Shown piece after piece: positions 1 to 64,000 of a stretch of DNA of 64,000 nucleotides. Numbering within the stretch: position 1 is the stretch's first letter; every line of letters begins with the position of its first letter. The translations under genes and the position numbers were made by a program. The notes below the pieces were generated by a model. The model was not told the DNA's origin and ran no database searches. It saw only the letters and a list, made by a program, of their open reading frames with translations. Source of the stretch: Amyloporia xantha. Lineage: Eukaryota; Basidiomycota; Agaricomycetes; Polyporales; Adustoporiaceae. The stretch spans positions 310,001-374,000 of the forward strand of contig JAYKKR010000019.1 of NCBI GenBank assembly GCA_036971615.1, in the 5' to 3' direction.

Positions 1-2857
1 GTCCAGCTTCTTGCAAAGTCCGAAGTCCGAGATAAGCATCCGATGGCCAGCGGTCTCACCGATTCCTCTCTTCGCGTGCGAGATAAGAATATTCTGCGGT
101 TTGATATCTCTATGTATGATCTTAAGCGCATGTAAATGCCTCAGGCCCGACGTAATCTGGCGGAGAGCACGCTTAGGATCGAATGCAACGACGATATCGC
201 GGAATTCGTCTGGCCGCTCGATGATGTCGGCAAGAGAGGCAGGACACAACTCCAGCGCAATGTAGAGGAAATTTGCTTGTGACTCTTGATAATAATATCG
301 AATAACATTGGGATGATCGTCCGATTCCTGGAGTATGTTGACTTCGCGTGATGCAAGGGTGACAAAGTCTTGCAAGAGACGTTTGACAGCTACTGCTCGA
401 CCTTGCAGTGAGCCCTTGAATACGACTGTTCCATGGGATCCAAAGCCTGAAAACCGAGAACGTGATGTGAGCATTCGATATTAAATTATACAGAAATCGG
501 GCAATCCTCACCTAGAACAGTGTCTGACACAGCAAGAGACGGGACAGTCGGAGTTGAGGTCGAAGGTGCATGTACCACAATGTTCGACGGAGAGACTATA
601 TGAAAAGCATCCTTTTCAGCGTCGTCCGTCCTGGGTGTTAGATCCTGAGGACTACCGTCCGCTTTCTCCACGTGAACATCCTCCTTTTCACCCTCAGCAT
701 CTGTAGTGGCACCGTTGCCTATAGCACCACCCTTCTTCTTCTTCCCTCGCTTCCTCCTAAGGCCTTTCCGCTTTCCAGGTGTCGCTGGAGTGTCGCCCTC
801 CTTTTCGCTATCCTCGCCGTCGCCAACATCTTCCTGAGAAATCACAGATGAAATATGGGGTATGTTGGGTTGCTGCCCGTCCGCAAGAATCAAGACCCTC
901 TTGTCAGGGGTACCAGGAGTAGAGGGACGTGTGAATGTAGACTGTCGCGGAGTATCCGGCGTTTGGCTGCCTGCAGTGTCTGACGACTGATGAGCCAGCT
1001 TGTCTGCGAGCTGAGTGCTGACGGGGGCTGAGGCCACGGTAGTGACATCCTTCTCTTCCGATGTACTATTCTGTAGGTCAGACGCCGATTCGGTCAGAGA
1101 AGCACCGCGCTTCCCAGTGCTCCGTTTAACTGCCATCCAGACAGTCGCGGCAAGCAGGGTGAGCACACATAACGCAAAAGCAGAAAACCCTCGGGCGGAT
1201 GATATTAGCCTCCAGAATTCCGACCGACCTGCTGGCAAGGAATCCCTGTCGGAATCCCACACTAGCTGAGCAGACACAGACACTCTTGGTTCGTCAGAAA
1301 TCGGGGTGGAAAATGGCACAGCGCCACCCCGCGTCCCGTTCGCCTGTACGTTAGCATTATGCTGTGACGGTAAAGGGACTGACGGCGCGCCATCCAGGAG
1401 CCTGCTGAGTCTCGACTGGCTTGAGGACTCTAGCCTCCTCAACCCCGTCAAACAGTGGCGGTCCGCGCTGCCCTCTTCACACATCTTTCGCTGCCTCCTC
1501 TCCTTCGCTCGCCGAGTGACGGCATCCAGGTCACCCGGAAGATCTCTCTGGGGGTCCGAATCATCCTGAGACGAGCCGAGTAGCCGCCCGACGCCAGCGT
1601 CACTCAACGCCACCATCGGAAAACTCTCGGGGCTCATTGCGAAAAGGGATCCCGTCTCCTCGACGAGCCCAACATATGCCAACTCCAGCTTATTCCGTAC
1701 CGTGGCCACCTGCAGGTCCACATTAGGGAAGAAATCCTGCAAGTGCATGCGTGGTTGCAAGAGCACGAACGGTCGTGCACGATCCGGCGCTCTAAGCACG
1801 TCAAGAACAGCAACACTGCGCCGGTTCTGTAAATTAGGACTCTCAACATGGTACACTGAAATACAACGTACATGGGATCGCTGAATGCCTGACTCCAGAG
1901 CATATGCGGGCTGCGTCCAGCGCTAGAAGTCGGTGTATTGAATGTGGGAGACTTGAACCAGAGAACTTCACCGCTAGGGAGCGGTTGGATGTATGTGTCG
2001 TCCGCTGTGTGGCGATATAAAGACTGCAACGTGAGGTCTTCGTTATTTGGGCCATACATAGAGAATGACAACTTCTGCACTGGCGGCTTGACAGATGAGG
2101 ATCGCAACGGGCGTGTATGGATGGAGACGAGGTAATCAGTGCGCCCAATGTAGACCTCGGTCGGTTTCGACAATGTCCTGGGTGGTTTTGTCCCGTCTAA
2201 TTCGTCCAAGTCCACGTCGAACTCTGCAGGTTCGGCCAGATCCTGGAACGGATCCCATGGGCACTCGGCATTCAGCGTCGCCTTCACCCGTCCTGTCTCC
2301 AGCTCAATGAGTAGCAGCGACGTCTCCTTGCGCCCAATGAAGACCCGTCCGTCGTCATCAGAGGAGAAGCTGAATGGAGACATGTCGACAAGCTGCGGCA
2401 TTGAGAACGGTAGACGCTGAAGAGGACTGTCGGGCGAGGACATGACAAAGATATCCCCTGTCTGCGGCTCGACAACGTAGACTTCCTTGTGTATGGAATC
2501 GTCGTCTATCAAGTCAGGGTCGATGTCGGGGTGCTGCGTACTGACTAGCGGGCCTAGAGTGGCTGGTGCAGTGCCGGATGATGCTGCCATCGACCAAATA
2601 GGCTCTCCTGAAGTCCGGTTGAGCGCATGGAGTCTTCCATCCACAGAGGCAACTAGAACAATATCCAGCAAGTTATATCCTGCGCTACCGCTCACGCCAG
2701 GCGTCCACTGATAGTCGGCATGACTGTCGACTTGGGTCGAGAGGTCTGTTACGCGAGTTGCAGGTCTTGACGGTCGACCGACCTCTGCATAACATTTTCC
2801 AACAGTGAGAAGGGCAAGGGTGGGTAAGAGTGCAAGGAGGAGACCAATGAGTGTCAT
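1..2857 (-). CDS. ire1: Ire1, ER unfolded-protein sensor kinase/endoribonuclease (partial, 3' end off the window)
   Basis: ER transmembrane stress sensor whose cytosolic kinase/RNase splices the bZIP mRNA of the unfolded protein response. Exons read 2857-1872, 1815-512 and 446-1 (introns of 56 and 65 nt), giving 912 visible codons. The start has a hydrophobic signal peptide (MTLIGLLLALLPTLALLTV), then a luminal beta-propeller-like domain (DGRLHALNRTSGEPIW). The splice at 1872/1815 restores DPIVAVLDVLRAP, typical of the family. A transmembrane segment (FALCVLTLLAATVWMAV) is followed by a basic linker (KRKGLRRKRGKKKKGG). The kinase domain begins at LGFGSHGTVVFKG and shows AVKRL, HRDIKPQN and SDFG. 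The rest of the kinase domain and the RNase domain lie beyond base 1. It is divergent from jip5, with 235 bp between the start codons. Identification is firm. Confidence 0.93.
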
Positions 2858-3092
2858 TCTTCATAGTCTCATAGCCAGATGAGCAGATGGTCGAGCAGAA
2901 GAAAGATGGGACGAATAGAGCCAATTGCAGCCAGGCTATGCAGTATCCGCGCGCGCAGTTTCGGCTAGTCTGGGCGGCGTCACCTTCCGTGACATAACCG
3001 TCACGATGTGCCCCTTTCTACTGCGTGACGAAATAACACAGTGTGGTTTGCCTGGCGCTACCGGTGGTCTTCAAATTGGCCACACTGAAGCC
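2858..3092. promoter_or_regulatory. Divergent ire1/jip5 promoter with CRE-like half sites
   Basis: This 235-bp gap separates the start codons of ire1 (-) and jip5 (+), so it must hold both promoters. Between 2978 and 3030 there are four CGTCA/TGACG-type half sites: CGTCAC at 2978, CGTGAC at 2988, CGTCACG at 2999 and CGTGACG at 3024. The second and third form a perfect 6-bp inverted repeat, CGTGAC-N6-GTCACG (2988-3005). Such half sites are bound by bZIP factors of the CREB/ATF/Hac1 class. Control by the unfolded protein response is only an inference from ire1 being next to it. Confidence 0.45.
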
Positions 3093-4703
3093 ATGCCTGA
3101 TATTCCTGTTGGCACACAGATTTTTGACCTTGTCTTCCATCCGACCGACTCTATTGTCTTTGCTGGGTTGTTGACGGGACATGTCCGAGCATTTAGCTAC
3201 GATGAACAGGGAAACTACGATGATAGGTTTGCTCTTCGACCCTCCAAGCGCTCTTGTCGAGCTCTAGCGATCAATGAGGATGGCAGCAAACTCTGGGCAG
3301 CTGGCAAGGCGAAGGCATTATAGTAAGGAGTCATGTTTAGACTTACCGTTGTTGTAATTCCCGAACTCAACTACGAACAAGCGCGATTGACACTGGGACT
3401 GGCGAGATTGTTGAAAGCAGGCTGAATGCCCACGAGTGAGCGCTGCTCTCCGAGTCATTCCAACCCCCCTTCTAATGTTGATAGGGCCTGGAAGTACAGC
3501 CATCAATCGTGTCAAGTATCTCACCCCGAATCTGTTCTCTACAGGAGACGATGATGGAGTGATCAAGGCATGTCCTGCCGCGCCGACTATTTGACTTGAT
3601 GTTAATGTCTGTCTTGTTTCATTGGTTAGTTGTGGGATCCCAGGAAACCAGATGCCATTCGAGCCTATACACACCATTTCGATTTCATCTCGGATTTTCT
3701 CTGGCTCGGCGACTCCAGACAGCTTGTGTCAACGAGGTACGTGCAAATGGATCACAATATTTTTGATTATAGTCTGAGTGTCCGATGGTAAATAGTGGAG
3801 ACGGGTCGTTATCTGTTATTGACGTTCGAACGAAGAAGACGGAACCTCTCGCACAATCTGAAGATCAAGAAGATGAGCTGTTGTCTATTGTCCCAATAAA
3901 AGGGTGTGCCAGACAAGTCAGCACCCGAAATGACGCTCATTTTTTAATTTGTATAGGGGACAGAAATTCGTTGTCGGCACTCAACTGGGTATATTGTCTG
4001 TTTTCAATCGTCGCAACGGCTGGGGCGACTGCGTGGACAGGATCCCGGGGTGAGCGCTCTCAAATAGTTCGCATTCACTGTGAGCTAATCTTCGTTGTTG
4101 CTGACGTGTTACAGTCATCCGCACTCTATCGATACCCTCTGCAACCTACCTTCGTCATATCCCTCATCACAGTCGACCATCCTTACCGGTTCGTCAGACG
4201 GGATTTTACGTGCCGTGCAGCTGTTTCCTACGAAGCTCCTGGGCGTCGTAGCAGATCATGGCGAGTTTCCCATTGAATGCATAGCCGTCGACAGAGCCGG
4301 AGAAGGGCGATGGGTTGGAAGTGCCGGTCATGAAGAGGTGTTAAAACTGACGGATTTGAAAGAGGTGTTTGAGGACGAGGATGGGGAGGAGGAGAATGAC
4401 GAAGAAGCAGGAGACGATGGTGATGATGATGGTGATGACAATGGTGACAGCGATGCTGAGGAGGGCAGTAATGAGGAGAAGGCAACACCGGAGAAAAAAG
4501 ATGCCGTAGAGACTGCGGTCGAGCAAGACTTAGAAGAAGGGCAGGACAAAGAGGCGGATAATACCGACTCAAGCGACGACGATGCCGAGGCAGACCGTAA
4601 GAAACGGAAGCGTCGAAAAGACAGAGATCCACTAAAGATGGTGAAAAAGCAGAAAGGTCGCAATGAAGTGGACGCTGACGGCTCTTTCTTCGCGGACTTG
4701 TAG
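3093..4703 (+). CDS. jip5: Jip5/WDR55-like WD40 protein, ribosome biogenesis
   Basis: Nucleolar WD-repeat protein of the Jip5/WDR55 family, needed for 60S subunit maturation. The start MPDIPVGTQIFDLVFHP at 3093 matches the family N-terminus, so I prefer it to upstream in-frame codons. WD-type blades follow (FAGLLTGHVRAF, STGDDDGVIK, LWDPRKPDAI, SGDGSLSVID, TGSSDGILRAV). The C-terminus is acidic (Asp/Glu-rich, about 4370-4600) and then basic (KKRKRRKDRDPLKMVKKQK), ending GSFFADL at 4703. Short introns interrupt it throughout. One uses a GC donor (3568-3629). I could not phase the junction near 3.43-3.49 kb cleanly. A frame error or a less obvious splice site is possible there. Confidence 0.85.
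3568..3629 (+). other. GC-AG intron in jip5
   Basis: The exon end GTGATCAAG is followed by GCATGT instead of GT. The acceptor TTGGTTAG precedes TTGTGGGATCCC. Removal of the 62 nt joins DDDGVIK to LWDPRKPD, the expected WD-repeat continuation, so the non-canonical donor is well supported by the reading frame. Confidence 0.75.
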
Positions 4704-4983
4704 CACTTCATTGGGGAACAGTGTATTCATCTGCGTTACTCTTTAGTAGGTCATTCCTGGAAAAAAAACCTGTTCCAAGGGAAGGAGTTAGGTATGTCTC
4801 GTTGCTACTTTACGTCAATCTGTCGATAAAGGCGGTGCGAGTAAATTACATTTGAGCTCTAAAGTTACACATTTGTGAGTACAAGCGACTAGTGACTTCG
4901 TTGGAATAAACCATCATGAACAGGTCCATATGTGTGTCAGTGTACAAATAACAGGTGAAATTATCAATGTTCATTCAGTGTCC

Positions 4984-6640
4984 TCACGACCGAGACCCCA
5001 CCACAATTAAAGCCACCACGACCACAGCTAGCAGCAGCGCACCGCTTGTGATGGCGGCAATACGACACCGCGTTACCCATGGATCTAGCCCCTGCACTGG
5101 TCCCTTCTTCATCCTGCGAGCCGAGGTGACAGATGCCCGACTATGGACAGAAGGAGACAAGCTCTCCACCGACGGAGCCACGAGAGGATACCACGACTTC
5201 AATGCGAGCATTTTGCTCTTGTCCCTGTCTGTCAACGCATCGTGCCTCTTCCTGCGCCGAATCCAAAGCGGCAGAACAGATTCTGACCGTTTACTCTCCC
5301 GCAAGATCTCCCCGCCATCAGACAATATCCAACCCCCAATCAGCCAGCACCACGGCCCAATGAAGCCGGCCCAAAACAGGATGCACGCCATGGTAAGTGA
5401 CGCTTTCTGCTTGATAAACGGTGGTGCAGGGAAGCGGGCGCTTCCATACGATACGCCCTTCAGCCAGCGCTTGAGAATGTAGGACTCCGAGTCAGAAGGC
5501 GACACCGAGCGCGGGCGACGCGGAATGGCGACGGGACCTCCAAGCAGTGGCTGTGTCGAAGACGCATGCCCGCTATGGGGCCTGCCGCGTGCTTCATGAT
5601 TCGCAGTCAAATCCACGTCGTAGAGGCCCTCTGGAAGACCGCTGGTCCGCACGGCAGGGGTCCCTTCCGTGCCTGTGGATGCGGCGTACTCTCGCGTACG
5701 GACGGCTGGATCTGCGTCACCATCGTCGTCGTGCTCCGGGGCATGCTCAGACGGTGCAGTTATAAAGCTCGAAGTGCGCACTGAAGAGCCATCCTCATAT
5801 ATGATAGAGTATTTCGCGGGTCGTGGACTGCCTATTACCGTGGGCAGAGTGGGTACGGCAAGGCGGGACTTGCGAGGCGGTACAGTCACTGTAGTTTGGA
5901 AGTTAGGGCGCAGATCGAGAGGTGGAATAACGGGCGGTGCGACGGAGACGGTTGAACGGAAAGTGCTTGTAGAAGCTTGGCTAGCGGAGCGATTGAGCGG
6001 TCTGTGGATGAACGCGCCAGGATAAGCATCTGTGAAGTGGCGAATAAGGACAAAGTTATTAGAGTTCACAGTAGGACTCACTGTGACCATCATGCCCACG
6101 AGTGGAATCCGGCGTAAGGGGCACTGAATCCAGGGACGGTCTCCTGATAACGGGGAAGTGCACGCGCCCTTCGATCGAGGACAACTGCTTTCCCTGTGCG
6201 ACGTCGATATTGCTATGCCTATCAGAGTCTTCCGATGCACTTGCGACGAGCGAGTGAGCACGTAGAGACTGTGAACTGTGGCGCCTCAGGGAAACGCGGT
6301 GCTGTGCAGTATTCGCTGATGCTGGATTGAGTAGGAGAAGTGACGGCGCCGACGCCGAATGATTCTCATACTGTGCTCCCCACGCAGGGTCAACGGCTGA
6401 CACTGGACTCGATGGTTGGGGACTCGGGACCTTCCACGAGACGTGAGACGGAGTCGGGGCACGGATGCGCTCCATTGGAATGCTCAAATGCGAAGACGGC
6501 TTCCTCTCGAGGTGTATCCCACTGTCTGCAGTGAATCCCACTGGCACTGCATCCGATGCGCGCTCCTTGCCCTTGTCGGTGGAATCGTCGGCCAGAAAAG
6601 CAGGACTCGCCTGAAATAAACGAGAAAGTGCACTGAGCAT
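4984..6640 (-). CDS. Ser/Pro-rich membrane protein, basidiomycete-type, function unknown
   Basis: Two exons, 6640-6082 and 6029-4984, are joined by a 52-nt intron (donor GTGAGT, acceptor TTCACAG) to give 534 residues. The first two thirds are low-complexity and rich in Ser, Pro and Thr, which suggests a disordered, phosphorylated cytosolic region. Two hydrophobic segments lie near the C-terminus: one around MACILFWAGFIGPWCWLIGG, the other ALLLAVVVVALIVVG just before the end. Between them is a basic stretch (LWIRRRKRHD). There is no signal peptide and no catalytic motif that I recognise. A tail-anchored or hairpin membrane protein is likely. It reads away from the next gene on the right and converges with jip5. 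Confidence 0.72.
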
Positions 6641-8276
6641 GCTCGCTCAGTATCGAAGTTTGGGCCAGCCCTTAAGGATGGAAACGAAGAATCAAGAGAA
6701 AGCGTCGGGGTCACTTGGAGCTCACCCGGGAGAAGTTACTTAAATGCATAGAAGCATGCCACAATGCCCTTGTGGGGAAGGCAGGAGGGAGACTGCCGGA
6801 CTCGTGTAGCATGGGAGGCCTGACGCCCTGCTACCTTAATGGGCGGCTGACAGACAGCAGGACGACACCTGCCGCAGCGTAAACGGCATAGCCTCGAGAC
6901 AACGGTCGAAACTGAAACTTTGACGATCGACGCGGGGATAATCATGCAGTAAGCGAGGGATGGCCTGTATAGGCTCAATGTACAATCGCCTTCATCAGAG
7001 GGCAAGTCGTCTGTACCGTCAAGGATCAGAAGATAATTGTGAGAATGACCGGGAGCCACGAAGCGGGGCACCGGAATGGACGCGGTCGCGTGGATAACAC
7101 GTGATCGTGATTATTGAGGTGAAGGGCTGCGAAATTTGAGCTTGACACCTCGAGTGGATGTCGATAGGAGCACGCGAAATACAGTACCAACTACTGCCAT
7201 GAAAACTGAGGTGATCATGGTTGGCACTCCAGTGAGGCGCACTCCGAGAGCGCGCGCACGTATCACTTCAGGGGTAATGATCTTAAGTCGGAGGGTCCCA
7301 AACTGGACCGCGCCAGTGGACTGAATGAGGAACATTCCGTGCATTGAATATAATATTCCGGGACAAGGTCCGGCGCCCTGACACGTTGCATTAGCCTGTA
7401 TAGACACCATTGTTAAGGCTGATCTGATAGTATATCTAATGGAAGATGCCATTCTTGCGGTAAGACACATACCTTTACGAACCCATTTAAGACAAGACAC
7501 CGACAAACTCGCGTAGACGTGAAGTCATGTTCGATGCTGTGCCGCAACCAGAATGAATTCAGCAAGGATGAAGTTCGATGCGCCCATTTAAGGCACGAGT
7601 TAATGACGTACGAAGTTCTCAACCGCACAGTGTTATAGTCGTGATGTCCACCTACTCTATGAACATTCAGTCGATAGAAATGAGGTAGCACCCGGTCAAA
7701 GAATCCATAGGAGTGGCCGGCGTTCACCAACTACGGCTGAGCAGGCAACATAACGGGCGTCATATTCCGATATTCGTCGTGGATCGAAAGGAAGACCGCC
7801 GTGGGGCTATGATAGTCGCTACCTTCTGCAACGTTGCATGAGTATGACATCTTCGTCGGTGAGATTTTGATCAAGGATTTATCAGACACAAGCAATCAAA
7901 CACTTACCCATGAGGCTTCGATCCATGCTGAAAGCACGAGTTGCTACAGAAGACACATAACCAGCGTGAAAGTAGCCGTCAACAGTATCAGCATCTTGTG
8001 AGTTGAACATAAAGAGGACGGAGATGTTAAACATATTCCAAAGTGAAGCACACGGCTAAAAGCCACTAAACAGATGAAGGGGGAAAATCGTCTGTAGATT
8101 GGAAAGATACACTCGGGGAGTAGCAGGATATAAGCAGCAATAATATCCAAGGAGCGTCGTATATGACGTACAGCAGTTAGCACAACACAAGAAATGACTG
8201 GTATAGATTAGTTTCTTTAGATATCATCAATTGCAGGGCAAAATGGGGGAGGGTATTCGCAGCGGATCGTCAGCGA
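6641..8276. other. Gene-poor interval
   Basis: No confident gene is seen in this 1.6 kb. Weak minus-strand reading frames exist at 7111-7506 and 7413-7730. The first has a hydrophobic run (PTMITSVFMAVVGTVFRVLLS) and possible splice sites near 7430-7470, so a small membrane protein cannot be excluded. I could not build a convincing full gene or match a family. Confidence 0.4.
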
Positions 8277-9194
8277 TCAGGCAGCTGCAATGATGGTTTC
8301 GTTGGTCGTCGTCGCCTGCGTCTTGTCTACCATTTCGGGGCCATCGGTGACGTCCGTGGCCTTCGCATCGGCTGAGGCGTTCTTTGCACCTGCTGTCAAG
8401 CCGGGGATATCCTCCTCCTCCTCGTCATGCTCCGCATCTGCCTCCTGCCCTTCCTGCACTGCTTCATTTGTAGCAGATTCCGATGAGTGTGGCGCAGCAT
8501 CGCTTTGAATATCCACCTTCTCTTCGGACACCTGCCCCTCAGCTGCTGCAGCCTCTAACGGCTCAGATTCCGCCAAGCCCTCGACATCCTTCGCGTCCTG
8601 AGTGGCTACCAACGTAGGCGACTCCGGGAGAGGGATGGCAGCAGCGTCGGTAGTCGCAGGAAGTACTGGAGCACCCTCCGCTTCGAGCTCGACCTCCCGT
8701 ACACCTTTCGTGACTTCTTTCACCTCCTCCGTCTCTTTCCCTGGTCGTACTGGCGACTCCTCTCTCTGCGACGCATCCTCAGATACATCGACTGATTCCC
8801 CTCTCCTCTTCTTAGCGATAGATGAGGGTGTATCTGCATCAGGCTCGGTCGAGCTCAAACGACGTTTGCGGCCGATCTGCGGTGCGGTAGACGTGGCTGA
8901 AACACGCGTCAAACGCGTGTCGACGACGCGCATAAAATGAGGCCTCACCGTCTTCGCTCCATGGCCTGTCTGGGCGAGGGAAGAAGGAGCTGGAGATGCG
9001 TCGGAGGATCTTATACATGGCGTGCGCGGGGGGAATGACCTCGACGCGACGCGATAGATGTATGTAGATGTGAAGGAGGAGTTTGGCGCTATTTGGCTAT
9101 CTAACATTTCCGCTGTCGACGACCAAGCCGGACTTGCATTATTCGTGCACCAGCCTTCGCTGGCTCTACTTATGTTCAAGCATTTGTAGACCAA
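8277..9194 (-). CDS. Acidic low-complexity protein with basic nuclear-signal-like patches, unknown
   Basis: A single open frame of 305 codons. The middle carries two basic clusters, GRKRRLSS and AKKRRGES, that resemble nuclear localisation signals. The C-terminal half is strongly acidic and Ala-rich (Glu/Asp runs such as AEHDEEEEDIPG) and lacks hydrophobic blocks, so it is probably disordered. No enzymatic domain is visible. The first ~35 residues look less constrained than the rest, so the true start may be an internal Met such as that in STAEMLDSQ. It is head-to-head with the seryl-tRNA synthetase gene, about 225 bp away. Function is not assigned. Confidence 0.6.
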   Translation of the reverse strand: MVYKCLNISRASEGWCTNNASPAWSSTAEMLDSQIAPNSSFTSTYIYRVASRSFPPRTPCIRSSDASPAPSSLAQTGHGAKTVRPHFMRVVDTRLTRVSATSTAPQIGRKRRLSSTEPDADTPSSIAKKRRGESVDVSEDASQREESPVRPGKETEEVKEVTKGVREVELEAEGAPVLPATTDAAAIPLPESPTLVATQDAKDVEGLAESEPLEAAAAEGQVSEEKVDIQSDAAPHSSESATNEAVQEGQEADAEHDEEEEDIPGLTAGAKNASADAKATDVTDGPEMVDKTQATTTNETIIAAA

Positions 9195-9420
9195 CGATGC
9201 ATACTGTATTGTTCGTTTAATATCAGCGATATGATGTTTGGATGGGTCTTTGAATCTCGAAGTCAGACTGCAGAATTTATATTCAAAGTGCTACCGGATC
9301 AATACAGATCGAGTCATCGATTTGATTGGACGGGAAAAGTATAATTTCAGTACTTCAACTTCTGCTCCCCCACCAGAACTGACTCTCTGTAGACTCGCTG
9401 TGTACATTTATTGAGTGAAA

Positions 9421-11155
9421 ATGACTCTCGATGTCCTACATTTTATTGACAACAAAGGCGGAAATGCCGAAGAAATCCGCGAATCTCAGCGGAAGCGAGG
9501 TCTCTCAGTCGAGATCGTGGACGAGGTCATTCAAATGTACACCGACTGGGTGAAGAGTACGTTGGTGCTTAAACGAATAGCGCTATTATTCACACCCGGG
9601 TAGTGGACTTCGACACAAACAACATAAGCAAGCAAGTGAACGCGATACAGAAGGAGATCGCAGCGAAGAAGAAGGTACGGTTGACTGTCGTTATGTTTGT
9701 CTTTGTGATACTGAACATACCTTCGTAGGCCAAGGAGAATGCAGACGATTTAGTTTCCCAAAAGAAAGAACTCGATGCTCAAGTCATCGCGAAACGCGCA
9801 GAGTCCAAGGAGTTCGAGCAGAAGATGCGGCAGAAGGCGTCCGGTGTCGGTAACATCGTCGGGAAGGCTGTGCCCGTCAGCATGAATGAGGTACGCCCGC
9901 TCGAAAACTCTCAGAGCTCATGTACTGAAAAGTGGCAGTAGGATGACAATGTCACACTCCGAACGTGGAATCCTCTGGGAGAGGGCGTAGAAGTGGAGAA
10001 GAAGTCGAACATTATGCCTCATCATGAGGTTCTGCTGCGACTAGATGCTATGGACCTCGAACGAGGTGAGAGATTCACGGCTCACCTATAAATCTACGAC
10101 TGAAGCAAGATGGGCATTAGGCGCAAAAATCAGTGGCCATCGTGGTTACTACCTCACAAATGACGGGATTGACCTCAATCAGGCGCTGATCTCTTACGGC
10201 CTCGACTTCTTGCGCAAACGAGGATACAAGAAGATTCAGCCGCCCTTCATGATGAACAAGGATGTCATGGCGAAGACGGCGCAGCTTGACCAGTTTGACG
10301 AGGAGCTGTACAAAGTGCGTGGGATGTTCTCGGTGCACAATTTATCTTCCGACCTCGTTTTTCTTTGCAGGTGATCGCCGCAGAAGACGAGAAATACCTC
10401 ATCGCGACTTCCGAGCAGCCGATCTCCGCGTTCCACTCGGACGAGTGGTTCGACTCGCCCGAGACGCAGCTGCCTATCAAGTACGCAGGATACTCGACGT
10501 GCTTCCGCAAGGAGGCCGGCTCCGCGGGGCGCGACATGTGGGGCATCTTCCGCGTGCACCAGTTCGAGAAGGTCGAGCAGTTCTGCTTGACGGAGCCGGA
10601 GAAGAGCTGGGAGACGTTCGACACGATGGTCGGCGCGTCTGAGGCCTTCTACCAGAGCCTCGGCATCCCGTATCGCCTCGTCGCGATTGTTTCCGGCGCG
10701 CTGAACCTCGCGGCTGCGCAGAAGTACGACCTCGAGGCGTGGTTCCCGTTCCAGGGAGCGTACAAGGAGCTGGTCTCCTGCTCGAACTGCACAGATTATC
10801 GTGAGTGATGGCCGCCGGTGGACTTACGCGTGCTCAAACGTATTCCGTTTGCAGAGAGCCGTAGGCTGGAGGTCCGATGTGGTCTGAAGACTAAGGACCA
10901 GACGCGTAAGGTGTACGTGCACATGCTGAACGGCACGCTCTGTGCCACAGAGCGGGCTCTATGCTGTATTGTAGAGAACTATCAGACACCGGAAGTACGT
11001 GATGAACCTTCTCAAGATATACTGACAATTTCTGATCCATGCTGTATATTCAGGGTCTTGTTGTTCCGGAAGTGCTTCGTCCATACATGCAGGGACGTGA
11101 CTTCTTGCCATGGGTGAAGGAGCTGCCAAAAAGTCTGCAGCGGAAACAAGCTTAA
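9421..11155 (+). CDS. Seryl-tRNA synthetase, cytosolic
   Basis: Charges tRNA(Ser) with serine (class II synthetase). The start [15 protein letters not shown] is the usual eukaryotic SerRS N-terminus. It is followed by a long antiparallel coiled-coil arm ([13 protein letters not shown] ... [10 protein letters not shown] ... [15 protein letters not shown]) and then the class II core with motif 2 ([36 protein letters not shown]) and motif 3 ([19 protein letters not shown]). It ends [12 protein letters not shown]. Seven short introns are placed by frame, with donors at about 9552, 9674, 9890, 10064, 10314, 10800 and 10994. All domains are present, so the gene looks intact. Nothing unusual in it. 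Confidence 0.95.
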
Positions 11156-11445
11156 AGGGAGAACCAGGGATAATAGAGGGAAAGATGCTGCATTTTGTAC
11201 ACCTGTACTACGGCCAAGAGGGTTGTTTATTTACGCATAAAAGCTACAATTCAAAAACAACGAGGGCAGCCCGCGTGCGGATGAGATTACTTCACTGTGC
11301 GACGATATAAAGAACATGCGTGACAGAATAAGATACAGCGATGCGAGTGGCGTGCAAGTGAGACCGAAAGCGAGATGGGGAATAAGTGCAGCAATAACAA
11401 CAGGGTATGTAACACAACGAATTAGGATGGTTCCATGCAAAGAGT

Positions 11446-14400
11446 CTAATTGAGATAGCCGCGACATTTTGCAGAGCCACAAAGGCATGGAATCTTGTCT
11501 TGCTCAATAGGGAAGTGATAATCTAGAACGGTGTCAGAATCGAGCATGCATAGCATCACGACAAACTCACCATAAGTAATTTCACTACCTAGTTCGATAT
11601 CCTGCTTGGCGTATATCACGATCTTCTTCTCGCCGTTGATCGTAATAATCTTCGCAGTACAGTTAGGATCACACGAATGGTTGATCAGGCGACTATAAGC
11701 GGGTGTCAATTCATGGATCCGCGTTAACGACAGCGAAGGCACATACCCCAGGTTGCCCTTCTTGGTGGCATCTACGACGAGATCTTCGTCTATACGGAAC
11801 AAGTAGCTACTACCAATACCTTGTCGTTCGTAGGCCTTCTCACGCTTGTCTGCAACCTGCGCACGGATGACTTCGCCGACGTACTCGATGACCATCTCTC
11901 CACGTGAAATCTTCTCCATAGCGTACAGACCCCAATCATGAATCGGCGAGCGCGCAAAACGGAGGTGTTTCTTTCGTGTCTGTAGTTGATTGAATTTGAC
12001 CAAGTCCGTCGCAGCAGATTCTCCTTTCGATAAAGCCATCGCTCGCTGGACCTGATTGATTTCTTCCAGACCCTGGGCGCGACGTCGTGCATTTGCTCGG
12101 TTTGATCGAGAAGAAGTGACATTCTGCTGAGGTGGATCAACTTCCGGCGCGACCTCATTGACGGTCCCACGCGACGCATACTGGGCAACGTAGGCAGATT
12201 TCTCCGCGTGTGAGATCTTGTAGTAGCCTTCCGTCCTGGCTGATCCAGTGACATGAATACGGAAAGGGGGCGGAGAGTCGGGATCAGGCGTTGAAGCTCG
12301 TGGAGGTGTCGGGGTAGGCAACTCTTCGCCATACAGACTGCGAGACAACGCCAATTTGGCGAAGTAGATATCCTCATCGTCTTCACATATCCCCTCTGCG
12401 ATGGGATCTAACAGGGGGGCCAGAGGAGATGCAGCAGGGGCGAGCTGTTTTGCGATTCGGATCGGAGACGCAGGTGGAGACAAAGAGGAATCATAGTGGG
12501 GTGTAGGTGTCAGCCTAACCTGAGTCACCGTAGGTATATCGAAATCGAAGTCATCAGGAAGAACTTCGTGGACAACCTCCTCCACAGGAGTAGCCTTCCG
12601 GGGACGGCTCGCCTTCTTCTTCGAGACATTCTTCTTCTTCGGTGGCGGTAATGGGAGAGCTTCGTCTGCATCTTCGAGCTGCAGTTTCGGCCTCTTCATG
12701 GTGGGTTCTTCCAGTTCGCTCACCTCAGATGTCGCTCGTTTCCGCGGTGATATAGCCTCCACAACCAACGCCACTGGTGCGGGAGTACCATCGTCTTCAG
12801 ACTCAATGTCCTCGTTGACAATAGGCTTTGGCGTCGCTACACCCTCATCCTCCGATTCAACATCCTCGTTGACGATTTTCGGAACAATCTTCTTCGGGGT
12901 AGCCTTCTTTTGTTTCTTCTTTGGGGGTTCCGGAATAGGTTCGTCCTCATGGTCTTCAGGCTGATCGATTGTTCGGTCCACAATGGGCAAAGATGCCTTT
13001 GAATCATCTTCCAAAGGCCGCTTTTTCTGCTTCCTGAAAGACAGGCCTCTGAGGGCGGACCCACCAAAAGATCTCGCCTCTCCAACGTCCATGTCCTGAT
13101 CTCCAGTATGCCCATTTACCGCGCCCGATCCTTTTGAGCCTTTCTTAGTCTTCTCCTCGACCACCAGACGTTTGATCCCGCTGCCGACAAGCCTGTCCAT
13201 GACATCTTTCTCCAGCATAGCCGTCAAGTCCTTCATGATGATCTTCCCTGCTTGTTCTACTAACTCCTCGTCCTTGAAAGGAACTTGCGCGGATAGAGAA
13301 GGAAGCGCCGGGGCAGGATGCTCGATGACATTTACAGAATGATAGGCAAGAGTACGACCACCCGTATTGAGGACTAAAGCTGCTCGACGCGCAGAGTCGC
13401 CTGTCTGAAATGTGACATACCAGCCAAGGTGATCTCGCAATACCTAGATGAATATCGCCTCGTGAGTCATGGTTGAAAACATGAACAGCGAGTGACAAGC
13501 GAGCGGGAAGCGCGGTAACAAGCGCCCGCACAAATCTCCAGGCAATTCAATGACTAACCTTGTCGACTTGAAAGTCCTTGAAGAACAAACGAACATCCTC
13601 CTCTCTTACCGCACTCCCCAGCTGGCCTCCGTGCGCATCGATCGTGACATGGGGTAGCCCATTGCGCGCGAGCTCCTCTACTACCAGTTCGTGCTCCTTC
13701 AAGTGTGCATTTCGCGATGACTGACCTGGTCTTCTTGAAACAGGAGATGGCGAACGAGACGGAGCCGCCGAGGATGGCGCATCACGATCTTCAAGAAAGG
13801 ATGACCCATAACGCCCGGCAGAAGCGGAGGGTGTTGAAGTCGATGAGTGTGAAGATGATAATAATGGTGGACGGAAAGAGGACGAAGAGACACCCTGAAC
13901 ACGGGCGCGTAGCATGGCAGGTGGAGGTCGGCGACGACCAGGCGGAGGGCCCCTGGGTCCACTGAGAATCCCATTGGAATGCGAACCTGAAGGCATCGGT
14001 GAGCCATTCGGGCCGTTCGCAAATGGATGCGGTGGAAGGTTCGCGCCTTGTGGTGGCCACGGCTGCTGTCGAAGCGGCCCTGGATGTTGATTAGCTCTCC
14101 ACGGATTACTTGCCTTTGCAGATGCCTGGCCAGGCATATTTGGCGGCGTTCCCTTCCCCACATCCGCCTCCCTCATCTTTTCCCTCCTCCTCTTCTCCTC
14201 CCTCTGCCTTCTCTTCTGCTCGTCCAGCTCCTTCAGCACAGCCTTCAGCACCTTTCCTTCTCCATCAAACGCGACTGCCATCTCCTCATCCCCACCCGAG
14301 CCGACCACCATCCCTACACCCATCGCGAGCCGCTTCCCGTTCTCCTTCTCAACGCAGCGCCGTGCCTCCTCATGCGAACTGTATTTGATAAACACAATCC

Positions 14401-15899
14401 CAAGCGCACCGCCCGTCACCTTGTCGATTTGCGGCTCGAACGACGTGATCGTCCCGTGGACAGCAAAACATCGCCGAATATGTGAGTTGGGCGTCAGCGG
14501 CGACAGGTGCAATACCAGCACCGCCGACGGTAGAGGTGGGCCCGTCGAGTTGGCATCATGCTATACCACACATAACCAGATATACCATCTCACCGTCAGT
14601 CGCGTACGGGACTACAAATCGCACACCACGCACCTCATACTTCACCGGGAGGAGCTCGCCTCTTCCCGGTCTCAAATTTACTCCTTTCTTCACCTTCGGC
14701 TCCTTCCTCGGATCCCTCACGACCGCCGGATGCTCTCCGACAATGACCTCTCCATCATACCGTACCAGAATCTCGCGACCCTTGCCCTTTCCCTGCACAC
14801 GCGGCAGATCTCCCTGGTCCATACTGAGCTCACGCAGTCTATCCGCAAGCATGCGGAACTGTCCATCACGGTCGCGATCGACTGCATGGTCGAAGAGCAC
14901 CTTATAGTCCTTACCAGGGGGATATTCGCTGCGAGCAGGAGGCCAGGGCGGTGGTGGTGGAAGCGAGTATGTCTTCGGTGGAGAGGGTGGTCGTGGTGGC
15001 GTTGGCGTTGGCGTTGGCGTTGGCTGTGGCAGTGGCGGCGCTGGAATCTGCGTGAGAGAGCTCGGGGGTAATGGTGGAGGTTCTGAAGTCGGTTCTGCAG
15101 GCGGAGGCGGTGGTGGTGGTGGGAAGTGATGTCGAGGGGCCGATGGTGGTAGTTTCGGTGGCACAGTCGTTGGCGGCGGTGGGGGAGGTGGTTCTGAGGT
15201 AGGTGGCGGCGGCGGCAGTGGAGGTTCAGTAGATGGAGGTGGAGGTGGAGGACCTGGTGGTTCATCGGGGGGTGGGGGCGCTGGAGGTGGTTCGGTCGAC
15301 GGCGGTGGTGGGGGCGGGGGTGTACTGCTCGGTGGAGGAGGCGGGGGCGGTTCCGTCTTAGGCTGTGGAGGTGGTGGTCGTAACTGAAATTTGACAGGCT
15401 GAGAACGTTGGACAAGCCCGACGGACTCGGCAGGGATCCTGCTCGGGCCCGCGCCATTAGTCTGTGTGTATGTCTGGGACAATTGTGAGTGAGAGGCAGC
15501 GTGAGCGCCGCGAGACGAAAGATCATTTACCGCACTCGAGCTTGGGGAGCCCCACGCGCCTTCGACCTGCTTGCCCTTCAATGCGCTCCTCGGACCTGTA
15601 GGCGGTGTGGGCACGACATTGACGGTGGTACTTGCAGAAGGGCCGACAGGGATCACGCCGTGTCCGTTCAAGTATGGTTTTCCTCTCCCGCCTCCCCCTA
15701 CTGCCTTTGCTGGTGGATGACCAAAGTGCCCATTCACGCCACTTGTAAGGCTGCGAGGGCCCGTGGGCGGGGCTGCACCGAGCCTAGCCGACGTGGTCGA
15801 CGCGCTGGAGGTCGAGGCTGTGGCGGAGGAAGACGACGCCGATCCAACGAACGAGTTGAGAAGAGCTCGAGGAGCTCGAGGAGGGGCCTTCCCCGACAT
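11446..15899 (-). CDS. SET1: Set1, histone H3-K4 methyltransferase of COMPASS
   Basis: Catalytic subunit of COMPASS. Exons 15899-14634, 14560-13559, 13443-11747, 11692-11571 and 11522-11446 close in frame to 1387 residues. The N-terminal ~400 residues contain an extreme polyproline tract (about 15380-14990). Next comes the Set1 signature GQFRMLADRLREL ... GREILVRYDGE, then an RRM (SAVLVLHLSPLTPNS, GALGIVFIKYSS). After a long Lys/Glu/Pro-rich linker come the n-SET (ARRRAQGLEEIN) and SET domains (FARSPIHDWGLYAMEKI, VIEYVGEVIR, NLG-RLINHSCDPNCTA, ITYDYHFP) and a post-SET Cys cluster (KIPCLCGSAKCRGYLN) to the stop. Catalytic and zinc residues are all present. Nuclear, acting at active promoters. 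Confidence 0.95.
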
Positions 15900-16784
15900 C
15901 GATGGCCGTGATGGACGTGTATCGTGTCAGTCGTGTATGTTGAGCACGGTATAGATGGTGGTGGTGGAAGAAGAGCAGAGAGTCGACCTCAGAGACGCGG
16001 CCACTACCAAATTCTCCTCACACTGTTTCGACGACCCTGAGTGGCCGTGGTGGTCTTACGCAAAGTAAAATAAGATACGAACAAAGCTGACCCCCCGGTT
16101 TACAGACATCGCTCCAGATTTCCCTGCTCTGCCCCGCTCTCAAATCTCAGTGCGCACCGCCTTCTCCTTTTCCAGCGATCTGCCACGACGACCCAACCAC
16201 CTTTTCCCACTTCAACACCCCCGGGAAATAGCCGCCTTCGAATCCTCGATACTCGACGCAGTCTTGCAAGAGATCGGCTCACGCGATAGTACGATGGGCT
16301 GACGGCGAGCACGCACAGAGATCAGGCTGCTGGGAGGCTGTGGCATGTTGCAAATGAGCGTGTGGCTGGGCTTGCTCGCCACCCGGGGCGGCTGGACGCA
16401 ACCCCATCTACGACGATCTCACCGAATATTATTATCAATGCCTCCTTTCTGACTCTTCGGTCCATTCCTACAGTTGCTTGGTGAAAATCGCATATGGTTG
16501 CCCAGACCGTTGCCCTTTGCTGATCTGACTCGATTGCCCGCGTCTTTTGCCTCGGGCCTACGTCTTATATGTATGTGGCTTGAGACGCTGCAACATTCCG
16601 CTTGCATTTTCTGTCTGATCTTCGTACTGTCAAACTACTGTATTTGAGATTCTTAACTTGCTGAGCGAGCAACAAGCCGCCCCACGGGTGTATATCAGGT
16701 GCTTATACCGTTATACGAGCTCATGAGCTGCGTTCCACTTTTTCTGATGTGACGATTTTTGCTGCTGTCCCGATCACCAAGAAC
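15900..16784. other. SET1/HIS6 divergent intergenic region
   Basis: An 885-bp gap between the starts of SET1 (-) and HIS6 (+). It must contain both promoters. Short open frames here lack codon structure and I see no gene or repeat. Confidence 0.5.
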
Positions 16785-18151
16785 ATGTCCGCCGCCACCC
16801 GCAAACGCTCCCTCTTCCGGCCCTGTATCGACCTGCACAATGGCCAGGTCAAGCAGATCGTCGGCGGCACCCTCTCCGAAGCCGAACCGAGCACGCTCCG
16901 GACGAACTTTGTCGCCAGGCACGTCCCCATCCTTCTCCCGCTGCCTTCCTCGGTCGTCGGTCGACCCTGGCCCTCTCGCGGATTCTCAACCTCGAATTTA
17001 ACCGATGATACCTCTGCAGCCACCCCGCCTCCTACTACGCCACGCTGTATCGCACGCACCATCTCGAAGGCGGTCACATCATCAAGCTCGGCGAGGGCAA
17101 CGACGAGGCGGCGAGGCAGGCGTTAGCCGCATGGGCAGGTGTGTGAACTTCTTCGTGTGCGCCGTGCATGACCGGATGGTTTGGACTGCGCGTAGGGCAC
17201 TTGCAGATCGGCGGTGGGATTACGGACAGGAACTGCAGAGAGTGGCTGGATGCGGGGGCGAGCAAGGTGTGTGGCGCGTTTCGAATGAGATTGGGATTCT
17301 GTGGATGAACGACCGGCCTATCTACCACTCAGGTCATCGTGACATCCTACCTGTTTCCAAACGCTCGATTCTCCCTCGAGCGACTGCAGAGTATCTCGTC
17401 ACTCGTCGGAAAGGATAGACTTGTCGTCGACGTCAGGTGTGGAATCATAATGTTCAACTTTGTGTTTTCCACCATGCTAATCGTGATTGGCGTAGCTGTC
17501 GCAGGAGAGCAGACAAATGGTTTGTCGCGATGAACAAGTGGCAGACGATCACAGACATGGAGGTTACTAAAGGTAGGCTGAATCCTCCCCAAAGTTTCGT
17601 TCCCCGTAGCATTGAAATATTCCGGGCGTGCCAGACATCCTCGACATGTTGTCAGAATACTGCAGGTGAGGTGAAGCATGCCCCCCGATCCAAGATGTAA
17701 AATTCTAAAAGACTCGCAGCGAGTTCTTGATACACGCCGCAGACGTGGAAGGTCTGTGTCAGGGAATCGACGAGGAGCTCGTTGCAAGTACGTAGTTTTA
17801 TTGTCAACAATGATGCATTCGGGGTTGATATGATTGCCCCACCGAAGAACTCGGCCAATGGGTAACTATACCCACTACATATGCCGGTGGCGCGAGAAGT
17901 ACGTTGATCTACCCGTTTCAAGAGAGCGTGCTAATTTGGATTGACACCATCAGGTATCAACGATCTGCGCACCGTCGACGCGCTCTCAGAGGGTAGGGTA
18001 GATCTCACATTTGGCAGGTGGGTGGAATCGACAGGTCTTGGTTGGTTCTGAATTCACGCTGATTTGCGTTTGTAGCTCGCTGGATATCTTCGGCGGCACG
18101 TTGGTCAAGTTTGACGACCTTGTGCAGTACAATGACGCTGCACAGTCATGA
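16785..18151 (+). CDS. HIS6: His6, ProFAR isomerase (histidine biosynthesis)
   Basis: Phosphoribosylformimino-AICAR ribotide isomerase, a TIM-barrel enzyme that opens the ribose ring of ProFAR in histidine synthesis. Starts [20 protein letters not shown], with the catalytic Asp of [16 protein letters not shown]. Further blocks are [84 protein letters not shown] and SSLDIFGG near the end. About eight short introns must be removed. The first (16919-17019) uses a GC donor. The frame stays open across all junctions, so the gene is intact. Confidence 0.92.
16919..17019 (+). other. GC-AG intron in HIS6
   Basis: The exon ends TTTGTCGCCAG and is followed by GCACGT. The acceptor is CTCTGCAG before CCACCCCGCC. 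Joining gives [15 protein letters not shown], the family pattern. No GT donor nearby keeps this frame. Confidence 0.7.
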
Positions 18152-19234
18152 CGTTTGGCAACATGACACGACATGGTTTCTTCTAAAACATCGAAGCGAG
18201 AGCCTGCCCAAATCCATTGGGTGAAATTCCTTGATGACATCGGACTTGAGCAAGCAGTGGGATGCTGACGAAATGCGACATCACATACGGTATATCCTGC
18301 GGACGGCCGCTCCTCATCCCGTTGGCTCGTTCTATCCTTCCGTGCGCGTCTCCCCTGTCATGTACTAGCCACTCGTCCGCCAAGTGTCAGTATAACAACT
18401 TCAGTCGGGGCGTCCATATGACATGCATAGCCGTGAACGACTGTGCTCGAGTAGAGGTCAGTGTTGTATTGTGCAGCTACAGAAAAGCCGTTTGTATTCG
18501 AACTTGAGAAATGCCCTCTGCCAAGCTGTATTTCAACTTTTCATCATGGTGAGCCGCAGGCATGCCGAGGTGGTTCGTTGTCTCCAATGGCGTACTGCGC
18601 ATGATCGGCCCCTGAAAGCCGCGGCCCGTGAGCGTCCGCGATGTTGTCGAGAGCAAGAATATAGTACACTCTGAACGGTGCGCGAGCAGTTTGGAGGATA
18701 GAACCAGAGGCCGTGATAGCTCGCAACGTAGAAGTAGGACGAGTATACAGGACCTGGAGAGAAGGAGCAGAAGGGCCGCGCCAGATCCGCGCCAGGTCCG
18801 CGGGCAGGGATTCTCTCCACGAGCGCTTCGACTCGGGAATAAAGTGGCACGGCCTGCAGCAGCCCGAGTCTCACGGAGAGCTGTCCTTTGCCAGCCCAGC
18901 TGTTTCTTCTTGTACTCTACGCTGGCCAAGTGCTACTGTACACTCATATCTGCTAGTTCATCATTCATCCAGCGATACTCTTCCATCCGAATCCCTATCT
19001 GCGGCAGCTCCTTCCAGCGGCACTAATCAGGCAGCACCTTCCTGTGCAATTCAGCCCCAGCCACGGCCTTCCTGATAATCTGACTTGCGCTACTCGACCT
19101 GTCGACGGCAGGCCCGCAGATCCGTCACTCCACCACACGACTATCCCAACGCTCTCTGCTCTGCCAGTGTCATGTCCTCCCCGCCTGCACGGTGGTGCCC
19201 AGGTTGCTATGCTGTCAGATGCGCGTTGGCAATC
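18152..19234. other. Intergenic, no gene recognised
   Basis: About 1.1 kb between HIS6 and the next plus-strand gene. The longest frame (minus, 18477-18929) has irregular composition and no domain, so I take it as chance. Confidence 0.45.
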
Positions 19235-22200
19235 ATGATACTCACGCCGGTGCTGCCGGCTCTCGCGGCGCCCTCGGGATCGCAGCTACATGAGTATGTC
19301 AGACGAGATGCAGGACCAGCGGCCGTAGCGATTTGGGTGAGTACTTCCATCTCGAGTGTTTCCCCCTGGGCTATATACAAGTGTGTCATCGGCACACGAG
19401 CGTATTGGTAGAGGTTGAGAAGTGGACCAGGCGTAAAGCAAGAGTTCAAGTGCTCATTATATACGAGTGCGTCATGAACACACGAGCGCCTTGATAGAGC
19501 ATGCAAAGCTTGCTCTCTGCTGGCTTATTCTATCCTTGCATATAGTATGCAGACGAGTGATAAACCTCCGCCAGAGTATGTACGGGAGGAAAACGCTGCG
19601 CAATGGCAGAGTTCTCAACCCGCGTCTGGTCCGCTGAAGTAAACCGCTCATCATCAAACTGATGCTCCTGGACTCTTCACGTGTGCTCCGACGTTTCTAT
19701 TCCACGGGGAGGCTCGTTCCTGAACGGGGAATCGGAACATGGGACTTCACGTCTCGCCGCCTTGGTGATGCGCTGTGACGCCGGCCGCAACTCCAGTGAT
19801 TCGCCCTCGCCGCGGCCGGCTCCTGGGGAGGCCTGGGCGATGGCGGTGGCACCACTGACTCCTGCTGGATCAATGGTGTCGCGTTGCACTTCGAGATCAC
19901 TGGTAGAAATACGCTGTTGTGTGTGCACCCACCATGATGGCATCCTTTGTTACGGCATTGAATTGCGTTGCAGTGAAGTACCTCCATGGCCGCGTCCATG
20001 CTCCCACACTATAACACCTGTGGAGCGATGCGCGGAGGACAGGACGTACGGGCGGTGGCCTGGGGATACTGCAGCCCGACGCCTCTCCATATTGAAGGCA
20101 CGGCCAAAGCGGTGGCACTGGGCAGTCAATGCGACCGTGACTCCACCTCTATCTTCTCTGTGTGATCGTGCTGGTCACATCACCAGGCTGGTTCCGAAAA
20201 CATGTCCACGGAACATGGTCTGTGGACAAATCTCCCAGCGGACAGGGCGTTCTCCATAGGTTGCATAGTGGATAAGGGTTATTTATTTATATTCATGTTC
20301 CGGTGTTCGTGAAGCTTAGCATATTGGCTTTATGATCATTCCCAACTGTTACCCCTGGCTTTCATACTCCTATCCTAAAAAATTGAACTGCAGTGACTGC
20401 TCATACTGATAATATTTCACGTCTTAGATCCCTATTCTCGGCGCCGCAGCGGTTGTGCTCACTGGCTCGGTCATCTACTTTCGCAATCGGTCATCACGAA
20501 GTCAGCCCAGGCCCGCACGGCAACCACAAGCACAGACTGCGAATGGACCGACTCTCGCCACGCGTATTCGGACATGGAGCTCCCGTCCGGTCACCGTTCC
20601 CGGCGTGACTGTGAACACACGCGAGCTTACCGCAGAGCAACTCGCCGGCGGGGTCGCCCCTGCGCGCAGGCCCAGACGGGGCCCAGGGAGTGCCACTGCG
20701 TCAATGCGCTCAACGCGGTCGCTCCCGCTGTACATGAAGGAACCGGGCGATGAAGAGGTGGTGGTCATTCGGTGAGCCTCCTTCTGGCTCGCGTGCCGGA
20801 CAGTATCTCTAATAGTATGTGCAGTGCGCAGGCAGAAATAGACGAAGACGGTGGCATCCGTGCGAGTGTTCTGCTTCCGCCTGTCCAAGAGGGCCACGAG
20901 CACACACCGACGCACTCGATCGACCTCCGGCGGACGAGCACGTCCAGCTTTGCGGGACCTGATATGCCCCTTCTCCAAGGCCAGGAGGCTGATCGCCAAG
21001 GTCGCGAAGGGGGCGATGCGTCTCCTCAGCCTGAACCACGGGCGCGTGCAAGCCTTTCCACGATCGGCGGCGGCAGTTCCGAAGCTGAGGAGCCTCTGAT
21101 GAACCAGCACCACGATGACTACCGCGCGCGCGGGCCCGCCCCGCCGTACGTGGAGGCGTCCGTGAGCATCGACAGCGGCGTTGCGTTCAACGATTCGACC
21201 GACGACGGGCACGGCACTGGCACCAGCTCCATCCCGATGCCGCCGTCTACGCACCGCAGCAGCACGGGCAGGCGGTCTGGACTATTCGGCCGCTCCGAGT
21301 CGTCTGTGTCCGTGCTCGATCCCCAGAACGGGCGCCTCTCGCACCTCCTGCACCTCTTCCAGCCCGGGCAGCGCCAATCCCAGAACTCGAACCTGAACAT
21401 GGACACCGAAGCCAACGCGGAGTCTACCACACCGCCCGCCGCGAACTCTCCCCAGAGCTCTCCGCAGCGCCGGCGCCCGCGCGGCGTGACCGTCGCGGGG
21501 ACGCCGATGCCGTCCGGCGAGTCGCCCTACCGCACGCACCGGCCGACGAACTCGTCTGCGTCTGCGCTGAGCGCGATGTTCCGCACGCGCTCCAACACGA
21601 GCATGTCCGGCACGCGGCCCGGCACCCCGCGCGACCGGCTCACGTCGCCCTCGATGATCTCGCTGCACTCGATCTCGTCGCCGCTGACGCATACCGTGGT
21701 GCGGACGGAGTACACGTACCCGCGGACGGGCCCGACGCCGGAGCAGATGAAGTTCCTGGCGAGCGTGGACTCGTTCAAGCGGTTCGGCGTGCCGTATGGT
21801 CCGGACGCGGTCGCGTATGCGGCGACGGCGAGCAGGTTGGACTTGTCGCAGCCGCCGCCGGTGTTTGAAGAGGTGGCGGGAGGGGGTACTGCGGGTGGAA
21901 ATGCGGGTGGCGAAGGGGAGAGAGAGGGAGAGAGGACTGGGGAGGAGTCGGGCTCGGGCTCAGAGTCTGAGTCGCCGACTTCGACTTCGAACTCGCAAGC
22001 ACCGCAAGATTCGACGTCGAATCCCGACTCGCAGCCACAGTCAGCAGCGACCGAGCAGTCTGAGGACGTATCGGGCACCACGAATTCAGAACAGGCACAA
22101 GAGTCGGCGGCGCAGGCCAGTTCGGAGCCTGCTCCCGCTGCGCCAGCCCCGCTGACGGCAGAAGACGTGAAGAAGATCCTCAGATCCGCGGTACCTCCTA

Positions 22201-22610
22201 CATCCTTCAAACCCAAAGCTCCTCTTTCCCCTCTGTCTCCTGCCGCAAGACCCGGCTCCCGCGCGAGCTCGCACACCACTTTCGCGACCGCGGAGGAGTC
22301 CCTCAGTCCCGAATCGCCCGACACCGTGACAGCTGAGACGGCTGCGAAGCCAGAGATAACGGTCACCGACGAGGATGCCTCGACGCCCATCACCGACGCG
22401 TCAAACTCTGAGTCGGCGACGATTCATGCGGATACGGATGCGGATGCGCCCAAAGCGGACTCTGCAAATGCCTCCCCGGAAACGTCGAAAGCGGATTCTG
22501 TGGATGCAGCTATGCCTGTGGACTCCCCACGACTTTCCCCACGACCCATAAATGATGAAAATGAAACGACCACCGTTCTGCCGACGCTCGTCGAAGTACC
22601 GCCAGTCTAA
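19235..22610 (+). CDS. Single-pass membrane protein with long Ser/Thr/Pro-rich tail, unknown
   Basis: Proposed exons are 19235-19336, 20428-20771 and 20825-22610 (743 residues, frame closes). Exon 1 encodes a signal-like start (MILTPVLPALAAPSG). Exon 2 opens with a transmembrane segment (IPILGAAAVVLTGSVIYFRN) followed by basic residues, so the long tail should be cytosolic. The tail carries PPYVE-type motifs, many Ser/Pro clusters, a conserved-looking block (TGPTPEQMKFLASVDSFKRF, GVPYGPDAVAYA) and a Glu/Ser/Ala-rich C-terminus. This resembles basidiomycete plasma-membrane proteins of unknown role. The first intron would be 1091 nt, far longer than any other here, so exon 1 is less certain than exons 2-3. 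Confidence 0.7.
19337..20427 (+). other. Unusually long putative intron with a degenerate direct repeat
   Basis: Donor GTGAGT follows ...AVAIW and acceptor CGTCTTAG precedes IPILGAA. It is about 20 times the usual intron length in this window. It contains two imperfect copies of a ~41-nt unit at 19373-19413 and 19460-19500 (about 80% alike by eye). An insertion, a nested gene or unrecognised exons could explain the length. Confidence 0.45.
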
Positions 22611-23891
22611 GTGCAGGCAGGTATCCAGCGCAGGGCTATGTGGCTAATGATGAAGCATGATCGATGATTGTATGATTTTTCTCCTGTTCTTTTCTCTCAA
22701 CCTGTTGAGATGCCTTAGATCCACGTACTTATGCATATGATGGTGTTTGGTTCCTTGCTTGGTTACTACTTACTGCTTATACTTACTGGACCGTGAAACC
22801 TGCCGTAATTCAATCCATTGACACTACTACATTTCTCCTCGTCAACCTCTCACATCCGAGTCTCCTATTGGGCTTTACCTCCTCATCATCTACCCATTCA
22901 CCCCTCATCCTCAAAGTTCGCCCGTGCGTCATGAATAAATTGTCTCCGAGTCGTTTCATCTGTACAGTACCGCCCCTCTCCCGTTCTTCTACAAACCTTC
23001 ACATTCCTACATCATTAACGGACCCCGACGTGTTCACGCCTTACCAGCGCCTTACTACCTAGTGTTGAAGATGAAGCTGGAGGCATTATATGTCATGCGA
23101 ATTCTTGACACATGCAAGGTTCATTTATTGGTAAATATTCACTTCACTTCTCCTGCTTCATCGTCACGGTCTCTTGCCCTATCATTTTGTATTCTGCGCT
23201 TGTATAGAGTTGTGTAGAGTCAGAGTTCTTGGATTCGTCGTCGTCGGAACCTGAGTCTCATGGACTAGCCCAGGAACACTTCCCTATCAAGGAGCACGTG
23301 GCACGGTGGCAGTGATTTGGCGGCTATGCCCTCCGCGAGCTGGTTCAACCATCGTAGCAGATCTAGCTAGTCTCAGACTGCTCCCTCTTTGCAATTGAGG
23401 TTTTCATTATGCGCGTAGTTCACATAAACATATTTCAGTGGCTCAATGTTCGATTTCCTGACAGAGTATGGACATACTCTAAAAATTCGGTTGGACGGAT
23501 CAATTCTTCTGCGCTGTTGCCTGACTCGGAGATATCTACGAGATACCTCATGGTGAGTACCTACCTGGCTGCTGATATGTGATATGGTCTGTGATGCTCA
23601 TTGCTCAGTAAGTCCCACCAAAGTCTATCCTTGGCCTATCACTGTCCAATATTTCATCGCTCTCGTTGATTACGGAATACGACCGCATGGAACTTTTAGG
23701 CCTGTGTGAAGCGGTGTTTCTAAATACGCTGTCACACTACTAATGGACCTTGTTCTGACGGAGTGCACACCGGGGTCGGCAAATCAAGCGGTATCACTGT
23801 GCTGATCAATATAAGAGCGAGCAAAGGTTGGTCCAAATCCTCCGGTTCTCCCTCTCACAGTGACGTTGAGAGTCGGGTCGCATTAGGTAAG
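22611..23891. other. Intergenic, no gene recognised
   Basis: About 1.3 kb, AT-richer than the flanking genes, holding the 3' end of the upstream gene and the promoter of the peptidase gene. A sequence reading TATAAGAG at 23811 is a reasonable TATA element about 80 nt before the peptidase start. Confidence 0.4.
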
Positions 23892-26864
23892 ATGGTCGCC
23901 TCCAAGCTCAAAGCCGTAATATCCGTGCTTGCTATTACCCTTGGTCTGTTGAGCTCGTCGATGGCAACGCCTGCTCCTCGCAGTGCTGACCCATGTGCCA
24001 AGATCGCTGGCCAGCAGTTCGTCCCGCCAGCCGATGCCATGGCCTGCTTGACGTCCTTCCCGTTCAACGAGACGCTGCGCCAGAACGTCATGGCTGTCGT
24101 TTCGCGGGTGTTTGACTTCTACACCCTCGAGGACTACTATCTGAACCCGGTGCCCATGTTCCAGCAACCGCCGGTCTATATCCGTGCCGAACTTGCAAGG
24201 ATAAACAGCACGGTCTATGACGTGAGCGCTTTGCAGTGATCGACTACCTAGTTTGCCTCATGTCTTCTAGTCAGATTATGCCTTCAACAAAGATCTGTAC
24301 GATTTGACCAACAGCCTCAATGATGGACACACAGGTGGATCTTCCTCTTGATGCTGATGGAACCCCTCTAACAGGCAGCCTCGCAGCCTGGTTCCCATCG
24401 TGCTATTGGGAAGCCTTCCAGAATCTGCTTCCCGCGCCCGTCGTTTCGCTCGAAGTCGACGGCATCGAGAGTGTCTACGTCCTTCCAGATCTCAAGGAGT
24501 TTATACCGCTAGTGAGCACCAACTACACCGCGTATTTCGAGTCGATCGGGTTCGACTGGGCGCGCCTCGCGGGTGCGGAGGTACTCACAATCGAAGGCCT
24601 TCCGGCGTACGCGTACGCGGACCTTATCGCGGACACGGTGACGGGAAACTACCTCGACCACGGCGTGCGCGTGAACAGCGTTTTCAGCAGCTACCGCATC
24701 GCCGATAATGCCTTCTCGCAGCGGTTTGGCGATATCGCCGGCCCGTTGTTCCCGAACCAAGATAGCCTGACGATGACACTCATTCCCGCGAACTCAACAT
24801 TTGCGGAGACGGTCACGATTCCGTTTTTGGCCTCTTATCTTGGTCTGCCATTCACGGACTCGGCTTCTTAGTACGCTTATCGGGTTTGTGGATCTCGATT
24901 CAGGCTGACGGTATTGTTCTTTCCACCAGCTGGGAGGCGAACTGTGCTGCAAACAACGAGACAAATGGTGTAGACTACAGTCTCTCTGGGTCTGTCCGGA
25001 GTGATGCACGCCGGTATGCTCGGGCAGCTATCAGAAGCAAGTCGGCGACTGGAACATTCCCACCTCAGTTCATTCCCAATCTCCCGGCAGTCAATGGCAG
25101 TGAAGGCGTTATCAAGAACTTTATTCTGGACGACAATATCACTGGAGTGGTGCGTCATACATTGACATGTGCTCACTGCTCGAACATTGATCGACGATCG
25201 TTTGATGTAGATGTTTGTCGGCTCGTTCTCTCCAGATAATTTTTACGATTTCCAGTTTGATGTTGCCGATGCTGTGTCGCAGTTCCAACAGGCAGGCGTC
25301 ACACAGCTGCTCATCGACCTCAGCAACAATGGCGGTAAGTCCTATGATGTATTAAACATCCCAGTAGTGTATTCTGACGATGTGGTTAGGGGGATATGTA
25401 TGCCTCGGCGAGTTCCTCCACCAGTATCTCGCTGGAGAGAGCTTTGGCTTCCCGTGAGTGCTCCGAGTACCTGTTGACTTTCCACCCATGACATATTGGA
25501 AACACACCATAGTGGATACTCAACTGCCGTCCGTGCCAATCCATTGGCGCAAAAGATTGTTGCAGCAGACATCGCATTGGACAACACGGATGAGGTTTGC
25601 TACTATGCCCCAGACAATTGTGCGTATTCACATCTCTCATAGCTATTTCGTAGTACCATATTCCGCCGTACTAACGTTGGTTTTTGCTAGGGGCATTCAC
25701 CAATGACACGGAAATGCCTGAATCGTTCAACTATTTTGAACCCGTCGTCAATAGAACAATCAACGGTGTCTTATACTCAGAGTCGCAGCGCTTTTATGTC
25801 AGTTTTTCAATAACGCTGTACTTGCCCATTCTTGAACTACCTCTCTCAACAAACAGGATATCTGCACACCTTTCAACGTCACGATCCCAGAGAATCCGCC
25901 ATTTGACCTGAGGTACGCGCTGTCGACTTATTTCTTCCTTCGCCATTCTGATCTAGCGCTCTTCTCTATGCAGCAAGGTCGCCATTGTGAGCAATGGCGA
26001 TTGTGCGTCCACTTGCGCTCAATTCAGTACCCTCATGTATGAGCGTCACAACACCAAGATTGCTGTGTTTGGCGGAAAGCCGGGCGAGGTCATGCAGTTC
26101 AAAGGTCTTGTTCATCACGTTCTTATCGAGCTTGTGTCGGCTCTACTGACGAATATTTCACTATTCAGGGATGGCAGGCGAACAAGTTCTCGAGTGGACT
26201 GACATCGATTCGGAGATCAAGACTGCTGGATTGAAAAATGTGCATTCGTTTTCTATCACACTTCTCTCTTTGTCCTCATCTGTATACTGAAATTGCTCCA
26301 GGATCCCTTGGCCCCTCCTGACCTGTGAGTACATACCGTTAGTCATGTGCCCTCGACTTACGATCCTGTCTCAGACTTGTCAATGGCGATTTCCGGTACG
26401 TTGAGCCGCGGCTTTCACATAATCAATGACGAACTCTTAATGCTATTGGCTCCAGTCATAACTGGAGGACTGGTACGTCAGACTGCCGTGCCTTGAATGC
26501 TATGTCTGAAACCCCTTTCCTCTGTCTTTTAGCCTACAGCTGGCTCGACGAGCAGACTCCAATAGGTCAGTATTTTCAGCCTGTCACGGGCGTCAAGACT
26601 GCTAGCTGATGCTTCATTCGCTATGTGCAGCCTATTACTCGGACTTGCCGCAGTGTACGTATCCCTTTAGCAATGATATTTCAGATTCTCCGTCGTAGAA
26701 ATCCTAAACTCCGGCCTTGCCCAGATCGTTTCCCATACACGATCGATACCTATATGAACCCGCAAAATCTTTGGGCTTTTGCGTACGTCGCAGACGTTGT
26801 AATATTACTTGCGAGCGCTGACACTGTGCTTATGCCCCGCAGGGCTAGCCAAATATTTGACTGA
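23892..26864 (+). CDS. Secreted S41-family (tail-specific protease-like) peptidase
   Basis: Starts MVASKLKAVISVLAITLGLL with a clear signal peptide and Ala-X-Ala-type cleavage region (SSSMATPAP). A chain of exons separated by ~50-60-nt introns gives family blocks in order: FDFYTLEDYYLNP, NDGHTGSLAAWFPSCYW, QNLLPAPVVSLEVDG, a long middle domain with several Asn-X-Ser/Thr sites, VTQLLIDLSNNGGGYV, CYYAPDN, VAIVSNGDCASTCAQFS (probable catalytic Ser in the CAST motif) and MNPQNLWAFA at the C-terminus. The last exon ends SQIFD at 26864. This is the fungal S41 peptidase-like group. Extracellular or secretory-pathway location is inferred from the signal peptide. I see no break, although some exon borders (25.3-25.7 and 26.4-26.7 kb) are approximate. 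Confidence 0.85.
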
Positions 26865-27382
26865 TGGCCATTGGCATCTGTTGATGCTGGGCTATTGGAG
26901 ATGCCGCCGTGTCATAAGAACGTGCAGGGATGGAGGTCAGTGTCTACAGGTCCTGATGGGGGTAGTCCATGTTAGGCACAGACAAAGAGATGGCGAAAAA
27001 TGTTATGGATCCAACCGGATCACCACGAACCTCAGTTGTATGTGTGCCATTCTAGCTACTTACCTCAGTATAGTCGGCGCTCGCAACTCGGATTTGTCGG
27101 GACTTACGCGGCTTCAAAGAGGGGCTTTTAGATGGTGAAATGACCATCAAGGTGAAAATGAGGGTAACCTCGTCGACGGTCTCAGGCGGAACAGGGAGCT
27201 TTGTCCCTTTTTGTTTTAACCTAGGGCGGTGAGCCAGGCACCCGACACGATGCTGTCTTTTAAAAGCAACCTCTTCTAGTCAATTCACAACAGTTCACTT
27301 TAATACGGAGATCTGACGGGCTTCGTGTACCCGATGGCTGAGCTATTACATACTATACACTGTTCCTGCCCTATCCAGCCTA
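26865..27382. other. Intergenic at the outer edge of the inverted duplication
   Basis: Converging 3' ends of the peptidase gene (+) and the left MFS gene (-). Homology with the right arm fades just outside the MFS stop, near 27360. No gene seen. Confidence 0.4.
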
Positions 27383-29631
27383 CTAAGGCACGTCCTTCTC
27401 CCCCCCATTCTCCATGTCGTTCACTGTTAGTGCATCTGCATCTGCATCCACGCCGGCCGTCTCACTCCCATTCCTCAGTCGGACACCCTTCTTCCCACCC
27501 ACCACACCCAGGTCTCTCAGGAACACAAGGTTGGCTATCAGACCTGCAGAAGTTATGCCTAGCGTCAGGTACCCGACGGCGTGGTATCCGCGCAGGAGCT
27601 GCAGCGGATCTACGCGCGTGGCAGTGGAATCCATCGTACCGGAGACCGCGGTGGCGACAGCGGAGGACACCGCAAGGCCGATAGAAGTTGCGATCTGTGC
27701 ATACATCAGCGTCAGAGGAGTATGGAGGCCGATATCGACGTGGAAAAGATTACACACCCGCGTGGTGGTACCGAAGAGCCCCCCAGCAAGCGCTTGTGAC
27801 CGGTCGTCCATACTCGTGAGTGTGTAAAGGTTGCCGACGGTGTAGATCGCGTCCGCCGCAGCTGCGAGAGGTTTGCATCAGTCATTGTCACTGCAGTCGT
27901 ACAGGAAAAGGAGGACATACGAAGGAGGATCATGATCCAGAATGTACTAAGCCAGTAGGATGTGGACGGCTCCATGGTGGCCAGCACGGCTGCACAAGCC
28001 TGATATAAATCATCAGTGCACCATACTTCCATTGCAATTGGAGGGAGAAGACGCACTATTGATGTGCTTATGCCGAACGCATTGATCCACTGCCCGGGAA
28101 CATACTCCACGAGCCACCCGGTAAGCGTGTTGAAAAACACGCCTGCCAGTGACTCCGGTATAAATCGTATACCCGTACGCAGAGGGGACAGGAGCTGTAC
28201 GTCCTGATAGCTGCGCACCATCAAGTCAGCATACTATGACGGAACCCTGAGGAGACCACGCAACTAGAGCGTAACAAAGTAGTCCTGTATGTTGAAGCTC
28301 CACCAGGTGAGGAATGCGAGGAGAATGATGGCGGAGAACTGGGTGTAGCGGAATATGCTGAGCGCGAGGAGGACGGAGTGCCCACGGCGTTCTTGACGAC
28401 GTTCCCAAAGGATAAATCCGGCCAGGAGAACGATAGAGACGGAAAAGAGGGCGGGGATGTAAGGCTCGGTCCATCTGCCATAATGTGAGATGATGCTCGC
28501 GAACCGGAAAGGTATGAGCGCGCACGTACCCGACATTCTGCGACTGTCTATACCGGAAACAAGGTGAGACAGTCGCACATACCGTGCACCGAGAGTGCTT
28601 ACGATAGCGAGAATATAAGCAGGACAAGCCCTGATGTGCTCAGACACACGCCCTGCCAATCCAGGTCTCTGTCGTACCTCACTCTATCCTTCGGGACGCT
28701 CGCAAACCCTGCAAGGGTGAAGAGTGCGCCGAGACCCGTCTGAATCACGTAAACCCAGCGCCAGCCGCGCGAGAGATCACACAGGAACCCGGCTACAAAT
28801 CGGAGGGCTAAGTGAGGCCAAGCACGGGTATGACGGGAGGACGGGTATCGCACTCACAGGCGACGAGGCCAAGGATGAAACCAATGCTCTGGCCCCCGGC
28901 GAAGACAGCGACCGCCCGGTTCTTGAGGGCGCCGTCCAAATTGCCACCGATTATCCCCATTCCTGCAGTATGGGTCATGAATGCTACGTGGGGATCATGA
29001 AGCAGAGGAACGGCAGCCACCTGAGGATGTCATGAGAGCAGAGGTGACACCAAGAAGAGCCATGACGATGGTGAACGAGACGGCATCTGGGACGGAAGAT
29101 TTAATAACTGATCATAACATTACTACTCTGGTCATTGTCTCCATACCTCGACAGAATATGGGCGGAATGCTGAGCAGGGTGAATAAAGCGGTGCCGATTA
29201 AGAACACGGTCCTGCGCCCGTACTTGTCGGCCAGACGTCCCGTCAGCAGCAAAAGGCATCCGTTCGTAAGGCTCCACACGCTCCGTCAATTCTGCCCACC
29301 TCAGCCCGTACAGACGTCGACCTCACCTAAATGCTTGCACAGGCCAAGAGAGATCAGCCTGCGTGAAATCCAAATCCTTGCCAATCGAAGGTATCGCTAC
29401 CGTAAGGGCCCCACTCGAGAACACCTGAACGTGTCAAAGAAGTATCACGTCCACAGCAGCAATAGCCACCACACGCACGTTCAATAATGTCGACCCAGAC
29501 GTGGACGCAATCATGGCGTATGCTTTCCATCCTGTTAGCAAGTTCAAATTTATACTTGCACCTGTACCAACGCTAGCGGTTGCGGGTGCGTCCGACGACT
29601 TCGACCTCGAGCTCCCTAAGTGCTTGTCCAT
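27383..29631 (-). CDS. MFS exporter, DHA2/Atr1-like, left copy
   Basis: Major facilitator of the drug:H+ antiporter type with about 14 predicted membrane spans. Starts MDKHLGSSRSKSSDAP, then GWKAYAMIASTSGSTLLN, SSGALTVAIPSIGKDL, TNGCLLLLTGRLADKYGRR (loop 2-3 signature), GMGIIGGNLDGALKNRAVAV, GWRWVYVIQTGLGALFTLAG, ALSIFRYTQFSAIILLAFL, LLSPLRTGIRFIPESLAG and QLLRGYHAVGYLTLGITSAG. It ends EKDVP. At least ten short introns. No stop or frameshift is needed to read it. It is transcribed away from the left KMO-like gene through a 1.35-kb shared promoter. Likely role is export of the cluster's product or toxic intermediate at the plasma membrane; the substrate cannot be told from sequence. Confidence 0.85.
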
Positions 29632-30981
29632 GGGTGTCCCGTTGATACCCTACAAAATCTGGAAATAACCGTCCTTGTTCAGAATCAACAACCCCGCGCT
29701 GCTCAGGGGTGCTTCAGGTACGACAGGATAGTGTGTGTTTCATTTGCGCAACACCGGTGGGATTGTATTTTGTACCCAACGAATAGCCGGCGCTCACGGC
29801 GGGGATAGGCCTGCTAAACATAACCTGCTCTTCTATATGAGCACGTAAACGCAATTGTGGAGCTAGTTGACGTTTGTCTCATCCTAACTCACGGTGCCTT
29901 AGCGTTGCGAACGAACGTTGGTACAGGGCACGAGGACAAGCCCGCGCAAATAGCCAGACGTCCGGGCCCATAGCGCACGGTAGTAGTCTCCGATGGTTGG
30001 GAGCCTCTGGTGGGTATCACGGTCAACGGCAACCCTATTTGGTCGACAGTTTGCTGAACTCAGCTTAAGATCAGGACGTAGAAAAGCGTAGGAAACATAC
30101 TCGTTCACGGCTGGTCACCATTCCGAATAACGGATCTAATAGTAAATGAGCGTGACAGCGGCCATCGAATTGAATCTACAGATCCGTGGCGGTCACGATC
30201 GGAGATACTCATTGCGGTACATACCGTGCCTCTTGCATTAAACCTTCTACTGGGGCTATAGCGAATGTCAATTGTTCGACGCTGAGCAGGTTTTCTGCCC
30301 TGCACCTCCTGGCTGCTATCAATTTAACCTCCTGCTGCATTGGATCAGGTGGGCCATCAGTCAACGAGGTGATTGACTGGTTTTCTGGGGCTGCTGATAG
30401 ACGTTCTGTCTGGTACCGCTGGGCTGTTACCATGCTGCAGCTCTGGGTCGGAGACATCCGGTTATTGTGGTATTGTGGTGATCAATTTTGTCATAGGCGC
30501 TTCTTCGCCACTAAACTGAAATAGCAGACGGGCTCTTGGCACTCAGAGGGCCTGTACATACGATCCAGGCATCGGCTTTACGTGGTTTCATCGGTAAGTT
30601 CAAGTGACTGCTAGATGTTTCGCATCACTCTCACCACCTTATTCCGACAGTCGGAAGCACGGCGCAGGCACAGGGTATAAATCAAAAAATGATGTGGAAG
30701 TCTTTCATGGCCTCGAATGCCTTATGACGATAATTGACGACAGAACGTGTCGAACGTTCCTCATACCTCACAAAACGGGGATAGACACCGAGCGCGCACG
30801 ATGGAACTATGAACGCCCAAATATCAAGGTTCGGATGTTTCTGGTTTATGTATGTAATGCACATTTTTTGCATAAAAGCGGGGCGAATGTGTTAGGTCTG
30901 CAGAGGCCGTGACCTACTCACCATCCGACGCGTTCAGCTCACCCACCAAGACATCAAGCGCTATTGCATCTTTGCCAAATA
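29632..30981. promoter_or_regulatory. Divergent MFS/KMO promoter, left arm
   Basis: 1.35 kb between two start codons. Several blocks are conserved in the right arm while the sequence between them has diverged. One block shares CTGTTACCATGCT (30423-30435). Another shares TCTGCAGAGGCCG and CCTACTCAC about 60 nt before the KMO start. Conservation of blocks in the right order suggests shared regulatory elements. Short frames that cross these blocks look like chance. Confidence 0.5.
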
Positions 30982-32826
30982 ATGTCCTCATACTCCACTG
31001 AGAAGTCGACCAAGAGTGTTGCGGTGATTGGCACCGGCCTCGCCGGATGCCTCGCTGCACTCGGTATTGCGAACAAGTTTGGCTGGGCAGTCGACATCTA
31101 CGACGCTCGTAGTGGTATGTCTGTTCTGTCCATCCTCGGGCCGACATATTGACCTGTTCCTTGTACACAGCGACAGACAAGGCCATCGACGATAGGAGGG
31201 CAATCAACCTCGCGATGAGCGCACGGGGCCTGCGCGCGATCGAGGATGTCGACCCGGACCTTTCGGCAGAGATGGTCCGCATCGGTGTGCCCCTTCACGG
31301 GCGCATGATCCACGATTACAAGGGGAGCACAAGCTACCAAGCGTACAGCCCGCACAATGAGGTATGTCTCCATTTCCATGTACGTGTGTTCAGAATGGCT
31401 GACGGTCGCCGTGGGCAGGCCATCCTCTCCATAAACCGGTTTACAATGATCGCCGCATTCAAAGAGGCCATGGCAGCGAGTCCATTGATCAAGACGCACT
31501 TTAGCCACAAGCTGGTCAAGTCACAAGGGACAGAGATGGAGTTTGAGAACCCGCTGACGGGCGACCACGTCAAAGCGAGCGCTGACCTGATTATTGGCGC
31601 AGACGGTGCGTATTCTGCGCTGAGAGAGCAGATGCGCCGAGTGATCAAGTGAGTGGTAAACTCGTGATCTGTGTGCGAGACGCTGTGTCTGACGACCGTC
31701 TGATCAGGATGGACATGAGTACTCGGTGGGCGCCGCTGTCGTATATGAAAATTGAAGTTGCTCCGAAGACGCTCGCCAATGGGGAGAAAACGGACGCCTT
31801 TGATCCGAGCGTGCTTCATGTCTGGCCACGGAAGGACTTCCTGCTTATTGCACCGAGCAATGCTGTATGTGTCTGGTTTATATCTTGCTGCTTCTTCGAA
31901 ATTCTGACACTTCATGTTGTAGGATAAAACATTCACTTGCGTGCTTTGGGCAACAGATGCGTTGCTGGAGCGGCTGAGAGAAGACGAAAAGTTCACCCGG
32001 AAATTCTTTCCAGAAATGTTCCCGTCCTTCATGCCCGCGATATCCATCGAGGACGTGATCGCGCAGTTGAAGGCCAATCCGGTTGTCCCCATGTGTTCCA
32101 TGAAGGTTTGTTCTCGCTACATAACGGGAGCGCTGTCAGCTCTTACATATCTTGACGCAGTGCTCTCCTCTGCACGACGAGCACCGGGTCCTCATCGGGG
32201 ATGCCGCCCATGTGATCGTGCCTTACCTTGGCCGTAAGCTCCAAGTCGATCTGTATTCCCAACCGACTGAAAATCTGACAATGTTTCTCTCAGACGGCGC
32301 AAACGTCGGTTACGAGGATGTCCGCCTCCTTCTCGGCTGCCTCGGGCGGGAGCCGAATCAAAAAGCTGCCCTCGATACCTACAGCAAAATGCGTCAGGCC
32401 GACCTGGACGCGATCGACTACGTCTCGTGGGCACATGTCCAGGTGCACACGGTCGTTCATTTCCTGTCTCTTCCAAAACCACTGATGCACAAAGGTTCAT
32501 TCCCACAGGAGCTGTCCGAGCACGTTCTTCAATTTCGCTATGTCGTGCGCAAGTGGCTCGATTTCACGTTGGCTCGGGCGTTCCCCGGGAAATGGGTGCC
32601 GCTATATTCGGCAATCACGTTCGACTCGGAGACGTCGTACGCGGATGTAGTCAAACGTGACCGTCGGCAGGCGCGCATCGTAAGCTCGGCGAACGTTCTG
32701 CTCATCGCGCTTCTGGTATGGACTATGTGGACGATGGGAAGCGCATTCGTGCCGCAGAGCAGTCAAGGACAATGGATGAGGCGCCCGGTCGTATCCTACC
32801 GTGCCATGCCGTCGGACGTAGATTAG
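30982..32826 (+). CDS. Kynurenine 3-monooxygenase-like FAD hydroxylase, left copy
   Basis: Flavin monooxygenase of the KMO group, which adds a hydroxyl to an aromatic amine ring using NADPH and O2. Eight exons (30982-31114, 31171-31361, 31419-31648, 31708-31864, 31923-32105, 32161-32233, 32294-32442, 32509-32826) close to 477 residues. It has the Rossmann FAD motif VIGTGLAGCLAALG, the strand-2 acid DIYDAR, INLAMSARGL, the KMO-type segment HGRMIHDYKG followed by AILSINR, DLIIGADGAYSALR, VLIGDAAHVIVPYLG and GANVGYEDVRLLL. The C-terminus has a hydrophobic anchor (VLLIALLVWTMWTMG), as in mitochondrial outer-membrane KMO. The Arg of RMIHD and a downstream Tyr, which bind the kynurenine carboxylate in yeast Bna4, are present. 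A related aromatic amine is possible as substrate. Confidence 0.85.
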
Positions 32827-34118
32827 CGTGCTCTGGTACGGGGAGAACCATGCCCTGTTGGGAAAGAACGCTGTAGGTACTTCGTGCTAGAATGCGTTTG
32901 CAGATCATCCCAACTAGTCAACGAACGGTGGCGAAAAGCTGTAGTTGACAGGTAGTATAAACTGCAGAGCGTCGTGAAGTCATGGTGGAAGTCGGCTTCG
33001 AATTCTTGTGTCGATAATACCCGTTGAAGTACTATTCATGGATATTGTATATGTGATTCTGCGGATAAATGATAAGTGCCTGCAGTGCAGGACGAATTAG
33101 CGAGAATGACATATATAGCTCCAGCGACCAGTGATCGGGTGACAACAAATGTCAAATACACGTAAATCTTTGGGTCGTTGTCCTATTTGCGCCGTTCTTT
33201 CTCAGTTTGCTATTCCATGATCATGACATACCAAGTGAAGTATTGACTTTACATATGTAGCTCGAAGGGCCGAAGGTAACTCCCACGGAGTAGAGGTTTT
33301 CTGTCCTCCCAGCCGCGAGTCAAGCGCCGCCAACGCTACTGGGCCGTTTCTCATCCTTATGACCATCCATTCGTCATCATCCTGTCTTGTGCGGTAAAAG
33401 AATATTTGGAAGCATGTTCGGCATAACTTTTGGATGCCTGCGAGCAAATGCGCAACGTTGCTTTCATCACTTTTAACTGTGCATGTCTCGTAGAGCAGGT
33501 TACCAAGGACACCACACTTGATCACTGACCTCATTTCTTTCTCCATATGGAGTACTGTAGATGGAATTTTGGCCGAACTAGCGCGCGTCCGATGGCTAAT
33601 TAGAGATAAGATAGGAAAAGATAATCTATTTCTCATGCAATTCTATGCAATTGTGCTGGACGGAGAACTCTTAAATTGAAAGCATGGAGTAAATCCTCGT
33701 AACTCCGTATTTTTCTATACCTTTTTCAACAGTGGTACGAGTAGAGTCAAGAGAAATGTAGAGTTCTCCTGACCTTGCCATCTACTAGACATTTGTAGAA
33801 GGCGCCCAATCGGCAGCGGCTCAAAGGGGGATGGCAAATGGTTAAATGCGACAGTTGTAAATTAATGACAAGTACAAGATAGGAACCGAGGCTCATCCGT
33901 ATTGGTACGGTCTGCACATAACTTGAACAGACTCCGGAGAGCAACACTCATGTCATTATCCCCCTGCGACCATTAATGTCACCTCTCGCTTGAAAATGTT
34001 GTCTGCGGTATTCAACTTCATAGCCGCCTTAGAATGGCTTAAGCCGAAAGGCCGCCCTGGCTAGCATATATGTACATGGTCTATCGTTGCGCGCCTGAGC
34101 ATCGTATCTCTGGTCACC
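32827..34118. other. Spacer between left KMO and the GS-like gene
   Basis: The first ~270 bp belong to the duplicated arm, with the CCTGCAGTGCAGG element at 33079-33091. The remainder is unique to this side. It holds one uncharacterised minus-strand frame (33202-33636) and the upstream region of the GS-like gene. Confidence 0.45.
33202..33636 (-). CDS. Orphan open frame, doubtful
   Basis: 144 codons, MRNRLSFPILSLISHRTRAS at the start and CHDHGIAN at the end. Contains a polar patch (FYRTRQDDDEWMVIRMRNG). No transmembrane segment, signal peptide or known domain. It lies in the unique spacer of the inverted duplication, on the strand opposite both neighbours. It may be a real lineage-specific protein, an exon or chance; I lean to low support. 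Confidence 0.25.
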   Translation of the reverse strand: MRNRLSFPILSLISHRTRASSAKIPSTVLHMEKEMRSVIKCGVLGNLLYETCTVKSDESNVAHLLAGIQKLCRTCFQIFFYRTRQDDDEWMVIRMRNGPVALAALDSRLGGQKTSTPWELPSALRATYVKSILHLVCHDHGIAN

Positions 34119-35824
34119 ATGAACGCTGGCTCGAAACCGACCTCTGGCGAGGGCCTTGGGTATGGTATCGTCTACCAGCCCACCTCACCCAAGAATGCTT
34201 CGACCATCTCCGTCAACGGCTTCCAGCTCGAGAGCCTAGGCATCAAGTACGTGCGTGTTCAATGGGTTGACCTCACCAACACAGTGCGATTTCGCGTCTT
34301 GCCCCTGTCCTACTTCAAGAAACTGTACACCTCCTCGCGCCCGGCGGTAGGTTTGGCATATTCTACACTGGGTATGGTTGGTCCCATGGCTGCGCAAGGC
34401 TTCTCTGGGACGGGCGAGCATCTATATGTCCCCGATCTAAGCAGCTTTCGCGTTTGCCCCTACGCTCCTGGCCATGCGGTGGTTATGGGTTGGTTCCAAG
34501 AGAAGACACCGTCGCCTTCTGGCAGTCTGGCATCGCCGCTGTGTCCGCGGATGCTCTTACAGAGGATCATCGAGTATGCATAGCCTCAGATCGATCAACA
34601 TTTGCCTGATGGGCGCCTGATTATTTAATTTAGCGAAGCGCAGGAGAAGGCTGGGATTGCGTTTCTGGCTGGTTTTGAGTCGGAATTTATCCTTCTTAGT
34701 GCCACTTCGCCGCACCCAGTCACTGTGAACAATGCGGGCTGGTCTTGCTCTGCCAAGACCCGCTCAGGATCAGTGGAGACGATCGTGCTGGAAGAGATCG
34801 CTGATGCGTTGCTGGAGGCAGGCATTGAGCTTCAGATGTACCATGCGGAAGCTGCTCCAGGACAGGTATGGATCTGCCACTATCTTGCATGCATCTGTTT
34901 ATGACAATGAATTTCTGAAATTTCTTATTAGTTTGAGGTCGTGACAGGGCCCTTGGCTCCGTTGGAAGCGGCGGATGCAATTGTTCATACTCGCGAGACG
35001 ATATATAACATTGCGAACAAGCATGGCCTCCATGCTACCTTTGCGCCGCGCCTGCATGCTAATAACTGTAGGTCACACGATATCCTCTCTCACCATATCC
35101 ATGACCTCAAAACACTGTAATCCAGGTGGTAATGGTGCACACATGCACATTTCCGTGCACTCAACGAAAGGCGATGTCTCTGTGGATGCGTCGTCAGGCT
35201 CCGATGCATCCTTCGGACCAACTCTCACGCCCACCGAACGATCCTTCCTGCAAGCACTCCTGGAACACCTGCCCGCTTTGTGCGCACTGATCCTTCCCAC
35301 CTCTGCTTCCTATGCCCGCGTCATGGACGGGATCTGGTCTGGTGGTACATACGCATGCTGGGGCACAGACAACAAGGACGCACCCATACGTCTCTGCGGG
35401 CCGCAAGGCGGACACAACTTCGAGCTAAAGAGTTCCGACGCGACAGCGAATCCGTACCTCGTTCTCGCAGGTGTGATCGCGGCAGGGCTGGATGGCGTGC
35501 TACAGCAGGCGCAGCTGAAAATTGGGGATTGCGTGAAGCCGGCGGCGCAGATGAGTGAGGTGGAGATGAAAGCGGCGGGATTGGAAAATCCGGGCAGGTT
35601 GCCGAGGACAGTGGAGGATGCGAGGAAGGTGTTTGGCGCGGATGGGCTTTTCAGAGAGAAGTTTGGGGATGAGTTCGTGAACAAATACTTGAGCGTGAAT
35701 GAAGTGAGTCCGGTGTTCAATGTGTTTGCTATATGGATCTGACGATTGGCTGCAGCTGTTCCAGAAATTCATGACTGCGGAGACGGAAGAAGAGACAGTT
35801 ACTCGCTTGGTCGAATATTGCTAA
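34119..35824 (+). CDS. Glutamine synthetase-like ligase (FluG / gamma-glutamyl-amine ligase type)
   Basis: ATP-grasping GS-fold ligase that joins the gamma-carboxyl of glutamate to an amine. Five exons (34119-34573, 34634-34865, 34932-35067, 35126-35703, 35756-35824) close to 489 residues. It shows a beta-grasp-like N-terminus (YVRVQWVDLTNTVRFRVLP), metal-site E-x-E in AGFESEFILL, YHAEAAPGQFEV (where GS has HHEVA..Q.E), the ATP-site block GNGAHMHISV, NKDAPIRLCGP (where GS has NRSA.IRIP) and FELKSSDATANPYLVLAG. The Arg usual in the last metal/glutamate motif (E-x-R) is Lys here, as in FluG-like and other non-ammonia GS relatives. It is therefore probably not the housekeeping glutamine synthetase. 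It is alone in the centre of the inverted duplication, the only single-copy gene there with a clear enzyme fold. Confidence 0.85.
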
Positions 35825-36334
35825 CTCGTATCTGGATCTTCGATATTCTCCATCACTCTGGTCAGTAACCACAAGATAAGCGAGCACGATGTATTATGCC
35901 TCAGGCATCAGGAAAGTCATGAATTTACTTGGTATGTCGCAGTGTCTTCAGATGGCAACTGTGGAAACACACAGCATTATATCCTTGGACATTAGTACCT
36001 CTCTCCCTCGCCTCCTCATCTGTACCAGCAATGCATCACTAAATTTGAAGCTTTAGCTAATACCGGCCTGCACTGCAGGGATTTATTACTGTGCTGCGGG
36101 ATAAGAGCAAAAGGAAAGACACACTATCTACGAAAACTACTGCGACGGTGGTATTGATACAGCATAAAATTAACTATCTGACTTGAAATATCAGTAAATA
36201 ATAGGTGGCCGTTCATACTGTTCATTAACATCAGCTCCGCTCGTCAACTCTCGTCAGCAGCTCTAAACGGATGCTAGCCCCAATCGACAACATGCTTTTG
36301 CTGCATAGTTCGCCCCACGTAAACGCTCACTCGC
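35825..36334. other. Spacer between GS-like gene and right KMO
   Basis: Convergent 3' flanks. The inner part from about 36062 is the right-arm equivalent of 32827-33095, marked by the palindromic element at 36067-36079. No gene. Confidence 0.5.
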
Positions 36335-38168
36335 CTATGAGGGCATGACGCGATGGGATGCGGCCGAACGCTCCACCCATTGTTCTCGACTGTTCTCTGG
36401 CAGCAGTGCACTCCCCGTGGTCCACGCAATCCATACCAACAGCGCAATCAGCAGAATATTCACAGAGCGCACAATGCGGGCCTGTCGACGGTCGCGCTTG
36501 ACCACGTCCGCGTATGACGTCTCCGAGTCGAAGGTGATGGCCGAATACAGCGGGACCCACTTGCCAGGGAAGACCCGAGCCAGGGTGAAATCCAGCCACT
36601 TGCGCACGACATAACGTATCTGCAGGACGTGCTCGGACAGCTCCTAAAGGAATAGGTCTTACGTCAGCGATTTGGGAAGTAGCAGGGAATGGACAGCCAT
36701 GCGCACCTCGACGTGCGCCCATGAGACGTAATCAATCGCGTCCAGGTCAGCCTGGCGCATTTTGCTGTAGGTATCGAGCGCGGCTTTCTGATTCGGCTCC
36801 CGCGCAAGGCAGCCAAGCAGGAGACGAACGTCCTCATAGCCGACGTTGGCGCCGTCTGGGAGGAGGACATCATCAGATCACGGGTTTTCAGGACAGAAAG
36901 ATCAAGCTCGAGCTTACGGCCTAGGTAAGGCACGATCACATGTGCGGCGTCGCCGATGAGAATGCGATGCTCGTCGTTCAGAGGAGAGCACTGTGCCGCA
37001 GAAGACGTCAAGACCGATGCCCATCAAATGACGCAATGAAACGAACCTTCATGGCACACATGGGAACAATCGGATTAGCCTTCAACTGCGCGATCACGTC
37101 CTCGATGGATATCGCGGGCATGAAGGACGGGAACATTTCTGGAAAGAATTTCCGGGTGAACTTTTCGTCTTCTCTCAGCCGCTCCAGCAACGCATCTGTT
37201 GCCCAGAGCACACAAGTGAATGTTTTATCCTACAGCGCAGAGTTAGTGTCTCAAGATGCAGCAAATAATAACCCCAAGACGTACAGCATTGCTCGGTGCG
37301 ATGAGGAGGAAGTCCTTGCGTGGCCAGACATGAAGAACACTCGGATCAAAGGCGTCCGTTTTCTCCCCATTGGCGAGCGTCTTCGGAGCAACTTCAATTT
37401 TCATATACGACAGCGGCGCCCACCGAGTACTCATGTCCATCCTGATCAGACCGTCGTCAGACACAGCGTCTCGCACACAGATCACATGTTTACCACTCAC
37501 TTGATCACTCGACGCATCTGCTCTCTCAGCGCAGAATACGCACCGTCTGCGCCAATAATCAGGTCGGCGCTCGCTTTGACGTGGTCGCCCGTCAGCGGGT
37601 TCTCAAACTCCATCTCGGTCCCCTGCGACTTGATCAGCTTGTGGCTGAAGTGCGTCTTGATCAATGGACTCGCTGCCATGGCCTCTTTGAATGCGGCGAT
37701 CATTGTAAACCGGTTTATGGAGAGGATGGCCTGCCCACGGCGACGGTCAGCCATTCTCAACACACGTACATGGAAAGGGAGACATACTTCATTGTGCGGG
37801 CTGTATGCTTGGTAGCTTGTGCTCCCCTTGTAATCGTGGATCATACGCCCGTGGAGGGGCACACCGATGCGGACCATCTCCGCCGAAAGGTCCGGGTCGA
37901 CATCCTCGATCGCGCGCAGGCCCCGTGCGCTCATCGCGAGGTTGATTGCCCTCCTATCGTCGATGGCCTTGTCTGTCGCTGTGTACAAGGAACAGGTCAA
38001 AATGTCGGTCCCGACGATGGACAGAACAGACATACCACTACGAGCGTCGTAGATGTCGACTGCCCAGCCAAACTTGTTCGCAATACCGAGCGCAGCCAGG
38101 CATCCAGCGAGGCCAGTGCCAATCACCGCGACTCTCTTGGTCGACTTCTCAGTGGAGTGTGTGGACAT
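36335..38168 (-). CDS. Kynurenine 3-monooxygenase-like FAD hydroxylase, right copy
   Basis: Same eight-exon structure as the left copy, running from 38168 (MSTHSTEKSTKRVAVIGTG) to the stop at 36335. Motifs kept: VIGTGLAGCLAALG, INLAMSARGL, HGRMIHDYKG, AILSINR, DLIIGADGAYSALR, ILIGDAAHVIVPYLG, GANVGYEDVRLLL and the C-terminal hydrophobic anchor (ILLIALLVWIAWTTGSAL). Proteins differ at scattered positions only, and the C-terminus is three residues shorter (ends VMPS). Introns have diverged more than exons, so both copies seem to be under coding constraint. Both transcribe toward the central GS-like gene. Confidence 0.85.
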
Positions 38169-40560
38169 TATTTTATTCGAGAAGTGAGAGCGTAAACGTC
38201 AAGATAGGGGATGAAACAAGCCAAAGTGTGAGTAGGTGGCGGCCTCTGCAAATCCAACGCGTTCACCCCTGCTTTATGAAGAAAATCCGCCTCCAGTTCA
38301 GGCCTGTAACGGCGTGCACACCATGGCCATCGGAGTCTTGACATTTGGGCGGCTATTACGCGCTCGGGGAGCTGTTCGCTTATTTGAAAAAGGATGGTGA
38401 ACGTCTGACAAATTTTGCTGTCAGAGATCGCCACTGCCCGTCCGAGGCCAAGGCATCATTCTGAAATTATGGCCCGTGCCTGGGCAACGCTGCCGGCTGT
38501 CAAAGTAAGGTGGACAGCTTGATGTACATCAGCCAGCTCCCTCGATGAGCGAACGACGTCTGTGCTCACATCGTATGTGTTGGTTCTCTCAATTGAAAGA
38601 ACTTGATCTGCCAGGTCGATGCCTTCGCGAAGAAGCACCTGTGGGGATTGACCGCCAAGAACTGGCTGACGCTTCCGGCCCAACACCGTAGCATGGTAAC
38701 AGACCAGTGGTATGAACCGGAACGCCTATCACTGTCAGCGGTAGAAGAAAACAATTCAATCCCACGGCTTGATCTCCGAGTCGTGGGTAATGCCTCGGCG
38801 CAGCAGGTGATCACGGTGTGTCCGATGGTGTACGGAGGTATGAATGATTTGGGGCGCGGGAGGCTGGAGCCCTCGCGCGGTGCGCAATGTCGAAACACGG
38901 CGTTTCGCTGCCTCACCGACGTCGGATGTGCATTGCAGGAGCTAGCTGCGACATGTGCCACAATGAGTACAGGATGGCCGATCGGGACCGCAGTGAATCT
39001 GACGATGTGATAAACTGCAGATCGGCCTCGATGGCGGCTGTCAATAGGCGCTCAGACGCTTGCTGAGATCCGGCTCGTTCCGCTAAATTATTCTGCGCGC
39101 TACGAGCTTTGTGAGAAACCTACATGCCTAAGGAGTTCTCTACATACAAATTCGCGATGAAATTACGCCCAATGGAGTGAGCTTTGGCATGAGACCGAGC
39201 AATTGATTATTGAAGTCCCCGTTTGACCGTGACACCCGACACAAGAGCAATCAACGCAATACACGGCTTATGACCAAAGTATGCTTCCCGCCCGCTCCCC
39301 TCTTTTACGTACGGGGACCATCTAGACAATACATGAATATCCGACGCAGTTCTTCAAGTTGGCCACATAACGACGGATGTCTAGGGCTTCCTGGAAATGA
39401 ACGGCCATCACGGGCCGCTGAGGCTCGGCGACTCCCCAATTCGAGAAGCATGAGGTACGTCTGCCGAATATGACTCCAAAGGATACCATCTCAAGCAAGG
39501 AGGCCCTCGGCAGACACATGCTCCGTACCTGAGCCATTGTCAGGGCCGCCTGAATGATAGGTCAGCTTGATGCGAATCACACAGCCAACGGATGAACGAA
39601 CACCATGTCGGCTGGGCTCAAATCGTTTCAGTCGCCAGAGAATGGTAACAGCTCCATGATATGGCTGGAATTGGTAACTAGAATGCCTAACTAACCATCT
39701 TTAGAAGAGCGCAATTCAATTCCTTCGCGCGGCAGTCGAACGTTTGATCTTAAGTGATGCTGTTCCTGTCTCGGGGGCATTCGACAGACGCTCAGTGGGA
39801 ACCAACGACCTGCGAGTTGGTCGCTAGAGACGGGGATTCGTGATCACAGATGGGATTGCGAAATGACTCGGCCTGAATAATTTGATGCACAGGAACCCGC
39901 GCGCGGGGTAGCTATAGGGCGCAGCGTATGAAGTTGCAGGGTGCACATGTACAGCACGTGCATAGCGGGCGCCACAATTGAATGGATCTGTTCTATTCAA
40001 GATCAGCACTGAATGATGAGCAGATCCCATTCGATAGCCGCTCAAAATAAATTTACTTCCGCGTCAAAATAGCCGTGGTTTCCCGTGGAATTTGTTGGTT
40101 AAGTCCATTGGGTTAGCTTATTCTAGGCGGTTAGGTGGGTCGCTTCATTGCGATAATCTCCCTACGCCCGGTTCTCTCCTCGTACGCTGGGGGCCTGGGC
40201 ACCGCGAACGTTCGTACCATCGCTCGCAATGAGTACGCAACTGCTACCAACCGTCATCTAGAGAAACCTCATCTAATTGCGCGATTGCGATTACATGGTA
40301 ACAGAACAATATGTTATGTTCAAGCAGGTCAAAATCTCCGATGACGGCTCGCGCGCTCATGCCCGTCAATACATATTCGACTCGTCTCCGCCGGTGTAGC
40401 GTATTTCATCAATGACTTGATGAAACACTTTCTGTCCCGCTGCCCCTGGGGCGGCTTTGGTCAGCATGGGGTTCTACGTTCTTGGCACCGGCACTTGTCC
40501 GCGATTTTCTAGCGTCACCTGCAACACCCCACGGTCCACCATCCCTACCCGACGCTCACT
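38169..40560. promoter_or_regulatory. Divergent KMO/MFS promoter, right arm, with ~0.9 kb extra sequence
   Basis: The outer parts align with the left arm promoter (38225-38285, 38640-38745, 38950-39060 and 40185-40395). The middle, about 39060-40130, has no counterpart on the left. It contains no long open frame or terminal repeat that I can recognise, so its origin (insertion here or deletion on the left) is open. Confidence 0.45.
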
Positions 40561-42806
40561 ATGGACAAGCAGTTAGCTCGTTGGAACTCAGCAGAGGACG
40601 GTGCACAACCTCCCGCTAATACTAACAATACCGCTTCTAATCAGGATGCCAACTTCCTCACGGGATGGCAAGCGTATGCCATGATCGCCGCCACTTCTGG
40701 CTCAACGTTGCTGAACGTGCGTCGGGTCGCCATCTTCCTGTCTCTTTCAGCTCATGCAAACGTTTTTGGCGCATTCAGGTATTCTCGAGCGGTGCCCTCA
40801 CAGTGGCCGTACCTTCCATCGGAAAGGACCTGAACTTCACTCAAGCTGATCTCTCCTGGCCTGTGCAAGCCTTTAGGTGAGTCTGCCGGTCGATAGTCGT
40901 GCGTTGAGCTCGAAGGTGTTGATACGCTGTGTTAAGTCTTACAAACGGATGTCTGCTGCTACTGACCGGTCGTCTGGCCGATATGTACGGGCGCAGGACC
41001 GTATTTTTAATCGGCACCGCTTTATTCACCCTGCTCAGCATTCCGCCCATATTCTGTCGAGGTATGGAGACAATGACCAGAGTAGTATAGTTATGATCAG
41101 TTATTGAATTTTCCGTCCCAGATGCCGTCTCGTTCACCATCGTCATGGCTCTTCTTGGTGTCACCTCTGCTCTCATGACATCCTCAGGTAGCTGCCGTTC
41201 CTCTGCTTAGTCTGCACATGGCATTCATGACCCATATTGCAGGAATGGGGATAATCGGCGGCAATTTGGACGGCGCCCTCAAGAACCGGGCGGTCGCTGT
41301 CTTTGCCGGGGGCCAGAGCATCGGTTTCATCCTTGGTCTCGTCGCCTGTGAGTGCGATACCCGTCCTCCCGTCATACCCGTGCTTGGCCTCACTTAGCCC
41401 TCCGATTTGTAGCCGGGTTCCTGTGTGATCTCTCGCGCGGCTGGCGCTGGGTTTACGTGATCCAGACGGGTCTCGGCGCACTCTTCACCCTTGCAGGGTT
41501 TGCGAGCGTCCCGAAGGATAGAGTGAGGTACGACAGAGACCTGGATTGGCAGGGCGTGTGTCTGAGCACATCAGGGCTTGTCCTGCTGATATTCTCGCTA
41601 TCGTAAGCCCTCTCGGTACACTGTATGTGCGGCTGTCTCACCTCGTTTCCGGTATAGGCAGTCGCAGAATGTCGGGTACGTGCACTCTTTTCCGGTTTGC
41701 GAGCATCATCTCACATTATGGCAGATGGACTGAGCCTTACATTCCCGCTCTCTTTTCCGTCTCTATCGTTCTCCTGGCCGGGTTTATCCTTTGGGAACGT
41801 CGTCAAGAACGCCGGGGGCATTCCGTCCTCCTCGCGCTCAGCATATTCCGCTACACCCAGTTCTCTGCCATCATTCTCCTCGCATTCCTCACCTGGTGGA
41901 GCTTCAACATACAAGACTACTTTGTTACGCTCTAGTTGCGTGGTCTCCTCAGAGTTCCGCCATAGCATGCTAAATTGATGGTGCGCAGCTATCAGGACGT
42001 ACAGCTCCTGTCCCCTCTGCGTACGGGCATACGATTTATACCGGAGTCACTGGCAGGCGTGTTTTTCAATACGCTTACCGGGTGGCTCGTGGAGTATGTT
42101 CCTGGGCAGTGGCTGAATGCGTTCGGCATAAGCACATCGATAGTGCGTCTTCTCCGATTGCAATGCAAGTATGATGTACTGACGATTCATAACAGGCTTG
42201 TGCGGCTGTACTGGCCACCATGGAGCCGTCCACATCCTACTGGCTTAGTGCATTCTGGATCATGATCCTCCTTCGTATGTTCCTCGCTTTCCGCACGACT
42301 GCGACGACAATGACTGACGCAAACCTCTCGCAGCTGCGGCGGACGCGATCTACACCGTCGGCAACCTTTACACACTCACGAGTATGGACGACCGCTCGCA
42401 AGCACTTGCTGGCGGACTCTTCGGTACCACCACGCGGGTGTGTCATCCTCTCTACATCTGCCTCCATCCCATTCTGATACTGACGTATTCACAGATCGCG
42501 ACCTCCATCGGCCTCGCAGTGTCCTCCGCTGTCGCCACCGCGGTCTCCGGAACGATGGATTCCACTGCCACCCGCGTGGACCCGCGACAGCTCCTTCGCG
42601 GATACCACGCCGTCGGGTACCTGACGCTGGGTGTCACCACGGCGGGTCTGATCGTCAACTTCGTGTTCTTACGAGACCTGGGTGTGGTAGGTGGTAAGAA
42701 GGGCGTCAGGTCGACCAACACGAGTCAGGTGGCCAGTGTCAATACAGATGCGGATGCAGCGACGATGCATGGGACGGATAGTATGCAGGAGAAGGACGTG
42801 GCTTAG
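40561..42806 (+). CDS. MFS exporter, DHA2/Atr1-like, right copy
   Basis: Starts MDKQLARWNSAEDGAQPP, then GWQAYAMIAATSGSTLLN, SSGALTVAVPSIGKDLNFTQ, TNGCLLLLTGRLADMYGRR, GMGIIGGNLDGALKNRAVAV, GWRWVYVIQTGLGALFTLAG, FRYTQFSAIILLAFLTWW, LLSPLRTGIRFIPESLAG, ATSIGLAVSSAVATAVSG and GYLTLGVTTAGLIVNFVFL. It ends EKDVA at 42806. Exon-intron structure equals that of the left copy and no disabling change was found. The N- and C-terminal tails have diverged most; the membrane core is almost unchanged. Confidence 0.85.
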
Positions 42807-43281
42807 CGGGCTGATCCGAGGAGGAGCTATTTATTTAATCGAGAGAAGACTAAGTATCATATAGTAAGTAATTTATCAGACATTCTTTTGGATTGTATAT
42901 ACTATATACTAGATTGAAATCAATGAGGCTCCTAGTGAGAAAAAGCCATGTTACACGGGATGGCCGAAGCTCAGACAAAACCTCTACACCGCGGGTGTCG
43001 GTGAGATTGCCGACATCCGTTCCTTATGGACCATCATAGCACGAGCAACATACATCAAAGTCCATAGCATTTGCAGTTCATGTAAGTATCCATCGCGTAC
43101 TGGACAGGATATGCGCGAGGGGGAGTCTTACAATGTCCCTGTAGAGCGAGTACATTGCATATATTCTGAGTACAGGACTGATAAATCTCGCTAATATGGG
43201 CTACAGGAATTATGCATGCGCACAGGCTTGTATAAGTGCTACAATAGATGATTCGACATTAGATAGAATGCTAAGATTATG
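42807..43281. other. Intergenic, outer edge of the right arm
   Basis: AT-rich, no gene. Convergent 3' ends of MFS (+) and the next minus-strand gene. Confidence 0.4.
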
Positions 43282-44216
43282 CTATAAGATTTCAAGCTCG
43301 AGTTGAAACACTGTTGCATTGTTGCCGCCCGTGTGTTGCCAGGGACCAATACTGCCGTCACGAAACAATGCGGGGAATAGTCTTGGAATCCAAAGTTGTG
43401 TGTCCGCCCTGCGTCCTATATTGAGGTATGAAATGAATAGACGTATCTCTGTGCTTCTGGCTTGCCCTTGGTGTGCTCCCATCTTATACGATACCGAGTC
43501 CCAGTCATGAGCAGACACGACGAAGGGCGTCAACTCCTGCTCGAAAGACATTGTTTGAGCAACGACCAAGGGACATCAGGAAAATATGATCAAAAGCGAT
43601 CTCGTTTTGTCCGATCGCCCAGTACGAGGAGTCGCGAGCGCACGACTCGAATCTCATCTGCTGTATCAATGGATGAGCCTCTTACATGACCAGACGCGCT
43701 CGTGTACTCACCTTCATGAAAACCTGATACTGTCGCGCGAGCGCGGTGGCCAGCTCAAGCCGTGTAATTGTACCACGCCCGTTGAGGGGAATGACGCGAT
43801 TTTGCGCGACGTGTTCGTAGCCAGGCCACTTGTTTCGGACCATAGTGTCGGCTGAGCAGGTTAAAAAGAATTGAGAGACGACGCACGATAATTTTGAAGG
43901 TTAGCGTCTTGTGCGCCTGAGATGAGAACACCTCGCTTGCAGGATCCTCCATTTCCCTGCATAAAACACTAGAGCTCTCAAGCAGAGCACTCATCTTGAC
44001 TCCCGGTTCGCCGTGGGAGTCGTTAAAATTGATGGTGAAATCACCATCAGCTATTGGTAGTGGAAGGCGAAATCGCCTCAGAGGCCCAGATGAACGAGGT
44101 CGTGGTACATCTAGCGCGTTCTTGAGGGTGGAAAATTTTGCGTTCCGCTCGGGATAGGTTAGGAGGAGGAGTAATGAACTGGAATGTGCGGGGAGAACCC
44201 GCAGTTCGATTTTCAT
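43282..44216 (-). CDS. Family member A of an agaricomycete-type uncharacterised gene family
   Basis: Start MKIELRVLPAHSSS at 44216 is chosen because a TATA box lies 83 bp upstream. An in-frame ATG at 44294 would be only 5 bp from that box. Visible blocks: TYPERNAKFSTLKNALDVPR, PIADGDFTINFNDSHGEPG, SSVLCREMEDPASE, then after an intron MVRNKWPGYEHVAQN, GRGTITRLELATALARQYQ, YWAIGQNEIAFDHIFLMSLG, and in the last block ARSTEIRLFISYLNIGRRAD, LFRDGSIGPWQHTGGNNATV. I know of similar uncharacterised agaricomycete proteins but no function. The splice near 43.89 kb and the change of frame near 43.5 kb could not be resolved. There may be one more intron, or the gene may be broken. Confidence 0.55.
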
Positions 44217-44298
44217 GTGTGCGGGGAAGGTCTTCTTTAGGAGGCTCGAGGAAGCTGAGAAAGTGGGAACTGAAAGACTGAGCAACAAACCCACAGGT

Positions 44299-44308
44299 TA
44301 TTTATATG
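44299..44308 (-). promoter_or_regulatory. TATA box of family member A
   Basis: CATATAAATA on the minus strand, 83 bp before the chosen start. The same 10-mer lies before members B and C at comparable distance. Confidence 0.6.
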
Positions 44309-44867
44309 TGAGCGAGAGGTACAGTGGAGGGGTGGCCACGGCAACGAGCCACATTGGTAATACAAAGTATGTTTCCTAAGCAACAGGTGGACAAAGCGAC
44401 ATGGCCAAAGCGGGTCGTTCAAATACCGCCGTGTCCTGCTTTGTCTGTGGCCCAGATCTGGATAGCCAAGGCGTCTAAGCCCAATACGGCAAACAGTCTC
44501 AATGAAACCCACTCGCCTGTTGTCTAAGCCCAGAATCCTCGTTGTCTGCTATAGCACGTAATCAGAAACAAGTACTACATTTTCACCACAAAATGCGTAT
44601 CACTCTACCATGTCTTGGAGGCCGTCGTATCTGCCCTTTAGAGAACGCTCGGCATTATTCCAAGAATCATAGATCTTCGACCTATCTCATATGTACATAG
44701 ATTCAGAAAGTAGCGTAGGAAACACGCACATCCGTATCATGACCGCTGCATTACGTTAGGTACTACAACCACCGTCCGCTGATTGGCCCCCACGCAACTC
44801 TCAAGTTGTCAGTGGTTTTGAGCGGCACAGTAGACCTTAGCCATCTGCAAAGATTCTTCAGGCGAAA
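44309..44867. other. Upstream region of family member A
   Basis: Nothing coding seen. Around 44330-44410 it shares short blocks (GGCCAC, CCACATTGG, AACAGGTGGACAAAGCGACATGGCC-like) with the upstream regions of members B and C. Confidence 0.4.
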
Positions 44868-45420
44868 TCATCGGCGATAACTTGAATGTGCAGAGTTACC
44901 TTCTTGGACTGCGACTGCGAGAACTGCCGGTATTTCGTAGGTCAGTGGTGCGTGGATCAAGAGAAATCCACATATAGACCGATTGTGTCCTGTACATTCG
45001 ACATTGATAGAACGGAGATAAAAATGAACTGAAGGTCTTGGCACAAATACAACAGTACGCACTGTCATAAGCAGCTGTAGTTGTCTTCCTGCCGACATCA
45101 TACAGTGACGCCACCAGTCTGAATCGATTAACATGTCATCAAATGCTCTCCGAAATTCACAGAAACAGTTCAAGTTCATACTGATATACAGTCGACATGT
45201 TACAACAGCACTGCCTGTTATCGCCCAATGCATTACCTCGAAGTTGTCAGCATGTCTCTTGGCGGCGCGGATAAAGTCATGGCCCATCCTCAGGCCCAAG
45301 TACCCGCCTCCCAGCTGCTTCTCCACAATATATGTGTCAATCGCTGGCAGATAGTACAAGCCAGCACGCCGCAGCGTGTGACAGAGCAGTCAGCTCGAAG
45401 TCCTAGAGCATGTCAGCAGT
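44868..45420 (-). CDS. Fragment or small multi-exon gene, unknown
   Basis: One exon reads well on the minus strand: LRRAGLYYLPAIDTYIVEKQ continuing to LGLRMGHDFIRAAKRHADNF, closing at a GTAATG donor near 45243. A second block in the same frame, FRRAFDDMLIDSDWWRHCMM, follows after a possible intron. I cannot extend it in either direction with confidence or name a family. It may be a decayed gene copy. Coordinates are approximate. Confidence 0.3.
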
Positions 45421-46083
45421 GATAGTGATGTTGACACTCACAATGTCATTCTGCACCGGGCAAGATCATTAGGAGTGACTCACTAGATTAGTTACTTCGC
45501 CTGGGACAGAATCTTGTGTTCATGCTTAATGAGTACCATGATCTTTACATACTCCAAACGTCAGCAATGTAGACTGACGGTGGACGAAGCATAGCGGCAG
45601 TGTCGACCAGAATTTGACCTCGAATTTGAATTTCAAATTCGAGGTCAAATTCTTGAGGAGCGAATTCGCTTTTAGCGCCCATGACATCCGCGCGGACGAT
45701 CACTGCATAGTTTACCATGAGTTTGCCTTCCTATACTCAGCGCCAGCACCCATCGTTTGGACCTTCAATATTCAATTGAAAACCTTTCCATCCTGGACCT
45801 GGTCGAACAGGGCCGAACTCATGGGTTATCTTCTTCGGTGAACGGCTGATTGTTTTTTGTTTCTCCTTCAAGTTAGCAGACCTCTCGCAAGAGTCTCAAG
45901 GCAGCCCGACGCTGGCCGTAGAAGGAGGGTGTAGAGGTGACTATCATAAAATACAAGAACCGCCGTACATTGTTTCGTACGGTAAGATGATACGTCAATA
46001 GCTCATTGGCTGATGTATCGCGCCAATCATCAGTGACGATCCTCTGTTTAAAGACCCAAGTCATCCTTCTCGCTCAGTACATG
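45421..46083. other. Gene-poor interval with palindrome
   Basis: No supported gene. A 63-codon minus-strand frame at 45873-46064 has no recognisable domain. The palindrome at 45610-45652 is listed separately. Confidence 0.4.
45610..45652. repeat. 43-nt near-perfect palindrome
   Basis: Two 21-nt arms (45610-45630 and 45632-45652) are exact reverse complements around a single central base. Each arm combines GAATTTGACCTCG and AATTTGAA. It could form a cruciform or hairpin. It does not lie next to a clear gene 3' end, so a terminator role has no support. Confidence 0.85.
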
Positions 46084-47181
46084 TCAACCTGGAATCATGC
46101 CCGGCAGTCGACACTCCTCAGGCTGTGTGTCAGATGACATGCTCTCCACCACGGCTGAATAAGGCCGACATGCCAACCTCGCCTTCTCCAGAAGACGTAC
46201 TTCTTTAAACATGTTTAACGCATTCCGGCGTGCCACTTGGGGATCCACGTGTGCTGGTGCATACTTCACGACCTCATCTACATCACCCAGCATATCTATA
46301 GGGAGTCGGCAGCCATAGTAGTTAAATGAGACTTTCATGCAGAGCGAGGTAAGCATACAGACTAGATACGAGGGTCCAAACGTCCACGCACCAGGCTTGA
46401 AAACCCCCATCTCATCGAAAACGCGATACAACTCGTTACAGTTCATGTCATCATAGCTCGGCTGTTCCTCATGGGGCATATCGATCTTGCTTTTCATCCA
46501 CCCACACCTGTGTTTGCCGGCTCCCTCAAAGTCGATGAAGAATAGCTTTCTCGAATCACCCACATTTTGAACCACCATGTTCCTGACTGCGACGTCTCTG
46601 TGCACGATGCCCAGGGAATGCATAGTCAGGAGTCCGTCCACGATTTGTTTCCTGCGATCTCAATTGATTAGGATTCAAATTGTAGACACAAAGTGTAATA
46701 ACAACACCCGTATCTAAACTCCAGAACGAATGCGGACGCTTCGGGTTGTGCGAAACAGGAGGTTCACCACAATATTCCAGAACCATGCATTCCACAGGGA
46801 AAAAACCATCCACGCTGCCTCTAAAGAATCCCACGAAATGCGGTACAAGTACTCCCTGCAGCGTTCTCAGCTCGTTCTGATAGAAAGCCCCCTTCTCTCG
46901 CAGAGCCATGATCGGCTTCCTATCTTCCGCAAACTTGCAGATGACCTCGCGCCGCTCGTCAGATCCCTGACCGACGCCCTCAAGCTGCATCGTGCCTCGA
47001 TGGACGCTTCCTTCGTCAATCAGTGGTAGAATATATTCAATCGGACATATCTCTGCCAACTCTTGTAGTGGGCCCCAAGCTCATCGACAGGAGCGGTGAG
47101 CTCGTACGAGATGTTCGGCGGTTTCTCGTTTGGCCGTGTCAAAGTGAGGAACACCTGAGCCACAAACGGAGCCGACGACAT
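46084..47181 (-). CDS. Fungal protein-kinase-like gene, probable frame break near its start
   Basis: Starts MSSAPFVAQVFLTLTRPNEK at 47181. The first ~45 residues are in one frame, and the continuation (CPIEYILPLIDEGSVHRGTM) is one base out at about 47045-47050 with no good splice signals, so a frameshift or assembly error is likely. The kinase-like core shows a VAIK-type Lys (EVICKFAEDRK), YQNELRTLQGVLVPHFVGFF, CMVLEYCGEP, HRDVAVRNMVV (catalytic Asp and Asn kept) and FFIDFEGAG (DFG replaced by DFE). An intron separates FKPG from VSFNYYGCRLPIDMLG. It ends at 46084. It resembles the many orphan kinase-like proteins of agaricomycetes and is paralogous to the gene at 53764-54856. Confidence 0.6.
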
Positions 47182-48277
47182 GATGCTGGCAGCACAAAGA
47201 GATGTAGAGAGGACTAGGATCCTGAGATCTGCGCGAGTTGGACCTGTAGTGGTCGCTATTAGTATTTCACTAGTGGCACGTACGGTGTCACCGTTCCCTA
47301 CATGTTGCAACGTAAACGAAGCCGATTCGACCGCTTCGATTGATCTCGTTGCAGATCTCAGCTCTGCCGGCATCCGGCTTCTTTGCTATGTAGAAACACG
47401 TACTGTATATGGCGCGCGTGTGAGTAACTTTCATATGGACGGACCAATGATATTCGCTAGTCTTTAGCATCTCTCCGCGTTACCGAACTCGGATAAACGT
47501 ACAGGGCTGGATGTCTGTGGCAGGTCGAATTGAATTTCCATTCCAAAGCGCGGGTGGTCGGATTTCTTTCACCGCTGCCCGTGAACGCGCTCACGAGGTA
47601 CGAAGGCCTCAGAGAGCTGCTTACAGACGCCGGGAGCTCTTGAGACTCAGAGCAGTCACCATAACGTCGTGCAGCATAACCCTGGACGTGATTCAAAGCG
47701 AGCATCGACACGCGGCGTCGAATACAACCTCTCCGGCGACTGACGGCATGGAGAACTTGAAAGCGAATGTGAGCGACCATGAAGTCAGTGCGGTTGATTG
47801 TACAGTGAACATCTCTACTTAGCCAGAACCGAGTTTCGGAAGAGACTTTGAACTTGGGAGCGGCCAAGCGGCCAGAAGCTTGGATGGCTGCAGGGACGAA
47901 TATGCAGCACCAAAGAGACAGAGAGCAGATGGCGACGCACATCGGCAGGCACGTGTGCTGGAGACATTAGAGGCTGCAGTGCCTATACGGTCGTGCATTG
48001 AAATTCAGGTGGTCCGGCCAGATTCTCACCACAGGGGCCTGTGGTGCGGCATGGGAAGACAATGTCCAATTAGGCATCATCGCGTCAAACACGATCACAT
48101 GACCGTGATGAGCCACAGCACAGTCGCCCACTCTTGACACGTATCATGGTATGCGGCATAATCTAAAGGCACCAAGACACAACAAAAGACGCGTCGACTG
48201 GACATTCCTGGAAGCACAACATCAGTGGAAAGTATAATCAGAGCAATGAGATCATGTCATCCCCGGAGCCTGGCAAC
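47182..48277. other. Intergenic, no gene recognised
   Basis: 1.1 kb. Frames on both strands are short or compositionally odd, and none matches a family. Confidence 0.4.
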
Positions 48278-49628
48278 CTATGCAACGGCTTCAGGGCTCA
48301 GATATGAATGATCCACCCACACCCACAACACAGCCAATATCACTCCAAACAGAGAAGTCTCTGCCATAAGTGACACTGGTTGAGTTGGGCCTGTGGTTCC
48401 GAATGGCCCAACTTCTTGCAGTGGCTGCGTTGGCGGATCAGTCCATGTCGCTTCAGTAGCAGAAGAGGAGTTGAGGCGATATTGTTGAAGGAGTCGGGGT
48501 CGATGAGCGCACAATCTGCCCATGCGTCACACTGTCTTGCACATCCGGCGGGAAGCACGTGAGTCCGCGCTGCAGCGGCTATTTGTCCGTCTCCGGCATG
48601 AGTGTCCCTCGCAGTCCTCTAACGAACGCTTCTGACGGTGCCGGATGCGGACCTCAACTCCGAACCTATCGATCGCATTGAGGCTGCGTGGAGGGCGTGA
48701 CAAGGGTGCGAGGGCTGTATGGCTCATAGAACTGGATGCGCTCGAGGGAGTGCGCGATCTTGGAGCAAAGGGTGGATGTGACGTGTGCGCGCATGAGCTG
48801 GTCCCGCCGGAACTTCGAGGCGGCTGTTCGGGGCTGGGCGGCGAGGTCATAGGACTATCTGTGGTAAGGCCACACGGCGGTCAGTATCTCGTGACTCGGG
48901 ATATCCTGCGGCGTAGACGCGTACAAGAGATATTATCGCCGAATCCCAGGTCCGCCGTACAACCGTCATCGTCAGTCGTGCTCGGTAGCGGCTGGGAAGA
49001 CGCGCCCTTGCCGCAGAGTCCATGGCGGCATGGTGGCGGAGGCTGTTCTGGATAAGCGGGGCCAGTCGGGAGTTCGCTATATCATCGACGCGGACTGATA
49101 CTTTCCCGCCTAGTGGACGCTTCACCATTCGGGCTGATGCCTCGTCGCCGTTTGGGATTGCCTTGAAGTAGGCCATGCATAGGTACGCGATGGCTCGCAA
49201 CGTGGTCTGCTCACATTGTGGCATAGCAGTATAGAAATAAGCATCACAGCAGACAGCAGTTAAGAAGTAAAGACACTTACACCGACTGCTGCAGATTCAT
49301 CAGCTCCGTCTGTGCACTCTGCACCGTGTTCAGCGCATCCTTCCGCGAGTTGGCTGCCATTGTGTTCCAGTGAATGAACGATCGTAAAGCCGCCGCTGCA
49401 CTCAGCACGCAAGCTTGCGTCCTCGTCTGTGGCGCATTTGTGTTGTGCCGCATGCGCACACATCCATCACCAGGCTAGGATATATTCTGGCCTCGCTGGA
49501 TTTGACGGAGCATTAAAATCGCTGTGCTGGGAAGACCCGTACACGAATGGAGTTGTATGGTGTAGGAGGAGTGGTAACAAAGTTGAATGGGAAGACAGGA
49601 AAGTCTCCCGTTGCAAGCGTAGTTTCAT
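48278..49628 (-). CDS. Family member B, multi-exon, uncharacterised
   Basis: Starts MKLRLQRETFLSSHSTLLPL at 49628, 84 bp below a TATA box. Its opening resembles that of member A (MK-x-LR, Ser run, Leu run). Downstream coding-like blocks are TNAPQTRTQACVLSAAAALR, MAANSRKDALNTVQSAQTEL, TLRAIAYLCMAYFKAIPNGD and RTWDSAIISLV. The last block, TQPVSLMAETSLFGVILAVL, aligns with the C-terminus of member C (TQPALLTAEISLSKMMLAVL). That match in protein supports a real or recently lost coding end at 48278. The exon chain between 48.5 and 48.9 kb is unclear, and the gene may be decaying. Confidence 0.4.
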
Positions 49629-49711
49629 GAGGATGAAGAGATTGGAAGAGAAGACTGTCAAGTTCGAGAGGATGTGGAACTGAAATGCAGCTGCTCACCG
49701 GGGAGTGAAGG

Positions 49712-49721
49712 TATTTATATG
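49712..49721 (-). promoter_or_regulatory. TATA box of family member B
   Basis: CATATAAATA on the minus strand, 84 bp before the ATG at 49628. Matches the elements of members A and C. Confidence 0.6.
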
Positions 49722-50558
49722 CAGGGGGATGGCCTACGGACAGGCCACACTGGCGCTGAAGCGTTCGTTTCTATGCGACAGGTGGCCCAAATGGTGTGCA
49801 TCGAGCGTGGATGTCACGGGCCATACAAAGGAAACACATTTTTGCATTGTCCGCGGTGGAGATCCTGTATTTTCCGTCACCTAAGGAATATCACTCAAGC
49901 TGTCAACCACACGTCCGCGATTCTCGTCATTTGCGGTATCAACGGAAACGCTTACAAGATTCACTATAACGAGCGTGGCGTCGTCAAGGCCTTCAATTCG
50001 GCATATCCCTCTTTATTCCACATGTGGTCAAAGCGGCTCGCCTCGAGGCGTTCCCCACGTCCAGAAATTCAATATTTTACGGCAATTCCTGTTGCCACCT
50101 CGCATGAGCCATGGCTGGCAAACAGCCATCTAGCAGATAAAATTATGCCAAACCTCTATGGTCGGCTCCTGATTTACGACAGTTAACTTTCTGCTCCGTT
50201 GTATCCATTGAGTGAAACATAATGTTTGCCAGTGGCCGCAGTCGGCTCCCGACTGGAAGGAACGTCGCAGCATCGAGTGCACCGGCTAGCAGATTGTGTA
50301 CCGCGTCCAGACTATGCCGAAAATCGCGTAAGAATTGGAGGGGCTGAGATGTCCTATTCTTAGCATTTCTACCACCGGAGGACTTGATATGAGCTGCTTG
50401 TACTGACAGCGCAGAGACTTTAGAACCAGCTTAAACACGAAGAACTGGAAGTATACCTCTCAGATGTCTCTACGCCGGGGGGATGGGACCGGGTGAAAGT
50501 CTCAGGAGATCGGATTTGTCAGTTGAATCTCGACACGTACTTATGAGTCGACTGGGAT
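49722..50558. other. Intergenic, no gene recognised
   Basis: A plus-strand frame covering 49674-50186 overlaps the promoter of member B and has no domain. It is read as chance. Confidence 0.35.
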
Positions 50559-50825
50559 TTATTCGATGGATCGCTTTCGTCCGTTGTGAATAATGACATT
50601 CGACAGACCGACAGACTCAGCAATGGAAGAGCATACGTCTAACGATCGTCGTTCGTCTTCTCGAGGTATTGATTGCTCGTGTCCGAAGAGATGCGTTAGC
50701 ATGAGCATTGGACGTTGGACACCGTGAGCGACGACAGTTATGAAAGATCGATCAGGAGCTGCATTGGGATTTGCGGCATCTAAATGCCAAGACGCCTGTC
50801 TCTTGAGTCGCGATGTCAAATGCAA
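50559..50825 (-). CDS. Short unknown coding-like frame, possible exon
   Basis: 88 codons ending RKRSIE. The stretch FITVVAHGVQRPMLMLTHLF and ESVGLSNVIIHNG looks protein-like, with alternating hydrophobic pattern. It lies directly downstream of member C on the same strand and might be a further exon of it, or the remnant of another gene. No family recognised. Confidence 0.25.
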   Translation of the reverse strand: MHLTSRLKRQASWHLDAANPNAAPDRSFITVVAHGVQRPMLMLTHLFGHEQSIPREDERRSLDVCSSIAESVGLSNVIIHNGRKRSIE

Positions 50826-50913
50826 GAAGTGAATACTGGGAGAAAGCCTGGCGTGTAGTAAATGATACCCACACCGACAGACGGCCCACTAGCTGTCATA
50901 ACAGATCCGCAAA

Positions 50914-51847
50914 TTACCTCGGGCTGGGTTCAATCAAGTCAAAGCACAACACAGCCAGCATCATCTTAGACAGAGAAATCTCTGCTGTAAGCAATGCTGG
51001 CTGAGTTGAGCCTCGGCTGAGGAGTGACCCAATTCCGTGTGTAGGTGCTGCGAGCAATTCATGAGACGCGTGCAAATCGCCCATGATCGTACACCAATAT
51101 CTCTGGCGTAGAACTGCAGGATACCTGCGCACATCCATAGTCTCTGCTAACTCCACAGTCGAGAGGAAGTCGAATGTTCCTTCTTGTCATGACTTCGGGC
51201 AGCCGCTCGCATCCAGTAGGGCCTCCATCCATAATGAAGCTTCCAAGCCTGTGGCCAAAATCGGACGTGGATGATCAGTTTCGTGATGATCTTCGAATGT
51301 GAAATGTGAGATGGCGGGCGTGCAGGATTCGCTTGGACCGGTGTCCGCCACTGCCCCCGGCACGAAGGCAATCAAAGCCGCAGTCAGTAGAGTCGCCAGC
51401 CATTTCTACCTCGAATTCTCCTCTCGTTGTCTGCGCGCGAAGAACCGTTGACTCCTCCCTTAGGACAGCTGCAAACCTGACGTCGATATTAGGCTCACTC
51501 CCATGTCCAATATAAAGGACATCGGATACGTACCAGAAGGGTAGGAGAGTAATTGGCGGACGACTACCTTGAATCGTCCTGTACTAGGCTCCCGCATGTC
51601 GTGTTCGCCTCATTTGTCTTGGGCATGGGTGACTGTGCGGTTGAGCCGACCATGCCCCGAGATGTGAAGTCGTGTGGAAGACTGGGAATGGACGTGTGCG
51701 CACAGATTCCTCTCTTCTGTGTGTTGAGTTCACACAGATGAATGACAGGTCTGTGCATTCGTATCCGCAGTCTAGGTGTTGGAGTTGTATGGTGTAGAAG
51801 TTGACCGCAGCAGACGGACATAGGACGCCTCGGCGGATTAGGTTCAT
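50914..51847 (-). CDS. Family member C, uncharacterised, probably degenerate
   Basis: Starts MNLIRRGVLCPSAAVNFYTI at 51847, 101 bp below a TATA box. Its nucleotide sequence aligns with that of member B around the shared ACCATACAACTCC and through the following 150 bp. The C-terminal block TQPALLTAEISLSKMMLAVL aligns with member B. Between them are pieces such as YIGHGSEPNIDVRFAAVL and TTRGEFEVEMAGDSTDCGFD in a different frame, and I could not chain all parts with good splice sites. A pseudogene is quite possible. Confidence 0.35.
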
Positions 51848-51947
51848 AGCAAGCGAGAAAGTTCAGCGATTGAACGATTTGGAAGAGTAGGAGATGGAAA
51901 GATGGTCACCGAGCTTGGAGAATAGTTGACCTACTCGTCCAGACAAG

Positions 51948-51957
51948 TATTTATATG
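51948..51957 (-). promoter_or_regulatory. TATA box of family member C
   Basis: CATATAAATA on the minus strand, 101 bp before the ATG at 51847. Upstream sequence to about 52070 shares blocks with member A's promoter (GGCCAAGTGGCGGGCCACG, CAAGCGATGTGGCCA). Confidence 0.6.
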
Positions 51958-53763
51958 CGGAACGTGTGACGCTGGGGCCAAGTGGCGGGCCACGCACATC
52001 CGCAGGATGACGCGTCAAAGAGTGTTGTAACTAGGCAACGAGCGGACCAAGCGATGTGGCCATTCGCGGAAGTCAAAGTAAGTGTGCTTTGTTTGACGAA
52101 TCTGTAAAATTGCTCGTCTATACCACCGAACGCTCACCACTTGTGATCTTCACAATGAAGAGTACTAGTCGTTCAGCTACCACGAAGCCACGCATTCCTC
52201 GCACATTGCAATCAGCGAAAATGGGGAGTGATCCTCCTACTTCCCGGCAGATGAAACTTGGTAAGAAGGCTGCTTTTCAGCCACAGTCCACGATCTAGAT
52301 TCAGCCCCACTTTCTAAGCGGTGATATTTTTCAGTTGCTTACCACAGCTATCCTCCTGTCTTCTAATGACAGTCCTTTCCAGAAAGCAGAGGCATCGCTC
52401 TTCAATATACCAGAAACATGCCCTGTCAAAGTCAGAACGCACAGAAATACGGCACAATGTGCTTGATCCCACTCAAAAAATACCGAAGACATTTCGAGCA
52501 AATCATGCGGGTTATCTTCCCTTACTTCCCATACTTCCAGTTCCGTGCCAGAAGCAGACTGTCTCGACGCAAGCTATAACTTAAGTAGTCTTAGCTGTCA
52601 CGGTCAGTACGCTCCTGCCCCTGGTATCAGTCCTATATTAGTATATATGTTTCGTAGCGAGCATGCAAGCTTACATTCGATAGGTGAAGCCGTAGCAGAA
52701 CAAAACAAAGAGACAATGGAAGGTCCACATAGGTGTAAGTCATTTTTCAAGCGATAATTGCAACTTTTGACAAAAGTAGAATCCAAACTGCGTCCGTGGT
52801 GAAGCGGCGCAAACGAACTTCGAAGCGCCTTGGACAACTCTTGGATAACACCGACAAACAGAGCGCTTTTCTCCATAGTATTCACATAGAAATGGAATCG
52901 AGACTCTGCTGCTACTGCTACTACTTTTAACATCACTATGAAATTCTTCTGACGAGCCATATACTACTGGGCTCAATTTACTGCCACCCATGTTTCGATG
53001 ACTGAGCGGCAAGACAACTACCACTTAGCTACAACCGCGCCGTACGGAGAAATCTACACGAGGGAGCTTTGGTCGATAAGAGCCCAATCTCTTGCGGTCG
53101 ACTCTGTACAGGTCGGTTCATGGGCGTATAGCGCCCTAGTCCGAGGCAGATACTTCTGGGAGAGATGATGACGCCTCTACTCGGTCATTCCAATTCCCGG
53201 TACGTTCAGTGAGTCGGAATGGTAAAGTCTAATTTGTATACTGGAAATTTATTGCATAAGGTGACGATGAACAGAGTCGATTACGCTGTGAATTCGTTGT
53301 CGGCGCGGTGGTATTAGAGATGTTCACCGACGGCGCATATGCGAGTAGGAATTGAAGGACCTTTGGCTGTGATGGAAAGGCGGGGACTGATTGGGTATAT
53401 GCACGCACCTATTTGCGGAAAGCGTGCCACTGATAGCGCAGAGCATATTGTCCTTGGCAGGTAACGACTTAAGCTAAGCCACCTGCAATGCACTGCTGTT
53501 CACCGCCATTCACCCATGCGGCGATGTCAAGTTTCGCCTTAAAGTAGAATTCGGCGTGCTTGGTGCGTACGGATATAATCTGGCTTCCAGAAGGGACAAT
53601 ATTTGTCTAATTCTCTTGCTAAACGGCATGCCACCTCAATGATCACTGCATTCGAGTGGTTTGTTATTCTCTCGCGAGTGTAGGAATGAGGAACAGGGTG
53701 GCCAGTAGATAAAATAAATATCAAGGAGGCCCTGCGCTTTCGAACAGCTATTCATCAGATCCA
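51958..53763. other. Gene-poor accessory interval
   Basis: One possible short exon on the plus strand starts at 52154 (MKSTSRSATTKPRIPRTLQS) and reaches a GTAAG donor near 52261. A following exon (KAEASLFNIPETCPVK) may lie at 52382, but I cannot complete the gene. Nothing else is supported. Confidence 0.3.
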
Positions 53764-54856
53764 TCACTTCCCATAGGCATGTCGCATGCCGCTATCTTGT
53801 CCTGCAGTTCCATAAATTTCTTTATCGCTTCTTCTGCCTCTTTGAGCGCGACGGCCCTGTGAACACCTAGGTGCATACTTGGCCACTAACTCAGGCTCTT
53901 CCAGCATACTACTCGGGATCAGGCGATTATAGCAGCTGAATGAATCTGTGATAAAGAGCAATGTCAGCATTCGTGATCATTTCATATCATGCTACCCTTC
54001 TGATTTCCTTCTCGTGTCGAGGAAATGCCTGTTCAGAAGTACAGGAATCACTTACGTGGTATCCAAATATCTAGCGCCTGGCATATTGACCACAGTTCTC
54101 TACAATCATGGCGTTCCGGGTGAGGTTTGTGGGTATGAAAAACGATATCCGAGCTATTATGGCATTGATGCTCGCACGCATATTCGAAGTTGACCAAGAA
54201 CATTGCATCTTGAGGTCCCACTATAATATTCTCCATGGTCATATGGCCGAACCTGACGCCTGCGTCGTGCACGGCCACGAGGGCATCAATAAGGCCATGT
54301 CTGGCGGCATAAGATATACGCAATACCACATTATCGTCGGGAAAATGACTCACTTCTGAATGTCTTTCAGGTGGTTTAGATATTGTATTCCAGGCCGTTC
54401 CCCAACGCACTCTGTGATGAGACACGTGTTCAGAGTTCGTTGGCGACCCTTCCCGTTCCCCGGATTTGGATCTTCAAATAACCCAATGAACCGTGGGACA
54501 TATGAACCCTGTAGCTCTTTCAGTTGGTCGCAATAGAGAGAACCTTCGTGATATAAATCTTTTCGGCCATCCTCGGACACCGCAAATTTGCAGACCAGCT
54601 TGTTGTCCTTGTCTGGTAGGCCATCCGAACCGTGCATAGCTGCCAAGTATACACGTAGTGACGCATCAATATGGGTATCGCCAGGACCCGGGTGTTCTAG
54701 GATTGTAAGTGCCGCGTTGGACGAGATTCGATCCGACACCGCCACTCCCTCGTCCAAGTTCACCGCTTTAAGCACCATATGATGTTGCTGTTCGGTTGTG
54801 AAGAGCATATCACGTTGTAACCAACGCACAGTCACGATAGTAGATGCATATGCCAT
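53764..54856 (-). CDS. Kinase-like protein lacking catalytic motifs (pseudokinase), paralogue of 46084-47181
   Basis: Starts MAYASTIVTVRWLQRDMLFT. A TATA-like element (GTTATAAATA, minus strand, 54891-54900) is 35 bp upstream. It shares blocks with the other kinase-like gene: KLVCKFAVSEDGRKD (Lys kept), CDQLKELQGSYVPRFIGLFE, CLITECVGERPG, FSCYNRLIPSSMLEEPELVA. Where that gene has HRDVAVRN this one has FGHMTMEN, and DFG is NFE, so both the catalytic Asp and the metal-binding Asp are missing. It is unlikely to phosphorylate anything. Introns are inferred near 54.35, 54.0 and 53.85 kb. The C-terminal part after 53.9 kb is poorly conserved. Confidence 0.6.
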
Positions 54857-55051
54857 CGGACTGGAGGTATGCAGAAAGCAGTGGCATTCCTATTTATAAC
54901 GTATCGCATCAGACGCGATCACATGATCGCAACGCGGACGCGGTGCACCAGATACAAAGCCTTAGGCGACGGCTAATCCGCAAGAGTTGTTCTGCGTTTT
55001 TACACACCTGTGGTCAGGAGCGTAACGCTGAATTCATAACTACATGATGAA

Positions 55052-57835
55052 TCAAGCCGTAGAAGGAAACTGCACTCCCTGTGCGAGGGGCGCTTCATCC
55101 GAGAAGTTGATTGTGCAAGCGCTCCAGCGAACATACTGTTTCCATGCGTCGCCACCAGACTCACGTCCCCTGCGGTAGAATATCAGGGTTAGTGAAAAGA
55201 GTGCATCCAATCATATACACTCACCAGCCAGTGCTCTGAAGAGGTAATGCGTTTGTTAAGTTCAGCCTTTACCCTGAAAGTGAATACACTGACCTTGTTC
55301 CCACCAAATGCGGCACCGATTTCGGCACCGCTTGTTCCGACATTGACCTGCAAAAGCAGTCAGTCTCTCTCCATGCAACACATCCAGCCTGACTCACGTT
55401 CACGATACCTGCGTCAGACCCAGCCGGACCTATCCACTTCCCCACATTCCGCAAATCGCGTGTCCACAAACTGCTGCTTAGGCCCTACGCGCCGATCAGT
55501 ACCTATACGCATTCTTATCCAACCTCTCCCAAACTTACTTGCGGCACCCCATTATTCCACCCGATCGCCTCCTCAAGCTCGTCAAACACGCCCACACACA
55601 GGACCGGCGCGAACGTCTCCACCCGCCAAACGGCATCCGTCAAATCCACCGTCTTCGGCACGGCAATCGTGGGCTGGACGAAGTTGCCCCCGTCCAGCGG
55701 CGACGCGAGCCCGTCGAACGGCGTCCCGCCTGTGAGGATCTCCGCCCTGGTCTTCTGCAGACGCTCGATGGCGGTTGCGTACACGTCCATGGCGGCGCGC
55801 GTGTGCAAGGGCCCGAGAAGCGTCCCAGGCTCGAGCGGGTCCCCGGGGTGGATAGAGTTGTAGAGTGATTGAAGGCGGGAAAGGAACTCTTGTGCAATCG
55901 TGCGGTGGACGTAGAGACGCCGTGTGGAAGTGCAGCGTTGTCCTGCGGTTCCTACAGCACCGAAGAACACGGCAGGGACGGCGAGAGAGAGGTCCGCGTC
56001 GTCCATAATGATGGAGGCTAAAAGAGCCAATAGAACATTAATTAAACGACCATATTAGCCAGGGATGCAGTATCTGACCGTTGTTTCCCCCGAGCTCGAG
56101 AAGCACTTTGCCGAACCGGGATTGGACGACCTTGCCTACCTGACGCCCAACGGCCTCACTCCCAGTGAAGGAGACTACACGAAGACCCAGTGAGCGAAAC
56201 GGCACCCAAAAACAAACGAGAATGTCTCACCCATATCCACGTATTCGCTCTCAGCAATCCCAGCACCGACGTCTCTGTCACCCGTGACGAGGCCTGCAAC
56301 TGCGCCCGGGACATCATTCTTCTCCAGGACCTGTGAGACGATCTTCGTCACAGCGATTGCGCACAATGGGGTGCTTGGAGAAGGCTTCCACAGCGTTGCA
56401 TTCCCGGCTGCTAATGAAAGGGCGAGGTTCCTGGAGAAAGTTCAGCCGAATTGCGTTACAAAGTCGCAAAAGTGGCCCTACCATCCGTAGACAGCGACTG
56501 GGAAATTGAAGGCAGAAAGGACTGCTACCACACCGAGGGGATTCGGGACTAATCGCGCAGGCATCGATCGGCGTGAGGGATGGCGATACATAGAGCGCAG
56601 CCCAACGCACCTTCGAGAATACTGTGACCCGGACGCTCAGAGGCGATAACCCTCCCGTTCATCATCCGTGATAGCCCTACGGCATAGTCTGCCTATACAG
56701 TGCTTGAGTGATTTCTACACACAGCAACGCGATGTGGGTAGGCGTACAATATCCACAAATTCCTGAACCTCTCCAACGCCCTCTGTCTTGATCTTGCCCA
56801 TTTCAAGCGAAACTAGGGCACCCAATTCATCTCGCTAGATAAACAGTGTCAGGCATCAGTTTCCGCAGTATAGGGGCAGATCAATCATGAGAGCAAATGC
56901 GACCAGCGTAAACAGCCTGTGCACAGAACTTCGAGAGTGGCTGCAATGCTGTCCCAGTGAGGAGGGGCGAGCAAACTCTGTCAGCAGTCTCGCAGGCCTG
57001 GATATGACTATACAGTGACCGCAGTTGTTTCCTGATCGACAGTCATTGCGCAGCAAGGAATTAATGTTATCATACCTTAGCTGCTAAGGCTTCCCGGATT
57101 TGTCGCAAGATTTCTCCTCGTCTTGGCGCGGGCACCATTCTAAACGTTTTATATGCCTCTCGGGCCTTCTCTAAAGCTGTGTGCAACTCCTGCGGGGAAG
57201 CCTAGATTTCATGAGATGAGCAACACGAATCGGAGACGGATGTTTCCAACCACAGCGTGGCGTGAGTACCCGGAAAGAAGAGACTGGATCGGCTTTGTTA
57301 CAAGGCTCATTTAAAAGGATAGATGGCCATCATGCAAGTCGGCTTCTCACCCGCAGACCGACAGCTCGGTAGCCCACGACGAAATGTTCCCGCTCGTGTA
57401 TCCCTTTCTATGATGCTTAGCACAGAGCTAACCTGCGTTTATTGTAGAAGAACAGATGCATATGTATAATCCAGCACAGGACTGCATCCTCCAAAAGAAT
57501 CGATGGTCGGACTGACGCTATGTCCTTCCACGCACTGACTTCAATCGCGATGACACGAGACTGCTTCGGTTGGTGTGGATTGGCCACATACGCCGTGTTT
57601 CTTTACAACACTGAATAGTTTGACCACTTACCGACCGCACTTGCGCCAACACTTCCCCCGTCGTCGGACACACGCTCTCTAGAACATCTCCTGACCCCGC
57701 CCACTCGCCGTGGTACACACCAGGCAGTTCCTTGTCAGTTGGAATGTCGAGTGCTGAAAGGATGGTAGATGCTCTGTTGGAAAGACAGCGTACGTGTGCA
57801 TGTCTGGAGAGTGCTAAGAGTCGCCTCGAGATCAT
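55052..57835 (-). CDS. ALDH7-type aldehyde dehydrogenase, probably mitochondrial
   Basis: NAD-dependent aldehyde dehydrogenase of family 7 (antiquitin-like; in animals oxidises alpha-aminoadipic semialdehyde). Starts [20 protein letters not shown], an Arg/Ser-rich mitochondrial-type presequence, then [20 protein letters not shown]. Exons further on give [82 protein letters not shown], the catalytic-Cys block [36 protein letters not shown] and the ALDH7-type end [27 protein letters not shown]. About ten short introns. The stop at 55052 follows VQFPSTA. Intact as far as I can read it. Confidence 0.85.
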
Positions 57836-58406
57836 GGTGGTGAAGGCAGGAGCAGACGCTGGACGTAGCCGACGTCGTTTACCCCATGATCCGTACCGAG
57901 GTCATACAACCATGGCGCTCGAAAGGCGGGGTGGGTGTGATCGAGTGTGGGCGTCTATGAGAAGATTCCATCCTCGAGGAGAACATATATACTAGTTTAG
58001 TGGTAATGGGCAGTGCAAGCATTACAAAATAGTGGGATGGTGGTCTGATAGTGGAATATGTCTCAAGATTAGTAGCGGTCCTCCCCAGGAGCTGTGGGGC
58101 GGAGAATTGCCAAATAAGGAGTATGTGATCAAAACTCCCAAACCATTATCTACTGACAGTGCTGTACCCATTTATCCAGAAACTTACATAGATTATCTTA
58201 TCTGCCTCGACGGCCGGGCGTCAGTGGGCGGGACAACCTTGAGTTCCACTAACGACCTCTAATAACGACCGTCGCAGAGATCCCGGTTCCATTTCCACTA
58301 AACCCGTCGCCCCTCCCTCCTTTCATCTGAGGATACAAATCTACTCTGATCCACAGATTGGACCACAATTGTCTATTTCTGCATTACAAGCTGTGCTCAC
58401 TTTATA
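57836..58406. other. Divergent promoter, ALDH7 (-) / DUF1308 (+)
   Basis: 570 bp between the two start codons. A CCAAT-like sequence and short AT runs are present, but no gene. Confidence 0.4.
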
Positions 58407-60516
58407 ATGGTCTCTGAGAAGTTGGAATCTGTCTTGGCTCCTCACCCCGAGCTTCAGACACTGCAATCTCAGCTTCGCCAGATGCTGGCAGACATGGCTA
58501 GCTTTGGGCCCGTCATTCCTAGGCCTCCGGTTCTTGATACTTCGTATGATGCAAACAAGGCCATAGAGCTCTCCGATGACAGCGTAACGCCAGACCCAGT
58601 TCCAGGTCTGCGAGTATTGAGGGATTCGGTGAGTCGGGATCTCGACGTATTAGAAAAGGTATGTTATTTTTGGAATCCATCGTTACCCTAATTGCAGGGA
58701 TTCCAATAAATGGCTTTTGACAGCGTGAGCTTGAGTAGTTTCTTAACGACCCAAAGTGCGCCTCCCTTCCGCCACTGTCGACTAATGCACCTTACCTCAT
58801 CGCCGTATGGAACGAAGTCTTGCTCGCCCCGCCACCGGTTACGGCAATCTGGCGCACGTATTCTGAAAAAGACAAGTCATCAACGCCACATAGAAGAGGC
58901 TCACAAAAACCACCAGGAGTGAAGGTGGACGTCATTGCAGAAGACGGCCGAAGATGGATACGAGTGAATACGTGAGTCGTCTTCACAGTGCTGTAGCAGT
59001 ACGAGGACTGTCACATGGGCTTCTGTACTTTTAAAGTTGAAATAACAAATTCTCATTTGATGATCTCTTGTCCAGCACGAAGAATTCACGTCTGCTAGCC
59101 GAGTTCCGTGAGATCGACTCGTATCTCACAGATTCCGAGGACGAGTCGGATGATTTCTCGGGAGAGCGATTGCCAAGTCTCGCTCAAACGGAGTTCGACA
59201 ACTCTGTTCTCAAAATGGGCCGCGCCCTCCTCACGGCGGCGGCCAAGAACCCCGTTGCCAGCACAGCTGAAGTACCAACCGTGACTATGCGCCTAACTCG
59301 CTTAGACCCGTCTCCATCCAATCCGAAAGAACACGACCCTCGTATTGCACAGACCATAGATGGACTCCGGCGCATGGGCATCGACGTACAGCTTGGCGAA
59401 CGGGATACCGCTTCCCTTTCCCGAAATATAACGCCCCGACGGCCCCGTACTCGCCTTGAGCCCACCCTGCGCGTGAACCTCGACCTGTCGATCCTCATCG
59501 CGCTCGTCTCCGACATCACGCACTCCCCTCTCCCAGCCTCTGCAGAGGAAGCAGACGCGCGCTTCGAGCCCCCGCCGAAGTACCGTGAGTGGAAGAAAAA
59601 ACGGCTCGAGACGCTGAAAAGCTCGTCAGCACACGATATCGCGGACGCCGAGGAAGGCGCGGGGAAGCACTCGAGGGCGCTGGCAAATCAGGCTGTGCAG
59701 GAGATGCAGCGGGGGTTGATTCAGGAGATCCACGATAGACTACTTTCCCTAGGAACGCGCGCAGGGAGCGTGCTCGCGTTTCCTCGTGTAGAATTTTGGA
59801 CGACGCCTGAGGCGCGCGACCGCTGCCTCCGGATCGTGCTGTCTAAAATCGGTGGGCCTAACGAGCAGTGTCGCGCAAGGGCCCTCTTCCCTGCCAGCGT
59901 GACCCCGCCGTTGAGTGTGGAGGACGCGGAGGACATGTACTGGCGCGACTCACGATATCCGAAAGGGTTCCTGCCTCTTCTTCCCATTCGCATATTCCCG
60001 TCGCCCGAGCCCGACACTATGCTCAAGCCTCCGACATATGTGGACGGCTACGCTCTGTCACCTTTCTTCTCTCACCTAGCGCTGACGTGTCGAGACGTCC
60101 TGGCGCAGGAGACGAGGCCTGATCCGCGCGAGATGCTTCCAGATAACGGCGGCGGCGAGGAAGAGAGTTGTGCAATTGCAGGCCTGGATGATGGATCGGA
60201 TGAAGACGAAGTGATCCCACGAGCGATGGTGACGCGAGCCAATCCGCGTTTGACTGCACACACGGTGCAGAGTCTTCTGTGGGGTGCAACGCGCGGCTGG
60301 ACGACCCTCACTGCCAACAAGACCAGCGTGAAGGCTATCTTGAGGGAAATAAAAGCGAGGCACTTTAGCGGGTATAGCGTGCATACTTCTGGTACCCAAC
60401 AGACGGACATGGGCAACTTTAGAGATGCAGAGGTAGACAAGGCTGCGCTGTGGGTCGTGGACCCGCGGAGTCTAGCTGAGGGTATGCGGTCAGACGTTAC
60501 CCGCGCGGGTAGCTGA
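58407..60516 (+). CDS. DUF1308 family protein (C7orf25-like)
   Basis: Starts MVSEKLESVLAPHPELQTLQ at 58407. Two introns (about 58659-58739 and 58976-59095) lead to a long last exon. The conserved DUF1308 block is seen as LRVNLDLSILIALVSDITHS, and the C-terminal region includes FPRVEFWTTPEARDRCLRIV, NPRLTAHTVQSLLWGATRGW, TLTANKTSVKAILREIKARH and KAALWVVDPRSLAEGMR. Conserved in animals and fungi with no established reaction; a PIN-like nuclease fold has been suggested for relatives, which I cannot judge from sequence alone. Gene is intact. Confidence 0.8.
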
Positions 60517-62715
60517 TGATCCGTGATCACATAGTGCCTGCTATGCGTGGACAGTTGTCATCTGGACGCCTAAAGTCTGAATCTTATCCTGGTTACGTAC
60601 TGATCTTGGTGCCACCGATCAAGCCTAAGATTCGACACTTCTTTACCGCGTAAATTGCCTAGATTCCTAGGTCATTGATCGGACGGACTCATAGGGCAAA
60701 TGTCATGACCAGTTCACACGGACACCACCCAGAGCTAGCACGTTTCACGCTTGAGTTTATTCTCGCGCTGAACATTTCTGATCACGGCTCAGCAGACGGG
60801 AGAAACTTTCATAATTGGGGCATGCGTAGAACCTTGTTAAGTGGCTGCAGCATTTATCCAGGGGGTGGCGGGTTCTCCACTGCACGTCGTGCGAACGCGA
60901 AGGTGAACATTTCAAATCTACAACGGCTGTCGTATTAGGGTGGTGACACCTTTGCCGCCCAATTTCACACTTTTCTGTGCAGTTCATTAGTCTCGTCCAG
61001 GTCGATAGAACACTGGCAGAAGGAAGCCCAACAATATTCTTACCACAACGTAATACAGTGTACAACGCAACCGGAGACGAGTATCCCAAATATGTCATGG
61101 GTTGTATCTGTGCCTTCCTGACTTGAGGTAAAGCTGTGCGGCATCGGCGGCGCTCAGACTATCAGCCGCAGTCGCCGCTTGCGTGGGTGTTTTTGACTCC
61201 TCTTTATGGCTGCTCGTCGCGAATGTTCCCCTTTCTGAACACCCTTTCCTACCTGTCGCGGACCTGTCATCAAGCATCAAGTCTCTTTTGGGTGACTAAG
61301 CGAGCGCGTCGTATTCCATCGGCCTAATACCTCGATCGTATGATACTCCGTCGGCAACGAAGGCAAGGTATGGGAACCCCCCTTCTTCTCTCGCGTCGCC
61401 GCTCTGGTCCAGTTATTGAGGGTAGTCAAGTTCGATGTGCGTGGACCATCCTCGCAACTCATGCTACCTACACAGTGACTGCATTTTGCTGTCCTGCCCT
61501 TGGTCATTACCGGTGCGTCGGAACCTTTCTGACGGAGCCGAAATTTGACGCTATTCCTACTCGCCAGTAAGCGAGGATTGCCTCTGTCACCCCATAGTAT
61601 ATCCATGAAATCCGGCACCCCTGAGATGCGCGTTCGGGTCTCCGTCAAAGAGGGACTGCAACGGACGTAGCCGGGAGTCATACAGATGGAATTCACGATG
61701 GGATCAGGCGACGCCCTGGCAGATCTCCGTTCATTGGCCTTGTTTATCAATATGCTTTCCAGCATAGATCGAAGCCTCCCTTGTATAAGCGACGTCCGCT
61801 TCAAGATCTGGAGCTACCAAGTCCCTGTTTCCTCATCCGCTGTCGCGATAAGCCGTACTTGTCCATCGGGAATCCGTCCTTGGACCCTTGATGGTGGGCA
61901 ACACCGGCCTCAGCATACGCATGTCGGCTAAGGGAACTCAAATGTAGTCTGCAACCGATTGGCGTGCCCCTTGCACGATGAAACGGTAATTACTGACCGA
62001 GTCTTCTCCGGCACTGTCACATTTCGGAGGTCCGTGTAAGCTTCCCAATTCTATTGGCTAACGGTGAAGGCGCCTCGCTGGTATGCATACCTCCACACGT
62101 GCTTATGTACCACTTCGGCTTCTGCCATGCTTCTAGAGACTAGCTGTGGTTTCATCCAAGACTTCGGTAAGTTCCCATCAACACCCTGAGTCAGTTTCCT
62201 GACCACGGCGGACAGGCAGGGCAGTACAGCGGACATCTGAGCCTTCGATCCGGCGATATCCGACCTGAGAGACCGTAGGCGACGTCCTTTCGTGTGAAGG
62301 CACAGCAAGTGATTCAAATACACGCGCGGTGCTCGTACCCCAGGAATTGCGATCAACGCTGACATTGTGCGACGCTCTCCTCGGGAAACGGCCGAAGACC
62401 AGCTGTCGCATTGTGGGCGGCTGTTGCGTATTACATTCTCGGAACGCTCCAGGTGCGTCATGAAGCGGCAGCTTAGCGAGGCATACACTGCGAATGCTAC
62501 CCATAGTCTGATTGACAGGATCTGTCCGATTAGCGAGTCAGGTCTTAAGCGAACGCCTCCCTGAGAAATAAGCAAACCACATATCGCTTGCGATTCGAGA
62601 CGCTCTGTGTTTTTGTTATCTTCATTTTGCCGCAGCATGCACCCCCTTGGACGTTATAAGAGGTGACTTGTCCCGGCCCACTTGGAGCAGACCTCATTTC
62701 TCCCCTTCGTCAGAA
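60517..62715. other. Weakly coding region, minus-strand fragments
   Basis: 2.2 kb. Two minus-strand frames look partly protein-like: 61277-61804 (MTPGYVRCSPSLTETRTRIS, GVPDFMDILWGDRGNPRLLA) and 62051-62638 (LSIRLWVAFAVYASLSCRFM, SMAEAEVVHKHVWRYAYQRG). I could not join them into a gene or match a family. They may be exons of one uncharacterised gene or relics. Confidence 0.3.
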
Positions 62716-63211
62716 ATGTCTGGTGAGATCATGATAGATATTTACTTATCACTACTCCTGTCTCACTACTTGAAACAGTATTACCGCCACCTCTACCGCT
62801 CCCTCATGAAGAAACGGACACCTCTGCTCTGGCCATGGTCCGTTGTCACCCACTGACGAGCGTCGAAGGATTATACGCTGATGAATTTTTGTTATTTCCC
62901 AGGCCGCGCTGTTCTCCACTCTACTTCCTGTACCCCTTGGTTTGCGCTCTCTGTCACCTGTGACAGCTGATATCTCCTTTACTGTCCTCGCTGCCGGTGC
63001 TATTTGGAGTATGCCGCAACGTCGCATCGCCGAGGGAATAGCTCTCAACATAGGCCTTCTTTGTATTGCCTGGACCAGCGGATCGCGCATTAATTTTGCG
63101 ACGCTCCTCGTACTCGCCTGTTTGAACCAACTCCGCCCGCTGATACGGAGAATACAGGTTGAGTTGCGCGATCGCTGGTCCTCCTTTAAATTTTGGTCTA
63201 GTAAGAAGTAA
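62716..63211 (+). CDS. Small putative membrane protein, unknown
   Basis: Two exons, 62716-62841 and 62903-63211, joined over a 61-nt intron (acceptor TTATTTCCCAG), give 144 residues. The start is MSGEIMIDIYLSLLLSHYLK. Exon 2 has two hydrophobic segments (VTADISFTVLAAGAIWSM and IALNIGLLCIAWTS, then FATLLVLACL) and a basic end (RDRWSSFKFWSSKK). The donor GTTGTC is weak, which lowers confidence. No family recognised. Confidence 0.4.
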
Positions 63212-64000
63212 AGGTAATTGTTCGTCATGGTTTCTATCACGAGTCGCATGCTGAAATTATTTGCATAATAAATCAGCGTGAATGATTCAAATGACCATAT
63301 TGAGACTCATTTTATGTGCTCTTCATGTTTATGCCAAAATGTATGGGAACAAATACATCTCGTCTCGTAGTCTCAGCGTATGCCCCAAATATGGCATGTG
63401 TCGTGAATGCATTACCAAAAATGGACGGCCGTGTAGCCTGAACGTCAGTCCCGGTTTGGACCATGACATCACCCTGAGGGACCGAGCGCTTGTCTGTCAG
63501 TGTCCGCTGGCTCAGCGCGCGGCCTGGTCTGCTCCACAATCTAGCATAACAAGAAAAAGCATGGACTTCGCGTCTAGTTTTCCTCGTCGACCACCTCGTC
63601 GTACTCACCATCGTCCTCGTCGCACGTCGCGTTGAGCTAACACCGCCGCCGCCGCCCGCACACTGTGCCATCTTGAAGCCGTTAGCAACGATGATGGAAA
63701 ATCTTCCCATTGACACGAATCACCCAGCTGTGAGGGATTACCTCGCGCTCATTCGGTGTGTTCTCATTCCATGTCTGTGCATGACCCTTATTCTCATTCG
63801 CAATCGTGCGATGCCCGCGGAACAGATTGCAGGTACTCACGCCGTTATCCTTATTGATCAATATAGCGACAGTCATAGTCTGTTCATTTGTCCTGACCCC
63901 GGGTCTTGGTGCGTACTTGTCTTGTCTTCAACTACTTTTCCATCCCTCACACAGCCGACCCCTAGGCAGGATCTCGATATTGTACCCAGCGACGATCGCG
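63212..64000. other. Window end, no confident gene
   Basis: Short minus-strand frames (63682-63876 and 63312-63716) contain protein-like pieces such as PHSWVIRVNGKIFHHRC but no domain. They may belong to a gene that starts beyond the window. Confidence 0.3.

Follow-up and report, generated by a model that had tools for sequence, protein, structure and literature searches.

Organization of the locus

The window analysed here, a stretch of 64,000 nucleotides from Amyloporia xantha, contains a palindrome of five intact genes in which two KMO-MFS pairs are inverted around a single GS-like ligase gene. As judged by sequence comparison, the two arms are an old inverted duplication whose copies have since been partly overwritten by each other. 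This anatomy, taken alone with the gene conversion, is highly probable, and the whole reading with its proposed function, in which a metabolic cluster arose from an old inverted KMO-MFS duplication flanking a gamma-glutamyl-amide ligase gene, is given a probability of about 0.5. An earlier description of this cluster was not noticed in a literature search that had most subscription journals outside its reach.

Splice motifs guided the gene models, which were assembled manually and not by a gene finder; all the introns of the five models are GT-AG and each gene has one open frame.

27355..33257, + strand, arm A of the inverted duplication (inverted matches and collinear blocks)
27383..29631, - strand, MFS_A, major facilitator transporter, 12 exons, 537 aa
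30982..32826, + strand, KMO_A, KMO-derived FAD hydroxylase with a hydrophobic C-terminal tail (by eye), 8 exons, 477 aa
33258..35905, no strand, unique centre of ~2.65 kb between the arms, GS-like gene and its promoter
34119..35824, + strand, GS-like ligase, single copy in the centre, 5 exons, 489 aa
35906..42834, - strand, arm B of the inverted duplication (inverted matches and collinear blocks)
36335..38168, - strand, KMO_B, 8 exons, 474 aa; 443/474 aligned residues identical to KMO_A
40561..42806, + strand, MFS_B, 12 exons, 538 aa; 485/537 aligned residues identical to MFS_A

The models give MFS(-) KMO-like(+) GS-like(+) KMO-like(-) MFS(+), which bears out the gene order that a preliminary description had proposed, as well as its statement that all five genes are intact with the same exon structure in each arm. 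Exon counts are equal in the two arms, and exon lengths are unequal only for the first MFS exon (153 in A, 156 in B) and the last KMO exon (318 and 309). Enzyme genes adjoin transporter genes at the locus, which is one mark of a fungal metabolite gene cluster.

Among the 24 pairs of inverted matches listed within 24-46 kb, the longest, with lengths of 759 nt (95% identity), 474 nt (96%) and 467 nt (96%), connect one arm to the other, and the arm matches cross introns in places. Inverted similarity outside the exons, which the preliminary description had expected of a self-comparison, was also found in three intergenic blocks that are collinear and 58-59 nt long (72-78% identity) and in the KMO 3' flanks, where 33225-33257 matches 35906-35938 at 79%; the arm limits were therefore placed at about 27355-33257 and 35906-42834. 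The proposed arrangement of two inverted arms around one GS-like gene holds. The arms are identical in only 78% of the aligned columns (4582/5895), which makes a duplicated-haplotype artefact unlikely. An assembly artefact or uncollapsed haplotypes would have to explain why 22% of the columns differ, and patchily, and why an equally distant third copy sits elsewhere on the contig; we regard this as exceedingly improbable.

Probable gene conversion between the arms

Near-identity of the arms is concentrated in the following tracts.

30977..31867, + strand, KMO_A conversion tract, introns 1-3 included; 857/891 identical to 37282-38173
37282..38173, - strand, KMO_B conversion tract, partner of 30977-31867 (arm alignment)
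31918..32108, + strand, second KMO_A tract (exon 5); 185/191 identical to 37044-37234
37044..37234, - strand, second KMO_B tract, partner of 31918-32108 (arm alignment)
28044..29237, - strand, MFS_A conversion tract with 40971-42155, introns 3-8 included
40971..42155, + strand, MFS_B conversion tract, partner of 28044-29237 (arm alignment)

The first KMO_A tract starts 5 nt upstream of the ATG, and the MFS_A tract is made of three high-identity segments (447/467, 450/463 and 229/238) separated by 11 and 15 columns. Inside the tracts the A-B dS is 0.14 (KMO codons 1-300) and 0.15 (MFS codons 95-440), and outside them it reaches 0.88 (KMO 301-end), 2.46 (MFS 1-90) and 0.93 (MFS 481-end), the comparison omitting MFS codons 91-94 and 441-480. 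The A-C and B-C values, measured against a third copy described below, are 0.73-1.45 across all five gene parts, tracts included. KMO introns 1-3 are 95-96% alike between A and B and introns 4-7 are 54-67% alike. In the permutation test, the best A-B fragment was matched in 0/2000 permutations for both KMO and MFS. Because the A-B dS is low only in sharp tracts and the distance to copy C is high throughout, recent gene conversion between old arms is the best explanation of the partial homogenization. Coding parts of A and B, introns among them, are partly homogenized, and the promoters and the KMO C-terminal part were spared. Of the single symmetric duplication initially suggested, the inverted duplication around one GS-like gene is retained, but the near-identity of the arms is confined to conversion tracts and dates no single event.

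Conversion through cDNA was also weighed, given that the A and B copies of KMO exon 5 agree at 97% and those of the bordering introns at 60% and 54%. The tracts, however, take in KMO introns 1-3 and MFS introns 3-8, and this route was therefore rejected.

Gene conversion between inverted paralogues is known from Y-chromosome palindromes and yeast repeats. The sharp-edged tracts of high identity and the inverted orientation are the same here; unlike those cases, the homogenization affects parts of two genes within a metabolic cluster and leaves differences in the promoters and the KMO C-terminal part. The locus offers a clear natural example of inverted metabolic modules that have undergone partial gene conversion, for which the third copy serves as an internal yardstick.

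The third module and the promoters

A further intact KMO-MFS pair lies on the same contig, ~63 kb beyond MFS_B.

C11:415986-421926, module C, third intact KMO-MFS pair

Its exon counts are identical to those of arms A and B, and a ligase gene was not found beside it. The contig therefore carries three paralogous KMO-MFS modules, which suggests, from gene content, that duplication acts on the KMO-MFS pair and not on the palindrome of five genes. The cluster described earlier makes up only part of the family.

In the promoters, two elements were located.

40404..40425, + strand, dyad TTTCATCAA-N4-TTGATGAAA, starting 157 bp upstream of the MFS_B start codon
29632..29851, - strand, MFS_A upstream region, ATGAAACAC half-site kept 112 bp before the ATG

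The mismatch-free dyad TTTCATCAA-N4-TTGATGAAA occurs at two places in the genome, before MFS_B and before MFS_C, and one of its halves is missing from the MFS_A upstream region in the alignment. With one mismatch it is found at one place, on C8, and with two mismatches at four places. A dyad-marked regulon was considered and rejected: the C8 site lies across the end of an open frame of 155 aa, and the genes around it seem, by eye, to be ordinary housekeeping ones. The arm promoters have diverged. No words of 8, 9 or 10 nt are common to the promoters of A, B, C and the GS-like gene (for 8-mers, 0 found and 0.2 expected), and A, B and C alone have 9 words in common against 7.0 expected. The arm B promoter is longer by 1 kb, and this additional sequence has no genomic match other than itself; no repeat was thus recognized in it. 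Selection for dosage, one of two explanations offered earlier for the symmetry, would fit coding parts held alike by conversion, but the promoters have diverged and half the dyad is lacking before MFS_A.

Properties of the encoded proteins

KMO_A matches PF01494 (7.2e-18) and yeast KMO 4j2w (4.5e-68); its best NCBIfam match is VioC at 103.6 bits, far under the cut-off of 760. Ten pocket positions were read, nine of them taken from PMC8747024 and the tenth being Gln325; PMC6656724 also gives Arg83 and Tyr97. The Arg/Tyr pair binds the carboxylate of kynurenine. Both residues of this carboxylate clamp are retained in KMO_A, B and C and in 80/80 bacterial relatives. The ring pocket has five changes common to all three copies, i.e. 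M230L, L234P, F246W, F322Y and Q325H (yeast numbering; 5/10 positions). In the 80 bacterial KMO relatives these positions are M (80/80), L (79/80), F (80/80), F (80/80) and Q (78/80), although this set is not a neutral sample, being the best 80 of 160 rows, picked by peptide patterns near the pocket and mostly from Bacteroidota. The canonical housekeeping KMO of the genome is on another contig, matches yeast KMO at 10/10 positions read and is 33-34% identical to KMO_A-C, which in the tree form a group on a long stem with unsure placement.

The earlier label of KMO-like is correct as to family, given the yeast match and the retained clamp, but with five of ten pocket positions changed in all three copies and a canonical KMO elsewhere, the enzymes are better named KMO-derived. 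They resemble yeast KMO (4j2w, 4j36) in the FAD domain, the clamp and the hydrophobic C-terminal tail (by eye), and differ from it in the altered pocket and in the linkage of their genes to a transporter and a ligase. Neither this ligase nor this transporter was found in the flanks of the bacterial relatives (0/80 loci; tblastn, E 1e-3; up to 6 kb searched, some flanks shorter). The locus points to a family of KMO-derived enzymes in which the ring pocket is changed, placed beside a GoaS-like ligase.

MFS_A matches PF07690 over the cut-off (2.5e-36). Its best curated match, TIGR00711 (DHA2 efflux; 1.8e-36), reaches 125.9 bits where its cut-off asks for 230.2, and this model is meant for naming prokaryote proteins.

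The GS-like protein matches PF00120 (5.4e-64), with NF045547 as best NCBIfam match (9e-68, 229 bits, under the cut-off of 650). Using it as query at E 1e-3, no relatives were found elsewhere in the genome, although C12 and C2 carry its Pfam domain as well. The metal-ligand motifs are retained (by eye). In the 8ool row of the alignment the flap Glu stands opposite Trp and the Asp of FDGSS (Asp50') opposite Val, the N-terminal alignment being weak; 4hpp, presumably PA5508, likewise has Trp at the flap place, and 8wwu was taken as NpaA1. By alignment, then, both ammonium-site residues of ammonia-using glutamine synthetases, the Glu flap and Asp50', are absent. At three places which we take to be active-site arginines of ammonia synthetases the aligned residues of the protein are Lys, Asn and Lys, so an altered or lost ligase activity is possible.

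According to PMC11335346, glutamyl organic amide synthetases (GoaS) have lost both the Glu flap and Asp50'. The GS catalytic domain, the metal ligands and this double loss, as read from the alignment, are common to our protein and the known GoaS (NpaA1, AtdA1, PA5508), from which we infer a gamma-glutamyl-amide ligase. It differs from them in the introns of its gene, in the three arginine places and in its neighbour, a KMO-like flavoenzyme here and a Rieske dioxygenase in the aniline/naphthylamine clusters treated in PMC11335346.

Proposed function and alternative explanations

In the preferred reading, the KMO-derived enzymes would hydroxylate an aromatic amine bearing an alpha-amino-acid head, the ligase would attach gamma-glutamate as a cap to the arylamine nitrogen, and the product, less reactive once capped, would be exported by the transporters. 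Through conversion, the inverted arms would keep their two working hydroxylase genes alike, and likewise their two transporter genes. The product may be a glutamate-capped aromatic amine, made and exported by this gene set. The explanations weighed below are partly compatible with this one, and not all are exclusive.

The ligase may be a bystander, because module C has a hydroxylase and a transporter and no ligase was found near it. A KMO-MFS module could have been duplicated in inverted form beside an unrelated ligase, giving a palindrome without joint function in which conversion followed passively from nearness. The absence of common promoter words and the divergence of the arm promoters agree with such an accident, which we consider somewhat unlikely; against it, modules A, B and C are all intact at mutual dS near 1. 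They have therefore been kept, which says nothing on whether the ligase belongs with them. It is unlikely that KMO_A-C are true kynurenine 3-monooxygenases, multiplied with their transporters for a higher flux towards 3-hydroxykynurenine or derived pigments, with the GS-like gene incidental. The family, the Arg83/Tyr97 pair and the likeness of A and B through conversion speak for it, but the five shared pocket changes fall where 78-80/80 bacterial relatives, yeast KMO and the genome's canonical KMO agree, and the low identity to the latter and the long, unsurely placed stem also count against it.

Bacterial gamma-glutamylanilide synthases start the breakdown of aniline, and the genes could similarly act on foreign arylamines or on defence compounds of plants, which would be capped, hydroxylated and expelled, a variant of the preferred reading with another purpose. 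The GoaS-like marks of the ligase and the DHA2 drug-efflux model as best curated transporter match, although under its cut-off, are in favour; however, no ring-cleaving enzyme or dioxygenase was recognized among the 29 other window ORFs scanned as single exons (from 63 listed ORFs of at least 150 aa), and detoxification appears improbable. The ligase could also act first, which we hold to be quite unlikely. It would join gamma-glutamate to an arylamine, and the product, aryl-NH-CO-CH2-CH2-CH(NH2)COOH, would resemble kynurenine, aryl-CO-CH2-CH(NH2)COOH. The Arg/Tyr clamp would grip the amino-acid head, the reshaped pocket would fit the longer molecule with its shifted ring, and the transporter would release a glutamate-capped aminophenol after hydroxylation of the capped ring by the KMO-derived enzyme. 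If true, this would be a new two-enzyme logic of making a kynurenine mimic and then reusing KMO, and it would offer a candidate gamma-glutamylation step for GHB-type or agaritine-type mushroom metabolites.

The Agaricus pathway to GHB (gamma-glutaminyl-4-hydroxybenzene) would likewise use an arylamine hydroxylase and a gamma-glutamyl transfer, and if the preferred pathway reading holds, the locus would supply a concrete candidate for fungal gamma-glutamylation of arylamines. The step is without an assigned enzyme in one A. bisporus study, which states that the transferase was not found by annotation and that two GGT candidates from BLASTp have an unclear role (PMC9410529). In contrast, glutaminyltransferase genes are listed in a study of two Hypsizygus strains, with 2 in one strain and 1 in the other (PMC13300218).

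Structure of the cluster and copy number

In the 46.8 Mb genome (60 contigs), the window corresponds to C11:310001-374000, and five spliced genes, modeled by hand and all intact, were found at 27.36-42.86 kb in the order MFS transporter (-), KMO-like hydroxylase (+), GS-like ligase (+), KMO-like hydroxylase (-) and MFS transporter (+). The palindromic order given in the preliminary description is thus borne out, and so is the equal exon structure of the two arms, A and B (KMO_A with MFS_A; KMO_B with MFS_B), where length differences are restricted to MFS exon 1 and KMO exon 8. Short introns are numerous, which points to a fungal source in line with the preliminary description. A Pfam scan of three proteins assigned the GS-like protein to PF00120, KMO_A to PF01494 and MFS_A to PF07690. 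The inverted similarity also lies outside the exons, in collinear intergenic blocks and for about 425 nt beyond the KMO stop codons, which leaves a unique centre of about 33258-35905 containing the GS-like gene and its promoter. Beyond the MFS stop codons, the best A-B match in the 1200 nt compared had an E value of 0.62. Arm B has the longer MFS-KMO spacer, by about 1 kb (2392 nt vs 1350 nt), and the genome search with the extra stretch (window 39050-40100) gave the self-match only.

Searching the genome with KMO_A and MFS_A revealed one more KMO-MFS pair on the same contig, module C, starting about 63 kb past MFS_B and adjoined by an ORC5-like ORF.

Genes of module C
C11:415986-417814, minus strand, KMO_C, intact model, exon count as in KMO_A and KMO_B
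C11:419656-421926, plus strand, MFS_C, intact model, exon count as in MFS_A and MFS_B

The GS-like protein matched its own gene alone, both within C11:300001-434000 and genome-wide at E 1e-3, in agreement with the claim of an unduplicated central enzyme; further PF00120 domain matches, on contigs C12 and C2, lie beyond the reach of this query at that threshold. The earlier reading as a symmetric duplication is partly supported: a single-copy ligase does lie between inverted arms, but the A-B similarity is patchy and a third module is present on the contig. The anatomy of the cluster is unusual and well founded.

Probable gene conversion between the arms

A-B identity reaches 94-97% in KMO exons 1-5 and 94-100% in MFS exons 4-11 (90% in MFS exon 3), and introns within these tracts (KMO 1-3, MFS 3-8) show 85-100%. 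KMO exons 6-8 and MFS exons 1, 2 and 12 show 63-88%, and the other introns 54-67% (KMO 4-7), 51-63% (MFS 1-2) and 77-87% (MFS 9-11). Tract edges were placed by a two-state model with parameters set by the analyst, which additionally flags seven shorter segments (86-96%).

Putative conversion tracts of the two-state model
A 30977-31867 / B 37282-38173, KMO tract, 857/891 identical
A 31918-32108 / B 37044-37234, second KMO tract, 185/191 identical
A 28044-29237 / B 40971-42155, MFS tract, three segments

Module C served as yardstick: A-B dS was 0.14 and 0.15 within tracts vs 0.88, 2.46 and 0.93 outside, in five parts picked after the profile had been seen and omitting MFS codons 91-94 and 441-480. 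A-C and B-C dS stay at 0.73-1.45 across all five parts; a slow local mutation rate or protein constraint would have reduced these distances to C too. In permutations of the polymorphic sites, the A-B fragment was reached in 0/2000 cases for both KMO and MFS. A shorter MFS B-C fragment stands out as well (0/2000), the KMO B-C fragment is borderline (63/2000), and the A-C fragments are not unusual by this measure (KMO 215/2000, MFS 1355/2000). The MFS B-C fragment lies in the 5' exons (MFS_B 40561-41061 with MFS_C C11:419656-420155) and suggests either that B and C are more closely related or that they underwent an older conversion. Outside the tracts the nearest neighbour among A, B and C changes from segment to segment, and KMO intron 5 is similar in the B-C pair only (z 8.9 vs 0.6 for A-B and 1.6 for A-C), so that no single branching order emerges for the modules.

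Upstream of the transporters, a dyad TTTCATCAA-N4-TTGATGAAA is common to B and C, starting 157 bp (MFS_B) and 176 bp (MFS_C) before the start codons. The genome holds two exact sites, these two, besides one with one mismatch and four with two, and the reversed dyad used as control gave none. The search shows a putative element specific to the modules; because the motif was selected after the B-C match had been seen, it bears on specificity and not on working. The MFS_A upstream region retains the ATGAAACAC half, the other half being absent in the alignment. No word of 8-10 nt recurs in all four promoters, those of the three modules and that of the GS-like gene.

The KMO-derived hydroxylase

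Yeast KMO is the best solved relative of KMO_A (4.5e-68; 36.8% identity), and the identity of KMO_A to the genome's canonical KMO is 33.4%.

Canonical KMO
C12:3548179-3550113, 42.8% identity with yeast KMO in the compared part; the hand-made model requires one GC-AG intron

The bacterial comparison covered the best 80 of 160 confirmed relatives from one scan across prokaryote genomes, all 80 read; being drawn with two peptide patterns near the pocket and mostly from Bacteroidota, they are a control of limited breadth, and the yeast and canonical rows are independent of this sampling. Arg83 and Tyr97 are identical in A, B, C, yeast KMO, canonical KMO and 80/80 of these bacteria. Yeast M230, L234, F246, F322 and Q325 are replaced by L, P, W, Y and H in A, B and C alike, while these best 80 of 160 retain M in 80, L in 79, F in 80, F in 80 and Q in 78, with H at position 325 in the remaining two. 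Gln325 is presumably a pocket position. At L221, I232 and P321 the three copies are as in yeast KMO. The other nine of the ten positions read come from PMC8747024. In an 85-row tree A, B and C form one group (support 100/100, stem 3.47 changes); owing to the long branch, its placement is uncertain.

The GS-like ligase

The best NCBIfam match of the ligase, gamma-glutamylputrescine synthetase, scores 229 bits, far below the cut-off of 650. Among its solved relatives are 4hpp (which we take to be PA5508), 8wwu, a glutamate-methylamine ligase (9qur) and structures entered as glutamine synthetase. In the alignments the metal-ligand motifs are retained and Trp occupies the place of the flap Glu (numbered 327, we assume), as in 4hpp; Val occupies that of Asp50' in the 8ool alignment row. 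Three arginine places are also changed, so ligase activity is not assured. According to PMC11335346, which mentions 8WWU (taken to be its NpaA1) and prints the flap residue as Glu357, loss of the flap Glu and Asp50' marks glutamyl organic amide synthetases.

Proposed pathway

The copies, tracts, pocket change and ligase marks are evident at sequence level; the chemistry of the cluster is a proposal. An arylamine would be hydroxylated, gamma-glutamylated and exported, not necessarily in that order. Gamma-glutamyl arylamides and kynurenine have a common aryl-carbonyl-chain-amino-acid layout, so a KMO-derived enzyme that retains the clamp but has an altered ring pocket could follow the ligase in the pathway. 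In bacteria, anilines are likewise glutamylated ahead of oxidation, as described in PMC11335346. One A. bisporus study did not locate the transferase of the GHB pathway by annotation and proposed two GGT candidates of unclear role from BLASTp (PMC9410529). A Hypsizygus study lists both 4-aminobenzoate hydroxylase and glutaminyltransferase genes (PMC13300218), which weakens the case for a glutamylation step without an enzyme.

Surroundings and nearby repeats

Among the 63 window ORFs of at least 150 aa, 29 that lie outside the cluster were each searched for domains on their own (E 0.01), and no additional biosynthetic partner was recognized among them. Six matched (PQQ/beta-propeller, WDR55-like below the cut-off, SET with N-SET, RRM, kinase-like and aldehyde dehydrogenase); the other 23 gave no domain match at this threshold, and genes with short exons may escape such a scan. 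Window 48324-49865 has a direct repeat at C11:395723-397355 (three pieces, 76-79%), and the one overlapping ORF scanned had no Pfam match. A 3.1 kb region between modules B and C (C11:405915-409013) containing AT-rich tandem repeats in both orientations is 93% like its own reverse complement, and is either a real large near-palindrome or an assembly fold-back. At window 45609-45653, two 22-nt halves separated by 1 nt form a perfect inverted repeat.
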